Below are positions 1 to 64,000 of a stretch of 64,000 nucleotides of DNA, in pieces. The number at the start of each line of letters is the position of its first letter. The stretch's first letter is position 1. A program made the position numbers and the translations under genes. Source of the stretch: Tricholoma matsutake (taxonomy: Eukaryota > Basidiomycota > Agaricomycetes > Agaricales > Tricholomataceae); contig AP026542.1 of the NCBI GenBank assembly GCA_026075535.2, forward strand, positions 2,914,001 through 2,978,000, given 5' to 3'. The notes beneath the pieces were generated by a model. It was not told the DNA's origin and ran no database searches. It saw only the letters and a program-made list of their open reading frames with translations.

Positions 1-1694
1 CCCACACGAACAAAACAACCATTGACTCTGACATGTGCTACAAGCATCTTTTCAACAAATCTGAGACTCGCCAACTCCTTGGGGACTTTACCAATCCATG
101 AGCCTTTCGCCAGGACATGTGGTGAGACTTAGCTCTTCCTGATGTGCTTGTGGCAACTGTCACAAATCTGACTACAGTCATAATCTAACACAGGTCCCTG
201 GAATTCACAAATCATGTCGGAAGACTTCTTACGTTCTACTCTAGTAACACCTGATGCTTCAAGTATGTGCAGCTGGTTTTTGACTGCCTTCAACCTAGTT
301 AAGCTCGACAGGGGTGTTAGCTGGGCACATACCGCACACCCAGCTTCCTCAAAATTTGTTGGTGCTGAGTCAGCACAAAACCCATGTATAATGTCATAAG
401 TCAGGGAATCATCAGCATGGCTAGGGGGAAAGTCACTTCCAGTATTGAGAACATTAACAGGAGACAACTCGGTGTTGGGCAAATTTTTAGAGCCAGGAGG
501 GTGTAGACCTGAGTGTCCAATAGTTTTGGTATTCATCAGGTGAGGAGAAACTTCACTTCTGGTATTAACTTGAATGGGAGACATCTCTAGGTTGACTGGT
601 TTCTTAGAGCTATTATGTGCCATGGTTCCGGTATTCCTAACATTGACAGGAGACTTCCCAATGTCAATGGAATCATTACTCTGAGTTTGGGGAGTTGACA
701 GCTTCAAGCCTGCCAAGGGAACAGGTCTTGCTGATGCAGTTATTGGCATCATAACATCTAACATAGGCTCACTGTCATTCGCTTTTGCGGTCTCATGCTG
801 ATGATGTGGAAGGTGATTATTAGAGGCTCTCTGTTTATCCTTTGGGTTACTGTTCTGTTTTGGGTTGAGTTTTCTTGCATTTGATGTGGCATCAATGATG
901 TTGAATACAGTTGTGGATGAGATACACACATCACAGTTATGTCCTTCAAAATGTAATAGCACCTCACACTTCAGGACATGGGAGCCCACTTGGATTTTGT
1001 GAACTTTTGTGATTTTGAACAGGGTTTGCAAAGGGACATGTGGAGCAATCAAATGTAGAGGGACACGAGTATGAATGTAGCCGTCAGCTTCAGGATATAT
1101 GTCTTGAATGGAATTGGAGGGGACGTGGTTCACAAACTTGAACACGTGGTCAGTGTTGTCTTCATATTTTTGTAGTATATATGGCTGAAGAGCAGCAAGA
1201 GGAAATAGATGTTGCCTACCACTGCTGAGACAATTTACATGTCTGCTGACAAGACCCTCAGTCTGACTTGTGCTTGAAGGACAATGCAATGTGCCCGATG
1301 TAGTGGAGATGGGAAGACATGTCATGAACCCAGCAAAAAGAAGCCAAAAAGGTAGAAATGTTTTAGGAAAATACTGGCTGATACGCCAGCGATTCACATG
1401 AATGAATTGACAGTGTGCAGACAAGAAGTTACCCAATTGAAGGAACAATGTTGCGCAATGACTGGTTAATAATGACATTCGTACCAAAAAGTCATGCCTG
1501 AACATCACCGAGCAGAATAAATGCAAGGATGCAATGCATGTGAGTAGGCGAGGTGAGCAAAAAGGCAAGCTGGAAACACACAGTGTCAAACTTGAGAAAA
1601 TTCTGACAAAAACAGCAAAAGGGTTCCCGCAGCTGCAACTTAGCCATTCTCTGTGACACCCCATGCCATATATCAAAAGTGAGAAGGAGCACAT
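1..1694 (-). pseudogene. Helitron N-terminal region, decayed, cut by window edge
   Basis: This is the N-terminal part of a fungal Helitron polyprotein read on the minus strand. The C-terminal part of the 521-residue frame carries the cysteine-rich motif EEAGCAVCAQLTPLSSLTRL and ends in CDSCHKHIRKS. The same motif recurs in the second Helitron of this window (27659-27892). After the TAA stop at about 129-131 the same frame continues to base 1 with KVPKELASLRFVEKMLVAHV, which matches the DUF6570-like block of the second copy. The stop is therefore a nonsense mutation, and the element runs out of the window to the left. Upstream, PLHLIAPHVPLQTLFKI...GHNCDVC matches the pre-domain of the same family. 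The first 140 or so residues of the frame are low-complexity and may not be coding. Rep and helicase parts would lie beyond base 1. The family is clear; the exact 5' limit is not. Confidence 0.75.
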
Positions 1695-1921
1695 GGTGGA
1701 TAGCCTGAACTAACGTTTCGGAAAAGATTTTCATGAAACGGAAGATGTGGTTTATCAAAATCCGAGGACACAAGTTAAAATTATCAGCGTGGATTAGGAG
1801 GAGTTTGACCAAGACATTGTCAGGAACATCATGGTAGAGGACAGGATGGATAGCAGAACTTGAGCGATCAAGACAGGGACAGGGACGGAGACAGGGACAC
1901 AGATGGGCTAATTGAAGGGGA

Positions 1922-1984
1922 TGGGGACAGGGACATCGACATGGATGGGGACAGGGACATCGACATGGATGGGGACAGGGACAG
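1922..1984 (+). repeat. 24-bp minisatellite
   Basis: About two and a half copies of a 24-bp unit, GGGGACAGGGACATCGACATGGAT, lie in a longer GGGACA-rich tract (about 1875-2000). Short open frames over it on both strands are composition artefacts. Confidence 0.7.
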
Positions 1985-2183
1985 GGAATGACATTGGGAC
2001 AAGGACACGTGTTGTTATCCCCAATCGTGCACAGGGTGAAGAGAGATGGAATGTGCTAGAACAGAGCAGGGAGTCAATGGAAATCAATGTAGAAGACAAA
2101 CAACATACTGGAGACACTGATGAGTTTTGATAACTGGACAAATAGGTAGCTTCTGACACTGCCAGGATTCTACAAAGGGTCAA

Positions 2184-2921
2184 TGAGTGTGATCACTGAC
2201 TGTAGTAGATGATGCAAAAGGCTCACAGGTTCTGACAGGCAGGAAAAGATAAGGACACCAGAGGCAAAACAGGCAAGAATGTAAGAGCATATGGCCACGC
2301 AAACAGAAAGTGATACATTCAGATGATGGCGGTCGTTTCAACTATGAAAAAAAGATTGAAAAATGTGTCGATCATGTGATGAATTACACGATGGCATTTG
2401 CTGCAATATTAGATTTTATTCCCATGCTAGCCCAGGTTGAAAGATGGAAGCGCGAATGGAAATCAGACATAAACCTCATTCCATAAATGGAACCCGGAAC
2501 CCAAACCTTGGACCGAACTTCGGTCCAGTTCTGAAATGTTCAGGTTTGAACTTTGTTTGAAACCAAACTGCAGCATCACTAATCAGTAGAGTTTTTGCTT
2601 ACCATTCCTGTAGTTTCACCAAAACTCGGCCGATTTCCTCAAAGAAAATTTACAGCCATACTGATAGGTGCTGTGAGCTCCTATTCTGAGAATTCTGAGG
2701 TCCCAAGTGCAAGGGAACAAGGACTAATATTGAGTTTTCAAACACCTACCCACTTTCAAACCCAGCACCAGGGATAGTAAGACAATGGTTGGCAACAGAA
2801 AATTCACAAATTCTCACAAATCTTTCTTTGGCTGCTGAGTGATGCCAATTAATAAGTAAGGCATGTGAATCTAATCAACAAGCCACTCAAGTCTCGAGCA
2901 ATTCCATCGATATAGATTATC
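2184..2921. other. No recognisable gene
   Basis: AT-rich sequence between the Helitron remnant and the PIF/Harbinger pair. I see no coding similarity, splice structure or clear repeat. It may hold the 5' end and terminal repeat of the Harbinger element, but I could not pick out a TIR. Confidence 0.4.
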
Positions 2922-4226
2922 ATGCACATGCACCATTCATCTAACAGCCCCCCTCTGCCTGCTATTAGTATGGATGCTGTGACTGCTACTCAATGCCACT
3001 GGTCCTCGGCTGATGAAGAGAGGATGATCAACTTTCTTTGCTCTAAAAAGGAGGCTGCTGCAGATGGTGCAAACTTCAAGGTTACTGTCTGGAATGTGCT
3101 CACTGTAGAGATGGCATTGCATCATGGAATAGGTGCACTGAAGACTGTCAAAGCCTGCAAGTCTAAATATGCCTGGGTCAGTACGACATCACAAACTCCC
3201 TGATCTTTCACTGACTAATGCTTTCTCTAGCTCCAATCTGCCTATACCATTGTGTCGACTCTGAAGGGGCTCTCAGGGTTTAGTGATCGGTGGGACAATG
3301 AGAAAGGAATGAACATAGGTGTAAATGAAGTGGATGCATGGAATGTGTACTGCAGTGGTGAGTAGTAGTAGTAGTAGTATTGATATTGTGATTGTGCTGC
3401 TGATAGGGTTTCTAGAAACATGAAAAAGCGAAGGCCTACACGCAGAAGGGGTTTCCTTTGTACCAACTTATGTCAGGGCTCATGCCTACTCTTGGGAAGG
3501 GCACCCATGCCTTCCATCCATCTAATCAGACATGGGGTGCCTCTAGTGCTGTATCAACAATGGTTCCCGAGCCGCTCAGTGACAATGAAGCTACTGCAGA
3601 TACATCCATGCCTGTTCAGCCCTCTATCTCTATTCCCACTATTTCTGCATCTACCACCATGCAATCTTGAGCCCCACCATCTGATAGCCATGATCCACCA
3701 CCGCCTTCTTTGCCTCCTGCTTCTGTTGCATCTAGCACTCATGATATGCCACCTCTCTCTTCACAGCAAATTCCACATACCTCAGGACTGTCAACCATGA
3801 CTTCTTCTACCACCAAGCAGAAATACTCAGCGATGGCAGCTATCCAGTCTGGTCAGTCATCCTCGATGGCATCGGGAAAGAAACAATGCTCTGTTGTACC
3901 GGGTGCGGTTGCTAAACGGCATCAAGGAATCACTGGACACATTCAATAAGACTATTGAATGTAGCCTTGTACAGCCACCTCAGGAATGTGTTCCTGATAC
4001 CTCACCAGAGCACCGTGCTAAGGCCATGGCTCATCTCCAGGAGGTTGAGACCCATTTGGATGATGCACGCATGATTGCACTCATTGATCTCTTCAAAGCT
4101 GACACTGCTGAAGCAGATATCTACATGTCACTGCAGTGTGAGGTCCTTCACAAGAAGTGGCTTGACAAACAGCTTTCTGAACGTTGTGGATTTCCTGTGA
4201 GCATTGATGTACTGGTGACAGTTTGA
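2922..4226 (+). pseudogene. PIF/Harbinger Myb/SANT-like DNA-binding protein (ORF1), decayed
   Basis: This is the accessory DNA-binding protein that travels with PIF/Harbinger transposases. The first exon has the Myb/SANT-like pattern W-DEERMINFL...NFKVTVWNVL...LKTVKACKSKYAW. An intron at about 3177-3231 (GTCAGT to CTCTAG) joins it in phase to LQSAYTIVSTLKGLSGFSD...DAWNVYC. A later exon begins KHEKAKAYTQKGFPLYQLM, the usual continuation. A (TAG)n microsatellite at about 3362-3380 sits at the expected second donor and spoils the junction. Downstream the frame has a TGA at 3668-3670 and a shift near 3900. The tail LLNGIKESLDTFNKT...ALIDLFKADTAEADIY is the typical C-terminal region. It faces the transposase at 4372-5213 tail to tail, as expected for this superfamily. 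Confidence 0.7.
3362..3380 (+). repeat. (TAG)n microsatellite
   Basis: Six TAG/GTA units just after exon 2 of the Myb-like gene. It overlaps the likely splice donor and introduces stop codons, so it may have contributed to inactivation. Confidence 0.7.
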
Positions 4227-4371
4227 TATTTTCTTCTGTATCCTCTAAACAAACATTGTTGTTTCTTTGTAAAATCATATGTAGTTACTCAAGACCCCTT
4301 CTTTGAAGTTCAGCTCTGTACTGTAGCCACATGTTGTTGGCAATCTCATCTCTTCTGGTGTCTGCCTCGCA

Positions 4372-5213
4372 TCACTCTGCAGTCCTGGCAGGTCCTTCAG
4401 CTAAATTTCCAGTGGCTTCACCATGGCTTGGCTCCATGTCAGCAGCAGGGGCTTGTTGAAGAAGCTCCTCTAACTCCTCTTCATCATAATCTTGAATAAC
4501 ATTGTGAATTGCTGCTAGTGCCGGTGCAATCATTGCTTGCATATCTATGTCTAGGTTAGGATTGCCCCTCAGAATTGCAAAATGGTTCTTCAAGATACCA
4601 AACATATGCTCAACAATATTATGTGCTGAAGCATGCCGGAGATTGAAGAGCTCCTGTGGATTGGCCGGACTACCATGAATATGTAAGAATAATATGACAG
4701 AGAGCATTAGAGAATATACAGCACTGAAGCTCAGTGCGACTCCATTCTTGAAGGTGGTAATGTACACCTCAATATGGAAGCATGAGGGAGATGGAGTTTG
4801 GAAAGCCTGCATCTGCAAGGTAGTAGCGACCACTGGCTGTAGGAACATACAAATCTGTGATGCGAGCATCGTTGAACATAGTCGAGTCTGTAATTGATCC
4901 TTCCCACCCACTAAAGACATACATAAATCTGCTCCCCTACATGACAAATTGATAGACCAGTAGTAGATCAGTACAGGAAGATTGCAAGTTGCTCTTCAAG
5001 CATGACTCCCCTTGAATGATTGCAACTGATGATCTGTAAATATGCTACTAATATCTTGAAGACATGAAGGTGGACCCCAAGTTCACAGCGGATGCACTCT
5101 GGGTGGCCTCTCATGAGCTCGGCAACCCAAGCAGCACCAGTAAGTGCAGATGTATGATACAGAATTTTGTTGAATTGTGGGGATCCATAGCATAATGTAG
5201 CTTGTACAACCAT
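4372..5213 (-). pseudogene. PIF/Harbinger DDE transposase, internally deleted
   Basis: Two recognisable blocks are read on the minus strand. The upstream block (about 5180-4940) reads LTGAAWVAELMRGHPECIR...LEEQLAIFLY...TGLSI-HVGE, the N-terminal helix-rich region of Harbinger transposases. The downstream block (about 4925-4372) reads FMYVFSGWEGSITDSTMFND, LADAGFPNS, NPQELFNLRHASAHNIVEHM and FGILKNHFAILR, which is the C-terminal half of the DDE domain. A 55-bp intron (4670-4724) separates the middle of this block. About 100 residues that should lie between VGE and FMYV, including the start of the catalytic core, are missing at about 4935. The protein cannot be active. It converges on the Myb-like ORF1 at 2922-4226, so the two formed one element. 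Confidence 0.8.
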
Positions 5214-5263
5214 ATTGACGACAATGGCAACAATCTGGATGAGTCGTCTCTGTCAGTCCTGAT

Positions 5264-8200
5264 TCATCATCAGGAAAATTACTTTCTGACCCAGACTTTC
5301 CCAGGGTTAAGGCTATTTCCCAGGGCATACTGAATCACCCTGTGATGCCCTGTGATAGCCTGTGATGCACTGCAACACATCAGGGTTCATGAAATATGAC
5401 AGGTGCAACACCATGTATATTCACTGTGGTTTTTACTCAATTTTTGCCTTCCTTTTCACATTCTCTATTGTTACATAGTGTATTTGTGTTGTATAGTTAC
5501 TAAAGCACTAAATTTAATACCCCCAATATCCTGGTACAGACTAGTACAAGTAAACCAAAAAGAAAAAAAATCCTGCCCCCATGCAAAGCATGGGGCAGGG
5601 GTCATCTGATCATGCATCGACACTGTTGTCTCCTTGTTGCCATTTCCCCATGCCTGTCATCCTCATTGTGCCCGCTACCTCTCTGTTGTCCCTGGCCTTA
5701 CCACTCCCCATTTGCACCCTGTGAGCAGTTGCTTGTGGTGACAGTTGGGGGTGCTGTAAAGGTGGTGGTGGTGGTGATGATGGTGGCCATCCTCATGCTG
5801 GTCTTCCTCTCGTCATCATAGTTGTTGGAGAGTTGGGGCTGCTGGGTCATGCCCGTCATTCTGGTGTCATCCCCCTCCCCATTGTTGGTGTCATTGTTGG
5901 TTTGCATGTTTCCTCCCCCCACAAGGAGTTCCTCGCAGTGGTGATTGGCCATTGTCGTTCTGTTCTTCCACCGGTGATCCACCCCAGGAACAGGCGAGAA
6001 GTGGTAGTGGGGTCATTATTTCTCCCCCTCGTTCCTGTCATGCTCCCCATTTCCACCCTGCAAGCAGCTGCTCACGGTGGCAATTGGAGATGGTGTCATG
6101 GTGTCAGCTCATCCTGCTGTTCTTCATCCTGTTGTCCACCCTGCACGCAGAGGCTCGCAGCGGTGTGGGCATAGGAGATTGCTGTCTCGTCACTCATGTT
6201 TTGTCAGCTGGGGATGTTGCAACATGGCAGGAGGTACCTACCTTGTGGTTAGTTATCCCACTAACTGGGCTCTCTGATACCTCCTATTCAATCTCACATC
6301 CCATATGCAGGTGGAGGAGAGCACGGGTGGGCTGGGACAGCCCTTGTTGTCAAAAAGTCCTAAAGAAGAGTAAAAAGGTGCAGTTAGCCAAATAACAACC
6401 AAAAGTTATAAAAAAAAACTTAATACCCCGACAAGCAGTGGCTCGCAGTGGCAGGGGCGGGTGCTGGGTCATGGTCTCGTCATCGTCCCTCTCTCCCCTC
6501 TCCCTCCCATCATTGTGCCCCTTCTGTTGTCGTTTGTGTCGTCTGGTCCTGGTCCTTGCTCTCAATGTTCCCTCATTCTTCCCCTCCTCCTCGTCCCCAC
6601 ATTGTCATTGTTGTCTGGTTGTTGTTGTTGTTGTTCCCCCATCTTCATTCTCATCTCTCGTCTCTCGTTTCCTGTCACCTTGCTCCCTGTTTCTACCCCA
6701 CGAGCAGTTGCTCATGGCTGTGGTTGGGGGTGCTTTGACATTGGTCATCATCCTTGTCCTCCCCCTCTCATTGTTGTGTCCCTTCTCTTTCCCCTGCTCC
6801 TCCCCATAGTAAAGCTTTGTAACTAGAAACCTGTTAGTAAAAAGAACATGAAACGAGCAAAGAAAAAAAAAACTTACCGGTGGCCCAAGATGACATCCCT
6901 TCCACCTTTTTTTCATTTGGTTTACCTCCTCCCCCTCGTTTCCCGTCATCTCATTGTTATGTTGTCATTCTGTTGTCTCCCCATCACCTCGTCATTCCAT
7001 CATTCCATATGTTGTCATTCCGTTTCATCTGGTGCACGTTGCCATTCCTGTTTCCACCCCACGAGAAGTTGCTTGTGGCGGTAGTTCTGGGTCTCTTGTG
7101 TGGTGGCTGTGGTGGCCATCATCATGGTTTTGGTGTTGTGGTGTTGTTGTACCATAGATAGAACCTAAACAAAAAAAAGAGTCAGTTTAAACAAAACAAC
7201 AAAGAACATCTTAAACAATGTGACATGCCATTTACATTGAGGGTCGCATCTTGTGTACCCATACCCCTACCTGTGCCTACCCTTGGTCCATACCCGCATG
7301 GGTTGGCATACCCTTGCCATACACTAGTTGCGTTTGAAGCCCTCAAAACCTGTAAATTAATAAAACTTAATTTAGTTGAAGTAAAAGAACAAGAAGTGAA
7401 GATAAAAACTTACAAGGGGCCCAAATGACGATGTTTAAGTGAATTAACTTAGAATAATAACCACCTTCAACAATGCCACCATCCTCCCTTTCACCTCACT
7501 ATTACCACCTTTCCACTCCATCAACATCCACCACCATGACTCCCATGCACATTCCCATGCTAGCAAGAGCCACCAGAGGTTAGTAACAAGTCAATAACAG
7601 TTTGTAATGAAGTAAGTAAATAATTGTAATGAGGTTAGTAACAAGTCAATTACAGTTTGTAATGAAGTAAGTAAACAATTTGTAAACAGGTAAGTTTGTA
7701 ATAAAGTAAGTAAACAATTGGTATTGAGGCTAGTAACTGGTCAATTACCATTTGCAATGAATTCAGTAACACTTTTGTAATGGAGTCAGTAACAATTTTT
7801 GTAGTTGTAGGGACTTTGCGCATGAAAAAAGCCTGACGCAATATAGTGGACACCTAGTTTCATGCCTCGCCGTTTCCAGCCATAATACAACCAAACAAAA
7901 CCCCTTGCCTTCTACAAGAGAAGTAATGACTTCCTCTTTACTACTTGTTATTTTGTAAGTCTTTTGTTAGTAAATGTATTGACAGTGGGTAACAAATGTC
8001 ATATTTACAGGCTGGCGGTATCAACAAGCTTCCAATACTGCACTACAAAGTTGTTTACTGACTTCAATACAAACAATTACTAACCGTGACTGTCTCAATA
8101 CAAACTTATTACAAACAATTACTAACTGCCTCAATACAAACTACAAACAGGTTACTGACTTCAATACAAACTATTACAAGCAATTACCAACTTCAATACA

Positions 8201-8844
8201 AACTATTACTAACAGATTACTGACTTCAATCCCAAACTTGTTCAATACAAACCATTACTCATGAACCCAGGGACCCCCCTTTATGCTATACTTATAGTCT
8301 AATATAATAATATTAGTAGCTGCATCAACAAGCTGCTACTGCGCTACACTAACTTTGTAAGTCCTTTGTTAGTCAATGCATTTACAGTTTCAATTAATGT
8401 TATATTTGCAGCCTAATTCTGTCTGTGTATTAACAAGCTATTACTACTTAAACTCATGGATTTTTTCAAGTCCTGTAGTGACTGATGAAGAACTCATCAA
8501 GTTTGTAAGTAGTAATGGTTTGTATTGAAGTTAGTAACATATTTGTAATGATTATAATGAAGTTGGTAAAGAAATTTGTAATGATGTTAGTGACATCTTT
8601 AGGGCGGGCCTTTGTGCATGGGATATTTCTGATGAGGCTATCCAGGAAGCATATGAATCATACATTCCTGAGGTGTCCTGGAACACTTTGGACTGAAATT
8701 CACTATCCTGAAGACTGGCAAATAATGGCACTTTACCTACAAAGTGCCCAGGGTAGACAATAGCCTTGGATGCCCTGGCATGTCCCAAGGCATCCTAGGT
8801 AACCCAGGACACCCTGGGGACAAAAGCAATTTTCCTGATGATGA
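5264..8844. mobile_element. Element D: putative non-autonomous palindrome-rich element
   Basis: The stretch is flanked by imperfect inverted repeats. The left one (5264 on) starts TCATCATCAGGAAAATTACT; the right one, ending at about 8844, reads TCATCATCAGGAAAATTGCT on the other strand. Both are followed by CCCAGG-rich subterminal sequence. The interior resembles elements A-C: a GC hairpin at 5572-5598, CAGCTG-type hairpins at about 5720, 6058, 6143, 6433, 6696 and 7057, and two intron-like blocks on the minus strand (6823-6877 and 7350-7413) beside GGCCCAA sequences. No protein-coding gene is convincing; the long open frames are shadows of pyrimidine-rich sequence. It lacks the CTTTACACT end and the tRNA-like modules of A-C. 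The boundaries are tentative because I found no target-site duplication and both flanks could be fragments of one older element. Confidence 0.4.
7575..8600. repeat. AT-rich inverted array of GTTAGTAA/TTTGTATTGAAG motifs
   Basis: From about 7575 to 7830 the + strand repeats units like GTTAGTAAC followed by TTTGTAATGAAG. From about 8040 to 8270 the same motif recurs many times on the other strand (CTTCAATACAAA, TTACTAAC). One more + strand block lies at 8510-8590. Similar motifs occur near 60285-60345. This looks like the subterminal repeat arrays of a DNA transposon, or a degraded foldback element. No coding sequence is seen. Confidence 0.55.
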
Positions 8845-8884
8845 TATGCAGTGCGGTAAGATCAAGGAGGGAACTAATGGTATC

Positions 8885-9075
8885 GTGGATATTCTAGAGT
8901 TCTTATAAGTTAAATCTGGACTACAAAGAATATATACAGCTTGAACTTGAGCGAGCTTATCACAAGCTGCACTGTATGGCAAGAAGTGTCACAGCTGACA
9001 ATATTGAGCCTTTGCCATGCAAGATGCAAGAATTTTACTCCACATATCTTGAGCCTAGGCTAGACGATCACTGAA
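8885..9075 (+). other. Short unidentified coding-like fragment
   Basis: An uninterrupted frame from about 8908 reads LDYKEYIQLELERAYHKLHC, continues through MARSVTADNIEPLPCKMQEF, and stops at a TGA near 9074. It is charged and helix-like, resembling part of a real protein more than random AT-rich sequence, but I do not recognise a family. It may be a piece of a transposon protein. Confidence 0.25.
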
Positions 9076-9535
9076 TGCAGCTTGAGAGGCAGCGATCTTG
9101 AGCCTATGCCACACATCATAATCCTATGTTGCGCATCAACATTATTCAATATCCGACAGATTTCATCACGAGTTTCAAACAGAATATCGTGAGAAGAGAG
9201 ATATATTTCCATTGCTGACCACCCTCTAAATATACGACCGAGTCCTCAATACTGAGAACTCGGAATTCCACGGAGTCCGCGATTACACACTCTGCATAGA
9301 TTAAAATCATTTCTTACCAAACACAGGATGCTTTCTTTGAGTGAACGGTACTTTGTCTATCTTATACTTAGGTAGTCCACAATTTCTCCACATGTGCGAA
9401 GATGAACATTGTAAGGGACAAGCTTGAATGTAGAAATCCTCTTTTTCGATACATGAATTATACAAGAATGAACAGTTGTACAAAAAGGGTATACAACGCA
9501 GACCTGCCGTATCGCAGAGAATGAGCCGCAGAATA

Positions 9536-10778
9536 TCAAACTTCATCAAACCCAGCAGCGAACCATTCCAAAATATCAGGCGTCATCCTTCCCAGCTTTA
9601 CCTCCTTAGTGAAAAAATCAAGGAATGGATCGTTGTGTACCCCATTCTCTTGTATCCAGAACGTCGCGCCATCGTGAACGCTGCAGATCTGCTTCGCGAA
9701 TGTTTCAATCGAGTCCCTACAGCATTCAACAGATCCGGCAGTGATAAGCATTCGCTCAACGACTGTATCCACTGACTTGAACCAAGAGTCGGGTGCTCTG
9801 GTCGCCTCCACATAAGGCAGCCAGGAGTCAGGGACTCCCTCGAGGACTTCCTTGCCCCAAGCACTAATACATTTGGAACCCATGACGTCGCAGTCGTCAT
9901 TTGATGTTATGGAACCTTCTGTACCTTGCAATTTTACCCATGGGGACATGAGGTAGATTCCTCGAATGCGAAAGGGAAGGTTGAGGGGGCGAATACCATT
10001 GACAGGGTGGAGAAGATGAGAGATGAGTTGGATAGCAAGATTAGCACCGGCGGAGTCGCCAACGATTTGGATGTTTTGCGGCTGAACTCCGGTTGATAGG
10101 AGATGCTCGATCGCCGCAACAGCTTGCTTGAGCTGAATGGGGAATGTGGCGGATGGAATTAGGGCTGCAATCGATACAAGTTAATTATATTTCACATCGA
10201 AATTCAAAGAAGAACAAGGCACTTACTATAGTTCAGGATTGCAACGCCCGTATCGATATTTTTCTTCTTGAGTTCAGCCATAATATATTTCCAAAATGAC
10301 ATTGTGTAGTATTGCATGGGGAATAAAAATACACCACCTGCCAAAATACATTGTAATAAGCTCAGGAGAGTCAAATGACGATGAATACATAATACGTGCC
10401 GTGAAAATACAGGATCACTCTGTCCGTTCTTCGCTTATCGATCCAAAACAGTCGAGTGTCCTCGCTCAATTCATCCACTATCATAGGGAGCCCGTTTTGC
10501 TTCACCCAGGCTTTGTATACGGTACCAGTGTCGCTCAGAACCCATTGCAGTTGCTTTACGCTCAGTTCCTTACCGATATAGTAGATCATCTTGTCCCCCA
10601 AGACTCGCGTCCAGGTTTTCAATCGATTACTTCGATGAAACGGTGATGTTAGAAGGGTCCATGCGAGAACGATCGCTGTAATTGAATAACTGGTCAACTT
10701 CAAGAAAACTTTAGTCTCTGACGGAGTTTACATACGCATGTAAAGAAACACGGAGAGTAGAAGAGTGACTTTCTCCAT
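9536..10778 (-). CDS. Alpha/beta hydrolase fold-3 protein (esterase/steryl acetyl hydrolase-like)
   Basis: Four exons read on the minus strand: 10778-10736, 10675-10400, 10337-10227 and 10164-9536. Together they total 1,059 nt, an exact multiple of three (352 residues plus stop), with no internal stop. The N-terminus MEKVTLLLSVFLYMPIVLAW is hydrophobic, so a signal anchor or signal peptide is likely. The oxyanion-hole region is RVILYFHGGVFLF. The nucleophile elbow is GDSAGANL, with Ser as the catalytic residue. The likely acid is in the ITAGSVECCRDS segment and the catalytic His in GVHNDPFLDF. This order is typical of the hormone-sensitive-lipase-like alpha/beta hydrolase_3 family, which includes fungal deacetylating steryl esterases. 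Introns are 60, 62 and 62 bp. Two are GT-AG; the middle one has a GC donor. The substrate cannot be told from sequence. It is the only gene in the window that looks intact and host-encoded. Confidence 0.85.
10338..10399 (-). other. GC-AG intron in the hydrolase gene
   Basis: On the minus strand exon 2 ends ...TTTCACG and the intron starts GCACGTATTATG, ending TTGGCAG. Only the GC donor restores the conserved HGG motif and the frame. The other two introns in the gene have GT donors. A GT to GC change in the donor is the simplest explanation; GC donors are a known minor class. Confidence 0.75.
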
Positions 10779-11187
10779 CTGAGAAGGACTGCCATATTGT
10801 CTGCCAGCTTGAGATGCGACCAACATTTTCTTGCAGACGCTACCAGGGATAGGTGAGCCTGTGCTTGGCGGACCGCACGTATCATTGCTGGCCTGTTATA
10901 TAAGTCTGAATTCAAAGACAGCTTCGATTTCGAGTCATAGACTCAGAAGTTCTGCAGCGAAGCATGGTTGCGTGATAAGCGGGTCCGAAATTCGAGCATT
11001 AGATCAGTACGACAACGACAACCAAGGGTCTCCATCGGGATGATCTGGTCGGCTGCGAAGCGAGAGTTGAACATGAGTCAAAGACAGTAGCGATCTTAAC
11101 GGGAGAACTTAAACTTTGAAGGATCCGTTGATTATGAGAAGGAGTCCGCGAACTGAAAAGACTTGAGAGTAGTTGAGAGCTTCTCAC

Positions 11188-11629
11188 GGTGACTTCTCCA
11201 CGGTCCTGTCACGCTGCCGATCGTGCCGATCAAGTAGGTGTAAGAACTATATATGGGGCCCCTGCTAATTTAAACTCCGACACATGCAGTGAAAAATGGT
11301 AACGCATGTAGATCGTATTCCACGGAAAGAATTAGATAGGCTTTATGTGAGAAAAAGTGTTCCTGTTGATGAAAATGAAAAAGTCTTGGTAGTGGAACTT
11401 TTTTAAATGGTCTCATTCTTCTAATACAGCTTTCTCAACCACAAGATCTCGACATTGAGAAATTAAAAAAAAATCTGCAACCAAGAAATTGATTAGAAGT
11501 CTACGAAATAGTGTTCTCCAACTTTATTTCAGGAGAAACGGTTGTGTGGAAACCAATCTACACGATACAGTCATTCATGGTGTATATCCATCCTAAAAAG
11601 GAAATAAACGCGATCGACGCTTAGCTTAA
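11188..11629. other. Intergenic region
   Basis: Spacer between the hydrolase and the next gene. A TATA-like ACTATATATGG lies at about 11247-11257 on the + strand, about 375 bp before the next ORF, too far to be assigned with confidence. Nothing else is recognised. Confidence 0.3.
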
Positions 11630-14421
11630 ATGAGTAGCGCGAATTTTTTTCCTTCGTCTCTGTTGTGCTCGCTCCTGCTGGGGATGCCTAGATGCTCCCC
11701 GCAGCAGCGGGCACACACTGGCAGTCTAGTACACCTATGGAAGATTAGCGTGCAGGACTGCGAAAATCAGGACCCATGTTCCTTACTGACTTCTGCCATA
11801 CAGAAGGAGCTGGCCAAGCAGCGAGCTCGCGCTGATGATAATGCACGGAAATATCGGAACAAAGCGCGAGAAGCACTTCATGCCAAGACCACCCGAGATC
11901 TTCTTCGAGCTGAGAAAGCGTGTATTTATAATGCGGCGCATGCAAAGGCCAGTCGCGTACCACAGCAAAAAGCGCGTGCTGTGACAAAGGCACTCGAAAA
12001 TGCAAGAGCTATACCAGATCAGTGCTACATGAAAACGAAGGGTGTAGTACAGGATGAGTGCCGGGAGATGCTCCGAGACCTGCAGACTCTTAATGTGCCA
12101 GTCGAGAAGTTGAATGAAGTAGTGCATGTTGTGGGCAGAGGGTTTGGACTCGAGATCAAGGACAACATAAGCACACGTACAATTGGATGGGTGGTGCGAG
12201 AAGGTGGTGTTGCATCTGAGATGCAGATTGTTCGTGAGATTGACATGGCCAAAGGTGTGTCACGGTTGACATTCATGGACATCCTTTCGAAAACAAGGGT
12301 TTCTGACCTATATGCAGGATTTACCGTCAGTGGGGATGGAACCACAATAAAACACTTAAATTATGAAGCAAAACATATCACTCTTCCTGTCCCGTCCTAT
12401 CACACAGCTCCACAATGCGAATCGCCATCATGAAAAGCGCACACAATGCGTTTCTTTAAAATTTCTCACACACCTAACTGTACAAGTGAGATGCAGTTAG
12501 CGGGGTGGAAACAGAAATGAGATCAATATTATTGCACTTACAACAACAGCCCAATGGGCCACCTCTATCCAGCAAACATTGTCGCCTTTGCTGCATATCT
12601 CTTAGGTCTCAGGTCTGACCATGCAGAAGATCAGAAGAAGCTAGCTCGGTTGTTGGAAGAGTGGAAGAAAATATCTGATAGGGTGATGCATGGAGAGAAA
12701 CAGATGCAAAAGATGGCACTGAATGAACTGCTGCCAATTATTGCTGAGGAATCCAAACGGAAGATAAAAGCTGCCAGAGGGGCCTGGGAAGCTATGTCCA
12801 AGGATGAGAAGGACTTATGGGATCGTGGTGCATATGAGTGCTTATGTGCTTGATTTGGTGAGGAAGCATGGGGGAAATTATCTGATGCTGAGCAGCATGA
12901 GGCACAGTTATTTATCTGGGCAGGATGTTGCATGCATAAGGAGATGAATACTGTGAAGGGTGGAGTGCGCACTAAGGCTGAATTCTGGGTGAAGTCCAGG
13001 CTTGATGGTCCTATCAAGCTTATGAATAAAGATAATGTTGCAGCTGCCAATGCAGGTCCTTCTGCCGCCTGTGACCATGCTCTCCAGGTCTCAATTGGTG
13101 GTGCTGAATGGATAACAACGCTCGCATGTATGATCTTTAACCACAAGGATGACAAAAAAGGACAACAAGATTTGTTTCATATTTTCTTTGAGCTTTGCCT
13201 TGGCTACATGATCAAATTTCCTGACACCAGCAACACTCACTTTCAGTCTCACTGTATGGCAGCCACCATCTTGATCTTATACCTCCCCTACTTCCTCAAG
13301 TTCCTGCTGCTTGTCCGTGATAAGAAGGAGAACCGATCATTCAATCATATGGAGCAGAACATTTTTGAAGGTTTGAAGGATATTCCAACACTCACTGAAC
13401 TTTGTGTTCTTGCGTTATATGCTCAGGCCATCAGCCACTCATACATGCATGTTGTGCATGGATCAGGAAACTGCTGCATTAACACCATCAAACTTGGACC
13501 ATTTCACAAATGTGTCACTGCACATTGTCGAGCAATTATCGCCAATCCCAACTTACTTCTGAGAGTGGACTGTGACTATACAACTGGCGCACTGGATGGG
13601 AAGAACTGGGAGCAGCCTGAGGTTCTCTATGTGGTGCAGCAGTTATCAGGATCCCTCCCACATCTTACCAGATGTCTCATGAGTTTCTTTGAAGGGGCAT
13701 TGGAGACATGGGAGAGATTCTGCTCTGAGTTTGAAGAAGAAGGTGTGATTTCTCAGCTATTGCAGGCAGAGAAGGACCAAGTCTTTATACAGGCAACCAA
13801 TGATCACAATGAAGGGGCTCCAGGAAGCTTGTGACAGACCTGGTGTTGTGCACTGAGTATGACTATTGCGCAGCACAATGCATGCACAATGTACAAATGA
13901 AACAATGAAGCTTCATGCAAAGCAACATTCTCAGCGCTGCAGACAAGAAATACATTCGCTCAGAAGTGCAACATGTTGATTCTTTGGGTCAGGAGAAGCA
14001 GATGCACCAAGTGCAAGCCAAACATGATCAGCTCACAGCAGAGGAGCACAGAAAGGTGGATGCTGCAAAGAAGGAGAAAGCAGATGCCATTGAAGCACAG
14101 CTAGACAACATCATTCCTCACCTGGATCTAGAGTGGCTAAAATTGTCTGGAAGAAGTCTGACTGTCACAGATATCATGCTAGAGCTCAATTGGCATCAAT
14201 GATATGTTGCAAAAGATCAGATACCTCTGAAAACACTAATTTGGAACATGAAGAAGGAAGATAAGTTAAATCAACTAATAATTGTTGTAGAGCAGTATAA
14301 TTCACTTCCACAGCAACCTCAACAATCTCTTCCACTTGCAGAGACCCTTGCAATGGAGTGGGAAGAAGCCAATGCTATAGAAGATGCTGATATGGAGGAT
14401 GGACCAGTGCTGTTACCATGA
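11630..14421 (+). pseudogene. Basidiomycete-wide multi-copy hypothetical protein, broken by nonsense codons
   Basis: One reading frame runs from 11630 to about 13830, interrupted by TGA at 12431, 12518, 12851 and 13832. It then shifts and continues to about 14421. The N-terminal third is a basic, Ala/Lys/Arg-rich coiled-coil-like stretch. It is followed by VSGDGTTIKHLNYEAKHITL, LGLRSDHAEDQKKLARL, WAGCCMHKEMNTVKGG, LMNKDNVAAAN, IFNHKDDKKGQQD, RDKKENRSFNHMEQN and ATNDHNEGAPG. From memory of the family, these motifs mark a large, multi-copy hypothetical protein of Agaricomycetes with no assigned function, suspected to belong to a mobile element. At 12518 and 12851 the family sequence suggests arginine, so CGA to TGA is likely. 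No DDE or other catalytic signature could be assigned by eye. Confidence 0.65.
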
Positions 14422-15130
14422 CAGTCATTGGTCATTATTTGACTACATTCATTCACGCATTTACTTTTATATTTCCTTATAATTCTTAGTTGTGTATAAA
14501 CCATTCAAATGTTAATGTATCCCCCTCCTTCATCATGAGTATACTTGGATGTGAGTGTGTTATGTCAGCATCTCCAAAAGTGGTAATAACTGGTTTCTCT
14601 GTGACACTTTTTCTGGTGGCTCTGCCAGGCCCCACTATATATAGAGTGTACCATATACTCCCTCCTTGCTCTGGTTACCCCGCTGGTGATGGGCAGTTAC
14701 CCCCGGTCACATAACCAGTTCAATACCTGGTGTCCTCCATGTACCCACCCATATATGGTGGTAGCACAATGGGCTTATCTCACTATGCATCTCACTTATC
14801 TCTTGTATGCATACATCACCACTCTGCTCTTTCATTTTGCTTTGTCTGCATACCAATACAATTTCCTTGATTCTTTGTAGTCCCTGCATTGCCCTCAGCC
14901 CTCAAGCCTTTTCACTCTTGGGACAAGGAGTGACTTTTCTGGAGGGCTGCTTGCATCTTTGGTTCTAATAATAGCATCCCTCAACTTCTGGCATTGTCTG
15001 GTGGCTGAACTGCAAGTGCTTCAAAGCCATTCAATGGTGCATATACAGTTCCTCTTCATCTATTTTTCCTTAACCACCATAAACTTGAACATGATAGAAA
15101 CTCATCTGCTACACAAGATGCTGTTATAAT
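14422..15130. other. Non-coding; possible 5' half of the Gypsy-2 LTR
   Basis: No gene. The sequence has a TATATATAGAG box near 14636 and a possible LTR start TGTTATGTCAGC at about 14558. Element A ends at 17304, and the sequence after it (17305-17580), with its own TATATATATACC box and an end ...AGCTTACA, leads straight into the Gypsy-2 gag region. It is plausible that 14558-15130 plus 17305-17579 form one LTR split by element A. This is inference only. Confidence 0.3.
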
Positions 15131-15404
15131 GAGGTCTTTACACTCCCCCCCCCAATCTGAGTGGAGTCTGCTCAGACACTCGGACTGTCCGAGTACTGTC
15201 TGAGTACTGTCCAAGGACTTTACTCAGACTTTGCTTGGACTTCTTTGGCTGAAAGTCCTGCCAAACTAAATGTCCAGTCCAAGCTGAGTCCGAGCTGAGT
15301 CCTCGGACTGTCTGAGCATCCAAGCGGAGTCTGAGTGGACCAGCACTTGTACAGTCCTAGGACTGTCCGAGTTGCTTATATAATTGACTGAAAAATCAGT
15401 GGCT

Positions 15405-15483
15405 ACTGCAGGGATTGAACCCTCATATTCACATGATAAAGTACAATTAAGTCAGCGATATAACAGTTAGACTAAAGCATTAT
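15405..15483 (-). other. tRNA-like Pol III module, left arm of element A
   Basis: On the minus strand there is a box-A-like TTTAGTCTAACTG and, about 50 nt later, box-B-like GGTTCAATCCC. The spacing suits a tRNA-derived promoter, but the arms do not fold into a credible mature tRNA. It points outward, toward the left terminus. Confidence 0.6.
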
Positions 15484-15655
15484 TACAGATGAGTAGTTAT
15501 ATCTCTCTATGTACTGCCCTGGCTGTGATGACAAATCAACACAGCCATGTCATCAACAATGCTGGCAATGGCACTGCCTCCTCCTTACCTCCTACCCCAA
15601 TAACCAACAATGGGAATGAGCCCAAACGATATGGCATTGTTGTTTGGGCTCACTT

Positions 15656-15719
15656 GTAAGTCTTTTTTTACATGATTTTTATTGTTTTGTTTAACTAATT
15701 GAAATTTCCTTAATGATAG
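15656..15719 (+). other. Intron-like block 1 of element A
   Basis: GTAAGT donor, branch-like TTAACTAAT, acceptor GATAG; 64 bp. It follows a palindrome whose arms are GCCCAAAC and GTTTGGGC (about 15620-15649). Confidence 0.5.
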
Positions 15720-16027
15720 GTTTTATCTATGTTATAACGATGCTGCAGCCTCAAAACCATGACAACGGCTGACACAGCCACCACCCTAGGACCCAGAACC
15801 ACCGCCACAAGCAACTGCTTGTGGGGTGGGAACGGGTACAACTGCAAAATGGCAAGATGATGGCGATGCTGACTTGGCCAAATGGAACAACAATGCAACG
15901 AGGCAACTGGAGACAACTGGGACTGGGAGATGGAATGACAAGGGAACAAGTGGGAAACAACAAAATGAAGGCAAAGCAAACAAAGAAAAGGCCCAAGAGA
16001 CATCGTTTGACATCTCTTGGGCTGTTG

Positions 16028-16071
16028 GTAAGTTTTTTTTTCTTGTTTTTGTTACTAACAAACTTTTTTAG
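16028..16071 (+). other. Intron-like block 2 of element A
   Basis: GTAAGT donor, perfect fungal branch site TTACTAACA, acceptor TTTTTTAG; 44 bp. It starts six bases after the palindrome with arms GCCCAAGAGA and TCTCTTGGGC (about 15991-16021). Confidence 0.55.
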
Positions 16072-16393
16072 GTATTATCTAGTACTGCTGATGACGACAA
16101 CAACAAGCACTCAGAACCACTGCCATGAGCAGCTGCTCGTGGGGTGGGAATGGGTGCAACTTCGAAATGACAAGAATGGCTACTCACACCCACCACGCAG
16201 GACACACCACCCACCTCCAGCCTCACAAGCAACTGCTCATGGGGTGGATGGTGGGTGGAATGACGATGATGGCAGGGAATGACAACAGCACCTGCTCCAG
16301 CCCTATGAGCCACTGCTCATAGGGTGGACAATGGGTGGAACAACGACGATTAGGGGAGACCCAAGAGACATCAACATCTCTTGGGTCCTATAG

Positions 16394-16448
16394 GTAAGTT
16401 TTTTTTCTTTTCTCATTTCATTTTTTGATCCTAACTAACTTTTTATAG
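16394..16448 (+). other. Intron-like block 3 of element A
   Basis: GTAAGT donor, branch CCTAACTAAC, acceptor TTATAG; 55 bp. It starts just after the palindrome with arms ACCCAAGAGA and TCTCTTGGGT (about 16350-16386). Confidence 0.55.
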
Positions 16449-16547
16449 GTACAAACTACTACTGGTGATGATGATGATGACACCACCACCACCACTGCTG
16501 TGAGCCCCTGCTCACAGGGTGGAAGGTGAAGGGGAACAGATGAGGGG

Positions 16548-16683
16548 GAAGGAGATGAGAGGGAAGGGAGACAAGAGGGAAGGGAGACAAGAGGGAAGGG
16601 AGACAAGAGGGAAGGGAGACAAGAGGGAAGGGAGACAAGAGGGAAGGGAGACAAGAGGGAAGGGAGACAAGAGGGAAGGGAGA
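16548..16683 (+). repeat. 16-bp minisatellite
   Basis: About eight near-perfect tandem copies of AGGGAAGGGAGACAAG inside element A. The open frame on the opposite strand (Ser-Pro-Leu-rich) is a product of the repeat. Confidence 0.9.
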
Positions 16684-17044
16684 CGACGATGAGAGTGGGG
16701 ACACCCACAACGACACCTGCCCCATGCCTATCTGCTCGTGGGGTGGTTTAGGGGGGAGAAGAATGGGGACAGAAGAGCGAGACAGCCAGGGGATGACCTG
16801 GGGAGAGACAAATGCCGCCATGAGCAACTGCTCATGGTGGGTGTTTTTAATTTATTTTTATAATTGATAGTTATGGCCCCCTCCCCTCGAGCTTGTGAGG
16901 GGAGGGCTTAGTATTATACATATTAATTACCCATATTAATTACCCCTCGCACAGATGCGAGGGGGTCAATTTAATAATCTATTCATGATATATAACAAAT
17001 TAGATTTCAGTAATAAATAGATATAATGTATGTAACTTTAAATG

Positions 17045-17130
17045 ACTATTTGGCTTAAGTGGTAGAGTGTGTATGTTTTGTTGTCATGTGATTGCTAGTC
17101 CAGAAGGCTGTTGGTTCAATTCCTGCTGTG
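17045..17130 (+). other. tRNA-like Pol III module, right arm of element A
   Basis: Box-A-like TGGCTTAAGTGG (about 17051) and box-B-like GGTTCAATTCC (about 17112). It points toward the right terminus, mirror-image to the left arm. There is no credible cloverleaf. Confidence 0.6.
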
Positions 17131-17585
17131 CACACATCATTTTGTGAGACTTAGAAGACTTTCTCTAAGACTGGAACTCAGACTTTACTTGGTCAGTACT
17201 TTAAAAGGTGTAAATAAATGCACAATTGATGTTGTCCGAGCAAAGTCCGAGTGTCCAAGTGTGTCCGAGCAGAGTCTGATCAGACTGGGGGGGGGAGTGT
17301 AAAGTACTGCATTATAATCACCAGAAAAATGTTGTTTTGACTCACTGATGTAATCCTGGTGCTTACTCATCCAGTGCTCATATTTGGATATCTGTCACTT
17401 TCCCCATATATATATACCTACAGCTCAAGATCAGCTTCCTTTTTTCTCCTACTTATGTTCACCTCCATTCACTATTGTATCTTGCCCTTAGACTCTCGCT
17501 CTGCTATATATCCTGATCCTATTAGACTCAGTGAAGCTTAACTCAGTGAAGCTTAACTCTATCCAAGGTAAGCTTACACTTTTTT

Positions 17586-20500
17586 TTGAATACTGATCAG
17601 GACCACCAACCACCCTGTCCTTACTGTGTACTCCAACTAGCTGCCCACTGTTCCTTACTTCCCAAACTGTTGCAAAGAAAAACTCTCACCCCTGCAACAC
17701 ATATTTCTATGTGTCTGCAGACTTCCATTTCTGCACCCAACACACCAGGCACACACCAAACCCCAGCTGGCACATCAGGCACAGCTTCTGCACTGTCAGG
17801 CTCACCGGTGACTGTATTAATGTTAGTGCCGATCTCAGAAGCTGACAACAAAAGCTGACAACAACAAACCACAAACACCCACCTTACCAGTGATTACTGC
17901 ACATACAGCTACCCCAGTTGCATTACCTTGCCGTTGACAACTTGACACTGACTCCTCTTCTGATTTTGATTACCCTGTTTCCTACACTACTCGCACCTCA
18001 CTTGCCATGTCCTTCATCCCCAATCAACTCACTGTCATTGAACATATTCATCAGTCCAAATCTCCCATTCTCTTAGCAGGGGAAATTGACCCAGCTGTCA
18101 TGCAAACTTTTGAACTTGGCTGCTTTGACTTCTTTGACTGCAAGGAAATCAAAGAGGAGGACCAAGTTTGCAAGATACTTGGGTGTTTCAGGGATACCAG
18201 AATTTGTGACTGGATTAATGGCGATCGCAACAGGCTTTTAACTCTTTGCTTCATGGATTTTATGACTAAGCTATGATGTAACTACCTCAATCCTGATTGG
18301 GAACCCAGTGTCTGCTGTCGCATCCTTGCCGCAACATTGAAACAAAACCAATCCTTCTGGGATTGGTTCTCTCACATGCAGTCCCTCAACTCTTTACTTG
18401 CCAATGCTGCTTCCCACTTCTTGGATGCTTCTCTTCATAAAAAACTGGAGGCTGGACTTGACCCAGAGCTCACACACCACTGTAATGCAAACAAAGTCGA
18501 CAAACTCCTAGTCTTGTGACCATGGGGGCTCGAGGTCAAGTGCCATGACAAAAATCACTGAGCTGATCTAAAGTATGCATGGGAGGTCATGGAAGAAGTC
18601 TTCAACAGGTGCAAAGACAATGGCAAACAACATCATGCAAAAAACAGCTCAAACAACACCTCCAATGCTGCAAATTTCACTGTGAACCCCGGCACTGCAA
18701 CTGCTGCTGCTATTGCAGGCACCATCCAATGCTTAGTGGCACTCACTGATGCTGAACATGATCAACTCAATAACAACAATGGTTGCTGTAAATGTCGCCA
18801 TCTGAATGTGTACCATATCTCTAAGAACTGCCCAAATGGGTTCCCCACCATGGCAACCTACACCAGCCTTATCAACCATCCCCTTCATCCTCCTCCACCC
18901 ACCATGAACAATGTCCCGAGCACCTCCAGTACCTCCACTGCCGTGCCCATTGCAGGTTCTGGCTCAGGAACCTCATCATCCCACAACTGGAACCAAACGT
19001 GTCCTGTTGCTGCTGTCAGTTTGTGGGCAGATGACACCGCTGCTACCTTCCCTGCAGCATCATCTGCTCTAGGGGATGGGTTGGACACTGAGGATGAATA
19101 CAATGATGATGTGAGTGCTCCCTTCTGATCACCGCACCTCTGGTAGAAGGCCTGCATCAGTGGGCCTAACACAACCATCCCTGTTACTGTACTGATGCTG
19201 CTGGACAATGGAGCTCACATTGTACTTATCCACACAGACCTAGTTACCAAGCTTGGTCTCCATCACCACCTGCTGCCCAAACCAGAAACCATAGATGTTG
19301 CTGTCAAATCTTCAAAGTCACTATCTCAAACAACCCTTACTGAATGGGTTAAACTTTCTGTAATGTCCCAAGATGGACAATGGACTTCTTGCACTGTACG
19401 TGCCCTTGTTACACTGCACCTCTGTGCTTCTATTATACTCAGACTACCATTCTTATCACATAACCTCATAGTAACCAACCACTCTGCACACACCTGTATA
19501 GACAAACATAATGATTATGATCTGTTGAATACTCAACCTGCACCGTTACCAAAACAATTCAAACCGAAATTGAAAGAACAACTTAAACAAGTTCAATCTG
19601 ACCATAAACTACTGCTACCAGAACTGAAATATGTGCTACATGCTCAATGATGATTGATGTTGTTCAATTACATCAAGCCTGTCGACATTTGTAGGAGCAA
19701 TCAATCAACATGTCAAAATGCTCACACACCTCACCAAATTGATGCACCACAAAGACCTACTGAAAGCTGAGTCTCATGAAAATTTTAAACCGATACCACA
19801 TGTCAATGAGCTGCCAACAGACGTCCAAGCACATATCAAACTGAAAAACACTGAGCAGACCATCAAAATGAGAATGTACCAATGCCTCTGGAAATTCTGT
19901 GAGGCTTGGGGTATCTTGATACAAAAACATCTAGACACTGGATGAATCAGACTGTCCTCATCATCATGGGCATCCCCTGCCTTCATTATTGCAAAAGCTG
20001 ACCCAACAGTACTTCTGCGCTGGGTGAACGACTACAGACAATTGAATGCAAACACAGTCATCAACTCCCACCCACTACCGCAGGTGGATGGCATCTTGAA
20101 CAACTGTGCAAAAGGAAAAATCTGGGCAACCATTGATATGACTGATAGTTTTTTCCAGACAAAAATGCACCCCAATGACATACCCTTAACTGCAGTCTCC
20201 ATGCCGTTCGGCCTGTATGAATGGCTCATTATGCCCATGGGCCTCTGAAATGCACCTGCGATCCACCAGCGCTGGGTGGCCATCATGCTTCATGAATACA
20301 TTGGCAAGATCTGCCATGTGTATCTGGATGATATTGTAATCTGGTCGAACACAATCAAGGAGCACCACTGCAATGTGTGAACCATCCTCACAGCTCTTCG
20401 AGCCACATGACTGTACTATAACCCAAAGAAGACATGCCTGTACTGTGCATTAATTGATTTCCTAGGACACTGGATCTCCACAAATGGTATTGAGGCTGAC

Positions 20501-22720
20501 TCATGCAAAGTAGACTGCATCCTGTCATGGCCATGGCCACGATCTCCAACAGATGTCGGATGTTTTCTGGGACTTGTCTGTTACCTTGCATCCTGCCTGC
20601 CAAACCTGGCTACACACACTGCAATACTGACACCACTGACCACCACAGAGGCAAACCACTCATTCCCAACATGGACAGATGAGCATCAGTTCGCTTTTGA
20701 GGCCATCAAAGCCATTGTCATCAGCTGTGATGATAGGTCCACCAGCCAGTACAAGCTCTGAAATCGATTTTGTGGATTTGCAGATAGTCAATGCACAGCC
20801 ACAAACATTCACGATCACCCCTCAATCATTTCGCATCCATTTTCGGCATCTTTCAAACATTTTTCAACTATTTTGCAAGCTTCCAATCAAATTTTGGACA
20901 TTTCAAAGATTTTGCATTCTTAGTTTCTACTTTGCACACTTCAGCATGGACCCCAACACTTCACATGCTTCCCATCACTTCTCCTTTACATAATCGACTT
21001 TGACGAACCACATTTTGGCTATATTCATGCAGCACACATCACCTCGAGGTTCATCACAATGTTTTGCAATATCTTTGCAATATTTGCAATATTTGGCCAA
21101 TTCTAGAACAAAAGGACAGTCTATATTTCGATTTATTGTCTCCCACACTCCCTAGACTCATGGTTATTGTTCCATATTAGTTATCACTTCATCCCTGAAG
21201 TCCATATGTTTTCTTTTGCCTCATGTTCTCCACATGCCCACTATTGCCTTTTTGGTACTATTTCTTTTTAACCTACAAAACCTTGTATTATCCATGATGA
21301 ATAACAAGGGAAGCATCCCCCAAGTATAGTATTAGTAGTGGAGAGCTAAAAACTCTCTTCTCATTGTTTGAGTCACAAGTTTTAGTCTGAAAATTCTTTG
21401 GATTTCGTCAAAACTCATTCATCCTCATTTTGCCTCTCGATATTATCATCATCCTCTCATATTCATTGTTGCTCACCTCTCACATCATTTATCAACCTTT
21501 CCATCACTCACCAATATCTTCGCAGTCCATTTCGCAATCCCTAAAAATATTGCAACATCTCAAAAAATATTGCAACACCTCGAAACTACTTCGCACATCC
21601 CGAACTTTGTTCGGATCATCTAGTTTGTTATTATTGGAGATTGGTGAAAGTTTAGAATGAATCACAACCTTCCTCTGACTTGTGTTATACCAAATAGGAC
21701 CCTGTTAGGTGTTTTGTTTGGGTTTCCAGGTTGAGTATCATCAGCAACTGCCTAATGACCATTGACCACTCTGACACCACGAAGAAGATCTTCATTACCA
21801 CCAATGCCAGTGATTTCCAATCTGGAGCTGTTCTGTCATTTGGGGAAATGTGGGAAACAGCCCATCCTGTCGCATTCAGTTCCATGACATTCAAAGGCAC
21901 TGAGCTCAACTACCCAGTTCATGAAAAAGAAATGCTGGCTATCATTCACACATTGCGGAAATAGTGAGCAGATCTGGTGGGCTCGCCTTTCACCATTTTC
22001 ACAGACCACAAGATGCTCGAAAACTTCAATACCCAACCTGACTTATCACAGCATCAAGCATGCTGGATGGAGTTCATGTTGCAATTTGATGCTAAAATTG
22101 TGTACATCAAGGGCAGAGAGAATGCCATTGCAGATGCACTCTCCCAACTGCTGGTAAATCTCTGCACCTCTAGTGAATCTGCCATACTGTCTGCCAAATC
22201 TCCATACAACTTCTGCCCAGATGATGATGAAGAGAACTCTGTAACTGTGAACACTACCCTCCCTGCAACACATGCTTGCCCCCTCCTTGCTGTGTGGCTG
22301 AAACTGATATTGTGTTGACACAAGCAGTAACAGCTGTGCTGTCAATATTGCAAGACCCCCAACTATGTACTGCTATCATCAGCGGATATGATACTGACCC
22401 CTGGTGCAAGAAACTGTGCAGCGCAGCAGCTGGCATGCCCATCATTCATGAAAAAGAAAACCTCATGTTCATCAGAGAACAACTTGTTGTACCTGCAGCT
22501 GGGGGTGTACGGGAATCCTTGTTCTGACTTGCACATGACATGCTGGGACATTTCAGTTTTGAAAAATCTTATGGTTCTCTGCATAACTCTTACCAAATAT
22601 GTGAAGAAACCTCGAGAGTGCCTATGTCCCCAGCTGCCCTGACTGCCAATGAAACAAATTGAAAACAACTAAACCTGCTGGTCCTCTGCATCTGCTACCC
22701 ATTCCAGACCAACATGGGGA
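17586..22720 (+). pseudogene. Gypsy-2: decayed Ty3/Gypsy gag-pol polyprotein
   Basis: The order is gag, protease, reverse transcriptase, RNase H, start of integrase, as in Ty3/Gypsy. Gag runs from about 17900 to 19126 and contains a variant zinc knuckle C-x2-C-x6-H-x4-C (about 18783-18834). The protease has LLDNGAHIVLI (19201). RT has WVNDYRQLN, DSFFQTKMHP and YLDD at 20321-20332. RNase H (21745-22210) has FITTNASDF, TDHKMLENF and ENAIADALSQL. The integrase zinc-binding start has LAHDMLGHF near 22530. The polyprotein ends at about 22720, where element C begins, so the catalytic integrase is missing. In-frame TGA codons at 18274, 18517, 18559, 19126, 19943, 20246, about 20378, about 20408 and about 22525 mostly sit where arginine is expected (for example MGL-stop-NAPAIHQR). 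A solo LTR splits it at 20726-21740. Confidence 0.85.
20721..21745 (+). mobile_element. Solo LTR of family B with 5-bp target duplication
   Basis: The element is 20726-21740, 1,015 bp. It begins TGTGATGATAGG and ends TTGAGTATCA, flanked by TCAGC on both sides (20721-20725 and 21741-21745). Removing it with one TCAGC restores the Gypsy-2 frame (AIVIS followed by NCLMTIDHSD). The TG...CA ends, 5-bp duplication and lack of coding sequence mark a solo LTR left by recombination. A second, damaged copy lies at about 34150-35236. Confidence 0.9.
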
Positions 22721-22801
22721 GAGCAGGAATTGAACCCCAGACCTTGGTATATAAGTGACATGACTACCAAACAAGTGCTCAACCAGTTGAGCCACAGGAG
22801 C
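22721..22801 (-). other. tRNA-like Pol III module, left arm of element C
   Basis: Read on the minus strand: box-A-like TGGCTCAACTGG and box-B-like GGTTCAATTCC. It is closely similar in sequence to the left module of element B (41021-41103), so the two derive from one source. Confidence 0.65.
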
Positions 22802-23695
22802 ATTAATAAATATGTAATATAATGTCCATTTAAAGCACTTAGGATTAGTTCACTTATTTTTAAACTCTCTCACAAGAGCTCAAAAAAAAATTGTTGAGCC
22901 CTCGCATCTTCACAAGGGAGTACATAACTAATATAGATTTAAAAAAAAAACCCCACACAAATGCAGGGGGGAGAATTAATTATACTATTTAATTATACTA
23001 TTTTAAATTCTACAAAAAAAACCCACCCCCCCGCAAAATGGGGGGGAGGGGGTGGTGGTGTGTCATGTCAGCTGTCTTGTCAGCCCTGTCCCATCGTTTC
23101 CCCTCCCTCTTGTCTCCGTCGTGTCTTGCCTCTCTCACCTCACCTCCCCTGTGGCTTCCTTCCCCTCCCTTGTCTCCCCTCCCTCGTCGTCTCCCTTTCC
23201 CCTTGTCATTTTGTCCCCCCCCCTCGTCACCCTCATAGTTCATCCCCCTCGTCGTCTGCACCCATGAACCACCCTATGGGCAGCTGCTCATAGGTGTGTT
23301 GTTTGGTGCTGTCATCGTCCCTCCATGCCATTCCTGTGCTCTCGCACCCCATATACACCCCACAAGCAGTCACTCATGGCAGTGATGGGGGGTGCTGGAG
23401 GTCATTGGTGTCATGGGGGGTCCATACACTCATGATCCACCCTATGAGCAGCAGCTTGTAGGCATGGGGTGTGTGCATTGTTGGTTCATCAGTGACGTGG
23501 CACGAGGGGAGGGGTCATGTGGTGCTTACCGGGCAGGTATTCCCCTTCTGTGGTCTCCTAGTGTTGCTCCCCATGCTCCTGACCACAATCGATACCCTCA
23601 CATCCCATTTTGATGGGGAGGAGGGGGGTTGCCAGTGGCCTCATTGGGTGTGGGTTGGCTTGCATCGGTCTGTCGTTACCCATGTAGATTAGAAC

Positions 23696-23761
23696 CTAAA
23701 AACAAAACAGATGAATTAGTTAGTTTACAAAAGTAAGAAACGAATGAAAAAAAAAACTTAC
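23696..23761 (-). other. Intron-like block of element C
   Basis: On the minus strand: donor GTAAGT, branch AACTAACTAAT, acceptor TTTTTAG, then GGTTCTAATCTAC. Length 66 bp. The donor follows the GGGCCC arm of a palindrome at 23765-23795. Confidence 0.55.
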
Positions 23762-24049
23762 TATGGGCCCAAATGATGATTGTGTCATTTGGGCATCGTT
23801 TGGGCCATGTGGCATTGAAACTGGTCATTTCTGGTCTTGGGGGCTTGTCTAGAGATGGGGGTGGAGTGGGAGTGGTGGGAGTTGCTGGGTTGAGGTGGTT
23901 GAGGTGGGGGGGATGGAAGTGGCATGCTTGTCATCATTGGTGGTGGTGGTGGGAGTGATGAGCTGGCAGGTGTGATGACACGGCTATGTGCTTTGTCATC
24001 ACACCTGCAGGAATGGTATGTAGTGTAGTATGATCACTTACCTGTACTG

Positions 24050-24124
24050 ACTGCTTAGCCTAATGGTATTATTGTCAGTTTAGGCTTACATAATCTTCTG
24101 TAATGTCAAGTGTTCAATTCTCAT
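24050..24124 (+). other. tRNA-like Pol III module, right arm of element C
   Basis: Box-A-like TTAGCCTAATGG and box-B-like TGTTCAATTCT, weaker than the other modules. It points outward to the right terminus. Confidence 0.45.
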
Positions 24125-24460
24125 GTGTGCATTTAATTTTTCATACTATATTTACTAAGCAAGGCTGCTTTCATTCCTATTGGAATCCTATGTTGTCCGA
24201 TGTCTTAGCATAACTTTGGACTAGTCCTATGTGATTTCTATGATTGGAAATTCCTAGAAAATTCCGATAGTCTGATCGGAATCTGATCAGACTACATCGG
24301 ACTGGACTAGGACTAAATGTGCCATTTCATGTCAATTTGGCTGGTGAAAATGACATCAGAATATGGTTGGATTCCAATCAGAGTCTGATTGGAATCATCG
24401 GAATCATCAGATTCCTATAGGAATATGGGGGGGAGTGTAAAGACCTCGTAATTTGAAGGG

Positions 24461-24872
24461 CCATCTGTTAGGAAACCACCCCATTACCTAATAAACTTTC
24501 ATTTTTATTTTATTATGTCGAATTACGCTACATGATGCCAAATGACGCTACATTTTGATAACATGAGAATTTTATTTCGCACGCATCAAAATGTATGCGC
24601 ATGTACAAGTGCGTCGGTAACAACAATGTACAATATATGTAACATAGTATATAAACCCTAAATATATGCCTAGGGGACCCCAGTTGTGTTCTCTTAGGTA
24701 TTCCACCTACGTTTTCGGTGTGAAAGGCCTATCTCAACAAACTCACCTATTAATAACCCCTCGCATCAAAACCATCAATTCCCCCATCACAAGCGCGGAT
24801 CCTGCCCCCTTCTTGTAGAGAGAACCCACACGGTCTTAGCTAGCAGATAGTGGGTGTCGCCCTAACACCATC
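24461..24872 (+). mobile_element. Solo LTR of the Gypsy-1 family with 5-bp target duplication
   Basis: The LTR is 24466-24867, 402 bp, the same length as and close in sequence to the Gypsy-1 LTRs (53647-54048 and 59447-59848). It starts TGTTAGGAAACC and ends CGCCCTAACA. The flanks are CCATC on both sides (24461-24465 and 24868-24872). TATAAA near 24650 is the likely LTR promoter. It lies immediately upstream of Spt5-like coding sequence. Confidence 0.95.
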
Positions 24873-25756
24873 CAGCAACAGTTCTTGGCTCTACTCTTAT
24901 CGTGAATGAAAAGTTTAGTGTCACACTTAGGATTTACACACAAACTGTGAAAACCACTATTGAGGTCAACAATGACGAGGTGATAGAGCTAGTGTGAGTG
25001 CAATTATGGCAATCCTTGGGCTGACTAATTGAACATTTGCCAGGACTGGTTTGTCATTGTTGAAAGCGCAATGGATTGCAAGGGGCGCGTTGTTAACCAG
25101 ACTGATTGTTTGTCCTACTATGCCAACTCATTCTGATTCAAGAGAAAAATCCCTTAGTCCAGCTTGGGACCCAACCTCTCATTTGCTGACTGAACCCACA
25201 GTAAAGCTTGGTACGTGTCACATAGACCAAAGCTACTCTGTCCAACTCACAAGACTTAGGAGAGTGGCTGCTAGACCCAGGACTTGACACCAAATGCCTT
25301 GACATTGTCATTCTAGGGATGAAGGAGGGCATCTACTATCGAGGGGGAAAGTACAAAGGATGTTGGGGTGTGTTAGTGCTCAACCATCCGTGGAAAGGAT
25401 TGGACAGTTTGGTGATGGTCAAACTGGGGCTCATGGTGACCCAGGTCAAATTTCCCTTGAAGTACATCCTACCAGAAACAACTACTGAAAGAGAAGGTGC
25501 AGTAAACACTTCAGATGCACAGCCAATCCAAGCAGCACTAGGCCAACATGTGGTAGTCATTGGGCCTGATCTTTCAGGCAATTCCAACTTTATTGGTTGT
25601 TATGGCTGCATCTCGAGTTGCCAGTTTCCTTTGGAGCCCTATGATGCCTTGATTCTTCTCTATCCTCCAGCTAGCCAAATTGCATACTTTAACAAAAAAA
25701 ATATCTGTTGTTCTCATCATGAATCTGTGCTCTGGGACAAAGTGTGGATACAGTAG
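24873..25756 (+). pseudogene. Spt5-like KOW-domain protein fragment (transposon-associated type)
   Basis: Coding sequence resumes right after the solo LTR with a beta-rich segment (LGSTLIVNEKFSV, TIEVNNDEVIELV). It then passes through a PTHSDSREKSLSPAWDPTS linker (about 25110-25170). It ends in a 145-residue block from 25319 with two KOW-like stretches, YRGGKYKGCWGVLVLNHPWK and GQHVVVIGPDLSGNSNFIGC. Several frame changes and stops show that it is decayed. From memory, basidiomycete genomes carry many such Spt5-like KOW proteins with SPAWDPSSRTP-type linkers, often in transposon-rich regions. The biochemical role is unknown; KOW folds bind RNA or RNA polymerase in the true Spt5 family. The family call is moderately secure; a link to any one element is not. 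Confidence 0.5.
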
Positions 25757-27268
25757 CCTCTATCTGTGTATTACTTTCTCTTGTATCTACTAAAGTCCAT
25801 GTCTTTAAATGCAAATAGTCAATAACCTCTCATATGCATTGAATCACGTGAAAAGTTTCTTGGAAGTTCCCGTTTGAAATCCATCCTTGACAGGTGGTAC
25901 GACTTTGATTGCTGATTTTCTTCTCAATCTTGAACCACCATGTTGCAAGCATTTGAATGGCTCTCCCTGCTAGCAATTTTCTGCTTATACCTGATGGCTG
26001 TCATGTCCAATGGTATGTTATACTGCACTCATGTTCCTGCCTTGACTTTAACGTGTGTTAGGCGATAATCTGGCACCAAGGTCTTGTCCACCCAAGAGCA
26101 CTGGTCACCGGGGTCTGTGGTCCTTCTTCTCATATGGTATGGTATGAATTCATTTGAGAACTGTGAACTGAATATGGCTGGATATTCGTCTAGACCTTTC
26201 CAATAGTTCTTACCTCACCAGCATGACTCATAGTAGACTTCCTTTGGCTACCTTTGCAGACAATCCAAGGGTTATGTTTTTAAGCCCTTCCAACCAATCA
26301 TATGGTATGAATAGCCAGTTGCTATAATGTTGATGTGTTGACATACTACCAACTTTTCTAGCATATATCCAGGATAGTGATAGTATTTCCTCCTATATGG
26401 GCATTTCTGTTGGTGGAAATTACATGGACCCCAAAATGGGTTTCTCCAATAGAGACAACTACATAGCCCTGAATGTGGGCTCCCCCAATGAGGGCATCTT
26501 GCATCTGCCCAACGTGGATACCCTCAGTGTGGGTGATTTGACAAACCCCTTTTGGGGCATTCTTTACAAAGAATATGTTCCAAACTTGAATTTTTATCCA
26601 ATTCTTATATTCTATGCCAATGTGAACTTCTCTAATGTATCTGACTTACAATGCCATGATTTTACTTCTATATCTTGGTCTGCATCAACTTCAGTGCCAA
26701 TGCATTTCAGAGGCAATGGCAGTATAACCTCTTGCTCTCAATATTTTATTAAATGTGTGTTACATATATCTGTTCCTTTAATTTCTTGTACCATAAGTCA
26801 GCTAAACTGCACTTTGTCTTACTTTAGTTATGTGGAGGTATTTTCTAACTTTTGGCAGCGAGTCAGAAATATGGTTTTTTTGCTGTTCCATTTGCAACAC
26901 TGGATACTGTCCCTAAATATTCTTCCAGTAGTCAATGTCTCAGTCAGGGTCCAGGCACTATCTTTGATACTGAAACAGAATATAATGTACAAACATGATT
27001 TTGTGGCATGGCTCTGGGCTCTTGTAAAACATAAATATGATGATGATTGTTCATCTATATCTTATTTGTTTGACCCCAGAGGATGTTGCAAACAGAATGC
27101 ATCAGCAACATTTGTGTCATATAATAGAACACTTAACATGGGAGGTCATGCTGCTTGTGTCTTCTCCTACTCCCAACTAGAGCCATATATGTTACCATGT
27201 GATGAAAACAGCTGGACATTACAAAGAATGTATTCAAATATGCTGATCATATAAATGATGTTGGGCTA
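25757..27268. other. Region upstream of the second Helitron ORF
   Basis: No gene can be named. A long open frame at 26397-27254 has patchy composition and no family motif. Its first 55 codons are somewhat repetitive (N-x2-GSPNEGILHLPN) and the rest is rich in Phe/Ser/Tyr. It may be 5' Helitron sequence. I could not identify the Helitron 5' terminus. Confidence 0.3.
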
Positions 27269-28199
27269 TTGCAGTATCCACCAAGCCAGTTTGTTTATGT
27301 TAACATGCCACTTCAGGATCTTACCCCATATCTTTCAGCAACTACTCTGCTGAAAATGGCAAAATCCCATGGTTGTCATACTAGTGCTCGTGACAGTAAA
27401 AAGACCTTACAGGCCTGTTTGAAAAATCACTCTTGTCCCCAATGTGATGTACTTGTTAGTGTATTTTTAATTGAGCTACCATGGTTACAATGTCATAGAG
27501 CAAACTTAAAGAAAAAGAAGCAAGAAAATTCTCTGAATACTAACACATTCAAAGAACAGTTGGATAGTTCAAGTACTATAAATTCTTCCTTTCTATTTCC
27601 ACCAGAGCCATTGACTAGTGCTCTTGCATGAGACATAGCAGATGGAGCCTGTAAAAAGATGACAAAAAATAAAATTGAAGAAGGAGGTTGTGCTGTATGT
27701 GGTGAGTTAGTACTAATTGAGGAACTTAGCAGATTGAAAGCTATTAAAAATCACTTGCATGTGTTAAAGGCAGAGGGCATATCTAGTATAGAGCACAAAA
27801 GTTTGGATCAGAAGAAAAAAGAATATACTGGTCCAACACTGGATTATAAATGTAGTAGTATGCAACACTTGTCAAGCATCACTCAGACATAACAAAGTTC
27901 CAAGACTTGCACTAGCTCGTGGATTGTGGCTTGGGGATGTACCTGAAGAGTTATCCAGCCTGCGATTTATTGAAAAACTTTTGATTGCCCAGGTTAGACA
28001 TACATGTTGTTTTCTAAAAATTTCAACAGGGGGCCATAAAATGAAAGCTAATGCAATTGCATTTGAAACTCCCATTCCTAAGATATATAGTAAACTTCCA
28101 CCTCCTAGAGATGAAATGGATGATGTGCTTGTAATTTTTTTTACTGGTCCATGCAAACCAACTCTGGAAGATTATAATCGATCCTTGGTTCTTGTGTGA
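27269..28199 (+). pseudogene. Helitron N-terminal cysteine and DUF6570-like region
   Basis: The first part reads PLQDLTPYLSATTLLKMAKS and NHSCPQCDVLVSVF. After a TGA at about 27629 the cysteine motif EEGGCAVCGELVLIEELSRL follows. After a frameshift near 27860 comes LALARGLWLGDVPEELSSLR and then IEKLLIAQVRHTCC, the DUF6570-like block of fungal Helitrons. The same two blocks are present in the 1-1694 remnant, which confirms that the two are relatives. The domain's role is not established. Confidence 0.75.
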
Positions 28200-28373
28200 C
28201 ATAACTATGTGGCATGAGCACTGGAGTGGCTAAAGTCAAACCACAGAGATTATGCCGATATCAACATTTCACATAAAAATCTGGCAGAGTATCCTGAAGA
28301 TGGACCACCCTGCTCAGTAGAGTATAAGCCTCTCTCAAGTAATAAAAAATCGGAAGGAACTAGTCTACATGAT

Positions 28374-30012
28374 ATGGATAATGAGGATGGTACTGCTGAA
28401 GGTGACTGTGCCTATACTGTACATGGGCTGACTGGACAGAAATTGGATACTATGACCACTAACAGACTAAAGGCACTTGCACTTAAGCATTTAAATTCTC
28501 AGGGAAAATCTCTGGTTGTAGGCCATAGCAATAAAGCTGAATCTACATGGGATAATCCACAACTTTATCCTAAGATGTTTCCCTGGTTATTTCCATATAA
28601 ACTAGGAGGTATTGGCTCAGCTGGTTTGTCTGACAAAGAGCACAAAAGACATTTACTAATGTATCATGACAAAAGATTTCAGACAGATGTCAATTTTCCA
28701 TTTGTTGCATTTAGTCATGAACAAATCAAAACAAGTACAACTCAGAGTTTCTTACTTGCTGAGAAATGCAAGTTTCAAGCTATTACAGACAGACTTTTGG
28801 ATCTTGATCAGACTGTTCTGAATAGTTTAATTGAAAAGATTTCTGGTGGAGATTATGTTGCAGCTGAAACTGATGAAGAGAAAAATTGCTTTCAAGTTAT
28901 AAAAGACTTGGATCATATTGCTGGAAGTGTCAAAGGATCCATGACAAGTAAAAAATACATGCGGAATGAAATTTGGTCGTTAGTGAGTCATTGTGGAGCA
29001 CCATCCTGGTATATAACTTTATCTCCTGCTGATGTTAAGCATCCAATATGTCTCTATTATGCTGGAACAGATACTAAGTTTGAGCCTTGTATATTGGATG
29101 AGAGTGACAGAATTCATTGTATATGTAAAAATCCAGTAGCAAGTGCTCGATTTTTTCATTTCATGGTCCAAACCTTTATTGAAGATGGGTTGGGTGTAAA
29201 ATCCAAACACCGTGGATTGTATGGAGATACTAAGGCATACTATGGAACTGTTGAACAACAAGGTCAGCTCACACTACATATCCATCTTTTGCTCTGGATA
29301 AAAGGATCTTTGACACCACAAGAAATGCGACACAAAATTCTGGATTCTGATTCTGACTTTCAAAAGAACATTGTTAAATGGTTAGAAAGTTGTGTTTCAG
29401 GAGAATACTTTAGTGGCACACAAGAAGATGTCATGGCACAGATTGACTCAAAGAAGAATTTGCCAGAATATAAAAACCCAACAGAAACCATGCCTTTACC
29501 CCCTCCTCCTGCTTGTAAAAAATCAGATCCTCATGAAACATGTCATGCATGTAAAAAATTAAATACATGGTGGGGTCTTTTTACACAAACAGTTGATGAT
29601 CTTCTCACTAAGTCAAATGTCCATAGTTGTAATAGAAATAAAAATAACGATGGAAAGGCATGTATATACTGGCTGCATGGACAATAAATGGGGCAAATGC
29701 AAGGCAAGATTTCCCAGACCTTCATTTCAAGAAACACATATAGACAAGGAGACTGGTTCATTAAATTTGAAAAAGAGAGAACCTTGGCTAAATACTTTCA
29801 CACCTTTATTAACTTATATTTTCTGCTGCAACACAGATGTTACTTGCCTTATGTCAGGTACTGCTATTAAAGCAGTAATTATCTATGTATCTGACTATAT
29901 AACTAAAGCCCCCTTGAAAACTCATGTCATTTTTGAATCAATCAAATCAATCTTTACTAAAAACATGGAACTTGTTAATGGCACACTGCCAAGTAGAGAG
30001 AAAGCAAGGTGA
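28374..30012 (+). pseudogene. Helitron Rep (HUH, two-tyrosine) nuclease
   Basis: This is the rolling-circle initiator that nicks DNA and covalently binds the 5' end. The helitron-like region includes YPKMFPWLFPYKLGGIG and the typical SLVSHCGAPSWYITLSPADV. The metal-binding motif is LTLHIHLLLWIKG, with His codons at 29277 and 29283. The catalytic pair is in IIYVSDYITK, with Tyr codons at 29884 and 29896. Both key motifs are intact. The frame shifts near 29660, between NNDGKAC and TGCMDNKWGKCKARFPRP, and a TGA at 30010 replaces an expected arginine before LMAKVVNLLSAKMEMG. The nuclease therefore cannot be made as one protein from this copy. Confidence 0.85.
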
Positions 30013-33006
30013 TTGATGGCAAAAGTGGTGAATTTGTTGTCAGCAAAAATGGAAATGGGTGCAATTATGATATCTATGTATTTGCTAGGAAATCCTGATC
30101 ACTATACCAGTCACAAATTTGTTCCATTTTACTGGCAAACATATGTATCTGAAGCTCACAAAGTCTGGCATCCAGAAGAAGCAACAAGATGTTCAATCAA
30201 AGTGGCACTTGTGAAACTGAAGGGTAAGATAATAGGTCTTTCACCTGTCTTTGATTATATTTATCGGGCACCTGAGCTTGAGAACACATCATTATATGAT
30301 TGGATCAGAAGATGCAAAAGAGAAAAAATGACCAAAAAAAGCAAGTCAAAACTGGATAATACTGCTTCTGATAATCCCAACAATGGTAATAAAGGAGATT
30401 TATCTATGCAATCTGATCTAATTGGAGACCAGTCTGTTGATACAGAATATAGTTGTGAAGATAAGCCTCCAACCTTGACAGAAGTGAAAAAAAACAAGTA
30501 CCAGTTCTATTGTTTTACAGACTCTCATCCTCTTTACAACACCCATCATATCAAGGTTGGCCCTGATGATGATAACATAGTTGTTAATGTTATTGGAGCC
30601 AATTTACCCCATTGTGATCAAGGAGATAAAGAATATTATTGTTCTACTATGCTTACTCTTTTTAAGCCTTGGCGAACTGGAAAGGAACTGAAATTTAGTA
30701 TTGAAAGCTGGAATGATGCCTTTAGTAATGACTTACTTACTGAAAGACAATTGGAACTTATGAAGAATTTCAATATTCGATTTGAATGTTTAGATGCAAG
30801 AGATGATTACCAGGCTCAATTAAAGAAAAATGCCGGTGTTTTGTCTACATGGGAAGAAGCAGATTCTACTTTCTTGGAGGATTGTACATCTGATAATCTT
30901 TATGCACAATGTCCTGAAGATGATCAAGATGATATTCCTCTTCATTTTCTCCAGTTGGGAAAAGGAGAAATAAGAAGGCAATGGGAAACTATGACCATGC
31001 GAAATATTATGACCAACCTTGGTTGGACTGCTGAAAACCAGATCAATACTCATACTAATATTGAGCTGAACCCTCTGCCAATCAAGCGCATCTTATCAGG
31101 ATTAGAATGGAAAAATGAAGTTGCCAAACAAAAAGGCAAGAGGTTTTGGAGCAGCAAAAGCAAAGAATGCCTGCAAATCATAAGCATGAAACTGAACAAT
31201 CTTTTGAACAGTTGTCTTCAAATTGCTGACAAATCTTATCTGACAAAAAAAATCCACAAGCCTGACACACAACAGGTTCTTGATACTGTAGTTAAGGAAT
31301 TCAGTCTTAACACTGAGCAAGAAAAGGCATTTTGCATTGTAGTCACACATGCTAGTGATCCTTATTCAGAACCTTTACGAATGTATATTGGTGCAATGGC
31401 TGGAACTGGCAGGTCTCAAGTTCTAAGAGCTTTAAAAAGCTTTTTCAAGGAAAGAAATGAATCATATCAATTTATAGTAGTAGCACCAACAGGAAGTGCA
31501 GCTGCTTTGCTTGGAGGATCAACTTATCACTCACTTTTTGGTATTAGCAACTATAATGAGAAAGGACTTACAAATTTAGCTCAGGTGAGATCTAGACTTA
31601 TTGGAGTAGATTATATCTTCTTAGATGAGGTCTCTATGTTATCTTGTCATGATATGTATCGTATCTCATGTCAGCTTGCTATTGCATTGAACATACCAGA
31701 GCAGCCTTTTGGAGGTTTAAGTATGCTATTTGCAGGTGATTTTGCACAGCTACCACCAGTTGTAGGTGGTGAAGGAACTTCTTTATACAGTAGAAATATT
31801 GGAGCTATTGCATCAACTCAGAGATCTCAGGAAGAAGCAATAGGAAAATCTTTGTGGCATCAAGTAACTACAGTGGTTATACTTTGGGAAAACATGAGAC
31901 AAAAAAACCAGACTCCAGAAGATGCTAAATTTCACACTGCATTAGAAAATATGAGGTACAAGGCCTGTACACCTACAGACATTGCATTTTTACAAACACT
32001 TATATCATCTCCCATATCTGGACAACCATCTGTATGTGATGATAAGTTCCATGACATATCAATTGTTACTGCACTAAATGTTCATAAGGATGAGATTAAC
32101 AAGCTTGGCTCAGAACACTTTGCTGCTGAAACTGGACAAGTATTGACACACTTTTACTCTGAAGATTCTCAAAAAGTCCACTCAGAGAAATCCAAATTCA
32201 AAGGTTCTGTACTTAAACTTGATAATATATCAGACAAGTTGCAGAAAATTCTTTGGAATTGGCCATATAGTACAACTGACAGACATATAGCTGGAACATT
32301 ATCCTTATGTAAAGGCTTACCTGTGATGATAAGATATAATGGTGCAACAGAACTTTGTATTACAAAAGGTCAAGAAGCTACAGTATATGACTAGAAAGTG
32401 TCTCCTGGTGTACATGGTCAACCAACATTAGAAACACTTTTTGTCAAATTGGCCAATCCTCCATCTGATGTTAAATTTGATGGAATTCCTGAAAATGTTG
32501 TACCATTATACAAAACTACAAATCCAGTTTACTGTTCTTTGCCTGATGACTCAAAGGTACATGTGTCAAGAACCCAGATAGAGGTTCTTCCCAACTTTTC
32601 TATGACAGATTATGCTTCTCAAGGTAAAACTAGGCCTTATAACATAGTAAACCTTAATGACAATCATTCTCATCAGTCTTACTACACAGCATTGTCACAC
32701 AGTGCAACTGCAGCTGGTACACTAATAACACAGTCATTTCATCCTCAAAAAATTACAGGTGGTGCTTCTGGTGCCTTAAGACAAGAATTCAGAGAGCTAG
32801 AGTTGCTTGATGAAATTACTGACTTGAGATATAATGGAAAATTGCACAGAAGTGTGGTTGGTGAACAAAGAAATATGCTAATCATGGCTTTTAGACAATG
32901 GAAAGGAATGCATCATGTACCATCAACTGTACACCAAGCAATTAGGTGGAATTCCAGAGATCCTTTATTAGAACCTGAAATAGAAGATGTCAGATGGAAA
33001 TTGTAG
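30013..33006 (+). pseudogene. Helitron Pif1-type SF1B helicase, catalytic residues altered
   Basis: The helicase follows the Rep in the same polyprotein and would unwind DNA during rolling-circle transposition. Motif I reads GAMAGTGRS (about 31391-31417): the usual Walker A lysine is arginine (AGG). Motif II is FLDEVSML and motif III GDFAQLPPV. After a TAG at 32392, where tryptophan is expected, the C-terminal motifs are TDYASQGKTR and YYTALSHSATAAGTLI; the arginine normally following the serine of motif VI is histidine (CAC). Two ATPase-critical residues are thus lost in addition to the stop codon. Apart from these the open frame from 30013 is long (793 codons), so decay may be fairly recent. 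Confidence 0.85.
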
Positions 33007-33969
33007 AAAAACAGAAGAAGCATGCTGCAGCTACTCCTGCAAAAGCTAATCCCCCTTCTGCTTCAAGTAAATCCTTAAAAAGAAAAATCAGTATGATAAC
33101 TGATAATTCCACAACTGAAAATCTAAAGAAAAAAGCAAAAAGCAGTCACAACACAGCTCACATGGCATCTGGTAGTACAACATTTCAGATTTCACCTCCT
33201 TCTGGTTTAATATGGAGTAATAACAGCTGTGCATATGATGCTGTATTTACTATACTATATTCACTTTGGAGAAATAATCCAACACACTGGAAACAATTCT
33301 TTTATCACATAAACTGTGACTTGCTAGAAGAGATCTGTAATGGATTTAATAATCACTCTTATAATCAAACTTCATTAGAATCTGTTCGAGACACATTTAG
33401 AATGGCTTTAGATGATTTGCAATTAGCTGGCTTACGCTGGGGCAGATATACATCTGTGGTCAGGCTCTTGGAGTACATGTTTAAAGCACCTACAGAGATG
33501 GTGTCTTCCCAGCTTACCTGTAGTGAGGGACATCCCATTATCCATAACCAATGCCACTCTATTTATTTATTTGTGTTGTCTGCTGGCACAAATCCTTATG
33601 TATCAACAACAGACTGGATTCAGAATTACAATGAGGATTCACGCCTCTTGTGTGAAGAATGCAATCAGTGCCTTCAGTGCTCCTACTCATTTTCAAGAAT
33701 TCCAGATATGTATAGATCCAGAGGTAACAATTACCTGTAGAAATAATCAATCTTCTACTATGAAACTACAGGGTGTTATATACTATGGAGAATTGCATTA
33801 CACTTCATGCATCATGATTAATGAACAGATATGGTTTCATGATGGCATTTCTACATGGAATATGATGGACAATTACTACCCACTACAGATCTACTACATT
33901 GCAAAGGAAAACAGGCAAACATTGCAATTTATGCCTAAGCAGCCTAACAGTATACAGTATGAGTCATGA
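32994..33969 (+). pseudogene. C-terminal USP-like (C19) cysteine protease domain of the Helitron
   Basis: A Lys/Ser-rich linker leads to WSNNSCAYDAVFTILYSLW, which has the spacing of the Cys box of ubiquitin-specific proteases (Cys codon 33228). Two Cys pairs follow (LTCSEGH and LCEECNQC), typical of the zinc-binding fingers. After a frameshift near 33700 comes the His-box-like LHYTSCIMINEQIWFHDG (His codon 33796). Such domains are seen at the end of some basidiomycete Helitron proteins. The assignment rests on the Cys and His boxes only. Its role in transposition is unknown; deubiquitination of host factors is a guess. Confidence 0.6.
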
Positions 33970-34149
33970 ACCTCTCATCCTTTACAAACTTCAAAATTGC
34001 TGTCTTGCTTCATTTTATACCACAAGGTCCACAACTGTATATATTATCTTCCATATGGCCTTGCATCTAAAGAAAATAATTGCAGACTAAAGAAAAAAAG
34101 TCCATGAAATGAGGACTTGTTCATGCCAGGCGTAGCCATGGCCCAACCG

Positions 34150-35241
34150 GACAAGTTTCAGACATCTCAAAGATTTCACATTTTTAGTTTCTACTTTGCA
34201 CACTTCAGCATGGGCCCCCAGCCTCCTTCCCATGCCCTACTTCACAGTTGAGAAAAAAAACATTTATCTAATCTAATCTGTATGACAAATTTATTGAAAG
34301 TCAGTAACTCTATTTTTTCAATTGCTCCGTAGGGGTTGAAAAAAATAGAGTTACTGACTTTCAATAAGTTTGTCATACAGATTAGATTAGATAAATGTTT
34401 TTTTTTCTCAACCATGAAGTAGGGCATGGGAAGGAGGCTGATGGGCCCCCAACACTTTGCATGCTTCCCATCACTTCCCCTTTACATAATTGACTTTGAC
34501 AAACCACATTTCGGCTATATTCATGCAGCACACATCACCTCGAGGTGCATCACAATGTTTTGCAATATTTTTGCAATATTTGCAATATTTAGTCAATTCT
34601 AGAACAAAAGGACAGTCTATATTTTGATTTATTGTCTCCCACACTCCCTAGACTCATGGTTATTGTTCCATATTGGTTATCACTTCATCCCTGAAGTCCA
34701 TATGTTTTGTTTTGCCTCATGTTCTCCACATGCCCACTATTGCCTTTTTGGTACTATCTCTTTTTAACCTACAAAACCTTGTATTATCCATGATGAATAA
34801 CAAGGGAAATGTCCCCCAAGTATAGTATTAGTAGTGGAGAGCTAAAAGCTCTCTTCTCATCATTTGAGTCACAAGTTTTAGTCCAAAAATTCTTCAGATT
34901 TTGTTGAAACTTGTTCATCCTCATTTTGCCTCTCGATATCATCATCATCCTCTTGTATTCATCGTCGCTCACCTCTCACATTGTTTATCAACCTTTCCAT
35001 CACTCACCAATATCTTCACAGTTCATTTTTCAACCCCTAAAAATATTGCAACATCTCAAAAAATATTGCAACACCTCGAAACTACTTCGCACATCCTGAA
35101 CTTTGTTCAGATCATCTAGTTTGTTATTATTGGAGATCGGTGAAAGTTTAGAACAAATTGCAACCTTCCTCTGACTTGTGTTATACCAAATAGGACCCTT
35201 TTAGGTGTTTTGTTTGGGTTTCCAGGTTGAGTATCATCACT
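34150..35241 (+). mobile_element. LTR family B copy, 5'-truncated, carrying a MITE
   Basis: From about 34155 the sequence matches the inner part of the 20726-21740 LTR and continues to the same end, TTGAGTATCA at 35236. The first 150 or so bases of the LTR are absent, lost where it meets the Helitron 3' flank. A foldback MITE interrupts it at 34219-34440. It appears to have landed in a diverged LTR of the Gypsy-1 type (35250-35444). Confidence 0.8.
34210..34449. mobile_element. Foldback MITE of Mutator-like (MULE) type
   Basis: The element is 34219-34440, 222 bp, almost entirely two inverted arms of about 100 bp with a loop of about 20 nt. The ends are CAGCCTCCTTCCCATG and its complement. 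It is flanked by ATGGGCCCC at 34210-34218 and 34441-34449. A 9-bp target duplication with long TIRs is the hallmark of Mutator-like elements. The empty site, with a single ATGGACCCC, is seen in the other LTR-B copy near 20946. No coding capacity. Confidence 0.85.
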
Positions 35242-35249
35242 GGACCTTT

Positions 35250-35444
35250 AAACACTACCCAGTTGTATTCTGTTAGGTCTTCCACCTATAGTCGTGGTGT
35301 GAAATGCCTTTCTCAACCAACCACTCTATTAATAACCCATCTCATCAAAACCATCAATTCCCCTATCATGCGTGTAGATCCCACCTCCTTGTTGTAGAGA
35401 GAACCTGCACAGTCTTAGCTAGCACATGGTGTGTTGCCCTAACA
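35250..35444 (+). mobile_element. Diverged Gypsy-1-type LTR, 3' part
   Basis: It matches the last 195 or so bases of the 402-bp Gypsy-1 LTR (TTCCACCTATAG...CAACCA, TTAGCTAGCACATGG) and ends GCCCTAACA. It is clearly more diverged than the three 402-bp copies. The 5' part is missing beyond the LTR-B insertion. Confidence 0.8.
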
Positions 35445-36318
35445 ATAAGAGCAAACTAAATTCTGGTAGTGCCTATGCAAATCATTTAGAATTCTGCTGA
35501 TTAACCAGTTGCTAATATGCTCTATTGAGTCTGCAAGGCAGTGACTGGCCATGCCATTGATTTACCAAATTAGGCAAAATCTTGGATTCGCAACAATGAC
35601 CTGCATATTACTCAGCAAGCAATTATTGCTGCTATCCAAGTGACTGTTTGAGGCAATACTCAATATGCTTCTTGCCCATTCATCCCAACACAGTGGGTTT
35701 TGGTATTCTATATAGCTCATATTACAGAATGGCCCACTACACAGGGTGACCCACTTCTGCCCAGGCTCAGCACTGAGTATAACTATCTATATACTGTATA
35801 TTTACTGTACACCAATATTTTCTGATAAGCCTATATGTATAGTATGGTTTGAGCCTTAATGTCATATCTTCTTGCACCTTATACACACCATTCCATGTGA
35901 CTTCCAAAAAGAATTTACAGGCCACAGGGACTCAGAATCCCAAACCCCTTTGACTAAGCTAGCTGATAATATTTCTTGGACTGTCCAGTTAAAAAACTTC
36001 ATCTATGCCAATCTTTCTTAGAGATGTATATAAAATTATTATAGTACCATCTTCTAGTCAAACAATCCTTCACTTTCTGGGCCTGGGATTTCAGTGCTTC
36101 TGAAAATAGCAGAAAATAGCAGAAAGTTTTGGCTTTGGAGAATCTGCATGTCCATCTGTCCATCAAACTCCATCCATCCATCTCCACTTTGCATTCCACT
36201 ACAATAATATGGAAATTATCTTCTAATTGTACACAAGTACGTTGTGCATTATAAATGTGTCCCCTTGCAATGTAATGGTGGTCCACAGCCTTGCAGTGGC
36301 CGCTGCCATCAAAAGTAA
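35445..36318. other. Decayed coding-like sequence, unidentified
   Basis: Around 35540-35790 a frame with a few stops reads VTGHAIDLPN, WIRNNDLHITQQAIIAAIQ and FYIAHITEWPTTQGDPLLPR. It looks like old coding sequence but I do not recognise the family. Nothing can be named in the rest. Confidence 0.3.
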
Positions 36319-37201
36319 GGGGGTGTCAGGACCCAAAATTCATATATCCACTCAGTCTTTTTTTTAAGCCACCTCTCAGACCCCCCCCCCTCCTGTCATA
36401 TTGGGTAAGATATGGTATGTTGTGCTCACTAATTTGATGTCAACCAATTTGCTAATTTTACTAAATTATTGTGAAACAGTGAACCACTCTCCTTGACCTA
36501 AAATTGCAGTCATGTTCTGTTCACATATGTACATTGTGCAAACCTTATTGGAGTAGCATAATGCATCTACTGACTCTCACTCAGCCAAGTACTCAGGTAA
36601 GTATTCTTCAAGTGGGAACAAGTGTCAAGGGCCAAGGCTGAGTGAGCATTCCTTCTGAGTCTCCTCAGCCTCAAGGTCTTCAACTTCATCAGCTTCTGTG
36701 GAGGTATATAAGTGGGCTAGGTTGTGATTATTTTCTACCTCATTTCTACCACCATGAGTTCTTCCATGTATATGGACCCATGAACCCCATACTCTGAGTA
36801 ATTGAAATTATTATCAATTATCATGCCTACCTACACATTGCATGTGTGACAAGTTGCTTGAGGGCCAGTGGTCTGTGAGGGGCTTTGTCTGCCTTGGAAT
36901 TACACTGAGTCCAGCATCAACATTGCAATTGCACAATCCTTGTTATGAGTTCAATATTAATGCTATGTTGTCGAGCCATCAGTGTGGAGTTGAGTTTGCC
37001 ATCAAAGTTCAGTGGTTTCTCTCTTCATCTTTGTCTAGGTGCTTCAAAGGTGCATGACAATGTAATTTTACTTCCTTTACATGCTATACCACTCAATTCA
37101 AAATTGACACTTATATAATTTGAGGTCAATTTTTTTTAACAACCTACACAATACCCCCCTCCCCCCCATGTGATGTCCAGCATTTGGGTGCCGACACCCC
37201 C
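36319..37201. mobile_element. 883-bp TIR element
   Basis: The left end is GGGGGTGTCAGGACCCAAA; the right end on the other strand is GGGGGTGTCGGCACCCAAA (17 of 19 match). The interior has no gene. A partial second copy of the left end lies at 37526-37620. The superfamily is undecided because no target duplication was clear, although ATCAAAAGTA occurs close to both ends. Confidence 0.6.
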
Positions 37202-37525
37202 TTGATCAAAAGTATGTAATTATCAACTTAGCTAATTTTCACCTGATACAGTAGAGGAATTGTAAGATGTATATTCTATGCAAATCTCAAGCAGTTTTCA
37301 TGGTAAGATGCATATATTTTCATCAAGAACAAAGCAAGTGAGAAAATGTAGTCCATGTTGGCAGATTTTGAAATCATGTGGAACATTCACCAAAAACTCT
37401 AGCATCACTTTGCATGGGGGTGATATTCACCACAATAAGTGTGGTTGTATCATTATGTGACCCATATTGTAATTGTGTAGCACAGAAAACTTGATCATTC
37501 TTTATGAGGCAGATAGACAGATGCA

Positions 37526-37620
37526 AGAGGGTGTCAGGATGGGAATTTTTCATATGACATCAGTTTTTTTTTCATGGCCCTCAAGACTCCCCCCTCCTGC
37601 CATATAAGGTATGTTTTGAT
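37526..37620 (+). repeat. Partial copy of the 36319 element left end
   Basis: GAGGGTGTCAGGATGGGAA, then a T-run, CCCCCCTCCTGCCATA and GGTATG, parallels 36321-36415 with the same order of features. Confidence 0.55.
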
Positions 37621-37664
37621 CATGTGTACATTTTCCCCCCCCAATTCATCATCATATCAGTAGA

Positions 37665-37697
37665 AAATAAAATAAAATAAAATAAAATAAAATAAAA
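37665..37697 (+). repeat. (AAAAT)n microsatellite
   Basis: Six to seven tandem AAAAT units. Confidence 0.9.
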
Positions 37698-37699
37698 AT

Positions 37700-39660
37700 G
37701 TGTCAAGACTGATTTTCTTGACTGGATTTCTGATCATTTTCTGCCCCCCTTCCCAGCCACCTTGCATCACAGCCCATCTCCTAGCAGCAGCACTACCTAG
37801 AGGTGAAATTCCCTCATTTCCAATTTGATGAAATGGTTTCAGGATATTTGTCTCAGAGGCTGGTTTGCAATTATCACAGCCTCAGAAACTCCGATAGCCT
37901 CTGGTCTTTAGTATTTAAGCTAGCTACTTTTGTCTTGTATTAGCCAGTTTGTAAATCAACCAAGTCACCCACTTAATTCCAACCCATTATGCTCCAAATA
38001 TCCTTCTAAGTCCACCTCAAACTTTAGCTCATCCTCTCTGGGAATTCCCTGGACCTCTGATCTTCCTCTTTACCTTTGTCTTGAAATTAGGACACTTGAT
38101 GAGGAGAAGGGTGCAACTTCTTATAAGTTGAAGCCAATTCCTTTCTGTCCCTACACTCAGTATGGCACATCAAGTAAACCTTGCCCCAGAATCCCATTGG
38201 GTTTCCTCCCCTGCTCGATCAATCCTTATCAACTTCTACCATCCAGGTACAACCAGAATTCTGAAGTCTTCCTCCTCCCAGCACAGTACTTAACAAAATG
38301 TCATTGAGTATACCAACTGAACTCAGAGGCTTTCCAGTGCCATCCTCTTACAGAATTGAGTCCTCATAGCCTACTGCAAGTCTGCAATCAAGTGAACATG
38401 ACTTGCCAGTGGTATCCGCTGAGCACCACATTATTTCAAGTTGAAGACGTCCAAGTCATTCCCATAGTCCGACTACAGGCCATTTTGACATCCACAGGTT
38501 TTAGTATTTACAAGTATACATGGTCACTGGTGTTGGATTACGCATTGCGAGTTGTTAGAAGTCCAAGAACAAACAACAAATAATATACATAGGAATTGTG
38601 TTTGACCTCAGTGAGCTCAGGAGGCAAACAGATGGGTACTATGACAACAATAGACTACCTATGTAATACTAGGAGTAGTATAATTACCAAGGAAGATAAA
38701 TAAAGTAACTAAAATGGAGTGAGCAACATTGAAATGGAGACTCAGAGAACAATAAAAAATACCAAAACAGGCATTGCACATGCTCGCACAGCCCCTATTC
38801 TAATGACTGGTCCAGCACGAGCAGGGTTTTTTTCAAGTTTTGTTACAATAAACCACCTGGTATATTGTAAAGGGTAGTACTACGAAAGCTGAAGGCATAC
38901 TAATGATTGACAGAGCCTACAACAGGAACTTGAGGGTGAGGGGCAATTCTGGCAGGTATGAGTCCTTATATTTTATGATCTATAATCAAATAATGCTAAA
39001 TACCTGACTATATTTGGTAATAAAAAACCCAATAGTATGCAAAGAAATAAAAAATATCAAATCAGCTCAAGAAGCTGATCAGAATGATATATAAAACATA
39101 AAATACAGGATATCAACTTTATATTTAGCCCTATTAAATAATACCAAATAGTGGAAGCCATTATGTTAATGATGCATCAATGACATTCTGTTCTATTACA
39201 AGTTAAACATTAAGGAAGATATAGCTTATTTTCATTAATAACAAATAATAACAAATATATAATAATATCTCTTGATTCTGTTCCAGCAATGTGGATTTTT
39301 GTTGGACTTCCAACCATTTTCCACCAAGGTCACCTAGTAATGATTGGCATAGCATCATTATTTTAGATATAGTTTCCATTCCTATGATACCTCCACTACT
39401 CTGTTCTCCACCAGTCTCTGACCTAACTCTGCTCTTTAGTATTTAACCTATTTACTTCTGTTTGTCTTCTTCAGTTCATAAAGCAACCAAGTTTACCCAT
39501 CTCAATCTCTAGTCTCCTCTCCTGTCTCAGACTTCCTCTTGAACTCTGATATTCTTACATTTACCTTTGTCTTGAAATTAGACACTGACAAGGTGAAGGG
39601 CACAATTTCTTATAAGTTGAAGCCAAGTCCTCTCTGATACACCATCCAATAGGAGTCTGA
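37700..39660 (+). repeat. Pair of diverged direct repeats about 1.5 kb apart
   Basis: The blocks 37890-38140 and 39420-39630 share, in order, CTTTAGTATTTAA, TTTGTCTT, a C/T-rich segment, TACCTTTGTCTTGAAATTAG (38071 and 39562) and TTCTTATAAGTTGAAGCCA. They could be decayed LTRs of a small retroelement or a tandem duplication. No coding sequence is recognised between them. Confidence 0.5.
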
Positions 39661-39874
39661 CAGATTTCCACCCTCAAGTTCAGCACTTAACAATGATGGT
39701 CTAATTGTATACAACATTGTTTATATAAGAACTGACTGAAATAATAAATTGAAACAATACAAACAAGGCCAAATAATTCCAAATGAGATTTCAATAATGG
39801 GCCAACAATATATCTTTTTATTTCAAGTTAAATAAAACAAATGGGACAAGAATTGAGTGAGATACAGCATTTTT
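38990..39874 (+). repeat. Satellite-like repeat R, diverged block
   Basis: AT-rich sequence with recurrent motifs ATGGGCCAACAATATATCTT, CAAGTTAAATAAAAC and GATACAGCATTTT. The clearest unit is 39750-39874. Element E starts inside it. Earlier units here are more diverged. Confidence 0.45.
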
Positions 39875-40022
39875 GAGGTCTTTACACTGCCCCATATGTT
39901 CCATGCGGATCCGTGTGGAATTACACGGACTCCACACAGATTTGCAATCCATACAATAAACCATTTTAGCTGTGCAACAGGATGTGCCAGTCTGCACAAC
40001 AATTGTGTCGTTTGGGCCGTAG

Positions 40023-40084
40023 GTAATTTTTTATATTCGTTTCTTCTTTTTATCAACTAACTAATTGTTGTCTTTGTTTTTTAG
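40023..40084 (+). other. Intron-like block 1 of element E
   Basis: Donor GTAATT after TTTGGGCCGTAG, branch CAACTAACTAAT, acceptor TTTTTTAG, then GTTCTAATCTACAG; 62 bp. Confidence 0.5.
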
Positions 40085-40155
40085 GTTCTAATCTACAGGT
40101 AACAACAGATGACAACTCAGGCCCAAATGATGCAATTGCATCATTTGGGCCATAG

Positions 40156-40218
40156 GTATTTTTTATTTATTTGTTTCTTCTTTTTATCAACTAACTAATT
40201 GTTTTCTTTGTTTTTTAG
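40156..40218 (+). other. Intron-like block 2 of element E
   Basis: Donor GTATTT directly after the palindrome with arms GGCCCAAATGATG and CATCATTTGGGCC (40117-40151). It is otherwise nearly identical to block 1, 132 bases upstream, so the two are a tandem duplication of the whole module. Confidence 0.5.
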
Positions 40219-40354
40219 GTTCTAATCTACAGGTAATGATGGATGACAATGCGGGACAATGCACGGCCATGCAAACCCCCTCCTCCCCATTTTGACAGGA
40301 TGTGAGGGTGTCGATGAGGGACAGGAGGGAGATGAGGGACGCTGTGAATGCCAA

Positions 40355-40760
40355 ACAATACCAAATATGATCTCAATGAATGGGCCAATAATGTATCTTC
40401 TTATTCCAAGTTAAATAAAACAAATTGGCCAAGAATTGACCAAGATACAGCATTTTGATAATTTAACAAATAAAGATAAACAATTTTGTCAATATAAAAT
40501 GCCCAAGCTACATACCCTTCTACAAGTTAAACTCAATTGAATTAGAACTGGCTCTGATATAGTCTTTTTGATCTGCTTGATATATTAACAAATAATAGCA
40601 AACATCTGTAAATATCCTTTAAGGATAGACCAACAGTATCTTTTTATTTTCAAGTTAAATCATCCAAAATGGATGAAAACTAAAAGAGATACTATATTTA
40701 GGCATGACAACAATGTCAAACAATACCAAATACTCTTCTGATGATTGGCCAATGATGCTG
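40355..40760 (+). repeat. Satellite-like repeat R
   Basis: The unit starts TGCCAAACAATACCAAATA and contains AATGGGCCAATAATGTATCT, CAAGTTAAATAAAAC, CAAGCTACATACCC and CATCCAAAATGGATGAAAAC. The same order appears at 43380-43740. The period is about 355-380 bp. Confidence 0.75.
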
Positions 40761-41020
40761 AACTTTACACTGCCCCACATAGTCCTGGAGGAATCCTGGT
40801 AGTCCTACCAGGAAGACCAGGAATCCTCCAGGAATCCAGTAGGACTCACCAGGAATCACCAGGAATCCAGTAGGACTCACCAGGACTCACCAGGAATCCA
40901 GTGAGACTCAGTACCCTAAAGTCATACCATAATGGAAAGTCAATTTGAGATATCTTACAAGTTTCAAGTGCTTCGGACTTCATGAATTTCACAAAGTACC
41001 TACAAAATAAACTTGTTCAG

Positions 41021-41103
41021 AGCAGGGATTGAACTCTAGAACTCATGATCAAGAATCACATGACAAACCAAACAAGTGCTTAACCAGTTGAGCCACAGGA
41101 GAC
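41021..41103 (-). other. tRNA-like Pol III module, left arm of element B
   Basis: Minus strand: TGGCTCAACTGG (box A) and AGTTCAATCCC (box B). It is homologous to the element C left module. It points outward. Confidence 0.65.
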
Positions 41104-41207
41104 TTATTAGCTGCAATGTAAAAGTGTATTTATACCCTCAAACTCAAACTTAGCTATTTCTCTCTCAAAGCTCACAATTAAGATCAAATAAAATTTATTA
41201 ACTACAT

Positions 41208-41460
41208 CCCTCGCGTCCAATGCGAGGGATACACCATTAATTACATAATAAAAAAACCTCCCCCACACAAGGTGCGAGGGGGAGTCCTACAAATATATAC
41301 ATATAAAACTAATCTCCCCTCGCATTTGACGCGAGGGGAGCACTACAATTATAAATAAAAAGAAAGAAAAACCCCTCACCCACGTAAAATGCAGGTGAGG
41401 GGGAAGGTATTGCCATAAATAAAAAATGAAAAAAACCACCCCACCCAAAATGTGGGGGCA
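41208..41460. repeat. GC-hairpin ladder in element B
   Basis: Successive perfect or near-perfect stems with 4-8 nt loops, separated by AT-rich spacers: CCCTCGCGTCCAATGCGAGG, CCCCCACACAAGGTGCGAGG (weaker), CCCCTCGCATTTGACGCGAG, CCCCTCACCCACG...AGGTGAGGGG and CCCCACCCAAAATGTGGGGG. Similar stems occur in elements A (about 16895, 16945), C (about 22895, 23025) and D (5572). Confidence 0.75.
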
Positions 41461-42004
41461 GCCTGGTGAGTCATGCCTGTCATCCTGTCCCCATCATCCT
41501 GGGTGCCGGGCCTTCATTGTCGCTGTCCTTGTCGTTGCCATCCTGGGCATCATTTCCATGCTGCTCCTGGTCACCATGCCCTTCCTGGTCATTGTTGCCA
41601 TCCTGGCCATCTCCTGCTGTGTGGTGGTGGCCGTCATCGCCATTCCACCCGCAATCCACCCCATGAGCAGTGGCTCATGGGGCTGGAGGTGGGTGGTGTG
41701 TCGTTGGCCCTGTTGTCATTGTCCATTGTGGTTGGCAGCTGTGCTTTGCCTTCTTGGGGTTCTGGTGCTGGTAGGCGGTGGCATTGTTGTTGTCATTGAC
41801 TGCACACACTCACAATCCACCCTACAAGCAGAGGCTTGCAGGCATGGGGTGGGTGTGTTGGGTTGTCTCATGTCCGGCTGTCATTACCAGTAGAGTAGAA
41901 CCTATAAAACAAAAGAAACGAGTTAGTTAGTTTATAAAAACAAAAAGCAAACAAAAAAGAATTATGTAGGGCCCATCCAGTCTCATCGTAGTCAGTAGCT
42001 AGTA

Positions 42005-42053
42005 CTTAAAAAGTTTTGTCAGTGACCAAAAAAATAAGAGAAAAAAAACTTAC
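42005..42053 (-). other. Intron-like block of element B
   Basis: Minus strand: GTAAGT donor, CACTGAC branch, TTTTTAAG acceptor, 49 bp. It follows the palindrome with arms GCCCAAGAGACGTC and GACGTCTCTTGGGC (42058-42089). Confidence 0.5.
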
Positions 42054-42474
42054 TTATGGCCCAAGAGACGTCATCGACGTCTCTTGGGCATTCCCTGGTG
42101 CTGGTGTCCTGTTGTCGTTGCGTGGTCATCTCCGTCCTCGCACCCATTTGTCATCCTGGCTTTGCTGTCGCTGTCCTGGCCATGTTGCATTCCCTGGTGC
42201 TGGTGTCCTGTCATTGTTGTGTGGTCGTGCTTGTTGTCCATTGTCCTCCCTGTCCTGTCGTTTTTGTGGTTGTCCATTGTCCTCCCGTCCTTGTCTTGCC
42301 ACCCTGCTGCTCTCGTTGTTTTGGGCCTTGCCACCCCGCTGCTCTCGTCGTTTGCGGCTCCTCATCTCCATCTCTGTGGTCCTCATTGTCGCTCCCCGTT
42401 TCCACCCCACGAGCAGCTGCTCACGGCGGTGGAGGGTGCGGTGGTGGTGGGGGGTTGCATCATACAATGAGAAA

Positions 42475-42538
42475 CTATAAAAATTCAAAAGAAAACTAAT
42501 ATTAATCAAAAAAGAATGAAACAAACAAAAAAAACTTA
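42475..42538 (-). other. Intron-like block of element B
   Basis: Minus strand: GTAAGT donor next to the palindrome GGGCCCAAACGATGATGTAC/GTTTGGGCCC (42543-42573), acceptor TTATAG; 64 bp. Confidence 0.45.
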
Positions 42539-42633
42539 CCTGGGGCCCAAACGATGATGTACGTTGTTTGGGCCCATTTCCTTACAGCCTTTTTGTCATT
42601 GGTGTTGTCTTGTTGTCATGATATAGTTAGAAG

Positions 42634-42690
42634 CTAAAGAAGGAAAGAAAATATTAGTTAGTTCAATAAAAAAAAAGTAAAAAACATTAC
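42634..42690 (-). other. Intron-like block of element B
   Basis: Minus strand: GTAATG donor beside the GGGCCCC palindrome arm (42693-42725), branch GAACTAACTAAT, acceptor CTTTAG; 57 bp. A further block at about 41902-41965 keeps the acceptor and branch but has ATAATT where the GT donor should be. Confidence 0.45.
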
Positions 42691-42956
42691 CTGGGCCCCA
42701 AATGACATCTGTCATCGTTTGGGCCCGAGGTGGTTCAAATGCGGCCGTTGGTGGCATTAGACGAGGTGGTGGTGGCCATAGGAGCAGTGGTGACAGGTAT
42801 TGATGGAGGGGAGGTGGTGGAAGGGAGGTGGCGTCGTCATCAAGAGTGGTGATGATGGGTGGATGATGAGCTGGCAATGTCGATATGCGGCTGTGTGCTT
42901 TGTCATGCACAGCTGCCCCAATGGTACCTAGAGCAGTAAGTGGACATACCTCATAA

Positions 42957-43031
42957 GTCTTTGTGGTGTAATGGTTATACTGGCTATGCTAAAATGTTGT
43001 TGTCTCATGCCTAGGGTTCAATTCCAGCTCA
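42957..43031 (+). other. tRNA-like Pol III module, right arm of element B
   Basis: Box-A-like TGGTGTAATGG and box-B-like GGTTCAATTCC, 50 nt apart. It points to the right terminus. The source tRNA differs from that of the left arm. Confidence 0.6.
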
Positions 43032-43379
43032 TGTTATTTATTTTATTACTTAGTAGTAGTAAGGACTCCTGGTTCAATCCTACTGGATTCCTGGTGAGTC
43101 CTGGTGAGTCCTGGTGAGTCCTGGTTCAATCCTACTGGATTCCTTGTGAGTCCTTGTGAGTCCTTGTGAGTCCTGATGAGTAGAGTCCTACAGGATTCCT
43201 GGTCAGTCCCCCCAGATTCCTGAGAGTCCAAGTCCTGGGGAATTCCTGGAATATTACCAGGAATATACTGGGACTGAACCAGGAATCCCACTGGAGGAAA
43301 AACAGCCAGGAATGCAACATTTGGTGAACAATGGCTGTGGCAGGGATAACCAGGAATATGTGGGGCAGTGTAAAGAGCT

Positions 43380-43868
43380 CCAATGATGGGCCAATAGTGT
43401 ATCTTATTCCAAGTTAAATAAAACAAATCAGCCAAGATACAGTATTTTGATGATTTAACAATTAAAGATAAACAACATTTGTCAGTGTAAAGTGCCCAAG
43501 CTACACCCTTCTACAAGTTAAATAAACTCAATTGAGTTAAAACCAGCTCTGACATCATCTTTTTGATTTTTTGATATATGAACAAATAATGCCAAATATC
43601 TGTAAGTATCTTTTAATAATAGACCAACAGTATACTTTTCATCTTGCAAGTTAAATCATCCAAAATGGATGAAAACTGAAGGAGATACTATATTTAGCCA
43701 TGACAACAATGCCAAACAATGCCAAATACCCTCCCAATGATTGGCCAATAATGTATCTTCTCATTCCAAGTTAAATAAAAGAAATCAGCCAAGAATTGAG
43801 ATACAGTATTTTGATGATCTAACAAGCAAATATAAACAACTTTTGTCAGCACAGGGTAAAGTGTCCAA
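43380..43868 (+). repeat. Satellite-like repeat R, about 1.3 tandem units
   Basis: GGCCAATAGTGTATCTTATT at about 43389 recurs as GGCCAATAATGTATCTTCTC at about 43744, a period near 355 bp. It continues from the right end of element B to the B2 repeat of the DIRS-type element. Confidence 0.75.
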
Positions 43869-43869
43869 G

Positions 43870-44627
43870 TTCCTCTGCTGCGTACTCAAGTTGAGATAGT
43901 TTAGCAGAAAACAGAGTTTGCCTAGGTGGACTCCGAATTTTATATATAGGTGAGGGAGCGGACATGCTAATGTAGCTAACTAAGTTACACTCCTAGAAGT
44001 ACCAAAGAAAGGGAGTGGAGGGTGGGCCAAGAAGACTGATAAATGACGGAGAGATTAGATCGATCTGGAATCAATCTAGTAAACATGGCCATGTGAGAAA
44101 TCAGATCAGATAGGCAATGGTGGGGACACCACTCACTTGTTAAGATTCAACTGGGCACAATAGCGATAGCTATAAAATAGTACCAGTGAATCCTGTAAAG
44201 TGAGAACCTAGTTGAAAGGATTGTTCAAGAAACAGTTGGAGCTCTCACAATGTGAATAGATGATATTGCTAAGGTGGGCCTTAGATAATCAACTACTGCA
44301 AGCATGAGAGACTGAAACTGTGAAAAAGTGCGGAGCGCTTACCTGTGTTGCTTGTTGACAAGGTGGGAGCAGAAGGAAAGCAACACAGGGACCTCCTAGT
44401 TGCATACCATGCAAAAAGGAGGCCAGAGACTTGATGCAGATATCGGAGCTAGTCGCATGATCAAAGGGATTTTTGATGCAGAGGCCTACAAATATGCTCC
44501 TTACCTTCAGAACCCACCTCTATGATGACCTCTGCTGCATACTCAAGTTGAGATAGTTTAGCAGAAAACAGAGTTTGCCTAGGCAAACTCCAAATTTTTA
44601 TATATAGGCGAGGGAGCAGACATGCTA
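43870..44627 (-). repeat. Split direct repeats (B1-A2-B2) of a DIRS/Ngaro-type element
   Basis: Read on the minus strand, after the recombinase C-terminus, there is a block B1 (44627-44525), then block A2 (about 44525-44036), then B2 (43970-43870). B1 and B2 are direct repeats of about 100 bp sharing GAGTTTGCCTAGG, TACTCAAGTTGAGATAGTTT and TATATATAGG. A2 is nearly identical to 61248-61790 (A1) upstream of a gag-like ORF on the plus strand. The A1...B1-A2-B2 layout is the known terminal structure of Ngaro/PAT-type tyrosine-recombinase retroelements. Confidence 0.7.
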
Positions 44628-44734
44628 AGAAAGGCTGAAGATGTTGTGTGTGGGGGTGGATGGAGGTGTGAAGAAGATGCAAAGCAGGCAGCTAATGAAA
44701 GGGAGCAACAAGGCAATAAAGCAGTACTAAGTGA

Positions 44735-44995
44735 CTACTGTTGCAGTTGAATAGTGGCCAATTGCTGTTTGACCCTGATAGAGGGGTTTTCGTGAATATA
44801 AATCTTCCAGGTGTCTGATGACCAATGGCTGACAGCTTGGATGATAGATTCAGACAGACCCAGTGAGGTGAGAAGAGTGGCGTAACCAGTCGGTGGAGAA
44901 TGACCACCATAGCAACAATCCAGGATGATGAAAAACTTGAGGTCAAACCAAGATCTAGAAGGATGCAAGCCGTTTAAATGTAAAGTGACAGACAT
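44735..44995 (-). pseudogene. Tyrosine recombinase C-terminus of a DIRS-type element
   Basis: The frame reads SRSWFDLKFFIILD, GGHSPPTGYATLLTSLGLSE and WSSDTWKIYIHENPSIR. The nucleophile Tyr is present in WKIYI. The HxxR motif is damaged: GGHS is followed by Pro-Pro where an arginine is usual. The N-terminal part is missing above 44995. It is followed on the minus strand by the split direct repeats, so it is the 3' end of one element copy. Confidence 0.75.
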
Positions 44996-45187
44996 TTTAG
45001 ACCCCCCTCAATTTTGTTGAGGACTTGTATGGTCAGACAGTGACAATAGACATACTTCTCCATCTGCACTGTATACTGAGATGGCACCTGCCTTGCCTTC
45101 TCCACCTCAACATCTCTTAGATGACCCAAAGATCCAAGAGGCTCTTAAGAAGATTCTGACAATCAGGACTTCATTGATGACTCTGAG

Positions 45188-46240
45188 TTGGTGGATGATG
45201 AGTCCAACCACAGGTCAGAGCTGCTTCATTATTGTTTAGAAGTTTTCTTACCATATGTGGACACAAAGGTCTTGACATGGGAAGCCTGCCAGGAAAAGGG
45301 CATGGAAGGGGAAAACATATTAAATACAATTTATTCTCATTTAATGCGGAACCATTTATTTCTAGCATTGATGACAGACCTACAGCACCTAAGGAAGAAA
45401 GATCTCTGACCCCTGAAGAAACATCAGAAGGTCTCCAAAAGGATAAAGTGATGGTCAAAGATGGAACCGTGCTCAATGAAAGCCTTCAAGATGAGGCGCT
45501 CAGGGATGTCTACAAGTCCTTGAAACCATTAAAGGGAATTGCATTTTTTGGTTCAATTTTGAGACTTGACACTATTTCAGATACATCTACATGTCGCTGC
45601 ATAGTTCCAAGGATGTGGTTGACCCTGATAAGTATATAAAATATTCCCTAATTGCACCGGATTTGTATGGGGTTCAAAAAGAGTATGTTATTAAAATTAT
45701 CAGGTCTAGTTTTGCTGCTGTTTTGCTCATGGTCCATGGACAGGAACTTGGATGCTGCCCTGGCATTTGAACATTATGGATGTTTCTTAAATCCTGCTCA
45801 TGCAATCCTGTCGTTTGTCAGGGCAAAGGATTCTAGGCTGGCAACCTCTGACACAGGGGAGAATGCAGTATTTTTGATTACAGGCTGTGTTGGGGACACC
45901 TATCTCAGGACCCTGTACAGCACAGGCTATGATTTGGACAAATGAGTCCACTGTCTTTGTTTGGTCCTGCTCAGCCAGGAATTTCAGTTAGTGGTGGCAT
46001 ATTTAGGCAATGTGTTTGGGGTATGCGACCTTGTGGGTCCTGTTTCATGGCCCACATTTGCGCTCTCTATGCAAAAAGAGGGCGCCAGTTCTGGCTGTAA
46101 GTTTTCCATGGAAAACAATGGATGCTTCGAGTAGTACTGATCATATCTTAGCTCCAAAAAAGTATTCAGGTGCTCACTTGTCCAAATATTCCCATGAAAA
46201 GTTCCTCTAAAATGAACATGGATAACTATCCCAGTTTTCT
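45188..46240 (+). pseudogene. Unrecognised decayed gene
   Basis: Several overlapping frames look like one broken coding sequence. From 45232 the frame contains FSFNAEPFISSIDDRPTAPK and LNESLQDEALRDVYKSLKPL. After a stop the adjacent frame continues DKYIKYSLIAPDLYGVQKEY and VIKIIRSSFAAVLLMVHGQE. Later segments alternate frames to about 46200. I do not recognise the family. Neighbouring DIRS sequence suggests a transposon origin, but that is only context. Confidence 0.35.
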
Positions 46241-46397
46241 TGATTTTGATCAGCCAGGTATGAGTCGCAAACTTTTGGAATTGCTTTGGTGGTGCTAACT
46301 TGGTTGCATAGTCCCTATTTTTGATGCGACACAAAAGGGATTTCAGTTTGATCAGACCAGCTTTGACAAACTGAATGATCTGTCCCTATTAAGGAGT

Positions 46398-46430
46398 GTC
46401 ACGGGTATGGGTATGGGTATGGGTTTGGGA
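46398..46430 (+). repeat. GGGTAT hexamer run
   Basis: About four GGGTAT units. A second run lies at 47589-47612 after the minisatellite, and CACTGTACC sequences near each form an imperfect inverted pair. They may mark the ends of one unit. Confidence 0.6.
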
Positions 46431-46499
46431 TTATCATACCTGTGAAACACTGTACCCATACACATGGGTATATGGGTTTTACTAATCTCATTTACAGCT

Positions 46500-47400
46500 G
46501 TTTGAATGTTCCGAAGAGACTAGAGGGTCATGTTTGCTCATTCTTGTCCAATACCAACATCTTTGTTGGAAGGGAGGTAGCAAGAGAAGGTCTCATATCT
46601 AGATGAGTTCTCAATCATTTGTTGTGATCTTAGGCTTAATTAAATATAATATACAGTTGTTTCAATGTTCTGAAGAGACGAGAGGGTTGGTTGCTCATTC
46701 TTCAATGCCAACATCTTTGTTAGAAGGGGGGTAGCAGGAGAGGGTCTCATATCTTGGTTAGTTCTCCATCACTTTTTGTGACCTTAAGCTTAATTATAAT
46801 CTAATATACAGTCGTTTCAATGTTTCAAAGAGATGAGAGGGTTGCAGTTACTCGTTCTTTTTCGATGCCAACATCTTTGTTAGAAGGGGGTAGCAGGAGA
46901 AGGTCTCATATATAGGTGAGTTCTCCATTGTTTTTTGTGATCTTAGGCTTAATTATAATCCAATATACAGTCGTTCCAATGTTCTGAAGAGATGAGAGGG
47001 TTGTGGTTACTTGTTCTTTTTTGATGCCAACATCTTTTTTAGAAAAGGGTAACAGGAGAAGGTCTCATATATAGGTGAGTTCTCCATTGTTTTTTGTGAT
47101 CTTAGGCTTAATTATAATCCAATATACAGTTGTTTCAATGCTCTGAAGAGACAAGAGGGTTGCAGGTACTCATTCTTTTTCGATGCCAACATCTTTGTTA
47201 GAAGGGGGGTAGCAGGAGAAGGTCTCATATATAGGTGAGTTCTCCATTGTTTTTTGTGATCTTAGGCTCAATTATAATCCAATATACAGCTGTTTCAATG
47301 TTCTGAGGAGACGTGAGGATTGCAGTTGCCGGTTCTTTTTTGATGCCAACATCTTTGTTGGAATGGTGAGAGGGTTCATATTTGGGTAAGTACTCTGTCA
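46500..47400 (+). repeat. 159-bp minisatellite, about six copies
   Basis: CAACATCTTT recurs at about 46555, 46708, 46869, 47027, 47188 and 47348, spacing 153-161 bp. Each unit contains CATATATAGGTGAGTTCTCC and ends near AATATACAG. It thus looks like a 60-bp GTGAGT...ACAG intron-like part plus about 100 bp of exon-like sequence. The last unit contains TAGGTTCTAATCTAC, also found at the 3' side of the intron-like blocks in elements C and E. Confidence 0.85.
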
Positions 47401-47912
47401 TTTGTTAGGTTCTAATCTACTTTACAGTTGTTCTGAAGTCCTGAAGAGTAGTAGAGTAGTAGTATATGAGTGTCCCATCCCCCCAAACCCTCAGATTTGT
47501 GGGGGGTTTGGGTATATGATCTAACATGTAGTAATACCTGTAACACTGCGGTAACACCATATCCTTACCTGTGCAGGTACAGTGTTCATGGGTATGGGTA
47601 TGGGTATGTGAAAATATACCCAAGGGTTACCCCTGGAGTTCACTAGCCCCTATGGAGAGGTGGTAAATGGGACCTGGTCGACAACTCTGTGGTGACTGTG
47701 GGTTTTGCTGCTGGTTCCTTCAAACCAACTGTAGGACAGCATGCAAATGGGAAGGCATTAGCTCTTATGCCTAATATTCTATTCATAATTGTTCTTGGCA
47801 TCTTAGCTTAGTTTACATTCAGTTTGTCCTCGATAGTGCCATCATTTCAAAGTGAATGCCTTGCCCTTCATAGTAGTACTGCAATATGCTACAGTACAGG
47901 TCCAATTCTATT

Positions 47913-50350
47913 TTACAATTTTTCATACACATTTCTGAATATACCAGTGTCGAGATGGCCAGACTTGCAGAGAGCATACTCAACAAATATTACCCCAAAC
48001 CCCATCTGTTGACAATGACGATCTGGGATGATGTGCATGAGATAATCGTGGACAGTTGTAAAGGCCTGGACAGTTGACTCAATGTTGGTGCAAGCAAATC
48101 CCAAATGCGACAGTCCCTTCATACTCCCATGACCAATTTCATATATTAACTTTCCTACCGAAGTGCACAATGGCATCATTGCCTTCCCAGCTATTGCATA
48201 GTCTGATGCCAGCAAAAATGATTTCAGGGTTCCAAATCCCAAAAACACCTTTTGCTTACCAAGAGTCCCCTTGAGAAATGTGTTGTATAACATTTCAAAT
48301 TTGATTGGTGTTGTATCCTTTACCCATCCTCCCAATTCCAAATTTCCTGATGCCTTCCAAAATGCAGGGATGTGGTGGATGTCCTGCACATCCATGCATT
48401 GTCCATAGGCATTTTTGTCACAGAAATAAATTGGTGGATGAACTAACGATAACTTCTTGTACAACTCCTGCCAATCAGACAGATGTTGAAACATTCATTC
48501 TTGCTGGTGTAGAAAATCTGTGTGATATGTAATGCCTCTGAAAATCAATGCACTAAAAAGTCCTTCCCAGGTGGATATCATGTCTGGGCTGAATGGCCCT
48601 CCAGGCTCCAGGATGTGTAGATGAGAGGGTGTGTAATTGCAGAATGGGAGCTTTTTATCAGCATTTTCTTGAACATGTGAGAGGAAAGTGGCCATGGTCA
48701 TTGCATTGCATTCCTCTTGGGTTTGGCTGCAATCATGAGGAACCAATAATGCGCTGGTGTAGATGGTCCAAAAATGTGTATAGAATCTTGTTGGCTGACA
48801 AGCCTGTGCATCTGCACCTCATCTGGGAGCACTAATGTGTTTCTGGGTGAGGGAGATCTGGGAGTGCGTGACCTTGAAGATTTAAACTCATTAATGAGCC
48901 AAGAAGACAAAGCCATCTCTCCAGGACACAGCTTTCCAAAGTGGCACCCAATTTGGCTCAAAATCTCCCTTGATTTGCTGCCGGTCTGTGCCAAGGCAAG
49001 GTGGCAGAGTTTGCTCAAAGCCCACTTTCAGAAATCAGTTCAAGTAGGATTTCGAGGGATATTCTTGAACAAAACACAAGAAACCAATGATGCTACTTGC
49101 CATACAGGCTGAAGAAACAAAGCGTTGCAACCTATGGCATCCACAATCTCTCGAGTGCCCACGAACAGAAATTTGGTTCAGAAGGAAAGTCAAACCATTG
49201 AACAAGAATTTTTTGCAGCAGGGTCTCCATGTCCCATAATCTTGCCTGTGAACTTTCCAAGTCATACTGATGATTTATGTGGCCAATATGGTGATAGATA
49301 AGTACGGCTGGGGAAAGACCAGGAATAAGATTGTCTACGTGAAGTTCTGTGGATATTTGTGGCTGAGAATCGAGTAAACCCTCTACATGGTGCCATAGAA
49401 GATGCAACCAGTGGCTATAGTTTTGGTACAAGTCCTTGATTTTGCCTTCCAACTATTCCCACAATACAAGATTCAGGAGCAAAAGGTGGAGGTGTACTAT
49501 CTGCAACATGAATTTAATAGTGGTGTGACTCACGATAAGTTGGTTGAACTGATGGAGAAGGTTGACCACAATTGATGGAGCATTGTTCAGTCCCATAGCA
49601 TAATACAAGTCTGAGTCTATAAGGTCCATGTAACTCAGAGCTGCAGCTAGGTCGCTGCCTGATGTATGTTCAATGGATCCAAGCAGCTCTAGTAAATATT
49701 CTTCCATAATGGCTGTTAGAGGTGACTTTGGACAAGTTCTCGGATCAGTCTGTTGATTCTCTATAATAAATGGAGTAAGCCTGCTGTTAACTACCAGACC
49801 ACAGACCCCGACCTTCATAATCAATGTCCATATTATTCTGAGCCCTGTTGTCCAGGCTAGCATTTCTGGCTGAATGTACAGAATGAGATTCTATCATGAT
49901 CTACCACATGCATACCAACCTTTTGGCAGTCATGTAGTGATTACAATGCCAATAAATTTATCACTGTTAGTTTGACAGTCCCAACTGTTGTCTGTCTCTT
50001 CTTCCAAATCATGCTCCTCATTGCTTTCATCATTGGATTCTGCATCAGAAAAGATCCTCTTCTTTCCCTTTGTCTTGTTTGTACATTTGATCCCTGAATA
50101 TGATTGTTATCAACCTTCATATAGCCATTATACTCAAAACATACTGTTGTGGGAAGGCCCTCCATCACTGCTTTAATTTTTTAGGATAACTGAAGGGTCT
50201 ATATCTCTAAGAAATGCCTCCATCTCCGCATCATCCTCAATGTCAGATCCTTCATCAGAGTTGCCATTAATCTCATCTGAATCATCTGAATCATCACTGG
50301 CTTGCTGGTTCATCTTCTTTGCCTTTTTCTGTTCCTTGCCTGTCTTCCTT
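47913..50350 (-). pseudogene. Unrecognised decayed gene (minus strand)
   Basis: Frames chain from about 50350 down to 47913. The start is an acidic/basic stretch (KKMNQQASDDSDDSDEINGN). Later parts read EGLPTTVCFEYNGYMKVDNN, DLAAALSYMDLIDSDLYYAM and GPFSPDMISTWEGLFSALIF. The last 193-residue frame reads NTFLKGTLGKQKVFLGFGTL and KSFLLASDYAIAGKAM. Several stops and frameshifts interrupt it. The long-range coherence suggests a real former protein of more than 700 residues, but I cannot name the family. It is divergent from the DIRS RT that starts at about 50370, with almost no gap. Confidence 0.4.
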
Positions 50351-50369
50351 TTCTGCTAGTTAGGCAATG

Positions 50370-51993
50370 CAATCAAAGTTGAGATGCCTTTTGATGTCAA
50401 CAAATTTGAATTGCTATTGACCAACCACCCAAACCAGCCCTTTGTAAAACCAGTCATGAAAGGCCTGCATGAGGGTTTCTGGCCTTTTGACAAAGGTGAA
50501 TGGAAAGTTGAGCTTGAGGAAGTCATCCCAAGTTATGACTGCAACCCTGGACAATGCAGAAGCCATTTGAGCCTTTCATGACCAGGAGATTGCTGCAGGG
50601 CAATCGTCTGCATCTTTGGAAAACACTGAACTTCTACCTGGAATGAAGGTCTTGCCAATGTTTGTGGTCTGGCAAAACAAGATGCCACATGTTGTCACAG
50701 ACCACTCTTGCTCTGGAATTAATGATAACATTCCTTGTTCAGAAGCCAAAGTCAAGTACAATGATATGAGGACTTTCAGCCAGACACTTCATGACACTCG
50801 AGCCACAAACTCAGGAAAACATCTGGTTACTTTCAAATCTGATGTTGCGTCTGCCTTCCTTAATTTGCCAGCTCATCCCATTTTTCAGCTTTGTCAAGTG
50901 GTGAAGATCGAGGGTAAGCTGTTCATCATAAGACATCTGGTCTTTGGCAACTGGGCATCTCCTCATTGTTGGTGTGCCGTATCTGGGCTCTTATGTTGGC
51001 TCGGCATCAAAAAACTTGGGATAGATGGCCTGCATGTCTACATGGACGATTTCTTCAGTTGGGATTACATTGACAACCTCATTTGGTACCATGGAAAACT
51101 GCATCCTCACTGTCAAGTTCAGCTGCTGTTGCTTTGGGAGGCAATTGCCTGTCCTTTTGAAGATTGCAAGCAAGAACATGGAGAAGCCATTAAGATAATT
51201 GGGTTCTGGGTGGACATTAATGCTGGGAGTATGTCCTTGTCACTGACCTCCATCTCTGATGTCATCTCTAAGATCGAGCTTTTCCTGAACACTCCAGCAT
51301 GCACACCGATGCTCCAATCATGGCAACGTCTAGCTGGCCAGATCAACTGGATGCTGAATGTGCTACCTTGGGGGCATCCAGCTTTAACTGAGATGTACCG
51401 CAAAATCAGTGGAAAATCCTGGTCTCACTGCACCATACCCATTAATTCTGGCATGATCACTGATCTTGCTGGTTGAAGTCAATTGTTCATTCTGCAATTG
51501 GGGTACGCTTTGTTGGTTTGGGACTTTGGTCAGATTATGAGGCTGACATGGTCATGTGGACCGACATGAGCTTGCATAATGCACTTGTGTTCATTTATGC
51601 CAATAGAGGATTTCTCTACCTGATCAATCCACTGCCAGCAGGCACCAAATTGACATCTTCTTTCTCAAACTGGTCGCGATTGTGTCAGCAATTCATCACG
51701 CTGGATCTTTAGGCCGACCACTGTGCCACCTTCTGATCTGGACTGATAGCCTAAATTCTGTGGCAGTATTGAACTCCCTCCATGCCACCGAAGCCTTGCA
51801 CAATGCACCCTTGCTCGCCATTGTGAGCATTATCCTTCATACTGGAATGGATCTGTGTGTCAGATTCATTGAAGGCAAACTGAACACTCATGCTGACATG
51901 CTGTCTCATCTGTTGGTAGATGAGTATTGGAGAAAGTACCCCTCCAACTGCATCGAATGCTTTGCTCCCCCAAAGGAGTTATTGCTGGCATGA
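50370..51993 (+). pseudogene. DIRS-type reverse transcriptase and RNase H
   Basis: The RT starts FDVNKFELLLTNHPNQPFVK and GLHEGFWPFDKGEW, typical of DIRS pol. It continues through LPGMKVLPMFVVWQNK, SDVASAFLNLPAHP and the catalytic box VYMDDFFS (51039-51050). The RNase H part has MWTDMSLHNALVFIYAN, LIWTDSLNSVAVLNSLHA and EGKLNTHADMLSHLL. The catalytic acidic residues look present, but frameshifts near 50580, 51476 and 51710 break the protein. It would copy element RNA into cDNA within gag particles. Confidence 0.85.
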
Positions 51994-52023
51994 TGGAGAG
52001 AGGCCAGATGCCTTGCCCCCCCC

Positions 52024-53330
52024 ATGGATTTTGCTGATTTGGATGCTCGCCCCCTTTATTTGCAGGTCAATGCTATTGAACACTCAACATCAAAAAACTA
52101 TGCAACTGGTGCCCGGGACTACATTAACTTTTGTATTCTACACTCCCTGCCCTTGGATCCCACACCGACTACACTTTCATGCTACATTGCATTCTCGTCC
52201 CAATTCATCGCCTCTGCACCCAAATATTTGATGGGTGTGTGACACTTCTTAAAAGACCTCTATTCTGAGTTCAACGACAATTGCTCCCATCCTCTCATGA
52301 GATCTATGATTCAAGGGTCCAAAAAAGTAAGGGCAGACCCCATACTTTGGAAGCTTCCTCTGTGCCTGGCTCACCTGCAGTTGTTCATCAATGTCGCAGA
52401 CCGTACAGGTTCTTTTGATGACTTGCTTATGGCTGTGCTGCTGTCATGTGCCTTCTATGGCTGTCACCACATGGGAGAGCTTGTACAGAAGAATGACCAG
52501 AGTCTGTTTGATTGGAGAAAAATCATCAAATGAGCATCAGTCTGTTTTGAGGACACACAAGCACAATATCATCTGCTGTACCACAAAAGCAACCCTTTCT
52601 ATCGTGGAACTGATGTCATCTTGACTAAGGTAGGCATCACCCAGTGTCAGCACATCATTATGTAAGCAAATAGTTGTCATCTGCTGCCCTTTATTATGGC
52701 CACTACTTCACTTTTTTAATACATCTAAACCCAGGGAAGTACAGAGTAGATCCTAATAGTCAATCCTCTGAGAAAATATTTTGAGAATTCTTCTTCCTTG
52801 TGAAGGAATAAAGGTGACAAAATCAGATTTTCTTTTGTGACTCTAAACTAGTTTTATGCATATTCTGAACAAAAATATCAAGTCTGAAAAATTTATGTTC
52901 TCGATATTTGGCCAGTGCACATGACCAACACATGGGATTTACATCGCGAGTCAGCACGGCTCATGACTTGGGGTCAACCCTTACATGGTCCATACCAGCT
53001 ATTAATACCTATTATACAAGTAAGCAGGGCTTAAGGAGCACTGGATAAGGTAGAATGGGGTTCAATTGGTGATGTATAGAGGGATTATATAAAAATTTCA
53101 CACTCAAAAAATTCAATCATCTTGAATTTGTCAGAATTGCACTTTTGCACTGATTTCTTTTCAAAAAATTTTCAGAACCAACATTTGGCCACTTACTAAG
53201 CAGCTTACATAAGGGTGCTGATAACGGGTGATGCCTACCTTAAGCAGGATGTGGCTAATCCTGTCACCTTGCTATGGGAATATGTGTCTTGGTGCAACCA
53301 TCTACATGGTGCCAGGTCCACACTGTTCCA
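52024..53330 (+). pseudogene. DIRS-type tyrosine recombinase, interrupted by a MITE
   Basis: The N-terminal SAM-like part reads STSKNYATGARDYINFCILH and TTLSCYIAFSSQFIASAPKY. The catalytic domain begins LLMAVLLSCAFYGCHHMGEL. In this family the motif is usually CHR-x-GEL, so the first catalytic arginine is histidine here (CAC). WRKIIK and YHKSNPFYRGTDVILTK follow, then the MITE, then QDVANPVTLLWEY. The HxxR and nucleophile Tyr part is missing after about 53330. The recombinase is dead on three counts: substitution, insertion and truncation. Confidence 0.8.
52626..53242. mobile_element. 613-bp MITE with TA target duplication (Tc1/mariner-like)
   Basis: The element is 52628-53240. The ends are AGGTAGGCATCACCC and its complement, extending imperfectly to about 28 bp (…CAGTGTCAGCAC / …CGTTATCAGCAC). 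TA flanks both sides. Excising it and one TA joins VILT to KQDVANPV in the recombinase frame, which fixes the boundaries. No transposase gene. Confidence 0.85.
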
Positions 53331-53641
53331 GGGCTATTCAATGTGTATGGTCGGTAGGCTGGGACTTTAGGTTTCGTGATGGTGTGTCTGGATGGGGTGT
53401 CACATTTTGGGAGATAGAGGTGACAGTTTGGTGATGGTGTCGCTTTTGAAGTGGTGGCCATGCAACAGCAGCATTATTTTTCAGACATAGACAGTAGTTA
53501 TTAGGTCAAAATAGTGTCAGAGAGACATCTAGAAAGTTTTTATTGTAAACCAGCATGTTGAGAGCATGTGGGATGCAAGATACAATGAGCAAGACTATGA
53601 TAATATGTGCTAAGTTCCAGGGTCCTAGTCCAAGATGCATG
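53331..53641. other. No recognisable feature
   Basis: Sequence between the truncated recombinase and the Gypsy-1 target site. Nothing identified. Confidence 0.4.
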
Positions 53642-53646
53642 GGTAT

Positions 53647-54048
53647 TGTTAGGAAACCACCCCATTACCTAATAAACTTTCATTTTTATTTTATTATGTC
53701 GAATTATGCTACATGATGCCAAATGACACTATATTTTGATAGCATGAGAATTTTATTTCGCACGCATCAAAATGTACGCGCATGTACGAGTGCGTCGGTA
53801 ACAACAATGTACAATATATGTAACATAGTATATAAACCCTAAATATATGCCTAGGGGACCCCAGTTGTGTTCTCTTAGGTATTCCACCTACGCTTTCGGT
53901 GTGAAAGGCCTATCTCAACAAACTCACCTATTAATAACCCCTCGCATCAAAACCATCAATTTCCCCATCACAAGCGCGGATCCTGCCCCCTTCTTGTAGA
54001 GAGAACCCGCATGGTCTTAGCTAGCAGATAGTGGGTGTCACCCTAACA
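53647..54048 (+). repeat. Gypsy-1 5' LTR
   Basis: It starts TGTTAGGAAACC and ends ACCCTAACA. TATAAA at 53831-53836 is a likely promoter core. It differs from the 3' LTR at 16 positions, 15 of them transitions. Confidence 0.95.
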
Positions 54049-54527
54049 GAAGAACACAACTTCCCATATCAGTGCGCCTTCTCTTACTTGCGCATATGTC
54101 ATTGTTTCACCATGCCACATCTGATTACTCATCCTTTCAGCATGAGCCGGAAGTACTTGTATATACGTAATCTACCTTTTCTTTCGTAAGCCGATGCCAG
54201 GCCTCACCTTACATTGCGACTGCCAGTGATCGAGAGGCAGCACTTGTCATTAGGACAGCTGCAACCAGACAACCAATTGGATCTGGTTTAGTTACGATTT
54301 ACATCACTCTATTCAGACGACTATTTTAGTTAAAAGCCAAATTCAGTGTTATCTCCGAGATCAGGCACTGTTGGAAGGGTTATTGATCCGAAGTGTCAAA
54401 ATAGGCGCCTGACAAACAATTGACAAACCATTGACAAACCATCATGTGACCCATAAACATTTGGAGAGGTCCCAAAGAACCAATCTTGAATTTGTCAAAA
54501 AAGTGATTCATCACAGATTTTAGAATT
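54049..54527 (+). other. Gypsy-1 leader
   Basis: Non-coding leader between LTR and gag. The bases after the LTR (GAAGAACACAAC) do not look like the complement of a common tRNA 3' end, so the priming mode is unclear. Confidence 0.5.
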
Positions 54528-55625
54528 ATGTCTGAACCTTCAACTTCTAATCCCAGCCCTAATCCTGTTCCCACACCAGCACTAGAGGTGAAAATTGATG
54601 CGCTTACAGTGCAAATATTGCAATTAGTGTCAGTGTTGGCAGCATCACAGCCCAGACAAGCAGAAGTACAGCCAGAGATGACAGGAGAAAGAGATGATGA
54701 GATGGAGGAGATGGTGGAGTGGATGTCGCAGGAGGATGAGATGGCAGAGAAATCCGGAAATGGAAAAGCGTGCTTGCCTAAGTACACACCCCCACAAATC
54801 TTTGACGGTACCATGGAGAATACAAAATCCTTCATCAGCTCTATAGTATTGTACATCCATGGGAGGAAGCCAGAGTTTCATACAGCCGAGTCTAGGATTA
54901 TGGTTGCTCTCTCATACATTCAGGGGGGGAAAGCACAGTTCTGGAGAAATGAGGCTATTCATCAAATTGCCACAGGAAATAAACCATTTGCAACCTTCAA
55001 GGAATTTCTGGAGAGATTGGAGGCACAGTTTGGAGACCCTAATCCAAAGGCGACAGCCAATGCTAAATTAAAAACCATGCGCCAAGGTTCCCTAACGGCG
55101 GATGAATTTATTTTGCAGTTCAAAGCAGAAGCTTCACAAATGGACATGGGTGAAGCCATGGTGGTAGAGTTTTTGAAAGCAGGATTAAATCCCTCTTTAT
55201 TCAAGTCTATCTACTGACTACCTTCTATGCCAGAGAAGTTGGACGAGTGGTATAATTGGGCAATGCACCTTGACTGGCAATATCGGCAGGAACAGGCAGA
55301 GTCAAAGTTGATGTACGGAAGTAGTAAATTTGGAAAGTCATCAGGAGGAAAGTCCAAGAAAGGAAAGGCGCCTCAGGTGCAAGCTCTGAGGGCACAGCCA
55401 CCAGCCATGGCAGTGACACCTACAGTTACGGAGTCAGCAGCACCAGCAGAGGCAATGGAGGTTGATCAAGTGGGGAGACGAGCCCCACTTAAATGTTTTA
55501 ACTGTGGGCAGTTAGGACACATTTCTAAGAATTGCAAGCAGAAGAGAAAGATCAGGGGAGCTACAATTGAGGAAGTGAAGCCAGAGGAAGGCAGGCAGAA
55601 GAATTTTGTGGAAGAGTCCCACTGA
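54528..55625 (+). pseudogene. Gypsy-1 gag (capsid/nucleocapsid), one nonsense codon
   Basis: The frame is continuous except for TGA at 55215-55217, where SIY-stop-LPSMPEK suggests an original arginine. The retrotransposon gag core spans about residues 90-230 (FDGTMENTKSFISSIVLYI, GGKAQFWRNEAI, FLERLEAQFGDPN, FILQFKAEASQMD). The nucleocapsid zinc knuckle is CFNCGQLGHISKNC, a canonical C-x2-C-x4-H-x4-C (55498-55539). It would form the particle that packages the RNA. The protease frame starts in the -1 frame at the end of gag. Confidence 0.85.
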
Positions 55626-58600
55626 AGGTTTCCCCATTGGTGACCCAGAATTGTTACAATGTATTAGTATCCGAGGAAACCCAGAGTAAATCAGAAAAGG
55701 AAATCGAGGAGGAGTACAACTGTTGTGAATCATGTGACAAAGAAAATTGTCACATGTCATTTCCGAAAACCCCTAAATTCTTTATTCGCTCTGCATGAAT
55801 AGAACCCGAAATCACCCTGACTGTGGGACTGAAGACAGTGGACATGCATGCAGCTATTGATGTGGAAGCATTGCTTGACAGTGGTGCTACAGGATTATTT
55901 ATTAATTGATCCTTAATTACCAGAAACGGTATTAACACATGCAAGCTATAATGGTGTACAATATTGACGGAACAGTCAATCGTGGAGGAACTATCAAGGA
56001 GGAGGTGACTATGGTACTAAAGTATCAGGAGCATCAGGAGCGAGCCGTATTCGAAGTGTGCAATCTTGGGAAAACCAATCTAATAATAGGATGTCCATGG
56101 TTACGGAAGCATAATCCCAAAATTGATTGGAAAACTGGGAAAGTACAAATGACTTGTTGTCCTAAGGAATGTAATGTGTATGGGAGGAAGATGAAGAAAG
56201 AAAAAAGGAAAAAGAAAGAGAAAGAACATCCGAGAAAGTATTCTGTTACAATGGAGGAAGTGGAGGATGAGGAAATGCCAAATGGGGAAGTTCCAATCAT
56301 GATTGAGAAAGAAGAGCAAAAGCAAACCTTTAGAGCAGTTTGTGGAGGACAGTCATGGGACAAGAATATCATGAAGGTGGAGAAGCCAGTGGAGGAATGG
56401 GTGCCAAAAGTGTATCATGAACATTTGTCAGTGTTCCAAAAGAAGGAGTCTGAGCGAATGCCGGTGCGGAAGCCATGGGATCATGCGATTGAGATGAAGC
56501 CTGGGTTTGGGCCAAAGAAGTCGAAGGTATATCCATTATCTCCGATCGAACAAGAAGAAGTGGATGCATTCCTGAAGGAGCAATTGCACAAAGGATACAT
56601 ACAACCTTCGAAATCACCACAGACGTCACCAATATTCTTTGTGCCCAAAAAAGACCAAAGAAAGAGGATGTGTACCAATTATAGGTATCTGAATGAGTGG
56701 ACAGTGAAGAATGTGTACCCCCTGCCATTGATCTCAGAAATAATTGATAAGGTGGGAAAAGCCAAGGTCTTTACAAAATTGGATTTACGATGGGGATACA
56801 ACAATGTACAAATAAAGAAAGGAGATGAGTGGAAGGCTGCATTTGCCACACGTCGAGGATCCTTCGAGCCACTTGTCATGTTTTTTGGGATGACTAATAG
56901 TCCCCCGACCTTTCAAAATATGATGAATGACATTTTCAAGGACGTAATAGACAAAGGCGTGGTAATAATATTTATTGACGACATTCTGATATTCACAGAG
57001 GATGAAGAGAATCATGAGGCGATAGTGCAGGAGGTGTTACGGAGGTTGGCGGAGAATGATCTATTTTTGAAACCAGAGAAGTGTGTGTTTGGGGCAAGCG
57101 AGATTGAGTTCCTAGGATTATTGATCGGCCCTGACGGGATCAAAATGGATCCGATCAAGGTACAGGCGATCACAGATTGGTCTGCACCCACCCATGTCAA
57201 GGAGGTTCAAGCCTTCTTGGGACTCGCAAATTATTATCGTCACTTTGTGAACAATTTTTCTAAAATTGCCGCACCCTTACATAACCTTATGCAAAAGGGA
57301 GTAGTATGGAGGTGGGGAGAGCAGCAGCAGACAGCATTTGAGGAGTTGAAGAGGAAGTTTGTGGAGGGACCAATATTAGCCCCAGTAGATTTCACATGCC
57401 CTTTGCGAGTGGAATCTGATGCATCCGATTTTGCTGCTGGAGCAGTGTTATCAATGCTGTGCAAAGATGACAAATGGCATCCTTGTGCATACTTGTCAAA
57501 AGGGTTGAATGATGTGGAGAGGAATTATGATGTGCATGACAAAGAGATGTTGGGGATAATAGAGCATTGGAGGCGTGGAGGCATTATTTGGAGGGATGTA
57601 TGCATCAGATTGAGATCTGGATGGATCATCAAAATCTGCAATACTTCATGTCCACTAAAAAGCTTAATCTCTGGCAAGCACGTTGGGCACTATTCCTATC
57701 ATGTTTCAATTTTCACTTGGTCCACAATGCGGGAAGCTTAATGAGGAAAGCAGATGCATTATCCAGACATATTGATCATAAAAGGGGGGTGGAGGAGGAC
57801 AATAAGAATGTTACCTTACTCAAACCCGAATACTTTTACATTTGCGCTATGCGTCAAGGGCATCTATTGATAGATAGCTCAGAAATGGAAATGTTGTCTA
57901 AAATTAGGCAATGCTCGGAAATGGACGATGAAGTAGTGGAAGCCATGAAAGCTCTGAAGGGAGAGAAGAAAGGTAATATCAAAGGAGACAAATGGGCTGA
58001 GGAACAAGGGTTGGTGTTGTTTCGAGGAAAAGTGTATGTACTGAAGGATCAGGATTTGTGAAGGGAGATCGTCCGGTTACATCACAATACGCCGATTGCC
58101 AGACACCCAGGAAGATGGAAGACATTGGAATTAGTAATGAGAAATTATTGGTGCCCCAGAATTTTGAAGTATGTGTTGGGGTATGTGGATGGATGTGATA
58201 CGTGCATGAGGGGGAAGAAATTTCCAGAGAAACCTGCAGGAAAATTAATGCCGAACCCTATACCTAAAGTGCCATGGCGAGATATATCTGTGGATTTTAT
58301 TACCGGATTACCCGAGGCTCAAGGGTACGATGCAATATTTGTAGTATGCGACTGCTTCACAAAGGAGGTCCATATTATTCCTACTACTACAGAAACCTCA
58401 TCATTGGGCTTGGCATGCCTCTATCTAAATCAGGTATGGCGGTTACATGGGTTACCCAATACTGTTATCTCTGATCATGGACCCCAATTTGCTTCCGCAT
58501 TTATGTGAGAATTGAACAACATATTGGGAATTCAAACTAAATTATCTACGGCATATCACCCGCAGACTGATGGGCAGACAGAGAGAATGAACCAGGAGTT

Positions 58601-59435
58601 GGAGCAGTACCTACGTATGTTTGTCAACTACCAACAAACCGACTGGCCCAAATGGCTGGCAATTGCCGAATTTTCCCACAATAACAAATTCCATTCAGCT
58701 ACTCGTATGTCACCCTTTTCTGTGAATTATGGATATCATCCTCGCATGGGAGTAGAACCCAGAAGGGAAGTCAAAGTACAGTCGGTAGAAGATTTTGTAT
58801 CTAAGATGCAAAAGGTACAAGAGGAAGCAGAGGCAGCATTGAAGAAAGCACATGATGACATGATGCAACACGCAGATCGTACTCGAGCACGCGCTCCAGA
58901 GTACAAAGTTGGTGACTTGGTATGGCTAAGTACCAAGGATCTGAATATTCCACGACCTTCGAAGACACTTACAGAGAAACAAGTTGGCCCATATGCGATC
59001 TCTAAAGTGATCTTGCCTAATGTGGTAGTGCTAAAATTACCCCAATCATTTAAGATTGATCCCAAGATTAACATATCCCGCCTATGCCCTTACTGTCTGC
59101 CCACTATTCCTGGCCAACAAACTACTCCACAACCTCCGATAATAGTAGAAGGTGCTCCAGAATACATAGTTGAAGAAATTCTAGACTCACGTCTTCGACG
59201 GAACAAATTGGAGTTCTTAATAAAGTGGAAAAACTATACCGACGAAAATAATTCATGGGAACCCGAAGAGAATTGTAAGCGAGCACGTAACGCGATTGCC
59301 CAATTCTTTAAACGTAATCCGAATGCTCCGCATCGCATTGCGAGAATGGTGTGTGAGGGGATGAAATTCCAGCCTTACCAAAATTTCACAGAGGGGACAA
59401 ACATAATATTTTCTCGCCTGGAAGTCGAGGCATAA
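55626..59435 (+). pseudogene. Gypsy-1 pol: protease, RT, RNase H, integrase, chromodomain
   Basis: The protease motif is ALLDSGATGLFIN (about 55871). TGA codons at 55796 and 55907 break it. RT (from 55939) has RMCTNYRYLNEW, FTKLDLRWGYNNVQI and the catalytic FIDDILIF (about 56969), with FLGLLIGPDGIKMDP after it. RNase H begins RVESDASDFAAGAVLS and is split by a frameshift near 57570. Integrase (frame from 57567) has the zinc-binding HHNTPIARHPGRWKT, then DISVDFITGLP, SDHGPQFASAF and AYHPQTDGQTERMNQELE, which supply the D, D and E. TGA codons at 58059 and 58506 again sit at expected arginines. The C-terminal chromodomain reads YIVEEILDSRLRRNKLEFLI and KWKNYTDENNSWEPEEN. Such domains guide insertion to heterochromatin in related elements. 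Confidence 0.9.
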
Positions 59436-59446
59436 AAGGGGGGTAA

Positions 59447-59848
59447 TGTTAGGAAACCACCCCATTACCTAATAAACTTTCATTTTTATTTTATTATGTC
59501 GAAATACGCTACATGACGCCAAATGATGCTATATTTTGATAGCATGAGAATTTTATTTTGCATGCATCAAAATGTACACGCATGTACGAGTGCATCGGTA
59601 ACAACAATGTACAATATATGTAACATAGTATATAAACCCTAAATATATGCCTAGGGGACCCCAGTTGTGTTCTCTTAGGTATTCCACCTACGCTTTCAGT
59701 GTGAAAGGCCTATCTCAACAAACTCACCTATTAATAACCCCTCGCATCAAAACCATCAATTTCCCCATCACGAGTGTGGATCCCGCCCCCTTCTTGTAGA
59801 GAGAACCCGCACGGTCTTAGCTAGCAGATAGTGGGTGTCGCCCTAACA
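59447..59848 (+). repeat. Gypsy-1 3' LTR
   Basis: 402 bp, TGTTAGGAAACC to GCCCTAACA, preceded by the purine tract. Compared with the 5' LTR it differs mostly at C/T or G/A positions that are CpG in one copy. Confidence 0.95.
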
Positions 59849-59853
59849 GGTAT

Positions 59854-60827
59854 GGTTATTTAGCTGGTTATAACCCAGACTGTCCCCAAATTGGGAAAGT
59901 GCTGACAGTCTGGTTCTGAGACTAAGAATCTGGATGTTTGTCCATCTATCCATCCAAGGTTGGGATGGGAATCCCAAACCAGATGTAGGTCCTGCTGGAG
60001 GCCGAAATATGTTTGGTGAAAATGACATCGATAGGCATCAATAAGCAATGATTTATGAGTCCTTAACAAAGTTAAGACTCGTTCTGAGAACCTGGAACCA
60101 CCAAAAAATTCAGTGTGACCATTTTTCCGTGTCTGTTTTCCCCACGGTCAGTAAGTTCTGAGCAAACATTACAAAAATTACTGACTTTACTAACCATGGG
60201 ACTCAAAAATTAACCAAGATGCAGATTTCAAGTATAAAAGGAAATTTCTCATCTGGCTATCTAAGTTACTGGAACCTATAGTAATTGACTTCAATACAAT
60301 CCATTACAAAGTGTTATTGATAGTTTCATTACAAACTAAGATATATCTTGTTCAGAATCAATGTGATCACATGAAATGTGTGACATTCAGACAGACTGCT
60401 GCTGAAGTCTCCTCACAACACAATTTCAGAAAATTTATTCCCACAGAGTTATTAAAACTACACATGTACAGGTGCTGATACATTTACATTTAAAAAAAAC
60501 TGACTGTGGAAGTTCCCATTAGGTTTCTCAATGTGCAGACTTGTGGTTGTGACAGCATGGTCACAACATCAAGATTCAATGCTCGCAAACCTATTGGCTC
60601 ATTAGCCTCATCACTTATAAAATATATAAGGTGACAAATATTTAGAAAAGTGTTTTTTTAACACTTCTGTGCAGCCACAATTTTAAAAAAATGCAGTCAA
60701 GCTGAATACCAATTATGATTTTATAGAATGTCATTCATCACATTGATTCTGACAAGATATATCTTATTATTGATCAGTTACAAACTTTGTATTGAAATTT
60801 TGAAATTTGATGGATACTTCTGGGGTG
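59854..60827. other. Non-coding, AT-rich
   Basis: No gene. The block 60150-60350 shares TTACTGACTTTA, CTTCAATACAA and CATTACAAA motifs with the 7575-8600 array. Confidence 0.4.
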
Positions 60828-60910
60828 CCCTAAAGTTATCATGTGCACCAAATATCGACTTCTCCCCCCCCCCGAGATGTCGATATTTGGCACACGTGAC
60901 CACTTTAGGG
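60828..60910. repeat. 83-bp near-perfect hairpin
   Basis: The arms start CCCTAAAGTTATCATGTG and end, in complement, CCCTAAAGTGGTCACGTG. About 31 of 37 arm positions pair around a C8-9 loop. It could be a tiny foldback element or an RNA hairpin. There is no clear target duplication. Confidence 0.7.
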
Positions 60911-60929
60911 TATGCTTTTTTGGCACATC

Positions 60930-61247
60930 TACAATGAAAGTCTTGTATCTCACTCATTTCTTGTCCAATTAGGTTCATTTAACTACAGATGGGAAAGTAC
61001 ATTATTGGCCAGTCATCAGGAGAGTACTTGGCATTGTTTGGTATTGTTGTCATGGCTAAATATAGTATCTCCTTCAGTTTTCATCCAATTTGCATGATTT
61101 AACTTGCAAATGAAAAGTATGCTGTTGGTCTATCATTGGGAAATATTTACAAGTATTTGGGATTGTTTGTTTATAGATCAAAAAGATCAACATAACTATA
61201 TCAGAGCCAATTTTTACTCAATTGAGTTTATTTAACTTGTGGAAGGG
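60930..61247 (-). repeat. Satellite-like repeat R, inverted copy
   Basis: On the minus strand it has the same order of motifs as 43380-43740 (CAAGTTAAATAAA, TCAATTGAGTAAAA, ATCCATT-like, GCCAATAATG). It directly precedes the DIRS A1 repeat, just as R directly follows B2 in the minus-strand copy. Confidence 0.65.
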
Positions 61248-61790
61248 TATGTTCATCATAGAGGGGGTTCCAAAGGTAAGGAGCATATTTGTAGGCCTCT
61301 GCACCAAAAATCCCTTTGATCATGTGACTAGCACAATATCTGCATCAAGTCTCTGGCCTCCTTTTTGCATGGTCCATGTTTCGGTGCTAGGGCTAGCAGA
61401 TGCTGAGACACAGACCGTTTATATGCAACTAGGAGGTCCCTGTGTTGCTTTCCTTCTGCTCCCACCTCGTCAACAAGCAACACAGGTAAGTGCTCCGTGC
61501 TTTTTCACAGTTTCAGTCTCTCATGCTTGCAGTAGTTGATTATCTAAGGCCCACCTTAGCAATATCATCTATTCACATTGTGAGAGCTCCAACTGTTTCT
61601 TGAGCAATCCTTTCAACTAGGTTCTCACTTTACAGGATTCACTGGTACTATCTTATAGCTATTGCTATTGTGCCCAGTTGAATCTTAACAAGTGAGTGGT
61701 GTCCCCACCATTGCCTATCTGATCTGATTTCTCACATGGCCACATTTACTAGATTGATTCTGGATCGATCTAATCTCTCCATCATTTATC
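61248..61790 (+). repeat. A1 terminal repeat of a DIRS/Ngaro-type element
   Basis: Nearly identical, in inverse orientation in the window, to 44036-44525. Shared segments include GGAGCATATTTGTAGGCCTC, CTCCTTTTTGCATGGT, CAACAAGCAACACAGGTAAG and TCGATCTAATCTCTCCATCA. The GCAACACAGGTAAG part could be a splice donor in the leader. Confidence 0.75.
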
Positions 61791-63140
61791 AGTTTTCTCA
61801 GATATACTTTCCTTGCTCATCATCATTTCAATCCAACTCCCGCATCAAGTCATCATTCTCCTATCTTTCTATGTCTGATGCTGTCATATGTGAGATAAGC
61901 CCTGTGGGTTCGATCGACAATACTGTTCAGGCACAAGCAGAAGAATTCCAACAGATTGTGGACAAAGCCGTTTCAGAGTCATTCACCAGGCCAATTTTCC
62001 TGGAGTGTCTCAAGGTGGCAGGAGCCACTCCTGGCAAGGCACAAGACTACATTGGGCAGTCCAATCAGCATAGAAGGGAACATGGCACTGCTATGGCAAC
62101 AGGTTCAGGAGGAGCTCAGCCAGGCCCAGCCAACGCAAACATGCCCAGTCCTGTTGATGTCACCATGTTGATCACTTGGGCACTTCTTTGGGCAAAAGTC
62201 GAACATCTCCAGTCGCTGTCTTCGGGAGCTGCTAGAGTTGCTGATGGGACCCTCTCTGATGAGCTGTCGACTCTCCTTGGACTATCCACTGGTAAAGGGG
62301 CTATTCCAGCCTCCATGCTCGCAAAAGCACCCCATTTGGCCAAGTTGTCAGCTCCTGTCATGTCTGACTCTCACTTGGAAAAGACTCAGGAGCTTCTTTC
62401 AGTCTTTAGTCCCCAAAAAGTTCAAGACATCCTTGTCAACAAAGCACAGTTCACTCCGGTCAGGGATCTGCTCCCTCAAACCTTCTGGTGCAAGATTCTC
62501 CTTGATTCTTACATCGATTTTAAAAAACTCTTTGCATCAATGGACAAGGGTTATGACCACCATGATGATCCGAAGGATTTTGGAGCAGGCTATGCACTTG
62601 TCAAAAAGGATCAAGCTTTCTCAAAGCACCTGCATTGTACAGAAGCCGATTGGATTTGGGTTTTCAGTGCTTGGTCTTCAGGCATGGCCTTTTTCTTTCC
62701 TCATCGCAAGGATGAACTCCAAGACTATCAGACAATCATTATGGACCTATTTCAAGCCACTCCAGCAAATCCTCTGGTTGCCATTTTGTTCAATGTCCAA
62801 GTTCATGACAAGTATTCGAGAATGCCTTTTCATCTCGACAACTGCACAACTCAATTCCCTGCTTCTTGCTCAGATGCTGTTGCCCAGTTCGCCAAGCATT
62901 CCTCAGTCAAACAAGCGAGGCCCATCATCTCAGCCATCTTCTTCAGGAGGGAACCAGCAGTGTGTCGACATTCCTTGCCAGAATTGGAGCTATAGTGCAT
63001 GCCAATCCAAAGTTTGCCCAAATCGCTGAAAGCATGGTGTTTGCTTCATTTGCAGCAAAGGACACTGAGCAAAAGACAATGAACAATGCACCACGGTGCT
63101 CCAATCTCGATCTTGAGTCTGAGTTGGTGGAGTCTCAGGG
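61736..63140 (+). pseudogene. DIRS/Ngaro-type gag-like ORF1 with zinc-knuckle tail
   Basis: The 419-codon frame starts in the A1 repeat. The N-terminal third is Ala/Ser-rich. The middle reads FTPVRDLLPQTFWCKILLDS, YIDFKKLFASMDKGYDHHDD and WIWVFSAWSSGMAFFFPHRK, then DELQDYQTIIMDLF. This resembles ORF1 of basidiomycete tyrosine-recombinase retroelements. After a frameshift near 62930 the adjacent frame gives CVDIPCQNWSYSACQSKVCP, then HGVCFICSKGH and AKDNEQC with two stops between. Together these form the expected Cys/His tail. RT and recombinase do not follow; a RecQ-type helicase does. The A1 repeat supports the family call. Confidence 0.6.
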
Positions 63141-63189
63141 TGTTGTATCTACATTACTCGAGAAAGGACCTCAGCCATTGGGTGGGATG

Positions 63190-64000
63190 ACAAGCCTTTT
63201 CAATCACATCTCTAGTACTCATTAGGCTGCAAAAAGCACTGGATCTTGCACAGTGGAACATGCTTGCAATTGATGCAGGCATAATCCCAGATGGATCTAA
63301 TCTTCATGACTTTCAGATCAAATGTGCAAACATTGTCATGGAATGTGCAGGAGATGTGATTGTGGTGTCCTCGACAGGTTCAGGGAAGTCACTAGTGTGG
63401 CTTCTGCCATTGCTGGCTCGGCAGGGTGGGGTCTCGCTAGTCATCACTCCTTACACAAGTCTTGGACTCAACTCTGAAATCAGGTACTCCTTCACTTTCA
63501 CTTTCAGTGCTAATTTCATCTTAGGAACCATGGGCAGGGTGTATCATTGTTGTTTATCTATTCGGAGCAGAACTCACAGCAAGATTTTGAGCATGCTGCC
63601 AGCGTTGACATGCAAGTCATTTATGCATGCATCGAGATGGTCAAGAGTCCTCTGTCTGCTCGGATAATCCATTCATCTGAGTGGAGGGGTCACCTTTCTG
63701 GTGTGTATGTGGATGAAGCCCATCTCATATATGAGACCCATGATTGGTGTCCTGCATATGCATGCCTCCACTGCCTCTGCATGATCCTTGGACACAACAT
63801 TCCTTTTGTGGGACTGTCAGCCACATGCCTGAGCACTCATCATGAGGTGCTTGTTATGCATGCAGGATTCCATCATGATTACAAGCTTATTAATCTTGGT
63901 AACTTCTGCCCAGAGCTTTCTACAGTGGTCCTCCCAATCAAGCATGACTTTGCTAGCTTTTGAGACCTTGCATTCATACTTCCATTTTGTTCTCAGGAGA
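63190..64000 (+). CDS. RecQ-type SF2 DNA helicase, 5' part (runs off window)
   Basis: The frame starts at or before ATG 63260 and reads LQKALDLAQWNMLAIDAGII, then FQIKCANIVMECAGDVIVVS. Walker A is STGSGKSLVW (63371-63400), followed by LLARQGGVSLVITPYTSLGL. A 41-bp intron (63484-63524, GTACTC...TTAG) joins SEIR to NHGQGVSLLFIYSEQNSQQD in frame. Motif II is VDEAH (63709-63723) and motif III GLSAT. The gene continues past the window, after a TGA at 63961-63963 or a further intron. Single- and multi-copy RecQ-like helicases are common in fungal subtelomeres and transposon-rich DNA. It sits directly behind a DIRS-type ORF1, so it may be chimeric or nested. The visible motifs are intact. Confidence 0.7.
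63484..63524 (+). other. 41-bp intron in the RecQ-type gene
   Basis: GT at 63484, AG at 63523-63524. Removal restores one frame through EIRNHGQGVSLLF. It is very short even for a basidiomycete. Confidence 0.7.

Follow-up and report, generated by a model that had tools for sequence, protein, structure and literature searches.

Two composite elements of Tricholoma matsutake, A and B, raise the question of what kind of DNA carries a tRNA-like module pointing outward at each end, and what moves it. They lie in the window, the whole stretch of 64,000 nucleotides analysed here (contig 5, 2,914,001-2,978,000), which belongs to a 13-contig genome totalling 161,040,721 bases that was searched for further copies. 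An initial annotation of the window had proposed a mobile family with its modules set inside a shared terminal inverted repeat. Our analysis indicates that A and B are probably cut-and-paste elements, and that a longer relative with the same ends (L043) encodes a protein resembling the mover enzyme.

Common ends and target-site duplications

The longest open stretch is 169 codons in A and 156 codons in B, and no Pfam match above cut-off was found in the stretches scanned (four of six in A, six of eight in B). Inspection of B moves its limits outward by 5 bp on either side of those given earlier, 40763-43375, and places the element between two exact copies of an 8-bp sequence (Table 1). Because its GAGCT-type end lies on the right, B is assigned to the minus strand relative to copies with GAGGT on the left. 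A is bordered by TTATAAT on either side, and its flanking 8-mers match with one mismatch at a 1-bp offset. C and E had been counted as further members, a claim that stands for their left ends (24442 and 39880) and for the outward right module of C, but not for their right ends: none was found for C, whose sequence beyond the right module is retrotransposon-like by eye, and the sole candidate for E in the window, at 44985, has no C-run and is unconvincing. Elsewhere in the window, positions 34291-34367 form a long near-perfect hairpin with weak matches to unrelated Rfam families, including one matched in both orientations.

Table 1. Positions of the elements and their parts in the window.
Feature	Position	Strand	Remark
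Element A	15131..17309	+	complete copy without recognisable gene
A, left tRNA-like module, outward	15411..15474	-	2 mismatches
A, hairpin and intron-like unit	15990..16071	+	GTAAGT...CTAAC...TAG at 16028-16071
A, second hairpin and intron-like unit	16357..16448	+	intron-like part 16394-16448
A, right tRNA-like module, outward	17051..17123	+	2 mismatches
Element C, truncated	22726..24447	-	left end 24442; right module 22726-22794
Element E	39875..40757	+	left end 39880 plus adjoining sequence up to B
Target-site duplication left of B	40750..40757	.	CAATGATG, 8 bp
Element B	40758..43380	-	complete copy without recognisable gene
B, left subterminal repeat block	40777..40915	.	CCAGGAATCC type; limits by eye
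B, T4 run of left module	41004..41007	-	17 nt past box B
B, left tRNA-like module, box A to box B, outward	41025..41095	-	0 mismatches to box patterns
B, palindromic hairpin adjoining intron-like stretch	42058..42089	-	by eye
B, right tRNA-like module, outward	42964..43025	+	0 mismatches to box patterns
B, T4 run of right module	43041..43044	+	15 nt past box B
B, right subterminal repeat block	43063..43360	.	limits by eye
Target-site duplication right of B	43381..43388	.	CAATGATG, 8 bp

Across the genome, the ends have the common core CTTTACACT[GC]CCC, of which CTTTACA is common to both ends in a survey of 17 elements. The outer 5 bp are unlike between the two ends: GAGGT at one end has CAGTA as its counterpart, and in B the two read GAGCT and CTGAA, respectively; the shared inverted repeat first described is thus a shared core, and not one identical terminus. 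The left-end pattern GAGGTCTTTACACT occurs 593 times in forward and 585 times in reverse orientation, or 1,178 exact left ends at about 7 per megabase, and the right-end pattern CAGTACTTTACASTCYCCC occurs 353 and 356 times; controls with the letters written backwards gave 1 and 0 matches, respectively. Among the first 100 GAGGTC places, which like the other lists of 100 places per pattern all fall on contig 1, 39 have a correctly oriented CAGTAC partner less than 4.5 kb away, as against a mean of 1.14 and a maximum of 5 in 200 trials of random displacement. Of these pairs, 33 measure between 1.75 and 2.75 kb, and one right end is common to two left ends.

Target-site duplications were assessed in the 13 nearest pairs, chosen by end patterns alone and without a duplication filter; this is the unfiltered test, since 16 of the 17 surveyed elements had first been picked with such a filter. 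Ten of the 13 have an 8-bp duplication at the exact boundary (six exact, four with one mismatch), counting separately L013 and L014, which have their flanks in common and represent the same locus twice. The remaining three comprise one exact duplication at a 1-bp offset, element A, and one nested mis-pairing. The copies have matching ends and a target duplication of fixed length, as DDE cut-and-paste elements do. Inside each end, the subterminal repeat motif is specific to the subfamily, as the initial annotation had noted from element to element: CCAGGA/AGGAAT in B, CTCAGA/GTCTGA/GTCCGA in A and GACTCC/GAGTCC in the most-sampled subfamily. The proposal of a mobile family with common termini is borne out by the paired ends, the 8-bp duplications, the outward modules of other copies and the transposase-coding relative. 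Genome copies without common termini, the observation named in advance as fatal to the proposal, were not encountered.

Outward modules and intron-like units

Each module sits just inside the subterminal repeats. A scan of the whole window, allowing two mismatches to box A and box B together and one to box B (with box patterns drawn up once the modules of A and B were already known), returned exactly five modules, all facing outward: two each in A and B and a single one in C. The same orientation prevails in other copies: 16 elements hold 11 left and 14 right modules facing outward and none facing inward; the corresponding means over 60 shuffled sets were 0, 0 and 0.07. This count drops the nested outer copy of L012, which is kept in a set of 28 module rows that includes one module twice. 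A run of at least four T follows box B by 13-17 nt in 22 of the 28 rows, directly in five, and is missing in one; some copies in the 16-element survey have no recognisable module. In the list of 100 contig 1 right ends, sequence of the right module lies less than 1 kb inside 43 of the 56 CAGTACTTTACAGT ends, always facing outward and in 42 cases at 221-464 bp from the end, and inside none of the 44 CAGTACTTTACACT ends; A, which has a CAGTACTTTACACT-type end, carries a different module variant. Two of the module places listed on contig 1 sit less than 1 kb outside an end, in a comparison that omits the last two of 100 module places. The earlier description of mirrored halves holds for the layout, but the left and right modules are unlike in sequence.

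The modules have box A, box B and a T-run in the order of a Pol III type-2 promoter. ARAGORN called no tRNA, and hence no cloverleaf, in the window or in 24 loci, and Rfam at E 1 found no tRNA family and nothing else relevant in the window. On folding, none of four modules was more stable than its own shuffles (z -0.27 to 1.72) or formed a cloverleaf. As neither a tRNA call nor a fold beyond shuffles was obtained, we regard the modules as promoter-like and not as tRNA genes: of the tRNA-like nature first ascribed to them, the promoter boxes and usually the T-run are kept and the tRNA fold is absent. The boxes and their order point to a tRNA origin.

What the modules do is a matter of more tentative interpretation, as the initial annotation had already treated any Pol III function. 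A type-2 Pol III promoter-like module directed outward from inside the repeats at each end could recruit TFIIIC and Pol III and so keep the chromatin at the ends open, insulated and within reach of the transposase, with a short outward transcript ending within the element. Shielding of the ends from silencing is our preferred though tentative reading, and it is about as likely that the modules are inert, tRNA-derived fragments captured once in an ancestor and inherited without a role. Inertness fits the failure to call a tRNA gene or cloverleaf and the copies that have no recognisable module, and repetition by itself is no proof of selection because the copies share descent. Against it, the boxes and T-run spacing persist in A, B, L016 and L043 despite diverged subterminal and interior sequence, and the modules at the two ends, though unlike each other, both face outward. 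It is improbable that the modules serve target choice or small-RNA silencing instead of insulation. Some transposons target tRNA genes, and short outward transcripts could feed small-RNA pathways; however, in most module rows transcription would terminate at the T-run before leaving the element, and the duplications have no common target motif by eye. If the modules do recruit Pol III factors, the family would be a DNA transposon with insulator-type elements of its own, a testable idea on how such elements resist silencing.

Within the elements, the interior sequence is of low complexity and contains internal repeats. Many copies hold a hairpin (identified by eye) followed by an intron-like stretch of the form GTAAGT...CTAAC...AG. 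In 17 elements, 22 intron-like units run in the sense direction relative to the GAGGT end, one of them counted twice through nesting, and none in antisense; the strict pattern is absent from six of the 17, B included. The units repeat at about 150 bp in L014, and hairpin and intron-like units of about 150 bp are also seen in L013, in L027 and at both positions listed for A. A similar intron-like stretch precedes the first long reading frame of L043 by eye, so that the short, non-autonomous copies may retain a duplicated leader of their coding parent. Two further repeats were observed, a short tandem repeat of the GGGAGACAAGAGGGAA type inside A (window 16560-16690, by eye) and a long tandem array within one element (L026:7320-8150) that is open in several frames. 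An 8.2-kb pair, L042, was set aside, as it looks by eye like an element of the 2-kb type with a retrotransposon insert.

A coding relative and the probable mover

L043 occupies 6,272 bp of contig 1 (10,674,842-10,681,113) between the flanks TTTAAAGT and TTTAAAGC. It has ends as in A and B, subterminal repeats of the AGTCCA/GAGTCC type and an outward module at each end; aligned at its left terminus, it matches L009b with 84.9% identity (251 columns) and L013 with 93.4% (183 columns). Its interior matches CxC5 at 105.9 bits (cut-off 26.9) and CxC6 at 26.9 bits, just under the cut-off of 27.5; in the Pfam description, these are cysteine clusters associated with KDZ transposases. The coding sequence is interrupted by in-frame stops. 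CxC5/CxC6 copies with longer open frames lie elsewhere, for example near 2,235,810 on contig 10 and near 10,235,158 on contig 9.

The CxC5/CxC6 protein has 807 relatives at E 0.001; CxC6 was found in 39 of 39 relatives and CxC5 in 38. The features of a DDE enzyme, an RNase H-like transposase with an acidic triad, are present. An initial structure model built on 39 sequences reached a pLDDT of 62 and was uninformative, and a sequence search of solved structures returned chance hits only.

The association of this coding region with the ends recurs. A search with the CxC6 region of L043 gave at least 150 matches (150 scored). Of 17 CxC6 places on contig 1 below 15.54 Mb, four have an exact right end 1.06-1.23 kb downstream (10679647, which is L043 itself, 13872533, 10683418 and 10386586), and these include all three full-length matches of at least 94% identity; the other 13 have no exact right end at that spacing. 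The 35-base left end of L043 has 19 other exact copies, one of which, at 15,704,376 of contig 1, lies 4,813 bp before a CxC6 region of 96% identity, as compared to 4,805 bp in L043. Near 4.914, 5.092 and 5.315 Mb of contig 1, we also observed a recurrent block of a CxC6 match, a Plavaka match and a GAGGTC end, the last about 1.0-1.1 kb past the Plavaka match.

We consider it likely that A and B are non-autonomous copies within a family of DNA transposons, and that this family is mobilised by a DDE transposase of the CxC5/CxC6 kind. Such an enzyme would recognise the CTTTACACT end together with the subterminal repeats of each subfamily, cleave the element at either end and insert it through an 8-bp staggered cut. 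The ends and 8-bp duplications were observed directly, as were the outward modules and the coding relative; the mobilisation of A and B by the CxC5/CxC6 protein is our inference. A large protein family of unclear role would thereby gain a likely function and defined DNA ends, and the defined ends make a transposition assay possible.

That hAT or ordinary KDZ (PF18758) transposases move the family, with CxC5/CxC6 brought into L043 by capture or nesting, is a distinctly unlikely account. Both sorts of enzyme are at hand, with at least 165 KDZ and at least 151 hAT-dimer matches in the genome, 8-bp duplications are also made by hAT, Zisupton and a Dileera element (PMC12730594, as far as consulted), and a KDZ gene lies within about 3 kb of a left end at L035 and L036. 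However, scanning five L043 reading frames turned up no other transposase domain, and the spacing from CxC6 to the end recurs at further loci. The KDZ element of L036 is separate, its similarity to L040 and L041 beginning about 640 bp inside the composite end, and three other KDZ loci (L037-L039) have no such ends in the 9 kb fetched. Of the two loci that had seemed promising, L035 and L036, the separation is established for L036, and KDZ genes were rejected as the source. This long KDZ (PF18758) element, 87-95% identical from L036:877, L040:1159 and L041:774 onward, adjoins composite-element sequence at two of the three loci. Two other sources were rejected by eye: the hAT matches listed on contig 1 are not close to the listed ends, and Plavaka matches occur near some ends but outside the elements. 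Low-complexity interiors with internal repeats could in principle mimic a family, an explanation rendered negligible by the reversed-pattern controls (1 and 0), the pairing of ends (39 against 1.1) and the 8-bp duplications.

Relation to known systems

Promoters of the Pol III box A/box B type are found in tRNA-derived SINEs. The matsutake modules stand instead at both ends of an element that has TIR-like ends and 8-bp duplications, which likewise sets it apart from megB1 of Tricholoma, compared by description only: an Alu-like dimer, a copy of which lies outside the rRNA genes in this Tricholoma section (PMC10627285, whose consulted part states no Pol III promoter for it). No description of a DNA transposon with paired outward tRNA-like modules was found among the titles and abstract openings listed in searches of an open literature library. 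Two published counts may bear on the family. In T. bakamatsutake, 275 of 277 predicted tRNA-Ile genes have a TAT anticodon (consulted part of PMC10627285), and these calls may be tRNA-like modules of the matsutake element family. The 'Small RNA' repeats of T. matsutake number 2,342 copies and 1,936,958 bp (Table 2 of PMC10211490, a source consulted in part), an average of about 830 bp that is long for small RNAs, and they may be these elements misnamed.

Among DNA transposons, CACTA/EnSpm and Plavaka make 2- or 3-bp duplications (PMC12730594, same part), unlike the 8 bp of the matsutake family. hAT elements usually give 8 bp (same source), and MarorhAT of Marasmius oreades, like the matsutake family, combines a coding copy with short non-autonomous copies that have common ends (PMC9674265, in part). 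However, the five L043 frames scanned yielded neither a hAT dimerisation domain nor a DUF659 domain, and the part of PMC9674265 consulted mentions no outward promoter modules.

A further likeness is to the fungal KDZ group (Kyakuja, Dileera, Zisupton): both the 8-bp duplication, known from Zisupton and a Dileera element, and CxC-type zinc clusters are present in the matsutake family. The difference is that the KDZ domain, PF18758, went undetected in sequence tests, with no match in the five L043 frames scanned or in P0060 at E 10, and KDZ not among the 25 of 31 families shown for the other 38 relatives. Profile comparison with KDZ gave a probability of 1%, although a distant relation may exist. 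Paired outward tRNA-like modules, present in the matsutake family, go unmentioned in the consulted part of PMC12730594. Because the domain is undetected and the profile comparison fails, the family is not filed as KDZ, though it would work like a KDZ transposon.

A last comparison is with a sporeless Pleurotus ostreatus, in which MSH4 is disrupted by an insert of 6,792 bp that holds a single CxC5/CxC6 frame (739 amino acids); the authors, who saw no KDZ gene in the vicinity, suspected a Copia element, and they counted 44 and nearly 60 copies of CxC5/CxC6 regions in two genomes (PMC7641404, in part). The insert is close to L043 in size and content, and the matsutake data lead us to predict that it is a stand-alone transposon of the matsutake element lineage. 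This would offer an explanation for a breeding-relevant oyster mushroom mutation that its authors had assigned tentatively. More doubtful is the broadest reading, that CxC5/CxC6 transposons are a separate DDE lineage carrying their own pair of tDNA-type insulators against silencing, the sporeless insert of the oyster mushroom included.
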